This document shows, piece by piece, positions 1 to 34,057 of a DNA stretch of 34,057 nucleotides (its first letter is position 1; the number at the start of each line of letters is the position of its first letter). Under the pieces are notes generated by a model that made no database searches, was not told the origin of the DNA, and worked only from the letters and a program-made list of their open reading frames with translations. Origin of the DNA: Candidatus Uhrbacteria bacterium RIFOXYB12_FULL_58_10 (lineage in GTDB: Bacteria; Patescibacteriota; Patescibacteriia; UBA9934; GWF2-40-263); the NCBI GenBank assembly GCA_943354165.1, contig CALRBH010000010.1, positions 1 to 34,057 of the forward strand, given 5' to 3'. A program made the translations under genes and the position numbers.

Positions 1-3000
1 GATCTCTTCCCCATCGGCTCCCTTCACGGGTTTTTTATTTCCCTTGCGCGAAACTTTTCCGGAGACGATCAGGATCGAATCAGGCACGATGACATGTTTG
101 AATTCCGCATACGTGCGCGGGAAGACAATCACTTCGATTTTTCCGACACGATCTTCAAGACCGACGAACGCCATCTCGTCGCCCTTCTTGGTGAGGATGG
201 GTTTTACGGTCGAAATGACTCCGCCCACGCGCACGTTATCCGCTTCCTTGGCGTTCGCGAGTTCGATGCACGGAAGGATGAGCCCTTCGAGGGCTTTGGC
301 GATGTCGTTGAACGGATGACTCGAAACATAGAGGCCGAGCAGATCCTTTTCCCAGGCGAGGATTTCTCGCATCGGGGCGGGAGGGGCCTCCTTGAGGGTG
401 AGCGGCGATGAGCTGATGGACGGCGCGCCGGCGAACAGCGAAACCTGGCTCGCCTCGCGTTCGCGGGCGGCAGTCTTGTTGAGCATGAGAATGCGGTCCA
501 TGTTCTCGAGAAGCTGTGCACGTTCGCCGAAACGATCGAGAGCTCCTGTTCGAATCAACACATCGAGCGACTTCTTATTGAACGCGCGATGTTCGATGCG
601 ACGCGCGACGTCGGCCAGATCTTTGAACGGGCCACGAGCTTTTCGTTCCGTGATGATGCAATCGACAACTTCCTCCCCCATTCCCTTGATGGCAACGAGA
701 CCGAAGCGGATGTGCGTATCGTCCACGTATGTGAAGTTCGCGAGCGATTCGTTGAGGTCTGGGGCGAGGACTTCAATCCCCATGCGGTTGCATTCGTGCA
801 CGGCGAGCGCGATGGTTTCGAGGTCGGCGGATTCGGCGGTCATGAGGGAGGTCATGTACTCGGCCGGGTAGTTCGCCTTCATGTACGCGGTGTCGTACGC
901 GATCATGCCGTAGCTTGCTGCGTGCGAGTTGTGGACAACGATGTCGTTTGCGACGAAGTTGTGACTTCCAGGCACCTCCAGATCATAGGTCATCTCTTTT
1001 CCCGAAGGGGTGATGGAGACGATTTCATCCCAATAGACATCACTCTGTGCAAGATCATGGAGATCCTTGAACTTCAAAACCGTAGCTATGCGCGCAAGAA
1101 CGGAACGCGTGTATCCGATACGACGCGCATCGTACGCGAATAATCGAACGGCGAGTCCTGTGACCTTGCTTACCTCGGTCGGTGTCATGTTCCGCGCCCC
1201 CATTTCTGCCCGCAGGAGTTTGTATACTTCGACAGGAACAATATCTTTTGTCCCGCGCGCAATGACTCCTTCTCGTCCGGCGTACGCTTTTTCCAATCGT
1301 CGGACGATCGACTCAAGTGCCTTACGCTTACGCGGCAGCAACCGACGACCGATCGTGACCGCGAATCGCTCGACCTGTTCACACGACGAAACATGCACGG
1401 TGTATCCAACCTTATGACCACCTCGATATCTGAATGATTTCGTGTGAATCGTCGAACAAATGCCGATCCTTAAAAGCAGATGTTGAAGTTGCGATGCAAG
1501 CTCCTTAGAGCTTGTCGCGTAAAAGATCTGTCCACCCTTGTCCGGATGCACGCAGCCATCTCCCTGCCACATCGCCGAAATCAGTTCGATGAGTTCCTGT
1601 TCGTCCAGTCGATACACGATGTCCGGCAGCATCTTCTCCGTCGCAGTCTTTCCCATGAGCCCGAGATCATCGAGCCAAAGACGAAGGGTGTTTCCCTTCT
1701 TTTGATCTGCTTGACCGATATAGACCGCGGCAGTGGATTTAGATCGATCGATCGTTACCTTCGTATTCTTGAAAACAGCCACCGCACGTATGAAATCCGC
1801 AATCTCGTCTTCTTGCGTGGAATAGTAATAGACGCCGTGCGGATGACAGAGATTGCCTTCCGCGATGAGATATCCAAGTACGCGCCATCGACGAATGTCT
1901 TCGTCGGTTCCTGACCCAGGAGGGAGCGATCGCGCCACCGCAATGCGATCACCTGTCGACAGCCCGTCAACCCGAGTCCATCCCTCCATCTTCAAGAATG
2001 GATGATTTGCAGTTGCGCGAATCGAACGACCCGAACGCGTGCGAATTTCGAACACCGGCTTCACCCCATTTTGTACGACCACTGATCGCGTCTCGGCACT
2101 GAGGGTAAAATTCGACTTCAGTGCGACCACGTTCCCTTTCGAACCTTTTTCAAAAAGTTCTGCGAGTGTCTGGTACGCACCTGTTTTCGGATTCATCACC
2201 CGCGTATCACCCGTCAAACACTTGTTAAAACCATACGCCGCAAACGGCTCGATGAGTTTCCAAAGTTCCTGACCTTTCTTTTCTGAAAGTCCATTCGTCA
2301 AAAACCCCTTTAGAAGTTTTTCTTTCTGAGCTGCCATCTCCTCTGGAATCTTCTTTCCCATCGCCTTACGCAACTTATCCGCGTCCAACCACGAATATCC
2401 CCCGAGCTTGATCGCGGTCAACATGACGTCATCCTGGTACACGATGACGCCATAAGAGCCCTCGATGATTTCTTTCATCCGAGGGTCGAGATACGTGATG
2501 AGCTTGGGATCGCGCTTGCGGCGGATGTATTCTGGAATGGATTCGATCGGGCCCGGGCGGTAGAGCGCCACCATGACCATGATGTCCTCGATACGCGTTG
2601 GCTTCAGCTCCATGAGGTACTTGGTCATTCCATCGCCGTTCAGCTGGAACGTCCCCATGGTGAAGCCGTTTGCGAGCAGCTCGAACGTCTTCGCATCTTC
2701 AACGGGAATCGTTTCAAGGACGATGTTCACGCCCTTCGTCTTCTTCACGAGCGCAATGGCGTCTCCAAGAATCGAGAGGTTGCGGATCCCGAGGAAGTCC
2801 ATCTTGAGGAGGCCGGCGGCTTCCACGGCTTTCATTTCGTACTGCGTGATCACCTTACCTTCGCGCGTATCGATCTGCAGCGGAGTGAAGTCCGTGAGCG
2901 CGGTTGGCGAAATCACGGTTCCGGCGGCGTGGATGGAAACGTGGCGCGCACAACCTTCAATCTGGCGAGCAAGGTCGATGACGCGGCGGGCGCTGGTATT

Positions 3001-4461
3001 GGTGTCGTACAGGCGCTTCAGGTCTGGAGTCTCAAGAAGCGCGCGGTCGAGCGTCATGGGGAATCCCTGGCTCCCCATTGGCACCATCTTCGCTAATTGA
3101 TCGACGAACGTCAGAGGTTCGCCAAGTGCACGGCCGACGTCGCGCACGCTTCCGCGGGCCAACATGGTTCCAAACGTACAGATCTGCGCCACGCGGTCAG
3201 CGCCGTATTTGCTGCGCACATATTCCAAAACTTCGTCGCGACGGTTATCCGCGAAGTCGGCATCGACGTCTGGCGCACTCGGACGTTCAGGATTCAGGAA
3301 GCGTTCGAATGGAAGCTTGTAGTGCAACGGATCGACGGTGGAAATGCCGATCGCAAAGGAGACGAGACTTCCTGCGGCCGATCCACGCGTCGTCGTCACG
3401 ATGCCGTTTCTGCGCGACCACTCGATGTAGTCGGAGACGATCAAAAAGTACGGCGCGAAGCCTTTTGCGTCGATGACGGAAAGTTCGTAGTTGATGCGAT
3501 CGATCACCACCTGATCAACGACCTTCACCTTCCCTTTGATTTCTTCAAACGCACGCTCCCGCAGCACGTCGAGAAAGGTCTTCCCTTCAGGAATCTTAAA
3601 GTCGGCGAAGTTCCACTTGCCGAGGTCCATGGTGACATTACATCGATCTGCAATCTTGCGAGTATTTTCGATCGCTTCGGGAACATCCTTGAACCGCTCA
3701 ATCATGTACGCGGTCGAAACCATCGACGCGTCGTACTCGTACTGCGACAAACGATCGAAGTCCTCGAGCGTCTTCCCGCCTTTAATACAATTCAAAACTT
3801 TCCAGGCTTCGACGTCACTCGGCTTTAAATAGAGCGTAGACTTCGTAGCGACGACGGGAATGTTGAGCGCCTTCCCCATTTCGATGAGCTGCGCGTTCAC
3901 GGCTTCCTGTTCAGGAATCTCTGGACGATCGACGAGCTCGAGGAAAAAATTTCCTTCGCCGAAAATCTCGACGTAGGTTTTTGCTAACGCTTCGGCACGC
4001 GTTCGATCGTGGATGTTCAACATCTCTTCGATCTCCCCCATGTGTCCGCCCGAGAGCGCGATGAGACCCTTGCTGTGCAATCGCAAAACTTCGTGGTCGA
4101 TGCGCGGCTTGTAATAGAAGCCTTCGAGGAAACCGATCGAGGAGAGGATCACGAGGTTGCGATAGCCTTCATTATTCTCTGCGAGAAGCACGAGACGATT
4201 CGGACGCGAGTCGATGCGATGGCGTTTCTGCGCGCGGCCGTCCTTTCCGATATACGCGTCCATCCCGATGATCGGCTTCACCCCTGCCTCCGTGGCCTTC
4301 TGGTAAAACTCGATGGCGCCGTACAGCGTGCCATTGTCCGTGACGGCCACCGCGTCCTGCTCCAGCTTCTGCACATGCGCAATCAGCTTCTTCACCTTGG
4401 GCAAGGCTTCAAGAAGGGAGTAGTGGGAGTGGGTGTGCAGGTGGATGAACGGCGAGGGCAT
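1..4461 (-). CDS. dnaE: DNA polymerase III subunit alpha, interrupted by an in-frame intein; C-terminal end runs off the left edge of the window
   Basis: Minus-strand frame open from ATG at 4461 to position 1. PHP start MPSPFIHLHTHSHYSLLEALPKV; polymerase motifs TTRGSAAGSLVSFAIGI, PDVDADFADNRRDEV, YRPGPIESIPEYIRRK, YGVIVYQDDVM, FAAYGFNK//SHAASYGMIAYDTAYMKANYPAEYM. Missing from the ORF track because there is no stop inside the window. Confidence 0.97.
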   Translation of the reverse strand, partial: MPSPFIHLHTHSHYSLLEALPKVKKLIAHVQKLEQDAVAVTDNGTLYGAIEFYQKATEAGVKPIIGMDAYIGKDGRAQKRHRIDSRPNRLVLLAENNEGYRNLVILSSIGFLEGFYYKPRIDHEVLRLHSKGLIALSGGHMGEIEEMLNIHDRTRAEALAKTYVEIFGEGNFFLELVDRPEIPEQEAVNAQLIEMGKALNIPVVATKSTLYLKPSDVEAWKVLNCIKGGKTLEDFDRLSQYEYDASMVSTAYMIERFKDVPEAIENTRKIADRCNVTMDLGKWNFADFKIPEGKTFLDVLRERAFEEIKGKVKVVDQVVIDRINYELSVIDAKGFAPYFLIVSDYIEWSRRNGIVTTTRGSAAGSLVSFAIGISTVDPLHYKLPFERFLNPERPSAPDVDADFADNRRDEVLEYVRSKYGADRVAQICTFGTMLARGSVRDVGRALGEPLTFVDQLAKMVPMGSQGFPMTLDRALLETPDLKRLYDTNTSARRVIDLARQIEGCARHVSIHAAGTVISPTALTDFTPLQIDTREGKVITQYEMKAVEAAGLLKMDFLGIRNLSILGDAIALVKKTKGVNIVLETIPVEDAKTFELLANGFTMGTFQLNGDGMTKYLMELKPTRIEDIMVMVALYRPGPIESIPEYIRRKRDPKLITYLDPRMKEIIEGSYGVIVYQDDVMLTAIKLGGYSWLDADKLRKAMGKKIPEEMAAQKEKLLKGFLTNGLSEKKGQELWKLIEPFAAYGFNKCLTGDTRVMNPKTGAYQTLAELFEKGSKGNVVALKSNFTLSAETRSVVVQNGVKPVFEIRTRSGRSIRATANHPFLKMEGWTRVDGLSTGDRIAVARSLPPGSGTDEDIRRWRVLGYLIAEGNLCHPHGVYYYSTQEDEIADFIRAVAVFKNTKVTIDRSKSTAAVYIGQADQKKGNTLRLWLDDLGLMGKTATEKMLPDIVYRLDEQELIELISAMWQGDGCVHPDKGGQIFYATSSKELASQLQHLLLRIGICSTIHTKSFRYRGGHKVGYTVHVSSCEQVERFAVTIGRRLLPRKRKALESIVRRLEKAYAGREGVIARGTKDIVPVEVYKLLRAEMGARNMTPTEVSKVTGLAVRLFAYDARRIGYTRSVLARIATVLKFKDLHDLAQSDVYWDEIVSITPSGKEMTYDLEVPGSHNFVANDIVVHNSHAASYGMIAYDTAYMKANYPAEYMTSLMTAESADLETIALAVHECNRMGIEVLAPDLNESLANFTYVDDTHIRFGLVAIKGMGEEVVDCIITERKARGPFKDLADVARRIEHRAFNKKSLDVLIRTGALDRFGERAQLLENMDRILMLNKTAAREREASQVSLFAGAPSISSSPLTLKEAPPAPMREILAWEKDLLGLYVSSHPFNDIAKALEGLILPCIELANAKEADNVRVGGVISTVKPILTKKGDEMAFVGLEDRVGKIEVIVFPRTYAEFKHVIVPDSILIVSGKVSRKGNKKPVKGADGEEI
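928..2220 (-). other. LAGLIDADG intein within DnaE (431 codons)
   Basis: Begins CLTGDTRV after extein ...YGFNK; block B-like TANHPFLKMEGWTRVDGL; LAGLIDADG-like LGYLIAEGNL and LISAMWQGDGC; C-terminal YDLEVPGSHNFVANDIVVHN followed by +1 Ser (SHAASYGMIAY). Frame preserved (1293 nt). Confidence 0.95.
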
Positions 4462-4519
4462 ACAGTTGACCCGCAAGGCAGATACAGGCACACTTTGCCC
4501 CGTCCACAGGAGGTTTGCA

Positions 4520-5398
4520 ATGGACGAACAATTTGCTCTTTTTCTCAAGACCTTTGCCGCCGGGCTCGCCGGCATCCTCATTCCGCTCATCGGCGCGAGA
4601 GAGTCCGTTCTGATCTGGCTCGGAAAGGAGGTTCGTTATTGGTCGTGGCGGCCGTTCTCGCCCAACTGGATTACGGTCTACAGCCTGGTCGGAACGCTGA
4701 CGGCGTTCGTGATCTACTTTCTTGGATACCCAGTCATTGGGGTTCCGCTCGCCTGTTTTGCCGGAATTCTGGATCGGCTCGACGGACGGTCGGCAAGCGC
4801 GTTTGGCGACGCACTTTCTCCTCCCTCCGCTTGGCACCCAAAGCACAAGAAGCACACGAGCATCTATGTCCTCATGGCGCCCGGGGTCAAGAAAGACGGG
4901 ACGAAGTTTTCCACGGAAGTCTGGGACGACACGACGTTCGGCCGCTGGTGGTTCGAGATGAACTTCCTCGGCGGAACGGAACTCGGCATGGTCCTTGATC
5001 CCGCCATGGACAAGATCAAGTGTCTCGTGATCATGGGAGGGTTCGCCACAACCGGTCTCATACCACCCTGGCTCGTGATCGGCCTGTGCATCCCTGAGAT
5101 ATTCGGTACGCTCCTGCGGCGGCCGTTCCATCTCTTTGCCCGGTATCAGTCCGGACCCAAAGCCACGTTCATCGGAAAGTGGAAGGCCTTGTTCCAGTGG
5201 GTGACGATCATGATAGCGGTCCCCTTCCACCAGGGATGGGTCTCACACGGTTGGACGCTCAAGGAGCAGCAGTATCTTCTTGGCAACCTGCTTACGTCCT
5301 GCATCATCCTTGCCGGCATTTCGTCCGTCACGAGACTGCGGTATGTGCGCAATACGGACATGCTTAAAAAACTCGACAAGAGCATGTCGCATGAGTGA
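4520..5398 (+). CDS. CDP-alcohol phosphatidyltransferase-like membrane protein with an enlarged catalytic loop
   Basis: RBS aggagg upstream of ATG 4520; multiple TM segments; split motif LDRLDGRSAS ... GMVLDPAMD resembling D-x2-DG-x2-AR-x8-G-x3-D-x3-D. Confidence 0.7.
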   Translation: MDEQFALFLKTFAAGLAGILIPLIGARESVLIWLGKEVRYWSWRPFSPNWITVYSLVGTLTAFVIYFLGYPVIGVPLACFAGILDRLDGRSASAFGDALSPPSAWHPKHKKHTSIYVLMAPGVKKDGTKFSTEVWDDTTFGRWWFEMNFLGGTELGMVLDPAMDKIKCLVIMGGFATTGLIPPWLVIGLCIPEIFGTLLRRPFHLFARYQSGPKATFIGKWKALFQWVTIMIAVPFHQGWVSHGWTLKEQQYLLGNLLTSCIILAGISSVTRLRYVRNTDMLKKLDKSMSHE

Positions 5399-5418
5399 AA
5401 CGTACCGCACGAACGAAC

Positions 5419-5447
5419 GGAGACCCTTCAAGGGTCTCCGATTTTTT
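5419..5447 (+). terminator. Rho-independent terminator
   Basis: GGAGACCCTT/AAGGGTCTCC hairpin followed by ATTTTTTCTC. Confidence 0.8.
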
Positions 5448-5450
5448 CTC

Positions 5451-5479
5451 TTGACCAAGCGGGTTTTCTCTGGTAGATT
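5451..5479 (+). promoter_or_regulatory. Sigma70-like promoter for the 5510 gene
   Basis: TTGACC-N17-TAGATT immediately after the upstream terminator; ggaggt RBS at 5501 before ATG 5510. Confidence 0.6.
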
Positions 5480-5509
5480 CTTTCCGTCCAAAAAAAAATA
5501 GGAGGTCAC

Positions 5510-5959
5510 ATGGATACGTTCAGCTCGTTGCTTCCGTACTTCGCCGCCGCCATCCTAAGTTTTCTCACACCGCTCGTGATTGGCGCCCCGGCCGTCCTCA
5601 GGCACTTCGGTTCACAAACGGCTAGGGGGACCTTTCGCCCGTACGCACCTACCTGGATCGCCCTCTACGGGCTGTCCGGAACCGTGGCGGGAATCGTCCT
5701 GTGGTTCCACGACCTTCCCATCGCGGGAATCGTGTTCGTCTGCGCCGGCAATTCGTTTGGACTCCTCGCGAGCAGTATGGCGGACGCCATGCATCGATCG
5801 TTCGACGAAGAAACCGCCTGGCTGCCTCAAAAGACCGGCGTGCGCCGCTGGTGGAAGGAGATGAACTTTGGCGGGACGACCGCCCTTGGCAACATGCTCA
5901 TTCCAAACTGTCTTGGAATCCAATGGACAATACTCGTCCTCGTCACGCTCTTGCACTGA
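5510..5959 (+). CDS. Short membrane paralogue of the 4520-5398 protein lacking the catalytic aspartates
   Basis: Aligns with the upstream gene: RPYAPTWIALYGLSGTVAGIVLWFHDLPIAGI vs RPFSPNWITVYSLVGTLTAFVIYFLGYPVIGV; RRWWKEMNFGGTTALGNMLIPNCLGI vs GRWWFEMNFLGGTELGMVLDPAMDKI. Confidence 0.75.
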   Translation: MDTFSSLLPYFAAAILSFLTPLVIGAPAVLRHFGSQTARGTFRPYAPTWIALYGLSGTVAGIVLWFHDLPIAGIVFVCAGNSFGLLASSMADAMHRSFDEETAWLPQKTGVRRWWKEMNFGGTTALGNMLIPNCLGIQWTILVLVTLLH

Positions 5960-5981
5960 GGCCACCTGGCCTCGTTTTTTT
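5958..5981 (+). terminator. Rho-independent terminator overlapping the stop codon of the 5510 gene
   Basis: GAGGCC-ACCT-GGCCTC followed by GTTTTTTTATT. Confidence 0.75.
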
Positions 5982-7443
5982 ATTCTGCCGCTTCCAAGAA
6001 CTTCCGATACAGCTCAACCATCGCAAGCGTGTCGCGTTCGCAATAGGCAAGCATGTCGCGCTTCAGTGCTTCCTTTTGCTTCTTAGGCGTCGACGGATCA
6101 GTGAGAATCGCCCAGCTTGCGGAGGCTGTACCACCTTCTTGAATCACAAGATCGGAATACGAAAGCTCTGGCACCATCACCGGCAAAACTTTCTTGAGCG
6201 ACGCGCTGCCGTCGAAGCGGCTATCGATGTAGAGGCCGCCCATGACGATCTGCATGAGGTCGAACATCCGCTCATTCATAGATCGAAGTGCCTTCGCATG
6301 CTTCGGAACCATCTCCCCGAGCTCCTCGTTCCGCGACGCTTCGAACCGTTGATTCCAGACGATGACGCTCCCCACGGGGCCGACGTCCTTCACGAGCGCA
6401 TCCGCGATGGCCTTTGCCGGATCGGTAAACGTCTCGTGGATGTACTCCTTCTGTTCGAGCTTCCCCTTGGGCGTCCGTAGGATGTGAACGGAGTACTGGA
6501 ACGTCATTTGCTGGTACGGCCGGTAGCCGTCGAACACGGGGATGGCAGGAAAGGACGTTTCGTAATCGAGGAAGTAGAGCGGATAGGTGAGTTCCCCAAG
6601 CTCGCTCTTGATTCCCTCCTTATCGATTTCCACGACAGACTTCGTGCTCTTCTTTGGCAGCACGACGTCTCCGAGCGATTCCAAAATGTCCGTCGGCATC
6701 TGCTTGGGCTTAATGAGCCCGCGCTCGAGAAACGCCTTGAGACGCTTAGGAGGAAGCGCCGGCGCGATGGAATAGATCGTCTCATGAGGAATCTCGCCGA
6801 TGTACAGCGGGAGGAACTCGCAGGAGCCCGGAGACGAGCATGACTTGAGCAGCTCAAGTCCGGCTTCCTCGGTGAGGGCAAGCGTCTTTTTCGCCTTTGT
6901 GATTTCCTTGCGCGCCATCGGCAGCGCGTCCATGACCTGCTTGGTAATGTCCTCCGATGTGAGAATCTGATGCGGATCGATCTCCCCGTCCTTTACGTAC
7001 TGGTTGTTGATGTGGACCAGAAACGTCTTCCCGATGGTGAGCCCGGCGCCCTCAAGGCAAATGCGCTGGAACGCGAGGTCGAATATGTGGTCCTTATGTA
7101 CGCTGGTCGACGACTTCACTTCAAGAATGTCCCACCCCTTGCCACGCTTCACCAAAATATCGCACCGGCAGGTGAGCCCGTCCTTCCCAAACGTCGGCTG
7201 GAACAACACCTTCGCACCCGACTCAATCGCTGCCTTAGTGTTCCGCGCACCCGTCTCATTAAACCCAGAAATCTCCACGCCGTTCGGAAACAGGTTCTTG
7301 GCGAACACGTCCACCTTGTTCCCTTCGTCAAAGATGCGCTGCAACGCCGCATCGATTTCAGGAAGCAAATCCGGCCGCTGCTTGATGAGCCAGAGCTGGC
7401 AGGAGCATTCGAGGAAGCGGAGGAAGTGGGATTTGGTGAGCAT
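5980..7443 (-). CDS. DUF2779-type protein: Cas4-like PD-(D/E)XK nuclease fused to DEDD/RNase H-like exonuclease
   Basis: N-terminal CDILVKRGKGWDILEVKSS (D...ExK); Cys pairs ECSC and SCSSPGSC; C-terminal YFLDYETSFPAIPVFDGYRPYQ, VWNQRFEASR, YCERDTLAMVELY. Confidence 0.8.
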   Translation of the reverse strand: MLTKSHFLRFLECSCQLWLIKQRPDLLPEIDAALQRIFDEGNKVDVFAKNLFPNGVEISGFNETGARNTKAAIESGAKVLFQPTFGKDGLTCRCDILVKRGKGWDILEVKSSTSVHKDHIFDLAFQRICLEGAGLTIGKTFLVHINNQYVKDGEIDPHQILTSEDITKQVMDALPMARKEITKAKKTLALTEEAGLELLKSCSSPGSCEFLPLYIGEIPHETIYSIAPALPPKRLKAFLERGLIKPKQMPTDILESLGDVVLPKKSTKSVVEIDKEGIKSELGELTYPLYFLDYETSFPAIPVFDGYRPYQQMTFQYSVHILRTPKGKLEQKEYIHETFTDPAKAIADALVKDVGPVGSVIVWNQRFEASRNEELGEMVPKHAKALRSMNERMFDLMQIVMGGLYIDSRFDGSASLKKVLPVMVPELSYSDLVIQEGGTASASWAILTDPSTPKKQKEALKRDMLAYCERDTLAMVELYRKFLEAAE

Positions 7444-7456
7444 GGGCGTGGGAGCG

Positions 7457-7511
7457 TAGGCGTTAGGCTTTAGGCGTTAGGCTTTAGGCGTTAGGCCGGA
7501 GGAAGAAGCGA
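7457..7511. repeat. GGCGTTAGGC-word repeat, partial copy
   Basis: taggcgttaggctttaggcgttaggctttaggcgttaggccggagg: tandem GCGTTAGGCTTTAG units. Confidence 0.85.
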
Positions 7512-7680
7512 GTTTTTTCCTACGGCCGAGCTCAGCTGAAGTGTGATTCATTGCTTCTAATCTTGCTAGTAATTCCTCAACGGGAATTCCACCCTTTCGG
7601 AATTTTGTGAAATCAATAACGGTTTCCCATTTTTCAGTTGTTGCATTTTTTGCAACAACTGCTTCTTGGTTCGATTTCAT
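7477..7680 (-). CDS. Small hypothetical protein; C-terminus encoded by repeat sequence
   Basis: ATG at 7680: MKSNQEAVVAKNATTEKWETVIDFTKFRKGGIPVEELLARLEAMNHTSAELGRRKKLASSSGLTPKA; last residues lie in the GGCGTTAGGC repeat. Confidence 0.55.
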   Translation of the reverse strand: MKSNQEAVVAKNATTEKWETVIDFTKFRKGGIPVEELLARLEAMNHTSAELGRRKKLASSSGLTPKA

Positions 7681-7710
7681 ACCATTCAATCATACACTTC
7701 TTCCCCCAAC

Positions 7711-7738
7711 GCAAAAAGCGGCCGGAGCCGCTTTTTAA
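7711..7738 (-). terminator. Rho-independent terminator (stem readable on both strands)
   Basis: AAAAAGCGGC-CGGA-GCCGCTTTTT. Confidence 0.75.
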
Positions 7739-7741
7739 AAT

Positions 7742-7921
7742 TTACTTTGATTGCATTTTCTCGTACTGCTCAACGAGCTCACGCTGTTCACGGTTAGCCG
7801 CTTGGATGGCGTTCCGAAACACTTTCTTTTTTTCTTGTGCGGAAGCGGAAGTGAAAAACTCCGAAAAATCGCTTTTCGGCTTAGAGATTCCTTTAAAAAA
7901 CTGCGTAAGATACGCGATCAT
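7742..7921 (-). CDS. 59-aa ORF translationally coupled to the zeta-toxin gene (below the ORF-track cutoff)
   Basis: ATGA overlap with the upstream stop (7918-7921); MIAYLTQFFKGISKPKSDFSEFFTSASAQEKKKVFRNAIQAANREQRELVEQYEKMQSK; followed by a terminator. Confidence 0.6.
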   Translation of the reverse strand: MIAYLTQFFKGISKPKSDFSEFFTSASAQEKKKVFRNAIQAANREQRELVEQYEKMQSK

Positions 7922-8622
7922 ATGATGATTTCCTCTAGCTGCTCCTTACTATATTGATTTGGAAGGTAGGAGTCAATCTGCGATATATTCAAATGCATTC
8001 CTTCTAAACCATTCTCAAAATTCTTAATGAGCAGCGAGAGCTCGATGCCTTCGCCAAAAATCCGCTTGGCTTCATTCACGTGCGCTTGCGATTTGAAATA
8101 AGCATCAATAAATACCTCTCTTGAGACCCGACGCCGTTGTATAGCCTCGCGTTTCTTCGTGAAATCCCACGCGGTAACAGGATCTTGGTAGACAAAAACG
8201 ATTTCGACCTTTCTCTCATTATCAAGTGAACGCTGAATATTCTGTATGGCGCCCGCGTAAGCAAATGTGCCATCGAGTATCGTGCTGAGATCGTTATCCA
8301 GCACATGGTCATAAAGAATATTCACTCCCTTCGTTGCCGCCTTCTGAAATACATGTGCATTTGCTCCCGAATATCCATCGCAAAGCGTACGGATTTCATC
8401 AGCATCGATTCGCACTGGTTTATTTTTATATTGCCCAACTAGCCATTTGGAAATTTCCGTCTTCCCAGCACCCGGCGACCCTGCCATGAATACAGATACG
8501 GGACCTTCTTCAGCAGGATGCTCACTAGCAGGCGCAAAACGATCAACCAGTAATTTCTTATGGCTTTTAACCCAAACGACTGCCTGATCAGATAGTAAGA
8601 GCTCCTCGGGGGTCAATTCCAT
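7918..8622 (-). CDS. Zeta-toxin family kinase
   Basis: Walker A VFMAGSPGAGKTEISKWL, RIDADEIRTLCDGYSGANAHVFQKAATKGVNILYDHVLDNDLSTILDGTFA, REAIQRRRVSREVF. Confidence 0.82.
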   Translation of the reverse strand: MELTPEELLLSDQAVVWVKSHKKLLVDRFAPASEHPAEEGPVSVFMAGSPGAGKTEISKWLVGQYKNKPVRIDADEIRTLCDGYSGANAHVFQKAATKGVNILYDHVLDNDLSTILDGTFAYAGAIQNIQRSLDNERKVEIVFVYQDPVTAWDFTKKREAIQRRRVSREVFIDAYFKSQAHVNEAKRIFGEGIELSLLIKNFENGLEGMHLNISQIDSYLPNQYSKEQLEEIII

Positions 8623-8656
8623 ACCATCCGATCATACACCCTTATGCACAAGACAT

Positions 8657-8772
8657 GAGGCGTTAGGCAGACAAGGCCTTAGGCCAGAGAAAGCAGCGCT
8701 GTTACTGCCTTCGGCTAATGCGTTGCTCGTCGAACTTCCTTTGGCCTCCGGCCTAACGCCTAACGCCTCACG
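8657..8772. repeat. GGCGTTAGGC-word palindromic element, copy B
   Basis: aggcgttaggcagacaaggccttaggcc ... ggcctccggcctaacgcctaacgcctcacg. Confidence 0.85.
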
Positions 8773-9127
8773 ATCCCTGCTTCAAATTTTGCGTAAACCG
8801 ATTCAATATCTTCATGACCTCCGTAAGAAGCCCGTCCACGGTTTCGTAATCCAACTTGGCCGTCCTTGGCATTCGCTTGGAGATAAGGACCTGTGTCTCG
8901 AGTTCGCCTGCAGAACCGAACGCTATGCAGAGAAAACGTGCAAACTCTTTGTCACTCCCCCGCAATTTCCCCTCAGCAATATTCGACGGGATCGAAACGG
9001 CGCAGCGTCGCATCTGGGAAGTCAGCCCATACACCTCTTCCTTGGGAAACTTTTCCGTCAGATGATAGACGGCTACCGCAAGGTCCATGCCCTTTTGCCA
9101 GACGGTAAGATCTTTGTACGTGGGCAT
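8768..9127 (-). CDS. Four-helix-bundle protein (S23 / 23S rRNA-intervening-sequence-protein-like)
   Basis: MPTYKDLTVWQKGMDLAVAVYHLTEKFPKEEVYGLTSQMRRCAVSIPSNIAEG...; start set to ATG 9127 rather than the upstream codon inside the repeat. Confidence 0.9.
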   Translation of the reverse strand: MPTYKDLTVWQKGMDLAVAVYHLTEKFPKEEVYGLTSQMRRCAVSIPSNIAEGKLRGSDKEFARFLCIAFGSAGELETQVLISKRMPRTAKLDYETVDGLLTEVMKILNRFTQNLKQGS

Positions 9128-9131
9128 AGAA

Positions 9132-9234
9132 TAGGCGTTAGGCAGACAAGGCCATAGGCCACAGCTAAAAGTCTCAGACAACACGTTGCTTCCTCCGGCC
9201 TAACGCCTAAAGCCTAACGCCTAACGCCTCACGA
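9132..9234. repeat. GGCGTTAGGC-word palindromic element, copy C
   Basis: taggcgttaggcagacaaggccataggccacagctaaaagtctc...ggcctaacgcctaaagcctaacgcctaacgcctcac. Confidence 0.88.
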
Positions 9235-9237
9235 CGC

Positions 9238-9483
9238 CTACGGCGTAATTGGCACCGCCTGAATCGGCTCCGCGCCGTCTGGAGGGTCAATGTAAATACA
9301 CTTCACCTTACCACCATAGTAGGGCATCAGTGCTTTTAATGCTTCAAGATTATCCCCATGAATAATAAGATTTTGAGAATTGTCGCCCACAGAAGCATTC
9401 TTCACCTTGCGTAGAAGCCGAAAGGGAACCTGCTTATCATGGTTAACGACTGCCTCTTTACCGATCCAATTGAGTGTTGGCAT
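9238..9483 (-). pseudogene. N-terminal remnant of a site-specific (adenine) DNA methyltransferase, Mod-like
   Basis: LIIHGDNLEALKALMPYYGGKVKCIYIDPP then frame diverges (DGAEPIQAVPITP*) at motif IV; stop abuts repeat copy C. Confidence 0.75.
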
Positions 9484-9638
9484 ATTTCCTAGCCTTTATT
9501 CATCTAATCTTCCGTAAATCCTGGAACCAAAAATAGATATAATGTGGCAAAAGAAGTATACGCGTCAGGTAACAATTCAGATATTGGTTCTATCCACAGC
9601 CAAAACATTACTTAAATTGGTTTTTTTGTCTTTGATTC

Positions 9639-10934
9639 TCACTCCAAACCTCCCAAAAACTCCCCCACCCTCTCATCCAACATCAAATGATGCGCCCTAA
9701 CCGGCTTCGCTAAAACAATCCCACCCAACGTCCTACACCGACTCAACGCCACATACACCTGCCCCGCTGCAAACGCCCCGCTCCCCAGGTCGACGACCAC
9801 CTTATCGAACGTCTTGCCTTGCGACTTATGAATCGTGGCCGCCCAGGCCAACTTCAACGGAAGCTGCGTGAACGTTCCGATCTTCTCGCGATCAAGCTTC
9901 CTCGTCTCATTGTCGAGAACCGTCCTATACATCGTCCACTGCGCCGGACCGACCGTGAGCAGTTCCCCTTCGTCGATCTGCACCTGCACACACCCGTTCA
10001 TAAGTTTCGTAACCGTCCCGAGCGTCCCGTTTACCCAGCGGCCTTCTGCATCATTGCGGACGAACATCACGCGTGCACCTGCCTTCAACATCAAATTCTC
10101 ATCCGTCGGCATGTTGCGCAGATCAAACTCCCCTGCTCGCTTTCCACTGAAGGCTTCGGCTCTGCCTGGCAATTCTGCGAGGCGCTTGGTGTTCACGGCA
10201 TCTGCCATCGCATTGATCGTCGTCAGGTGAATCGCGCCTTCGGAGACTAGATTTTCCTGCACCTCCATGGGCCCGACGCGCTTGTTCAGGGTCGCCAATT
10301 GCTCGCCGGTGATAGAGCGGTTACGGACGCCGTTTAGGAGTTCAATGAAACTCTTGTCCTTCTGGCGATAGATCGTATCAAGTTCAACGAAGTCCACGGG
10401 ATGGGCACCCATGAGCGTTCGCATCACGTCCGACGAAAAGAAATACGGCGTTTCGTATCGGTCCAAAAAAGCTTGCCGCTCATCGGTGCGCAAGACTGGA
10501 GGGAGCTGGTACATGTCGCCGATTACGATCACACGCACGCCGCCGAAGGGTTCTTTTACGCGGCGAGAGGCTTGGAGAAAGGCGTCCATGCAGTCCATGA
10601 GGTCGGCGCGGACCATTGAGATTTCGTCGATGACGATGGCGTCGAGCGCTTCGGAAAGTTCTGGGGGCATGGATCTGGCCGAGCGGCGGGCTTCGGCGGG
10701 AGTAATGCTTGGGGAAAACTTAAAGAAGGAGTGAATGGTTTCGCCTTCGATGTTAAGCGCGGCGACTCCCGTCGGCGCAAGGTATGCGCAGTTAAGATCC
10801 GTCGTCTCGCGGAAATGCTTAAGAAGCGTGGACTTTCCCGTCCCCGCTCTTCCCGTCACAAACACAAAACGCGCGTTGCCTTCCATTGCTTGCAGCGCGC
10901 GGAGGAATGCCTGATTCTTCTCAATCTTCTTCAT
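9639..10934 (-). CDS. Pif1/RecD-like superfamily 1 DNA helicase
   Basis: FVTGRAGTGKSTLL, LAPTGVAALNIEGETIHSFF, IVIDEISMVRADLMD, GDMYQLPPV, WAATIHKSQGKTFDKV, VYVALSRCRTLGGI. Confidence 0.92.
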   Translation of the reverse strand: MKKIEKNQAFLRALQAMEGNARFVFVTGRAGTGKSTLLKHFRETTDLNCAYLAPTGVAALNIEGETIHSFFKFSPSITPAEARRSARSMPPELSEALDAIVIDEISMVRADLMDCMDAFLQASRRVKEPFGGVRVIVIGDMYQLPPVLRTDERQAFLDRYETPYFFSSDVMRTLMGAHPVDFVELDTIYRQKDKSFIELLNGVRNRSITGEQLATLNKRVGPMEVQENLVSEGAIHLTTINAMADAVNTKRLAELPGRAEAFSGKRAGEFDLRNMPTDENLMLKAGARVMFVRNDAEGRWVNGTLGTVTKLMNGCVQVQIDEGELLTVGPAQWTMYRTVLDNETRKLDREKIGTFTQLPLKLAWAATIHKSQGKTFDKVVVDLGSGAFAAGQVYVALSRCRTLGGIVLAKPVRAHHLMLDERVGEFLGGLE

Positions 10935-11211
10935 TCGCTGATGCGTTCTTCCCCCGTTTCAGCACGTAGTCAAAAAACTTCTTCGCCGCCGTCATGATCA
11001 CAGGAACCCCAGAAAGCGATCCTTCAACCCGATGGCGGATGGAACTGATGGATTCCTCAATGGAATGCATGCGTTCCTGCGCGTCCAAAACGAAATCATT
11101 TACGTTCTTCACAAGACTGGCGGCTTGGAACACGAGCCAGAAGAGCGCCGCGGAAATCCAGAGGGCGCAGAATGCGAGGACGATGTAGAGGATTTCAAGC
11201 GGGGAGAACAT
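10921..11211 (-). CDS. Small single-TM hypothetical protein overlapping the helicase start
   Basis: MFSPLEILYIVLAFCALWISAALFWLVFQAASLVKNVNDFV...; 14-nt overlap with downstream gene. Confidence 0.65.
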   Translation of the reverse strand: MFSPLEILYIVLAFCALWISAALFWLVFQAASLVKNVNDFVLDAQERMHSIEESISSIRHRVEGSLSGVPVIMTAAKKFFDYVLKRGKNASANEED

Positions 11212-11224
11212 AGGCGTGGAATCG

Positions 11225-11261
11225 TAGGGTGGGCGGGGTGGGCAAGAGGGGGCAAGGGTGA
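11225..11261. repeat. G-rich word repeat, left flank of the four-helix-bundle gene
   Basis: agggtgggcggggtgggcaagagggggcaagggtg; inverted relative to 11641-11680. Confidence 0.8.
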
Positions 11262-11272
11262 TGGAGTTCTCT

Positions 11273-11629
11273 TTATTTAAGAGACTCTATGATTCGTTCC
11301 AGAAAAAAGGCTGCCCGTTTCCGCTTGGCTTCCAGTATACGGCATTTCTCGTTATTGAGGTAGCCAAGTTTACCCGAAAGCTCCAACAGATAGGCACATT
11401 CTGCGATCGAACCTCGACTCATGGTCAAAAATCTCAAGTAGTCCGGTCGTGTTGCTCTGGCTTGGCCTTCGACGATGTTCAAAGCGACCGACGTAGCGGC
11501 ACGCCGAATCTGAGACGTTAGTCCAAATTTTTCTTCAGCTGGAAAATCGACCGTCACTTTATAGACGGAAACCGCAAAGTCATCGGCAGCCTGCCAGGCA
11601 ATTATCTTGTGGTACGGCTGGTCACCCAT
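11273..11629 (-). CDS. Four-helix-bundle protein (S23/IVP-like), second copy
   Basis: MGDQPYHKIIAWQAADDFAVSVYKVTVDFPAEEKFGLTSQIRRAATSVALNIVEGQAR... Confidence 0.88.
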   Translation of the reverse strand: MGDQPYHKIIAWQAADDFAVSVYKVTVDFPAEEKFGLTSQIRRAATSVALNIVEGQARATRPDYLRFLTMSRGSIAECAYLLELSGKLGYLNNEKCRILEAKRKRAAFFLERIIESLK

Positions 11630-11640
11630 AAATAAAACAC

Positions 11641-11680
11641 CTACACCCTTGCCCACCCCTGCCCCCTCTTGCCCCCCCTT
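11641..11680. repeat. C-rich word repeat, right flank of the four-helix-bundle gene
   Basis: ctacacccttgcccacccctgccccctcttgccccccc, approximate reverse complement of the left flank. Confidence 0.8.
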
Positions 11681-11682
11681 CG

Positions 11683-14163
11683 TTAACTTCGCATCATCGC
11701 CTCGAACTGACTCGTAAGCACACCCGTAAGCTTCCCGAGCTCGGCATCCACCGTAGCTGCTTCCAGCGTTTTATCGTCTGCGCGGAAGACAAGGTGCAAA
11801 GCGATAGATTTCTTTCCCTCTTCGACGCCCTTTCCGCGGTACACATCGAAAAGTTCGATTGACTTCAGGAGCGGCGATGACTTTTTCAGTGCCGATTCGA
11901 TCGTGTCGTATTCGGTACGATCGGCGACAACGAGGGCCAAATCACGCTTCACTTCTGGGAAGACGGATGGTGGCGTGTAGGAGATTGGCGATGGGGTGAT
12001 GGCGAGGAGATTTTCCAATTCGATTTCTGCGACGGCAACGCGGCGGTCGATGCCCATGGTCATGGCGGCGTTTGGAGACGCCTCGCACACATAGCCGACG
12101 GTTTTTCCGGCGACGACGACATGCGCGGAGCGGCCGGCGTGGGACCACGACTCACCGTCGTAGGTTTTGAAATCTGCGGCGTAGCCGAGATCACTAAGCA
12201 GGCTCATTACGATCTGACGCATCGAGACGAACGGCTTTTCATCGCCTTGGTTCGAGACGGCGATGGCCAAGCGATATGGCTGCGCGGGCAAGAAGCCCTT
12301 GGCTCCATTCTCTTCTCCCTTTGCCTCTCCATGGAACACGCGAGCGACTTCGAAGATGCGGAGGGACGATTCCTGGTGCTGGTTCTTTGCGACGTTCTCG
12401 AGGAGATTCGGGACGAGGCTGCGGACGAGGTATGGGCGTTCATCGGAAAGCGGGTTCGCGAGCTTGAGGTGATCGGACAGCTTGAAGCCGAGCGTTTCGA
12501 GGGTTTGTGGGCGGGCGTAAGCGTACTGGTACGTTTCCGTGGCGGCGAGCTTTTGGGTGAGGGTTCCGCGCATTTGGCGAGCCATTATGCGCAGCGGATC
12601 TTGAACGGGCGGCTTGCATGGGAAGAGTGGCATCGATGACGGGATCCGCTCGTAGCCGTAGATGCGGGCGACTTCTTCGACGATGTCTTCTGGAATAGCG
12701 ATGTCCTTGGTCGCACGCCAGCTTGGAACTGTGAGCGTCCAGCTCGAACGCTTCGACTTCACGCCGAATCCGAGGCGCGACAAAATGTCGGACACTTCTT
12801 TTGATTTGATGGTGATTCCCAAACGGCTCTCGAGCCAGTCGGAATCGATTTGGAGCTTGAGAGGCTTGGGGAGCTTTTTCGAAACGTCGACGATGGAGGA
12901 AACGACGTTGGCGTTCGGATGAAGGTCCTTCAACAGTTCGACGGCGCGCGCGAGAAGCGTGTCGCAGAGCATTGGATCGAGGGATTTCTCGTAACGCATC
13001 GACGCTTCGGAACGCAAGCCGAGAGCTTGCGATGTCTTTCGAATAACCGACGGATCGAAGTTCGCGGACTCGAGGAGAATCGTCGTCGTCCCATCGGCAA
13101 TGCCTGACTCCTTCCCTCCCATGATCCCCGCAATAACCAAAGCTTTATTCCCTGAGCTTGTCGAAGGGGCGTCTGTGGTAATCAACAGCATCGATGGATC
13201 GAGTTTCCGTTCCACGCCATCGAGTGTGACGAGTGTCTCGCCTTTCTTTGCGAAGCGGACGTTCACTTGAACGTTCTTCTCCTTCGAAAGTTTTGCGGCG
13301 TCGAATGCGTGCAGTGATTGCCCGCCTTCCATCATCACGTAGTTCGTCACGTCGACGACGTTGTTGATAGGACGAATCCCAACGGCTGCCAAACGTCCCT
13401 GCATCCAGGCTGGCGATGGGCCGACTTTCACTCCTTCGACGACCACGGCGGTGTAGCGCGGACAAGCGGCCGCAGACTCAACCTTTACGGCGAGCTTGTA
13501 CCCCTTCCCTGCCCGGCCATTTGCCGGGCCTGACTTAAGTTTCGCTGGCTTCTTCTCGACAAGTTTCAATCGATATAGCGCAGCGAGCTCGCGGGCCATG
13601 CCGAAATGACCGACGAGATCAGGACGGTTCGTCAGCGACTTGTTGTCGACTTCAAAGACGACGTCATCGGCATGCATCGCTTTCGCAAGCGACGTGCCGG
13701 GCTTTGCGGAAATGTCTCCCAGGTCGCGAATATCGTGATCGCCTTCGTTCGAAGCACGATCGAGACCGACTTCTGCGGAGGCGCAGATCATGCCAAAGCT
13801 CGCCTCTCCGCGAATCGTCGTCTCTTGAAGCGTGATGAGATCACCTTCGCCGTGCCAGCGGACTTTCGATCCGGGCAGCGCGACGACGACCAGCATTCCT
13901 TCGGCGACGTTCTTTCCGCCGCAGACGATCTTCACGGCCTTCTTCTCGCCGATGTCTACATTACAAATGCGAAGCTTATCGGCGTTCGGATGCGCAACGA
14001 TGCTCATGATGCGTCCGACTACGATGTGATCCCATGCCTCGGCTTGAGACGCGTACCCTTCCACTTCCACAGTCGACAAACTCAAGCGCTTCGCGAGTTC
14101 CTTGTCAGAGACGTTCGACGGGAGCGTGATGAATTCTTGCAGCCACTTTTTCGAGATCAACAT
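11683..14163 (-). CDS. pheT: Phenylalanine--tRNA ligase subunit beta
   Basis: MLISKKWLQEFITLP start; VVGRIMSIVAHPNADKLRICNVDIG tRNA-binding domain; RPDLVGHFGMARELAALY; C-terminal FDX-ACB-like domain. Confidence 0.97.
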   Translation of the reverse strand: MLISKKWLQEFITLPSNVSDKELAKRLSLSTVEVEGYASQAEAWDHIVVGRIMSIVAHPNADKLRICNVDIGEKKAVKIVCGGKNVAEGMLVVVALPGSKVRWHGEGDLITLQETTIRGEASFGMICASAEVGLDRASNEGDHDIRDLGDISAKPGTSLAKAMHADDVVFEVDNKSLTNRPDLVGHFGMARELAALYRLKLVEKKPAKLKSGPANGRAGKGYKLAVKVESAAACPRYTAVVVEGVKVGPSPAWMQGRLAAVGIRPINNVVDVTNYVMMEGGQSLHAFDAAKLSKEKNVQVNVRFAKKGETLVTLDGVERKLDPSMLLITTDAPSTSSGNKALVIAGIMGGKESGIADGTTTILLESANFDPSVIRKTSQALGLRSEASMRYEKSLDPMLCDTLLARAVELLKDLHPNANVVSSIVDVSKKLPKPLKLQIDSDWLESRLGITIKSKEVSDILSRLGFGVKSKRSSWTLTVPSWRATKDIAIPEDIVEEVARIYGYERIPSSMPLFPCKPPVQDPLRIMARQMRGTLTQKLAATETYQYAYARPQTLETLGFKLSDHLKLANPLSDERPYLVRSLVPNLLENVAKNQHQESSLRIFEVARVFHGEAKGEENGAKGFLPAQPYRLAIAVSNQGDEKPFVSMRQIVMSLLSDLGYAADFKTYDGESWSHAGRSAHVVVAGKTVGYVCEASPNAAMTMGIDRRVAVAEIELENLLAITPSPISYTPPSVFPEVKRDLALVVADRTEYDTIESALKKSSPLLKSIELFDVYRGKGVEEGKKSIALHLVFRADDKTLEAATVDAELGKLTGVLTSQFEAMMRS
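13150..13170. repeat. CCCTGAGCTTGTCGAAGGG micro-repeat inserted in-frame in pheT
   Basis: ttccctgagcttgtcgaagggg; encodes the PSTSSG segment between LLIT and NKALVIAG. Confidence 0.7.
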
Positions 14164-14164
14164 A

Positions 14165-15190
14165 TTAGAACTGTGAAAGGAAACGGGTGTCGCCGCTCTG
14201 GAGCCAGCGGATGTCGTCGATCCCGTACTTAAGCATCACGAGGCGCGTGAGTCCGAAGCCGAACGCGAATCCGGAATATTCCTTTGGATCAACGCCGCCT
14301 TCTTTCAAAACGTTCGGATGGATCATCCCGGCGCCGAACACCTCAAGCCAACCGGTGTGCTTGCACAGACGGCAACCGTCGCCTTTGCAGATGAAGCAGG
14401 TCACTTCCCCATTCACACCTGGTTCGACGAACGGATAAAACTTTGGGCGCAGACGAACTTCCGTCGCAGGTCCGTACAGATGTTTCGCGACGGCTTCGAG
14501 TACCCCTTTGAGATGGCCGAAGTTGATTCCTTTATCGACAACGACACCTTCAATCTGATGGAAGGTGTGTTCGTGTCGCACATCCGTTGCTTCGTTACGG
14601 AAGCAGCGGCCTGGAGCGATCATGCGCAGTGGTGCGCCGTATTCTCGCATCGCTCGAACTTGAATGGACGATGTATGTGTGCGCATCACTTCGCCAGGGC
14701 GGCCATCAATATAGAACGTGTCCTGCATGTCGCGGGCTGGGTGGTTTGGAGGGACGTTAACGGCGGTGAAGTTATAGAAATCGCTTTCGAGTTCCGGGCC
14801 GTCGAGCACGGAAAAGCCCATCGAGGTGAAAAGGTCCTCAATGGATTCCTTGATGCGGGTGACGGGATGCAGGTGACCTTCGTTCGGCGCGACGCCAGGC
14901 TCGCTCACATCGATCCATTCCTTCTCGGCAACGGCGCCCGCTTCCGCGCGGCTGATATCGGATTCCGCTTTTGCAAAACCGGCTTCCACGGACTGCTTCA
15001 CCTCGTTCGCGAGCTGGCCGATGAGCTTGCGCTCTTCGTCCGCAAGACCGGCCATCTGCCTCATGAGCTCGCCCATCTTTCCCTTGCGGCCCAAAAATTC
15101 TACGCGCACTTTTTCGAGGGCATCGCGGTCGACGACGTTATTGAGCGCTGCGACGAGATCGGATTTAATTTGTTCGAGTTCAGAACGCAT
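14165..15190 (-). CDS. pheS: Phenylalanine--tRNA ligase subunit alpha
   Basis: HTSSIQVRAMREYGAPLRMIAPGRCFRNEATDVRHEHTFHQIEG; GFAFGFGLTRLVMLKYGIDDIRWL. ATG start at 15190 preferred to TTG 15199. Confidence 0.97.
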   Translation of the reverse strand: MRSELEQIKSDLVAALNNVVDRDALEKVRVEFLGRKGKMGELMRQMAGLADEERKLIGQLANEVKQSVEAGFAKAESDISRAEAGAVAEKEWIDVSEPGVAPNEGHLHPVTRIKESIEDLFTSMGFSVLDGPELESDFYNFTAVNVPPNHPARDMQDTFYIDGRPGEVMRTHTSSIQVRAMREYGAPLRMIAPGRCFRNEATDVRHEHTFHQIEGVVVDKGINFGHLKGVLEAVAKHLYGPATEVRLRPKFYPFVEPGVNGEVTCFICKGDGCRLCKHTGWLEVFGAGMIHPNVLKEGGVDPKEYSGFAFGFGLTRLVMLKYGIDDIRWLQSGDTRFLSQF

Positions 15191-16259
15191 ATCGGACAAT
15201 GTCTTTATAGGTCACTAGGACGACGAGAATCATCAGGAGCATGAACCCGAGATTGTGGACGACGGCTTCCACCGTGGCGGAGGCTGGCTTGCCGCGCAGT
15301 TTCTCGATGACGAGGAAGAGGATGCGTCCGCCGTCGAGGGCTGGGAATGGGAGGACATTGATGACGGCGAGGTTGATGGAGAGGATCGCCATGAACTGGA
15401 GGAGATGGGCGAACCCGGCGCGGGCCACCTGGCCAGTCATGACCGCGATGCCCACCGGACCGGAAAGGTCCGCCGACACCTTCTGATTAACGACGATATT
15501 TTTCAAGAGATCCGCAAACGAGAAGACGATTTCCTTGGTGAACCATCCAGTGAGGAGAACGCCTTCCATGACCGCGCGGTGCGGTGGCAGCGAAACCGTG
15601 CCGGTGGTGCCGAGCAGAACGCCGATCCCACGAACGCCGGCGGACGGAATGTCATCGGACTTGAGGGAGAACGATCGCGTGTCTTCGCCCGTCTTTATAT
15701 CGAGGCGGACGCCGGTGTCGCCGTGCGCACCGATGTACTCGCGCGCAGCTTTCGCGTCCGTAAACATCTGGCCATCGATGCTCATCAGGGTGCCGGACGG
15801 GAGACTAGCCTTCCCTGCAGGTGAGTCCGCCGCGACGCCAAATATTTCCACCGCCTGATTCTCAACCTTAGCGCCCGTAGGCAATCCATCGTCGATCGCC
15901 GAAGGAAGGCCGACCATGTAGCCGGCGGAAAGCAGCACGGCCGCAAGGATGAAGTTCATTCCCACGCCGGCAAACAGCACGATGAAGCGCTTCCACATCG
16001 GTTTAGAGGAAAAACTTCCTGAGTGGTTTTGATGGCTCCCAGACTCGCCGAGGATCTTTACGAATCCACCGAGCGGAATCCAGTTCACCGAGTACGTGAC
16101 GCCATCCTTCCCTTTGAAGCTCCACAGCCGCGGAGGAAATCCGAAGCCGAATTCTTCCACCTGCATCCCGCTTTTCTTGGCCGCAATAAAATGTCCCCAC
16201 TCATGGGCAAGCACGAGTACGGCAAGGACGATGAGGAACGTGAGGATCGTTATGATCAT
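15180..16259 (-). CDS. rseP: RIP metalloprotease RseP / site-2 protease family
   Basis: VLAHEWGHFIAAKKSG (HExxH), PDZ region, NVLPFPALDGGRILF. Confidence 0.93.
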   Translation of the reverse strand: MIITILTFLIVLAVLVLAHEWGHFIAAKKSGMQVEEFGFGFPPRLWSFKGKDGVTYSVNWIPLGGFVKILGESGSHQNHSGSFSSKPMWKRFIVLFAGVGMNFILAAVLLSAGYMVGLPSAIDDGLPTGAKVENQAVEIFGVAADSPAGKASLPSGTLMSIDGQMFTDAKAAREYIGAHGDTGVRLDIKTGEDTRSFSLKSDDIPSAGVRGIGVLLGTTGTVSLPPHRAVMEGVLLTGWFTKEIVFSFADLLKNIVVNQKVSADLSGPVGIAVMTGQVARAGFAHLLQFMAILSINLAVINVLPFPALDGGRILFLVIEKLRGKPASATVEAVVHNLGFMLLMILVVLVTYKDIVRYAF

Positions 16260-16262
16260 GCA

Positions 16263-16350
16263 GGAGGCGTTAGGCTTTAGGCGTTAGGCCGGAGGCAGCA
16301 ACATTGCAGTTTCCTGTGGCCTAAGGCCTTGTCTGCCTAATGCCTAGCGG
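16263..16350. repeat. GGCGTTAGGC-word palindromic element, copy D (inverted orientation)
   Basis: aggcgttaggctttaggcgttaggccggagg...gtggcctaaggccttgtctgcctaatgcct; reverse complement of copies B, C and E. Confidence 0.87.
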
Positions 16351-16357
16351 CCTTATC

Positions 16358-17692
16358 TTAGTGTTTCCGAATGATTCCGGCAATTGTTTCCTGCTGCGTT
16401 TTGAGGAGCTCGGGAGACGTCGCTTCGATGTTGAGACGGATCAACGGCTCCGTATTCGATTTCCTTACGTTGAACCACCAGTCGGCGAATTCATAGCGGG
16501 CGCCGTCCATGCGTTCCACAAGGACCGCGTCCTTTGCGTACTTCGCATCGAGGGCGGCGAGCACGGCGTCCTTGTCTTCCACCTCGAAGTTCGTCTCCTC
16601 GCTGCGTGCGTACATACGGACAGGTGCGAGCAGTTCGGAAAATTTCTTGCCGGATTCCGCAAGGCGCTTGAGCACGAGGAGCATGGTGAACTCACTCGCT
16701 TCCATACCGGAGAACTCCGGATAGAAATAATGCGCGGACACTTCCCCGCCAATCGCGGCCTTCTCGTTGATGACACGCTTGATGATGTTGGTACGCCCGA
16801 CTTTCTCCCAGATACTTTTTCCGCCCGCACGAACGATAGCATCGCGCACGGCCCAACTTGCGTTTGGACTCCAGACGACGGCGGCACCCGGATGCGCGCG
16901 CAAACGATCTTCCGCCAAGAAGGCGAGCATGTGATCGCCGGAAACGAAGTCCCCGTTCTCATCCAGGAAGCCAATGCGATCCGCGTCACCGTCGAAGGCA
17001 ACACCGATGTCAGCCTCCACTTCGACCATCTTGTCTTCAAGGTCTTCGAGTGTTTCGACTTTAATCGGATTCGCCTCGTGGTTCGGGAACGTTCCATCCG
17101 GATCGAAATACATCGCGGTGAGATTTGCATCGAGCCGATCAAAAATCTTTGGAAGGATAATACCGGCCATGCCGTTGCCGGCATCGATGGCGACGTTCAT
17201 GCCGTTCAACTTGATCTCCCCGATCAGCTCGAACATCTTTTCGATGTACGGCTGTGTAACATCCAAAACCGTCGTTATTCCTTCCAAACCTTCCGAACTT
17301 CCCAAACCTTCCAAACCTTTCAGCATCTCCGTTCCGCTCACCGGCATCGCGTTTCCGCGACTCACCTTGAACCCATTGTACTGCGGAGGATTATGCGACG
17401 CGGTCACCATCACGCCGGCTTCATGCTCTTCGTACGCACCGACGGCAAAGTTGAACATCGTGGTGGTACACATGCCGATATCCACCGCATCAGCTCCTTC
17501 TGCGTGGATCCCGGCGATCACGGCTTTGGCAAAAAGCGGGCTTGTGGGACGCATATCCTGGCCAACCACAACGGTTTTCGCCCCTGTGAGGCGCACGGTC
17601 GCCCGGCCTACGGCAAAGGCCAGTTCTTCAGAAAGCTGATCCGTCGTCCCACGAATATCATACGAGCGAAAAATCTCTTCCTGAAATTGCAT
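16358..17692 (-). CDS. Phosphomannomutase/phosphoglucomutase
   Basis: SYDIRGTTDQLSEELAFAVGRA, VMVTASHNPPQYNGFK, VAFDGDADRIGFLDENG, FNVRKSNTEPLIRLNIEA. Confidence 0.94.
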   Translation of the reverse strand: MQFQEEIFRSYDIRGTTDQLSEELAFAVGRATVRLTGAKTVVVGQDMRPTSPLFAKAVIAGIHAEGADAVDIGMCTTTMFNFAVGAYEEHEAGVMVTASHNPPQYNGFKVSRGNAMPVSGTEMLKGLEGLGSSEGLEGITTVLDVTQPYIEKMFELIGEIKLNGMNVAIDAGNGMAGIILPKIFDRLDANLTAMYFDPDGTFPNHEANPIKVETLEDLEDKMVEVEADIGVAFDGDADRIGFLDENGDFVSGDHMLAFLAEDRLRAHPGAAVVWSPNASWAVRDAIVRAGGKSIWEKVGRTNIIKRVINEKAAIGGEVSAHYFYPEFSGMEASEFTMLLVLKRLAESGKKFSELLAPVRMYARSEETNFEVEDKDAVLAALDAKYAKDAVLVERMDGARYEFADWWFNVRKSNTEPLIRLNIEATSPELLKTQQETIAGIIRKH

Positions 17693-17720
17693 AATTTGCA
17701 AGTAATATCAGCTAAACCGA

Positions 17721-17763
17721 GCCCCTTACACCCCTTACAACCCTTACAACCCTTCCCACCCTC
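17721..17763. repeat. CCCTTACAACCC-word repeat, intergenic
   Basis: gccccttacaccccttacaacccttacaacccttcccaccctc. Confidence 0.75.
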
Positions 17764-17832
17764 AACGAATTGACGAACTCCCCATTTTTCCGTAGGATTT
17801 CATTGTAAATCTTCTTCCGAACCCCGTCATCT

Positions 17833-18381
17833 ATGGTCATGTGGATCATTCTCGCCGTCGTCGTCGTTCTCGCAGGTTGGCTCATGCTTACTTACAACTC
17901 CCTCATCCAGGGACGCAACCGCGTTGACGAGTCTTCTTCGGACATCGACGTGCAGCTTAAGCGCCGCTACGACCTCATTCCTAACCTGGTGGAAACCGTA
18001 AAGGGATACGCCAAGCACGAGGAAGGAATTTTCAAGGCCGTAGCAGAAGCGCGTGCGATGGCGATGGGCGCGAAGTCCATGGCGGAGCACGCGAAGGCCG
18101 AGAACATGCTGACAGAGTCCCTCAAGTCCATCTTCGCGATCGCGGAAAATTATCCGGCGCTCCAGGCTTCCGGAAATTTCATGGAGCTCCAGAAGAGCCT
18201 CACCGATGCGGAACACACCATCCAGCAGTCCCGCCGCTTTTACAACGGCAACGTGCGCGACTTCAACACGCGCATCCAAGTTTTTCCGACGAACTTCGTC
18301 GTTGGCCTGTTTGGATTCCATCGCTATGAGTTCTTTGATGCCCCAGAGGCAGCGAATGAGCCGGTTGCCGTGAAGTTTTAG
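17833..18381 (+). CDS. lemA: LemA family protein
   Basis: LMLTYNSLIQGRNRVDESSSDIDVQLKRRYDLIPNLVETVKGYAKHEEGIF...ENYPALQASGNFMELQKSLTDAEHTIQQSRRFYNGNVRDFNTRIQVFPTNFV. Confidence 0.97.
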   Translation: MVMWIILAVVVVLAGWLMLTYNSLIQGRNRVDESSSDIDVQLKRRYDLIPNLVETVKGYAKHEEGIFKAVAEARAMAMGAKSMAEHAKAENMLTESLKSIFAIAENYPALQASGNFMELQKSLTDAEHTIQQSRRFYNGNVRDFNTRIQVFPTNFVVGLFGFHRYEFFDAPEAANEPVAVKF

Positions 18382-18472
18382 GCATTAGGCAGACAAGGCG
18401 TTAGGCCACAGCTAAAAGTCTCGAGTAATTCGCTGCTTCCTTCGGCCTAACGCCTAAAGCCTAACGCCTCAC
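18379..18472. repeat. GGCGTTAGGC-word palindromic element, copy E
   Basis: taggcattaggcagacaaggcgttaggccacagctaaaagtctcgag...ttcggcctaacgcctaaagcctaacgcctcac; near-identical to copy C. Confidence 0.88.
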
Positions 18473-18482
18473 ATTCCCACGC

Positions 18483-20936
18483 ATGCCCGACATCACCGAA
18501 AAATTCTCCACGAACCTCAAGACCGTGCTCACCCGAGCATTGGTGCTTGCGGTTGAGCGTGGAGAAAGCTCCGTGTATCCCACTCATCTCCTATGGGCGA
18601 TGGGGACACAGAAAGGCTGCATCGGTCGTCAGCTGCTTGAGCGCGCACACATCACGGAGGCGATGCTCACCGTATTGATCGATGGCCCACGTGAACATGT
18701 GAGCACAGAGCGCACCATCACATTGCATCTTTCAAACGAGGCGAAGCGCGTGCTTGAGAAGGCCGTGCTTTCCGCGAACACGCACGGTCACGCATTCGTT
18801 GGGACCGAGCACCTTATCTTCGGCCTGCTGAACGCCGGCGGAGACGCGGTTGAGGCGTTCTTCGCCAAGCAGGCGGTGAACCTGCCGGAGCTGCGGAATC
18901 AGACGGCGGAGGTGTTGAAGAATGCGTCGAAAATTGCGGAAATCGTTGGGACGAGTGCAAAGACGGAGGAAGCAAAAGGCGCGGAGGTTGCGGATCAGAA
19001 GAAAACCCCTGCCCTCGATTTCTTTGGCCGCGACCTCACCACGGAAGAGCTGCAGTCACGCATCGATCCGGTGATTGGCCGCGAGAGCGAGATTGAACGC
19101 GTCATGGAAATTCTTTGCCGCCGCACCAAGAACAATCCGCTCCTTCTTGGCGAACCAGGCGTAGGAAAGACCGCGATCGTCGAAGGGCTCGCGAAGCGCA
19201 TCATGTCTGGCGACGTTCCCGCTCCCCTGCGCGGAAAGCGTCTTGTTGCCCTCGATCTTCCAGGGTTGATTGCTGGAACGATGTACCGCGGAGAATTCGA
19301 GCAGCGTCTTCGCCAGGTCATGGAAGAGGCGCGCAAGGAACCTGACCTGATTCTTTTCGTCGATGAGATGCACACGATTGTCGGAGCTGGGTCCGCTGGT
19401 GGGTCTATGGATGCGGCGAACATGCTGAAACCTGCGCTTGCGCGTGGCGACATTCGATTGATCGGCGCGACGACGCACGCAGAATTCAAGAAGCATATCG
19501 AAGCAGACGCGGCGCTTGAGCGTCGTTTTCAAACCGTGACGGTGGAGGAGCCGACTGTCGCGCGTGCGCTCGATATTGTTCATGGCCTCACGCCGCATTA
19601 CGAGAAATATCACGGCGTGGCCATTCTCCCCGAGGCGGTAAACGCCGCGGTGGAACTTTCTGTCCGCCATCTTTTCGATAAAAAACTCCCGGACAAGGCG
19701 ATTGATCTTCTCGATGAAGCCGCCGCGGGCGTCCGCGTGCGCGCACGCATCCCTGCTCCGGCAGACGCGCGCCGCCTCGCCGCCGCGAAGCTCGAAGAAG
19801 TGCGGGACGCCAAGCGCCTTGCCGTCGTCGAAGAACGATTCATGGACGCCGTCGCGCTCAAACGCGAGGAAGATCGATTAGCGAAAGAGCTAGAAATCCC
19901 AACCTCCCAAACCTTCCCAACCTCCCCAACCCTTACGGTCGGTGTCCGCGAAGTCGCCGGCGTCGTTTCCCGCCGCACAGGGATTCCGCTTACTGACCTC
20001 ATGCAGGAGGAGCAGGAAGCGCTTCTTACATTGGAAGCGCAGCTACGCGAGCATGTGATCGGCCAGGACGTCACCGTAAAAACGGTTGCTTCGGCCATCC
20101 GCCGCGCAAAGGCCGGGCTTGCGGCACCGAAGCGCCCGCTTGCCTCGTTCCTTTTCCTCGGCCCATCGGGCGTTGGGAAAACTGAACTCGCACGGTCGCT
20201 TGCACAAACACTTTTCAAAGACCCAAAGGCGCTGATCCGATTGGACATGTCGGAGTTTTCAGAATCCTTCACTGCGTCGAAACTCGTCGGCTCCCCTGCC
20301 GGATACGTCGGCTACCGCGAAGGCGCGAAGCTGACGGATGCGGTTCGCTCACGTCCGCACGCCGTGGTGCTCTTCGACGAAATCGAAAAGGCACATAAGG
20401 ACGTGCAGAACCTTTTGCTTCAGATTCTCGAGGAAGGTGAGCTTGCCGATGCGACTGGCCGCAGCGTCTCTTTCCGCCAGGCGGTCATCGTCCTTACGAG
20501 CAACGTGGGGTTGGAACGGTTCGGAAAAGTCGGCATCGGATTTGCCGGAAGCATCGATGATGCGAAGACCTCGCTCACCGCCGACGTCCGCGAGGAGCTC
20601 ATGGAGCGTTTCCGCCCGGAGCTTGTGAACCGCCTCGACCACCTGTGCATGTTCTCCCCGCTTTCCGAGGACATCCTCACCACCATCGCCACCCGCCAGC
20701 TGTCCGAGCTTGCCGGCCGCCTTCAGGAACGCGGCGTCGAACTCCGCTGGAACGAGGAAATCCCTAAGCATCTCGTAAAAAACGTCGATCAGACCGTTGG
20801 CGCCCGCGACATCCGCCGCAAACTCATCGCCAGCATCGAAAGCCCGCTAGCCGACCGGCTTATCGCATGCGCCCCAAAGCGCATCGCCCTCAAACTCCGC
20901 GGGGACGCGATCGAACTCTCGGAACCCCGCCGATAG
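18483..20936 (+). CDS. clpC: ATP-dependent Clp protease ATP-binding subunit (ClpC-type AAA+)
   Basis: Clp_N domain, GEPGVGKTAIVEGLAKRI, LFVDEMHTIVGAG, GPSGVGKTELARSLAQTLF, VLFDEIEKAHKDVQNLLLQILEEGELADATGR. Confidence 0.95.
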   Translation: MPDITEKFSTNLKTVLTRALVLAVERGESSVYPTHLLWAMGTQKGCIGRQLLERAHITEAMLTVLIDGPREHVSTERTITLHLSNEAKRVLEKAVLSANTHGHAFVGTEHLIFGLLNAGGDAVEAFFAKQAVNLPELRNQTAEVLKNASKIAEIVGTSAKTEEAKGAEVADQKKTPALDFFGRDLTTEELQSRIDPVIGRESEIERVMEILCRRTKNNPLLLGEPGVGKTAIVEGLAKRIMSGDVPAPLRGKRLVALDLPGLIAGTMYRGEFEQRLRQVMEEARKEPDLILFVDEMHTIVGAGSAGGSMDAANMLKPALARGDIRLIGATTHAEFKKHIEADAALERRFQTVTVEEPTVARALDIVHGLTPHYEKYHGVAILPEAVNAAVELSVRHLFDKKLPDKAIDLLDEAAAGVRVRARIPAPADARRLAAAKLEEVRDAKRLAVVEERFMDAVALKREEDRLAKELEIPTSQTFPTSPTLTVGVREVAGVVSRRTGIPLTDLMQEEQEALLTLEAQLREHVIGQDVTVKTVASAIRRAKAGLAAPKRPLASFLFLGPSGVGKTELARSLAQTLFKDPKALIRLDMSEFSESFTASKLVGSPAGYVGYREGAKLTDAVRSRPHAVVLFDEIEKAHKDVQNLLLQILEEGELADATGRSVSFRQAVIVLTSNVGLERFGKVGIGFAGSIDDAKTSLTADVREELMERFRPELVNRLDHLCMFSPLSEDILTTIATRQLSELAGRLQERGVELRWNEEIPKHLVKNVDQTVGARDIRRKLIASIESPLADRLIACAPKRIALKLRGDAIELSEPRR

Positions 20937-20951
20937 TGATAGAATGGGCGG

Positions 20952-21716
20952 ATGCCGGCCCTCCGCGCTCCCAGCCCATCGCTTGAACGAAATCGTTCCG
21001 TCCAACTGAACGATTCTGTTTCGCGTGCACGGGCTCCGCAGCGACCCGCAAGCGGAGGCATTGCCACGGTCGCCCCGGAGTGGGAACGCGGCACTTGGGC
21101 GGACAATGAGGCGCAGCCGTTTCCGACCGCGGCGAATGATGATGTCGAAAAGACAGGAGGGGGGAGGCAGGAGGCAGGAGTTGAGGAAGAACAGGAGGTG
21201 GATGACGCGGACATCGTTGATGAAGAGGATGCGGAGGCCGAGATTGAAGATGCGGATATTGTGGGAGAAGAGCCGGTCGCCACAGGTGGTGAGGACGAAG
21301 ATGAAGATGAAGACGATTTTGCGGATCGAGACATGGCCAACGACCAGGCTGATCGGGCCGCATGGGCGGAAATGATCGCAAGCTCTGAAACGGTCGTTCT
21401 CCCGCTTGTCGGATTCGGCTGGTTCAACCTTAAGCTCTGGGTCGGGCATTTGATGAGTCATGGAAGGCATCCGATGATCAGCCCGCCAAGCTGGCGGTTC
21501 TTAAAGATCCCGCTCCTACCGGACGTTTCCGCGTCCGTGGCGATTTTCTTTGTCGATCTTCTCATTGTCCTCGTGCTCGTTCCCCTCATCGTCTTAGCCC
21601 TGCTCCAAATGGCCGCGCTTGCGTACGCCATCAACCACCCCATCCAGGCGTTCGGGCTCGTGCAAAGTATCTTTGGCTCTTTTAGCTCAATTATACTAAA
21701 ATGGGTAGGACTCTAA
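20952..21716 (+). CDS. Hypothetical membrane protein with acidic low-complexity N-terminal half
   Basis: EEEQEVDDADIVDEEDAEAEIEDADIVGEEPVATGGEDEDEDEDDFADRD then hydrophobic LLPDVSASVAIFFVDLLIVLVLVPLIVLALLQMAALAYA. Confidence 0.7.
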   Translation: MPALRAPSPSLERNRSVQLNDSVSRARAPQRPASGGIATVAPEWERGTWADNEAQPFPTAANDDVEKTGGGRQEAGVEEEQEVDDADIVDEEDAEAEIEDADIVGEEPVATGGEDEDEDEDDFADRDMANDQADRAAWAEMIASSETVVLPLVGFGWFNLKLWVGHLMSHGRHPMISPPSWRFLKIPLLPDVSASVAIFFVDLLIVLVLVPLIVLALLQMAALAYAINHPIQAFGLVQSIFGSFSSIILKWVGL

Positions 21717-21717
21717 T

Positions 21718-22944
21718 ATGAATCAACGCGCAAAAACCGTTCTTGCCCTTACGGCCTTCCTGGTTTCCGTGGTCGGCATCGGCGCGGCCCTCTACTTCGT
21801 ATTTTTACGAAATGTCGTCGAGCCGATCCCACCCACAACGCTCCCCCCGGAAGGGGTCGGTAGCCTGCCTGCTTCTGGCGTGGCAGGAGAACGTCCGCCT
21901 CAAGGCCCACTCCCTGGTTCCACAGGAGCCGGAGCGCTCCCTGGAGCAGACACGATCGCCCGTGGTGGAGTGACCAAAGTACAGTCGGTCACCCCGGGTT
22001 CTGCAGCTCATGGCGTCCCCTCGGGAAATGGCCTCAATTATTACGATCCGAAAGACGGGAAATTTTATTCCGTAGACGCGAATGGAAACGTCGTCGCGCT
22101 TTCCGACACCAGGTTCCCACAGGCCGATGCGGTTTCCTGGAACAAGGAAGCAGACAAGGCCGTGATTGAATTCCCAGACGGGTCCAATGTGGTGTACGAC
22201 TTCGCCACGCAAAACCAGGTCACGCTCCCCTCTCACTGGGAGGAGCTGCAATTTTCCCCAACGACCGATGAGATCATCGCGGAATCAAACACGCTGGATC
22301 CTGACAACCGTTCCATCGTCATCACCAACAGCGACGGATCGAACGTAAAATCCATCCAGGCGCTTGGCGCAAACGCGGACAAGGTGCAGATGAGCTGGTC
22401 GCCAAATGATCAGGTCGTGGCCTTTTCAGACACCGCGGACGCCATTTCCGGCGGATTTGATCGGAAGATGATTTTGCCGATCGGGAAAAACCATGAAAAC
22501 TTCCGTGGCCTCACCGTAGAAGGATTGGACTTCACCCCAAACTGGGCGCCAGACGGCAAGAAATTGCTCTACTCCGCCTCCGGAGCCTACTCAAACTTTC
22601 AGCCGATGCTCTGGATCACGGACGGCACCGCCGCCACCATGGGCAACAACCGCAAGAGCCTTGGGGTGAACACCTGGGCGGATAAATGCGCCTTCGCAAG
22701 CAGCAGCGTAGCGTTTTGCGCCGTTCCTCAATTCCTTCCGGAAGGCGCCGGCCTCCAGCGCGCGATCGCCGCAAACGTTCCTGACACGCTGTATCGCGTA
22801 GACCTCGCCGCCGGACGCGTGACCGTGGTCGCTATTCCAGAAACCCCCGTCACCATGGAACAGGTGGAGGTATCCGCCGACGGTTCCGAATTCTTCTTCC
22901 GCAATCCCGCAACGGCCGTCATTGAGAAAATCCAGCTTAAGTAA
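21718..22944 (+). CDS. Membrane-anchored protein with predicted WD40/TolB-like beta-propeller
   Basis: N-terminal TM; repeats such as QMSWSPNDQVVAFSDTADAISG, FTPNWAPDGKKLLYSASG. Confidence 0.65.
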   Translation: MNQRAKTVLALTAFLVSVVGIGAALYFVFLRNVVEPIPPTTLPPEGVGSLPASGVAGERPPQGPLPGSTGAGALPGADTIARGGVTKVQSVTPGSAAHGVPSGNGLNYYDPKDGKFYSVDANGNVVALSDTRFPQADAVSWNKEADKAVIEFPDGSNVVYDFATQNQVTLPSHWEELQFSPTTDEIIAESNTLDPDNRSIVITNSDGSNVKSIQALGANADKVQMSWSPNDQVVAFSDTADAISGGFDRKMILPIGKNHENFRGLTVEGLDFTPNWAPDGKKLLYSASGAYSNFQPMLWITDGTAATMGNNRKSLGVNTWADKCAFASSSVAFCAVPQFLPEGAGLQRAIAANVPDTLYRVDLAAGRVTVVAIPETPVTMEQVEVSADGSEFFFRNPATAVIEKIQLK

Positions 22945-22945
22945 T

Positions 22946-23063
22946 ATGAAACGACAAAAAACAAACGACAAACGACAAAGAAAAATTGAAAACGACAAAC
23001 GTTTAAAAATTTGTCGTTTTTCGCCTTTCTTTGTCGTTTGGGATTTCTCGTTTGTCGTTTCAT
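22946..23063. repeat. AAACGACAAA-word palindromic element, full copy
   Basis: Terminal inverted repeats ATGAAACGACAAA ... TTTGTCGTTTCAT with internal word copies on both arms. Confidence 0.88.
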
Positions 23064-23068
23064 AAAAT

Positions 23069-23710
23069 ATGTCCGCCAAACCGCTCCTCATGCTCACGGG
23101 ATTCGCGTTCATGGGAGCGGCCGTGTTTGGCTTGTACTATCTGCGCGCCACGCCACCGGCAACCACCCCCAACCCTTCCTTGGCGCAGGAAGGGACCCTG
23201 ACGCAGCCAAGTACGACATTCGTGAACCCGCGCATCGGGTCAAAAACGCCGAAGATCACCATCGTGGAGTTCGCGGATTTCCAGTGCGACGCCTGCGCGC
23301 AGCTCGCCCGTACGCTTGAGGCGTTCCGCAAGGCGCATCCGAACACGGTCCAGGTGATCTGGAAGGACATGCCGAACAACGCCGCGCATCCGTTCGCCAC
23401 GCCCGCCGCCGTTGCCGCCCATTGCGCGGACCAGCAGGGAAAATTCTGGGAATACCACGATGCCCTGTTCGCCCAGTCCTCCATCCTGTCGCTGGATCTG
23501 CTGAAATCCATCTCCACCCAGCTCGCGCTCGACGAGGAAAAGTTCAACGCCTGCTTCGATGCCGGCGAAACGCTCCCCATCGTGGAACGCGACTTCGCCG
23601 AGGGCCAGGCGCTGGGCATCACCGCGACCCCGACCATGTTTATTAACGGCGAACGGGTGATCGGAAGCGCAAGTCTTGCTGAACTTGAAACGTATGTGGA
23701 GAAAAACTAG
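23069..23710 (+). CDS. DsbA-like thioredoxin-fold protein, membrane-anchored
   Basis: TIVEFADFQCDACAQLARTLEAFRKAHPNTVQVIWKDMPNNAAHPFATPAAVAAHCADQQGKFWEYHDALF...GITATPTMFINGERVIG. Confidence 0.92.
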   Translation: MSAKPLLMLTGFAFMGAAVFGLYYLRATPPATTPNPSLAQEGTLTQPSTTFVNPRIGSKTPKITIVEFADFQCDACAQLARTLEAFRKAHPNTVQVIWKDMPNNAAHPFATPAAVAAHCADQQGKFWEYHDALFAQSSILSLDLLKSISTQLALDEEKFNACFDAGETLPIVERDFAEGQALGITATPTMFINGERVIGSASLAELETYVEKN

Positions 23711-24974
23711 CCTCTATTTTTCAAAAGTGTTCGCAAGCCTTGCGTTCCTCCTGTCCGGAACGATGCTTCTTGCCCCCATTCCAACCTTAGCGGCCGGAAA
23801 CGAAGTGTGCAGCTGTACGATTACGAATGGGACGGTGACCACCTGTCTCCTCTTCAGCAAGTTAAGCGGGGATCTCCCGGACTTTGTCACCAATGCTGAC
23901 AGATGCAACGTCCATTGCAATTCGGTAAAAGGGGCGGGGAGCGTCACAAACTTCGCCTTTGCCGAGGACCGAGGATCCACCGCGGGGGCAGCGGTCTTGA
24001 ACACATGCGTGAGTGTCCAGACGGCAAGTGAAGAAGCGCAGGCGGCTGCATCACAGGCCGAGCCGCCAAAAGAATTCATCATTCCCGTCCTCTCCATTCC
24101 CATCCCCGGGCTCTCGTTTACCGCTCCATTGATTGATGAAAAAACCAAAACCATCTCCGTCGATTTCCTGGGACAATACATCACGGGCGTCTACAATTTT
24201 CTCCTCGGGGCGGCGGCAACAGTCGCCATCGTGATCCTCATGATCGGCGGCGTGCGCTATATTCTTGGGGCACAGACGGGGGACATTAAGGCGGCGAAGG
24301 AAATGATCAAGAATGCTGTGATCGGCCTTGTCCTGCTCATGAGTGTGTTCGTGATTTTGTTCACGATCAATCCGCGACTCACTATTTTCCAACCGTTAAG
24401 TTTGACGTATGCGACAAACATCGGGTTGGAGCAGCAAGGTGAGGAAAACCAACCAGATTCCGTGTCAGGGCAACTTGCAACCTTGTTTAAGAGTCCGACC
24501 GCAAAGAACATCACAGGCAGCCTAAACAAGATCCCGGAAGAGCTGGCTCCTAAACTCGACGCCGCCGCCGGTGAACTCAGCAAGCAAGGGTTCGGCATGT
24601 CGGTTACGAGCAGTTTCCGTAGCGTCGAAGAACAGGCCACACTTATCAAGAAAAACTGCCAGAACCCGCCTGGATCTGCCACATGCAATCGAAAGCCTGG
24701 ACGCCCTCAAACCTGCATTCTCCGAGACAATAATCCAGCGAATTGCCCACATACCACTGGGCGGGCACTGGACATTTGGGCCACAAAAAAGTCGGATACA
24801 GGTGCCATGCTCCAATGTGTGAATCAGGAACAATGCCTCAATAATAAAGCCTCCTGTTTCAGCGATCCCTGCCAAGCTGCTCTCATCGCAGAAATGAAAA
24901 CACAAGGATTCTGCGTTCTTGCGAGCGAACCATGGCATTTTGAACAGCCGAAAATGTCTTCAAACTGCAATTAG
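23694..24974 (+). CDS. VirB2/TrbC-pilin-like membrane module fused to M15 (VanY-like D-Ala-D-Ala carboxypeptidase) domain
   Basis: Signal/TM N-terminus; YITGVYNFLLGAAATVAIVILMIGGVRYILGA...NAVIGLVLLMSVFVILFTINPRLT; VTSSFRSVEEQ, CPHTTGRALDIWA, EPWHFEQP. Confidence 0.75.
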   Translation: MWRKTSLYFSKVFASLAFLLSGTMLLAPIPTLAAGNEVCSCTITNGTVTTCLLFSKLSGDLPDFVTNADRCNVHCNSVKGAGSVTNFAFAEDRGSTAGAAVLNTCVSVQTASEEAQAAASQAEPPKEFIIPVLSIPIPGLSFTAPLIDEKTKTISVDFLGQYITGVYNFLLGAAATVAIVILMIGGVRYILGAQTGDIKAAKEMIKNAVIGLVLLMSVFVILFTINPRLTIFQPLSLTYATNIGLEQQGEENQPDSVSGQLATLFKSPTAKNITGSLNKIPEELAPKLDAAAGELSKQGFGMSVTSSFRSVEEQATLIKKNCQNPPGSATCNRKPGRPQTCILRDNNPANCPHTTGRALDIWATKKSDTGAMLQCVNQEQCLNNKASCFSDPCQAALIAEMKTQGFCVLASEPWHFEQPKMSSNCN

Positions 24975-24980
24975 CTCTAT

Positions 24981-26291
24981 ATGTTCACCTGCTCCCGCTG
25001 CGATGCGCAGTACCCGAAGTGGTCGGGACGCTGCGTAGAGTGCGGGGCTTGGGGAACCGTTGGTTCGGAGGAATCCAACGGTTCAGCACCGAAACGTGCG
25101 TCCTCCGCCTCGCCCGCCAAAGCTACGACAAGCACCGCGTTGAAAGACGCCAAAGCCGCTGGCAACGTCACACGCATCCCCTCGGGCGATGCGGAAGTTG
25201 ATCGTGTCCTCGGAGGCGGATTCGTTCCTGGGTCAATCACGTTGCTCTCAGGCGAACCAGGGATCGGCAAATCGACTCTTGTGGCGGCAATAGCCGCCAA
25301 AATTGCGTCACAACCCCTTACTGCCCTTACAACCCTTACCGCCCCAACCGTCCTTTACGTATCTGGCGAAGAATCCGCAGCACAGCTTGCTGACCGATTC
25401 GAACGCCTTGGCGGGCTCAATGCGAAGGTTCGCTATCTTGAAGCGCATCCGATCGAAACGCTCGTTGCGACGATTGAAAAGGAAAAGCCGGCGATGGCAA
25501 TTATCGATTCCGTTCAAACGCTTTCCTCGTCCGAACTCGAAGGAACTCCTGGCTCCCCCACTCTCGTCCGTTACGTGACTTCGCTCCTGCTCGAACTTTC
25601 GAAGCGATCAGGTGTGGCGATTCTGCTTATCGGCCAAGTGACCAAGGATGGCGGGATTGCGGGGCCGAAGATGCTCGAACATCTCGTCGATGCCGTTCTG
25701 ACGCTCGAAGGCGATCCGCAGCATTCGTACAGGCTTCTACGCTCCTCTAAGAACCGGTTTGGAGCCACGCATGAGGTTGGTGTGTTCGAAATGACTGGCA
25801 CCGGGCTTACGGCAGTTGAAAACCCTTCGGCGCGGTTTCTCGCTGAGCGTGTAAACGTGGCCGGATCGGTTATTGCGGCGTCGATGGAGGGCTCGCGTGT
25901 CTTCCTCGTCGAAGTGCAGGCCCTCGTCGACAAGATGGCGTTTAGTACGCCCGTTCGACGTGCGTCTGGATTCGATGGGAATCGGTTGCAGATGTTGTGC
26001 GCGATTCTTTCGCGACGAACGAAAGCGAACCTTTCTGAAAAGGATGTGTACGTAAACGTCGTCGGTGGAATGGAGCTTCACGAACCCGCCGCCGATCTTG
26101 CCGTGTGCGCCGCGATCATGGGCGCATTGAAAAACGAAGCGGCGGGGCCAGTTCTCGCGATCGGCGAAGTTGGGCTGGGTGGCGAAGTTCGCTCCGTCCC
26201 ACAGCTCGATCGACGTTTAGCGGAAGCTAAACGGATGGGAATCACCAATGTGATCACGCCGAAGATGATTAAGCTCGTGAGCGAGCTCTAA
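24981..26291 (+). CDS. radA: DNA repair protein RadA
   Basis: FTCSRCDAQYPKWSGRCVECGAWGT zinc finger, LLSGEPGIGKSTLVAAIA, VLYVSGEESAAQ, KNRFGATHEVGVFEM, Lon-like C-terminal domain. Confidence 0.97.
   Translation: MFTCSRCDAQYPKWSGRCVECGAWGTVGSEESNGSAPKRASSASPAKATTSTALKDAKAAGNVTRIPSGDAEVDRVLGGGFVPGSITLLSGEPGIGKSTLVAAIAAKIASQPLTALTTLTAPTVLYVSGEESAAQLADRFERLGGLNAKVRYLEAHPIETLVATIEKEKPAMAIIDSVQTLSSSELEGTPGSPTLVRYVTSLLLELSKRSGVAILLIGQVTKDGGIAGPKMLEHLVDAVLTLEGDPQHSYRLLRSSKNRFGATHEVGVFEMTGTGLTAVENPSARFLAERVNVAGSVIAASMEGSRVFLVEVQALVDKMAFSTPVRRASGFDGNRLQMLCAILSRRTKANLSEKDVYVNVVGGMELHEPAADLAVCAAIMGALKNEAAGPVLAIGEVGLGGEVRSVPQLDRRLAEAKRMGITNVITPKMIKLVSEL
25311..25350. repeat. CCCTTACAACCC-word repeat inside radA
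   Basis: caaccccttactgcccttacaacccttaccgccccaaccg encoding SQPLTALTTLTAPT. Confidence 0.7.
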
Positions 26292-26352
26292 GGGGCTGGA
26301 CAAGCACCATTTTCTGTGCTATTATTTGCCTTGCACAATAATGGAGGTGCAC

Positions 26353-26529
26353 GTGAATAAAGAGACGTTTTCCATCCTTTCCGTTCTTTTCATCTTGTCG
26401 CTGATCTATCACTTCGATAGGGACGACGACATCCAAGACCCATTCGCGTACTGCGAACGGGAAAACATCGACATGACGCCCGCAAGTTGTCGCGCCCACA
26501 TCGCATTCGCGATGAGTGCCGGCATGTAG
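26353..26529 (+). CDS. Small single-TM hypothetical protein
   Basis: ggaggt 4 nt upstream of GTG 26353 (in-frame ATG 26341 also possible); VNKETFSILSVLFILSLIYHFDRDDDIQDPFAYCERENIDMTPASCRAHIAFAMSAGM; followed by terminator. Confidence 0.55.
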   Translation: MNKETFSILSVLFILSLIYHFDRDDDIQDPFAYCERENIDMTPASCRAHIAFAMSAGM

Positions 26530-26543
26530 TCAGTACTGTCCGT

Positions 26544-26567
26544 GGCCCACAGGGGCCCTTTTTTAAT
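26544..26567 (+). terminator. Rho-independent terminator
   Basis: GGCCC-ACAG-GGGCC then CTTTTTTAATT. Confidence 0.7.
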
Positions 26568-26570
26568 TCC

Positions 26571-28628
26571 CTATTCCAGATGTACGCGGTCAAACGAAAG
26601 TTTTACCGCTTCCTTCACGACCGGATGATTTTCGAGGAGTGGATCGCCCGCCAGCAGCTTCTTGGCTGCATCGCGGGCGATTTTCATTATGTCGACGTCG
26701 GCAAGCGTGGCGAGCTTGAAGTCCGGGAAGCCGGACTGGGCGTTGCCGAACAGGTTCCCTGCACCGCGCAGCTGGAGGTCGATTTCTGCGAGAGCGAAAC
26801 CGTCGTCGCTTTCAACGAGTGATTGTAGTCGTTTCTTTCCAGGAGGAGTGAGTGCGTCGGGAAGCAGGAAACAGTATGAGGCGTCTTTGCCACGACCGAC
26901 GCGGCCGCGGAGCTGGTGAAGCTGCGCGAGACCAAAGCGTTCGGCACCCATAATGGCGATGACCGTCGCTTCCGGCACATCGACGCCGACTTCAACGACA
27001 GTCGTCGAGACAAGTACGTCGAGTTTCCCCGAACGGAATGCATCGAGCGCTTCCGTCTTGTCAGACGGTTTCATTTTGCCATGCAGAAGTCCGACCTTGA
27101 GCCCCTTAAGCGCGCCTTTCGAAAGTTCCTTCGACGTTTCTACCGCCGACTTCCCTCCTACTGTTTCTGACTCCTCAATGAGCGGGCAAACGACGTACGT
27201 TCGACGCCCTGCGGCCGCTTCCTCGCGAACTTTTTCCCAGACCTTGTCGCGATCAGTTGCGTCGACGAGGTAGGTCGCGATCGGTAATCGTCCTTTCGGT
27301 CGCTCCGAAATAATCGAAACGTCGAGGTCGCCGTAAAGCGTGAGGGAGAGCGATCGTGGAATCGGCGTCGCGGTCATCGAGAGGAGATGCGGAGCGGGAA
27401 TGTCGCCGGTTTCGAGAAGTGCGTGGCGCTGTTCTACGCCGAAGCGGTGCTGTTCGTCGACGATCACGAGCGCGAGATCGGGCACGGTTTGAGCACTTGA
27501 TTGGAACAGCGCGTGCGTGCCGACGATGCATCGAACGTCACCGTACTTGATCGCGCGACTTAGCTCTTCCCTATCCACAGACTTATCCCCAACCATGGCG
27601 ATAGAACCTGTAAGAAGTCCTACTGGCCTTCCTGGGAGGAACTTCGATAGAGCGGCGTGCTGTTGGGCCGCGAGTAATTCGGTCGGAGCCAGATACGCCG
27701 CGGCTTTCCCCGCATTCAGAACTTCGGCGATTGCGATAACTGAAACGACGGTTTTGCCGGATCCAACGTCTCCTTGGAGCAAGCGATTCATTGGCTCCCC
27801 TTTTGCACAGTCTTGAACGATCTCCCAGGCGGATGAACGCTGGCTCTTGGTAAGCGGAAATGGCAAACTCGCGACGAACGTTTTGAGAAACGTCTCATCG
27901 ACGGGAACCGCGTGAGCTTTCTTCACCGCACGTTCACGACGCACTTCGGCGAACTGGAGCTGGTGCAAAAAGAGCTCATCGAATTTCAAACGATTGATCG
28001 ACGCGTCGAGTTCGACACGCGTATCTGGAAAATGAATCGCGCTGATCGCATCGGCTAATCGAGGAAGCGACGCGTCGGTCATCACCTCATCCGGAAGCCA
28101 CTCGGTGAATTCGACGGCAGCTGGAAGTGCGGCTTTCATTGCCGTGCGTAATCGACGTGCGGTCAGTGAGGCGGTCAGTGAATAGATCGGGACAAGGCGG
28201 CCGGTGTGTACGCGAACGTCCGCCGGTTCCTGCACCGGGTTCACAAACGTGCGACCGAACTTCACATCGAGTCGGCCCGCGAGTGACACGCGTGCGCCAG
28301 GACGCAGAGTTTTTTCGAGGTACGGTTGGTTGAACCACATTACTTTCAGAACGCCCGATTCATCTTCGAGTTTGGCTTCCGTAATAGTGAGGTGTCGATT
28401 CTTCTTCGATGGCCGGCTATTGATCTCCGTAATGGTTCCGATCACCGTCGCCGGTTCATCATGCCGAAGCTTGTTGATGGGCAGGATGCGCGAAAAGTCG
28501 TCGTAGCGGAATGGGAAATATAACAAAAGGTCGCGCAGGGACAAGATGCCGAGGGATCGGAGGTCTTTGGCGGTTTCCTCCCCTACCCCTGGGAGGATGC
28601 GCACGGATGTGGATAAGTGCAGGGCCAT
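26571..28628 (-). CDS. recG: ATP-dependent DNA helicase RecG
   Basis: VRILPGVGEETAKDLRSLGI, LLQGDVGSGKTVVSVIAIAEVL, VDEQHRFGVEQR, TATPIPRSLSLTLYGDLD, LHQLRGRVGRGKDASYCFL. ATG 28628 chosen; upstream MSFSIFLCRLSFFVYRF is repeat-derived. Confidence 0.96.
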   Translation of the reverse strand: MALHLSTSVRILPGVGEETAKDLRSLGILSLRDLLLYFPFRYDDFSRILPINKLRHDEPATVIGTITEINSRPSKKNRHLTITEAKLEDESGVLKVMWFNQPYLEKTLRPGARVSLAGRLDVKFGRTFVNPVQEPADVRVHTGRLVPIYSLTASLTARRLRTAMKAALPAAVEFTEWLPDEVMTDASLPRLADAISAIHFPDTRVELDASINRLKFDELFLHQLQFAEVRRERAVKKAHAVPVDETFLKTFVASLPFPLTKSQRSSAWEIVQDCAKGEPMNRLLQGDVGSGKTVVSVIAIAEVLNAGKAAAYLAPTELLAAQQHAALSKFLPGRPVGLLTGSIAMVGDKSVDREELSRAIKYGDVRCIVGTHALFQSSAQTVPDLALVIVDEQHRFGVEQRHALLETGDIPAPHLLSMTATPIPRSLSLTLYGDLDVSIISERPKGRLPIATYLVDATDRDKVWEKVREEAAAGRRTYVVCPLIEESETVGGKSAVETSKELSKGALKGLKVGLLHGKMKPSDKTEALDAFRSGKLDVLVSTTVVEVGVDVPEATVIAIMGAERFGLAQLHQLRGRVGRGKDASYCFLLPDALTPPGKKRLQSLVESDDGFALAEIDLQLRGAGNLFGNAQSGFPDFKLATLADVDIMKIARDAAKKLLAGDPLLENHPVVKEAVKLSFDRVHLE

Positions 28629-28647
28629 TGGGGCAGGATAGCTTAAG

Positions 28648-28709
28648 AAACGATAAACAAAAAACGACAAACGACAAAGAAAGATGGAAAACGACAAAGG
28701 AGGGAAAAG
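28648..28709. repeat. AAACGACAAA-word repeat, single-arm copy
   Basis: aaacgataaacaaaaaacgacaaacgacaaagaaagatggaaaacgacaaagg. Confidence 0.82.
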
Positions 28710-28820
28710 TATATTGATATTTCCCCATGAATACAGTATGGTTTCGGCGGTAGTTCATTGAAATGACCTCTCACCAAGGTCCATGTATCCCAGCAAAATA
28801 CATGTACAGATCGAGTTTAC

Positions 28821-28914
28821 GGAGAGGTACCCAAGAGGTTGAAGGGGCGGGATTGCTAATCCTGTAGGCGGGGTTTTGCCCCGCGCGAGGGTTCGAATCC
28901 CTCCCTCTCCGCCA
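28821..28914 (+). tRNA. tRNA-Ser(GCT)
   Basis: Acceptor GGAGAGG/CCTCTCC, anticodon loop ttGCTaa, long variable arm, gggTTCGAATccc T arm, encoded CCA. Confidence 0.95.
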
Positions 28915-28976
28915 GTCATTACATTGATATTGTAGACACGCTGCCGGTTGCCCCTACCGTGATAGAATATCTCGGT

Positions 28977-29360
28977 ATGAGACTTACACAAAGAAAAGGT
29001 GATACGGCAGTTGCTCAGGCGATCGCTTCGTTTACTAAGGCTGGTCTTGATGTGTTGATTCCGCTGACGGAGTCGGCTGCCTATGATTTGGCTGTGGATG
29101 AGAATGGCACGTTAAAGCGTGTTCAGGTGCGATATGCGAGCAATGGGGAGGTTGATTTGAGAAGAGTGCATTCAAATTCAAAAGGTTACGTTGTAAAAAA
29201 GACCCTGACCTGTGTATACGATTGGTTGTATATCCTGACCAGCGACGGAAAAGAATATTTGATAAAACAGTGTTATATTGGGCGTAGGTCAATCAAACCT
29301 ACCTCAGACGATCTATTTTCAAAGGTTGTTGGCAATATGGAGAGATGGCCGAGTGGTTGA
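28977..29360 (+). CDS. PD-(D/E)XK (PDDEXK_5 / I-Ssp6803I-like) endonuclease-like protein
   Basis: MRLTQRKGDTAVAQAIASFTKAGLDVLIPLTESAAYDLAVDENGTLKRVQVRYAS...; stop codon lies inside the downstream tRNA-Ser gene. Confidence 0.7.
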   Translation: MRLTQRKGDTAVAQAIASFTKAGLDVLIPLTESAAYDLAVDENGTLKRVQVRYASNGEVDLRRVHSNSKGYVVKKTLTCVYDWLYILTSDGKEYLIKQCYIGRRSIKPTSDDLFSKVVGNMERWPSG

Positions 29361-29426
29361 AGGCTCCAGTCTTGAAAACTGGCAGACCGAAAGGTCTCGT
29401 GAGTTCGAATCTCACTCTCTCCGCCA
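29339..29426 (+). tRNA. tRNA-Ser(TGA)
   Basis: Acceptor GGAGAGA/TCTCTCC, anticodon stem ccagt/actgg with loop ctTGAaa, long variable arm, encoded CCA. Confidence 0.95.
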
Positions 29427-29456
29427 GTCTGCATAGATGTGGTATATTTGTGGGGT

Positions 29457-29972
29457 ATGGAGGACACCCAAGACATGGAAATTCCTGAAGGAATGAAGCA
29501 CGCTGGGCGTGAGCTTATGGCGTGGGAAGTTGATGAATACCCTCGCGCGATTCGCTCGGGCCGGTGGTATGCCATCGCCGCGGTGGTTGGCGCCGGGCTC
29601 ATCATCTATTCCGTCGTGACGCAGAATTTCCTGTTCGCGGTGATCGTCCTCATGTTGGGCGTGATCACGCTCGTCTCTACGTTCCGGGAACCCAATCGGA
29701 TTGAGGTCATCATCACCACCGCAGGAATCGTGATCGGCGAAGCCTTTTACGACTACCGTTCCGTGAACGATTTTTCCATCGCTTACAATCCGCCTAAGGT
29801 AAAACAGCTGTACTTCTCGTTCCGGTCCGTCATTCAGCCGTTACTGTCCATCCCGCTGGAAAATGTAGACCCAAATGAGGTGCGGAGCTACCTGATTGAA
29901 TACTGCCGCGAAAACCTCGAACGGACCGAGGAAACCTTGACGGACACCCTCCGCCGCGTGTATAAGGTCTAG
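29457..29972 (+). CDS. Conserved hypothetical membrane protein with two TM segments
   Basis: MEDTQDMEIPEGMKHAGRELMAWEVDEYPRAIRSGRWYAIAAVVGAGLIIYSVVTQNFLFAVIVLMLGVITLVSTFREPNRIEVIITTAGIVIG... Confidence 0.8.
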   Translation: MEDTQDMEIPEGMKHAGRELMAWEVDEYPRAIRSGRWYAIAAVVGAGLIIYSVVTQNFLFAVIVLMLGVITLVSTFREPNRIEVIITTAGIVIGEAFYDYRSVNDFSIAYNPPKVKQLYFSFRSVIQPLLSIPLENVDPNEVRSYLIEYCRENLERTEETLTDTLRRVYKV

Positions 29973-29989
29973 GCTTTTTAAGGGAATAC

Positions 29990-30053
29990 GCGCTCGTAGC
30001 TCAGCCCCGGCGCGCCTTGATAGGCGGTCGGGGGTCCGACCCTCTCAAGGCGT
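29990..30053 (+). other. tRNA-like fragment duplicating the first 15 nt of the adjacent tRNA-Arg
   Basis: gcgctcgtagctcag identical to 30077-30091, followed by nested hairpin CGCCTTGA...GGTCGG-GGGT-CCGACC...TCAAGGCG. Confidence 0.5.
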
Positions 30054-30076
30054 CGGACTTGGATAGTAGACATTTT

Positions 30077-30153
30077 GCGCTCGTAGCTCAGTTGGATAGA
30101 GCATCAGCTTGCGGAGCTGAGGGTCGCACGTTCGAGTCGTGCCGAGCGCACCA
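30077..30153 (+). tRNA. tRNA-Arg(GCG)
   Basis: gcgctcg...cgagcgc acceptor, anticodon stem tcagc/gctga with loop ttGCGga, encoded CCA. Confidence 0.9.
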
Positions 30154-30185
30154 CAAAACACCCAGTCGAAAGACAGGGTGTTTTG
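30154..30185 (+). terminator. Terminator-like hairpin between tRNA-Arg and convergent comF
   Basis: CAAAACACCC-N12-GGGTGTTTTG. Confidence 0.65.
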
Positions 30186-30887
30186 CTATCCGCGCGCCAG
30201 CGTCAATCCCCAAACCTCCTTGGCGCCAGCCTCTTTTAACGCCTTTGCCGCCGCGTCCATCGTTCCCCCGCTGGTGAACACGTCATCCACAAGCAGGACA
30301 CGTTCAGGAGACGTGCCACGGCCCACAAACACTCCTGCCATGTCGTCCTTTCCCCGCTCCCCTGCGTGGGTCTTAGCCCGTGGAGGCGTATGGACGACGC
30401 GTTCGACGAATGGTTCGCAACGGATGTTCAAGACACTTCCGACGGCACGGGCGAGCAATTCCGCTTGATCAAACCCTCGGCCCCGCTTTCGAGAGGCATG
30501 TAAGGGGACCCAGGTTACGGCTTGATAGTGATAGGGGCGCAATCGTTCAGCAAACAGGCACAGATGTGTTTTCAGCAATCCAAACGCCTGGCGGTCGCCC
30601 GTAAACTTCCAAGCCCCGATGAGACGTCGAAGAACAGGATCGGCATACGAATCCATACTGGCGAGTCCAGCCAAACCCCATGTACCTACGCAGGCCGTGC
30701 AGATCTTTCCTGCCTTATCTAGTTCGCAGCCTGGACATCCGTTTGGCGGCGCGGTCACTGTCCAATTCTCCCAACACGACTCACAGATGAGCGCTCCTTC
30801 CTTCCTGCACCGAACACAAAGCCGCGGACACAAGCAATCCAATGTCACGGCCCTACTTACTTCCAGGATGCGTCGGAGACCAACCAT
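30186..30887 (-). CDS. ComF family protein / amidophosphoribosyltransferase-like
   Basis: CPRLCVRCRKEGALICESCWENW zinc-ribbon; RVLLVDDVFTSGGTMDAAAKALKEAGA PRPP-binding loop. Confidence 0.93.
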   Translation of the reverse strand: MVGLRRILEVSRAVTLDCLCPRLCVRCRKEGALICESCWENWTVTAPPNGCPGCELDKAGKICTACVGTWGLAGLASMDSYADPVLRRLIGAWKFTGDRQAFGLLKTHLCLFAERLRPYHYQAVTWVPLHASRKRGRGFDQAELLARAVGSVLNIRCEPFVERVVHTPPRAKTHAGERGKDDMAGVFVGRGTSPERVLLVDDVFTSGGTMDAAAKALKEAGAKEVWGLTLARG

Positions 30888-31417
30888 GTATCACCCTGCT
30901 TTTCAAGAGAAATATCGATGTCCTGATAGCGCACCACGATGTTCTGCGGAGCATCCTTCGCTTCCGTGCGCTGCGTGGAAAGCGTGAAGTCCGCAGTACC
31001 AGCGACATCGTCCATGTCATTCACCTTCACAGAAACAAGGCGCGTGGTGACCGAATAGAACCCGACTGGAGTGGGAGCCGAGGCAATATAAGCCTCGAGT
31101 TCGGCACGATAGGACGCGGTTGTGAGCGGGAGAACGTCGCGGATATTTCCAAAGTTCGCTTCGTTTGAAAAGCTGCCATAACGCTCCGTGAAAATCTTTG
31201 CCACTGTTTGGGCATTCGAGGTCGTCACCCGTTCCGCCTCAAGCTCCGGCGAGGAAATTGGAACCACGGCCGTCGGAGTCAATTGCTGCCCCGGCACGAT
31301 GGTCGGGATGGGTTGCTCCACGATTTCTTGGTCTCGGCGCAGGAAAAAGAGGATCAGAAGCAGGATGGCGATGAGCACGCCAGCCACGACCGTGATGCGT
31401 TTGGTGCGAGAGGTCAT
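30857..31417 (-). CDS. Membrane-anchored hypothetical protein
   Basis: MTSRTKRITVVAGVLIAILLLILFFLRRDQEIVEQPIP TM anchor then extracytoplasmic domain; 31-nt overlap with comF ORF start. Confidence 0.75.
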   Translation of the reverse strand: MTSRTKRITVVAGVLIAILLLILFFLRRDQEIVEQPIPTIVPGQQLTPTAVVPISSPELEAERVTTSNAQTVAKIFTERYGSFSNEANFGNIRDVLPLTTASYRAELEAYIASAPTPVGFYSVTTRLVSVKVNDMDDVAGTADFTLSTQRTEAKDAPQNIVVRYQDIDISLEKQGDTWLVSDASWK

Positions 31418-31420
31418 ACG

Positions 31421-33526
31421 TTATGAAGCGAGCGTTTGCTTAATCCGTTCCGCCTCCGCCTTGCCGGCATCTTCCCCTCCAAGAAGGGCGGCGGCGGCAT
31501 CAGCCTGAGCCTTTTCGTTTTCAAGTTCAGCCACAGCTTCTTCCGCCTCCTTATCGATATCCATAACGTCCGGGGCCGCCTCTGCCGCTGGAGCCGCGGC
31601 GGCAGGTGCCTTCTGATCCGGGCGCGCGCCCTGCTTCGCCTCAAATTCCTTGCGGCGCTTTTCCTGCTCGAGGAGCTGGGCCGGGTTGGTGGTGACGATC
31701 TGGTCTTCGCTGTAAGACGCAACCACCTTGATGGCGGCATGCTTCTGACCTGCAAAGAAAATCCCTTCCCCGACGCCGGACTCGAGCAACAGGAACTTTT
31801 CCCCGTCCGTGAGGTTGAAAGTCTTCTGCACCAAATCGACGGCCGCCGGCGACTGCTTCATGAGCAGCTGCGTGGCGGAGTTGTTCACGATGGCCTGGCC
31901 GTACGGCGAGCGCAAAAAGTCGTTCACATCCTGCGTGATGGTGGTCACCCCGAGGAAGTACTTGCGGCAGCGCTTCACGAGCGCGAAAACGAACTTCGCG
32001 GAGTCCTCGTACTGCATGAGCCACCAGGCTTCGTCGATGACGAGCACGCGCTTCTTGCGTTCCGAGCGCACCACGTTCCAGATGTAGTTCACGATGGTGT
32101 AGATGGCGACCGGACGCAACTCATCTTCAAGATCGCGCACGGAGAACGTGACGAGCTGGTTGGTCATCTCCACGGTGGTCGGCGAGTTGAGAAGTCCGGC
32201 GAACGTGCCTTCCGTATATTTCTTGAGGCGCGCCACGAGCTCGGCGGATCCGTCGAACCCCTCGAGCACGTCCTGGAAATCCGTCATGGTCGGCGGCTCG
32301 ATCACGGCCAGGTCCGGCGTATCGGCGGTAATGTCTTTCTTCGCGTACGTTTCGATAAGGGCGCGGTCGAGCAAGGAATCCTCTGCTGGAGTAAATCCAA
32401 TCTTCCCCGCTTCGCCCGTGGGGGTTCCAATCATGATGCGCAGGAGGCCCTTGATGGTGATGACCGCGGAACGGATCACGTCTTCCACCTTGGTCCCTTC
32501 TCCGACCGCACGAGGCAAATCGAACGGATTCACCTTCGCCTGGGAGGCGAGGGAGACGTTGATGTAGGTGCCGCCTACCGCGTCCGATAGGTGCTTGTAT
32601 TCCATTTCCGGATCGATGACGATCACATCCGTTCCCATCATGAGCGAGCGCAAAATCTCCAGCTTCACGGCGTACGACTTCCCGGCACCGGAGGTCGCAA
32701 ACACCACGCCATTCGCGTTCTGCAAACTGAAGCGGTCGAACAGGATGAGCGAATTGTTGTGGCGGTTGATGCCGTAAAGAATGCCGTTGTCGGAAGTGAG
32801 GTCCGATGAAATGAACGGGAAGCTCGCCGCGATGGGCGAGGTGTTCATGTTGTAGGTGATCATCAGCTCATCGTTCCCGAGCGGGAGCGTGGAGTTGAAC
32901 CCCTGCTCCGTCTGATAGTAGCCGGCCTTGGAGTAGATGAGTTTGCTGCCGAACATCGCTTCCACCTCCTGTGTGCGGCGGTCCAGCTGTTCCTTATCTT
33001 TGTCGTAGAGCGTGACGTAAAACGCGAACTGGAAGAAGTGCTCAATACCCTGGGTCAATGCATCGCGGAGCGCCTCGATGTCGCGCAAGGCGGTTTCGCG
33101 CAGCGGATCGCGCGGCGCGCCCTTCTCCGCATCGCCAACGATGCCCGCCTCAAGCACACCCACCTTCTTCTGCAGCTGCTTCAGAATAATGTTAGCCTTG
33201 ATGGGATAGAAGAACATGCCGATGTCCACCATCTTGTTCAGGTTGATGAACGGCGCGCTCCAGCCCAAACCTATGTGGCGCGGATACGTAATGACAAACA
33301 ACGTGCGCACGTACAGGCCGGAGAGAATGAGAAAGTTCGGGTTCACCTCGAACGATGCTGGGCTGATGAGGTCCTTAATGGTGACGGTTCCCTTGCGATA
33401 CACCCGTTCCTCCTCGAGAACAATGCGCTCGGTGGCAGCCTTAAGCTCCGCCTCCTTTGGAGGTTTGATGGCCTCCGGCGGCGGAGGCGGCAGGCGCTTG
33501 CCGAGTTGTCCCATCTCAATGGCCAT
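31421..33526 (-). CDS. virB4: VirB4-like type IV secretion ATPase
   Basis: GVVFATSGAGKSYAVKLEILRSLMMGTDVIVIDPEMEYKHL; KRVLVIDEAWWLMQYEDSAKFVFALVKRCRKYFLGVTTITQDVNDFL. Confidence 0.9.
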   Translation of the reverse strand: MAIEMGQLGKRLPPPPPEAIKPPKEAELKAATERIVLEEERVYRKGTVTIKDLISPASFEVNPNFLILSGLYVRTLFVITYPRHIGLGWSAPFINLNKMVDIGMFFYPIKANIILKQLQKKVGVLEAGIVGDAEKGAPRDPLRETALRDIEALRDALTQGIEHFFQFAFYVTLYDKDKEQLDRRTQEVEAMFGSKLIYSKAGYYQTEQGFNSTLPLGNDELMITYNMNTSPIAASFPFISSDLTSDNGILYGINRHNNSLILFDRFSLQNANGVVFATSGAGKSYAVKLEILRSLMMGTDVIVIDPEMEYKHLSDAVGGTYINVSLASQAKVNPFDLPRAVGEGTKVEDVIRSAVITIKGLLRIMIGTPTGEAGKIGFTPAEDSLLDRALIETYAKKDITADTPDLAVIEPPTMTDFQDVLEGFDGSAELVARLKKYTEGTFAGLLNSPTTVEMTNQLVTFSVRDLEDELRPVAIYTIVNYIWNVVRSERKKRVLVIDEAWWLMQYEDSAKFVFALVKRCRKYFLGVTTITQDVNDFLRSPYGQAIVNNSATQLLMKQSPAAVDLVQKTFNLTDGEKFLLLESGVGEGIFFAGQKHAAIKVVASYSEDQIVTTNPAQLLEQEKRRKEFEAKQGARPDQKAPAAAAPAAEAAPDVMDIDKEAEEAVAELENEKAQADAAAALLGGEDAGKAEAERIKQTLAS

Positions 33527-33535
33527 ATTGGGCTA

Positions 33536-33620
33536 AACGACAAACGATAAACTCCAAACGACAAACGTAGGAACTTTTTCCCTTTTGTCGTTTTCCCTTT
33601 TCTTTGTCGTTTGTCGTTTT
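33536..33620. repeat. AAACGACAAA-word palindromic element between virB4 and the upstream gene
   Basis: aaacgacaaacgataaactccaaacgacaaacg...cccttttgtcgttttcccttttctttgtcgtttgtcgtttt. Confidence 0.85.
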
Positions 33621-33636
33621 ATTTGGCATTTCATAT

Positions 33637-34057
33637 CTATGGTTCCACCTGTACCTTCGATAAATCCGAAAGGCGTTCTGATTCAAAAATATCCGGGTTG
33701 TAGCAGGTGTAATAGAGCTCGATGAGCGACTGCGTATCGAGCCGGGCCACGCCGAGGCCCATGCTCTGCAGCTGACCGCTCGTGAGCGAGACGCGACGTG
33801 CGAGCTGTTCCTGGCGGTCCGCCATCTGCTTGGCGTTTAGGTTGGCGGCGGCCGATGGGGAAACGGCTTCCGAGAGCCGGCTGAAAAAACTCTTGGTCTT
33901 ATTGGACACCGGATCGTACGGCACCACGAGGTAAAACCGCTTCTGCATGATTTCCCCGAGCTCCACCAGCTCCTTCACGAAGGAGCGGTAGTCCGCGATC
34001 TGTCCGCGCAAGAGATCGTTCTTGGTGTCGCGTTCCTTTTCAACCAGCGTATTGATG
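33637..34057 (-). CDS. TraC/VirB4 N-terminal-domain-like protein, 5' end beyond the right edge
   Basis: INTLVEKERDTKNDLLRGQIADYRSFVKELVELGEIMQKRFYLVVPYDPV...SLTSGQLQSMGLGVARLDTQSLIELYYTCYNPD; frame open to window end. Confidence 0.65.
   Translation of the reverse strand, partial: INTLVEKERDTKNDLLRGQIADYRSFVKELVELGEIMQKRFYLVVPYDPVSNKTKSFFSRLSEAVSPSAAANLNAKQMADRQEQLARRVSLTSGQLQSMGLGVARLDTQSLIELYYTCYNPDIFESERLSDLSKVQVEP

Follow-up and report, generated by a model that had tools for sequence, protein, structure and literature searches.

Inverted word repeats around a four-helix-bundle gene: a probable family of mobile intergenic elements with gene-specific words

Why should a small helix-bundle gene in an ordinary intergenic position be boxed by two inverted copies of a short repeated word, and is this arrangement a peculiarity of one locus or a general one? 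The question is raised by positions 11225-11680 of the window, which is the whole stretch of 34,057 nt that was analysed. Here a gene of 118 codons lies on the minus strand, with its ATG at 11629 and its stop codon at 11273-11275, and is surrounded by the following features:

10921-11211, minus strand: ORF of 96 aa, the downstream neighbour, which adjoins pheT directly in the empty site of the relative G001
11226-11260, minus strand: 3' word arm, approximately the reverse complement of the word (local alignment score 24)
11261-11272, minus strand: 3' inner edge, TAAATAAAGAGAACTCCATCACCC in the gene copy and ATAAAAAGTATTCCATCACCC in the gene-less copies, conserved
11273-11629, minus strand: four-helix-bundle gene, 118 aa, TIGR02436 / PF05635 (23S rRNA-intervening sequence protein family), from profile matches, predicted fold and the ortholog in the relative G019
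11630-11644, minus strand: 5' inner edge, GTGTAGGTGTTTTATTT in the gene copy and GTGTAGGAAATCTTTTTAT in the gene-less copies
11645-11678, minus strand: 5' word arm, in gene sense GGGGGGGCAAGAGGGGGCAGGGGTGGGCAAGGGTG, purine-rich, an inverted repeat with 11226-11260 that pairs in the predicted RNA fold
11683-14163, minus strand: pheT, the upstream neighbour, also in G019 and G038

The two arms form an inverted pair of 50 nt that is 72% complementary, and 92% complementary over a 25-nt stretch within it. In the predicted RNA fold of the whole arm-gene-arm unit, a long closing stem is formed with a z-score of -5.6. Thus the gene is boxed by inverted repeats, as the earlier note had claimed from the letters of this DNA, and beyond chance as judged by the census described below; of the two distances given there, the left arm does lie 12 nt from the stop codon, whereas the right arm lies some 16 nt from the ATG, on its upstream side, instead of 12 nt. 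The gene is not within a 23S rRNA gene, and there is no rRNA match in the window. Its immediate neighbours are pheT and the 96-aa ORF, and no reverse transcriptase adjoins it.

To our knowledge, PF05635 has gone without an assigned function for decades, though its members sit in 23S rRNA intervening sequences. Profile searches placed the 118-aa protein in this four-helix-bundle (IVP/S23) family, scoring 108.8 bits against PF05635 (curated cut-off 33.8, E-value 2e-31) and 105.7 bits against TIGR02436 (cut-off 24, E-value 1.4e-30). Superposition of its AF2 model (pLDDT 96) onto XCC0516 (PDB 2GSC) yielded a TM-score of 0.96, compared to 0.77-0.79 for Avd of the diversity-generating retroelements (PDB 4dwl and 8ub7). 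The homolog XCC0516 is reported to be a homopentameric ring (cited in PMC4990558). The helix-bundle protein is under strong purifying selection: compared with its ortholog in G019, which occupies the corresponding locus and is 69% identical in protein sequence, pS is 0.79 and pN 0.20, and the values overall are pN 0.20-0.26 with pS 0.72-0.89.

The genome of 852 kb (termed G000 where a comparison needs it) carries six PF05635 genes, each with word arms and each with another word; in two of the six, the 3' arm is translated into the C-terminus of the protein. The earlier note had spoken of two four-helix-bundle genes, each boxed by a different word; the other one in the window is at 8771-9127, boxed by GCCTAAC/GTTAGGC. 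Each of its sides is a whole hairpin, not a single arm. Features of other word families in the window include:

8655-8772, no strand: complete F-word hairpin downstream of the second gene, from word match
8771-9127, minus strand: second four-helix-bundle gene, 119 aa, word family F (GTTAGGC), from profile match
9132-9235, no strand: complete F-word hairpin upstream of the second gene, from word match
16263-16345, no strand: gene-less F-word hairpin, from word match
22945-23064, no strand: gene-less C-word (AAACGAC) hairpin with arms of 60 nt, whose cognate gene lies on contig 18

Further copies of these words are scattered over the window. GTTAGGC (family F) arrays occur without a four-helix-bundle gene at 7457-7496 and 18445-18469, and F arrays flank a Zeta-toxin-like gene at 7918-8622. 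Two more AAACGAC (family C) copies, at 28648-28678 and 33535-33625, are a one-sided array and a gene-less hairpin. Single word-D arrays at 17280-17319 and 19898-19931 (CCTTCCAAACCTTCCGAAC... and CCCAACCTCCCAAACC...) run in frame through a phosphoglucomutase-like and a ClpB/ClpC-like gene, where they encode the linkers GLEGLGSSEGLEG and IPTSQTFPTSPT. A single word-B array, CCCTTACAA, lies at 17723-17762, immediately upstream of the phosphoglucomutase-like gene.

A census of this genome and 40 relatives, in which the same window geometry was applied to every ORF with enough flank and an inverted match between upstream and downstream sequence was called by local alignment, revealed inverted arms scoring at least 16 at 53 of the 67 four-helix-bundle genes, compared to 27 of 1351 other ORFs. 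At a score of at least 18, the counts are 50/67 and 15/1351. The 2% of other ORFs that are bracketed lie, in the present genome, mostly between two independent solo hairpins of the same family, one on each side. The arrangement extends across phyla, as 65 of 77 loci reached a score of at least 16 in an 80-locus sample, which consists of the 80 loci in a named collection that best matched one protein rather than a random draw and covers Planctomycetota, Omnitrophota, Desulfobacterota, Bacteroidota, Cyanobacteria, Actinomycetota, Pseudomonadota, a Nanoarchaeia record and others. The general system of word repeat and four-helix-bundle gene that the earlier note suggested is therefore supported: most related genes do have flanking repeats, and unrelated genes have them far less often.

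About 20% of the family members have no recognisable arms, including the Avd genes linked to reverse transcriptases, the suffix-type genes (TIGR04258) and some others. Both tested Avd-type genes next to reverse transcriptases are without arms, and the suffix-type genes are mostly so; these two groups thus serve as an internal negative control. Three suffix-type genes of 178-181 aa, from three genera (L028, L267 and G019:C1:106164), have in common an upstream TAGGTC..TAGGACC-like motif and no gene-specific word.

Further analysis of 106 arms revealed a best period of 7 nt in 65, 8 nt in 21 and 9 nt in 14 of them, against a flat distribution in shuffled arms, and AG as the commonest conserved dinucleotide. 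Two simpler ideas about the words were rejected. There is no universal word, as the words differ nearly from gene to gene and only the 7-nt period and the frequent conserved AG recur. Nor is the array fixed at five words, one for each subunit of a pentamer, since array lengths vary widely and reach about 300 nt in Anabaena sp. 90.

The genes have cognate words, which mostly match in their own genome. Similarity between words correlates with similarity between the proteins (rho 0.32, against a permutation maximum of 0.25); after correction for composition and restriction to between-genome pairs, rho is 0.17 and is reached by none of 2000 permutations. At up to two mismatches, the word of the 118-aa gene, GTGGGCAAGGGTGGGCA, has nine matches in five loci here and at most three in any of the 40 relatives. 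Among the 41 genomes, the family A word matches 216 times here and at most 32 times elsewhere, the genome with 32 having a gene that carries a similar word, whereas one word of G019 matches 46 times in G019 and at most twice elsewhere. For four genes of the present genome, arm matches in their own genome and in G019 number 44 and 1, 35 and 7, 23 and 2, and 18 and 0; for four genes of G019, matches in G000 and in G019 number 1 and 31, 1 and 7, 3 and 10, and 0 and 8. There are exceptions to this pattern: at two mismatches the arms of the 118-aa gene have seven matches in G000 and 14 in G019, and the corresponding counts are 9 and 21 for family F and 14 and 14 for the gene at G019:776265. Co-occurrence of subfamily and cognate word, for which the earlier note had asked, is thus seen both in the correlation and in the enrichment of words in the genome of the cognate gene.

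That note did not cover the dispersed gene-less hairpins, the presence and absence of elements at orthologous sites, or the likeness to rRNA intervening sequences. Scanning 718 of the 852 kb of the genome revealed 160 inverted pairs, compared to 20 in a Markov control. The scanned 718 kb holds 81 short gene-less hairpins, which fall into six families with words matching the six genes, one or two of the assignments being loose (a GC-rich hairpin in family D, for example). Word hairpin families for which no matching four-helix-bundle gene was found occur at C9:11340, C11:1800, C15:10505 and C12:18582 of the same genome. In four gene-less copies of the family of the 118-aa gene (family E), the inner edges outside the word are also shared with the gene copy, which is what internal deletion of a coding copy would produce; in the other families the ends shared by coding and gene-less copies are at the level of the word. 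Compensatory pairing between the arms of individual elements is absent in families A and B, weak in C and D, and in E covers an n of only 3. In the abundant family A, arms belonging to the same element pair no better than those taken from separate elements, so that the pairing shows no extra covariation, a point against the reading of the elements proposed below.

These hairpins might form and spread by themselves, through slippage and hairpin-templated copying, with the gene merely tending to sit inside. The excess of solos over genes (81 against 6) and the single arrays in frame within other genes fit this view, which we nevertheless regard as quite improbable, because word similarity tracks protein similarity, the inner edges are shared by solos and gene copy, and no word hairpins were found in samples of 80 and 100 kb from two genomes that lack the gene. 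Coverage by samples applies to G001, G021 and G024; about 196 kb of G001 was sampled, and it retains solos of one word but not the cognate gene.

The solos lie at a median of 11-15 nt from the neighbouring genes. Both neighbours are known for 61 intergenic solos; of these, 48 separate co-directional genes, 9 convergent and 4 divergent ones, against a background of 352, 91 and 92. Some solos sit inside operons such as those of the ATP synthase and groES-groEL genes. This preference fits tolerance within transcripts. It also leads us to reject ordinary terminators by gene context, while the census and the Markov control do the same for chance or low-complexity sequence; although some arms are G-rich or simple, an explanation of either kind is hardly credible.

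Comparison of the congeners G019 and G001, which are 77% identical, revealed nine orthologous intergenic sites at which G019 carries an element, with a gene in three cases, whereas G001 is empty or almost empty there. At the cleanest site, G019 has a 96-bp hairpin where the flanking genes are only a few nucleotides apart in G001. No target-site duplication is visible at the nine sites, where the flanks are only about 77% identical. Cyanobacterial plasmid pairs showed arm-gene-arm present or absent as a whole unit. In Anabaena sp. 90, a unit lies between cas6 and cas4 (L241 1001-1369) of a plasmid, whereas a Dolichospermum plasmid, 99% identical, lacks it and has a different repeat at that site. 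Similarly, Picosynechococcus PCC 7003 has a unit between cas10 and cmr3 (L239 1001-1357) that PCC 7002 lacks, and Pseudanabaena galeata has one at cas6-cas4 that strain ABRG5-3 lacks. Presence and absence at orthologous sites, by gain or loss, is clear.

The locus of the 118-aa gene itself may have a longer history. The order pheT, gene, 96-aa ORF and Pif1-like helicase is common to the present genome and G019, and pheT followed by the gene is also found in G038 (L270, G038:C20), which belongs to another family of the same order, while the locus is empty in G001. Each of the three occupied loci has its own word, and both arms changed together in the two complete ones. The simplest reading of these sequences would be an old insertion in which the word turns over, although independent insertion at the same site may have occurred instead.

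The same sites bear on whether the protein could be a domesticated RNA- or DNA-binding regulator, with the hairpins as its binding sites in transcripts, its own arms as autoregulatory sites, and spread by slippage and rare copying. Strong purifying selection on the protein and the placement of the hairpins close to co-directional genes would suit a regulator, as would the effect on transcript stability or coupling that has been proposed for cyanobacterial heptamer hairpins (PMC2670836). However, complete units of arm, gene and arm are present in one genome and missing from another at orthologous sites, words turn over at the pheT locus, and the occupied sites are not the same in congeners, a pattern more in keeping with a mobile element than with a conserved regulon; we consider a regulatory network unlikely.

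Altogether, we propose, with a probability of about 0.7, that the locus is one member of an intergenic element family, dispersed and probably mobile, whose copies are composed of a word array, a four-helix-bundle gene and the inverted word array, with MITE-like gene-less derivatives; the protein would recognise the stem of its own word, and the elements would be an intergenic relative of the rRNA intervening sequences. In the mechanism that we infer, the gene-bearing copy would be the autonomous form and the gene-less hairpins of the same word its non-autonomous derivatives. The element RNA would fold into a long stem that carries the gene in its loop, and the protein, a pentameric ring by homology, would bind its own word stem, most likely in this RNA. 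RNA is the likelier ligand by analogy, since Avd is part of a ribonucleoprotein (PDB 8ub7) and RNase III cuts the stem-loops formed by rRNA intervening sequences that carry this ORF (PMC4990558). Such word specificity would let word and protein diverge together while the two arms stay alike. No known catalytic domain of the protein would account for copying, which counts against the proposal. We suggest that new copies are made by host enzymes, because G019, a genome of 1.0 Mb with eight such genes and word hairpins, gave no RVT_1 and no Y1_Tnp match in profile searches.

Alternatively, a Y1 transposase or a reverse transcriptase might move the hairpins in trans, as in REPIN/RAYT or diversity-generating systems, with the four-helix protein as an accessory like Avd. 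The fold shared with Avd, four reverse transcriptase matches in the present genome and an architecture that parallels REPINs (PMC3116915) speak for this possibility, but it is very improbable given the profile searches of G019, the lack of a Y1_Tnp match in G000 as well, and the armless Avd-type genes beside reverse transcriptases.

REPINs with their RAYTs are still the nearest functional analogue that we see. Both systems have dispersed intergenic inverted short repeats that form hairpins, with each repeat family tied to a protein gene of its own (PMC3116915), and the dispersed inverted doublets linked to the gene's own repeat, which characterise REPINs, are found here. The cognate Y1 (RAYT) transposase gene is not, as far as G000 and G019 are concerned; the present protein has neither a Y1 transposase domain nor a known catalytic site, and its repeats are tandem words of 7-10 nt. 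The 23S rRNA intervening sequences with S23p/IVP are similar in that a PF05635 ORF lies within a stem of terminal inverted repeats, as the 118-aa gene does. The intervening sequence of Coxiella follows the same design inside rRNA: it is bounded by terminal inverted repeats, and tandem copies of the heptamer GACAGAT directly precede the S23p start (PMC4990558). By contrast, the present elements lie between genes and are numerous within a genome; each has its own word, there are many gene-less hairpin relatives, and their protein is under purifying selection, whereas the intervening-sequence protein is decaying. Gene-less copies that resemble internal deletions of a coding copy recall MITEs, but the present elements differ in that there is no transposase and no target-site duplication was seen. 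Avd shares the fold and is part of a structured ribonucleoprotein, but Avd-type genes adjoin a reverse transcriptase and lack word arms.

The cyanobacterial STRR are 7-bp tandem repeats, hairpin-capable, intergenic and of no known function, and the consulted part of PMC2670836 describes them without an associated gene, whereas the present words are tied to a cognate four-helix-bundle gene. TAGGGAG arrays flank a four-helix-bundle gene in a Nostoc plasmid, for example, and the STRR hairpins and the present word hairpins may well be the same. More broadly, and only tentatively, at slightly less than even odds, there may be a widespread class of intergenic selfish elements whose spread relies on no transposase or reverse transcriptase encoded by the element itself, in which a non-enzymatic four-helix-bundle ring reads a fast-evolving hairpin word and each protein maintains and copies its own word family only; the rRNA intervening sequences and the cyanobacterial heptamer hairpins would be special cases. 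We found no paper linking PF05635 genes with cognate words in the open literature, to which the search was confined. A cognate genomic word would give many PF05635 proteins a concrete candidate ligand, link three oddities that were described separately (rRNA intervening sequences, heptamer STRR hairpins and free-standing S23 proteins), and point to a spread of repeats that involves neither transposase nor reverse transcriptase. Finally, a CRISPR-discovery paper lists '23S rRNA IVP' among the genes near CRISPR adaptation modules (PMC10910872), which may be explained by insertion of such elements in cas operons.
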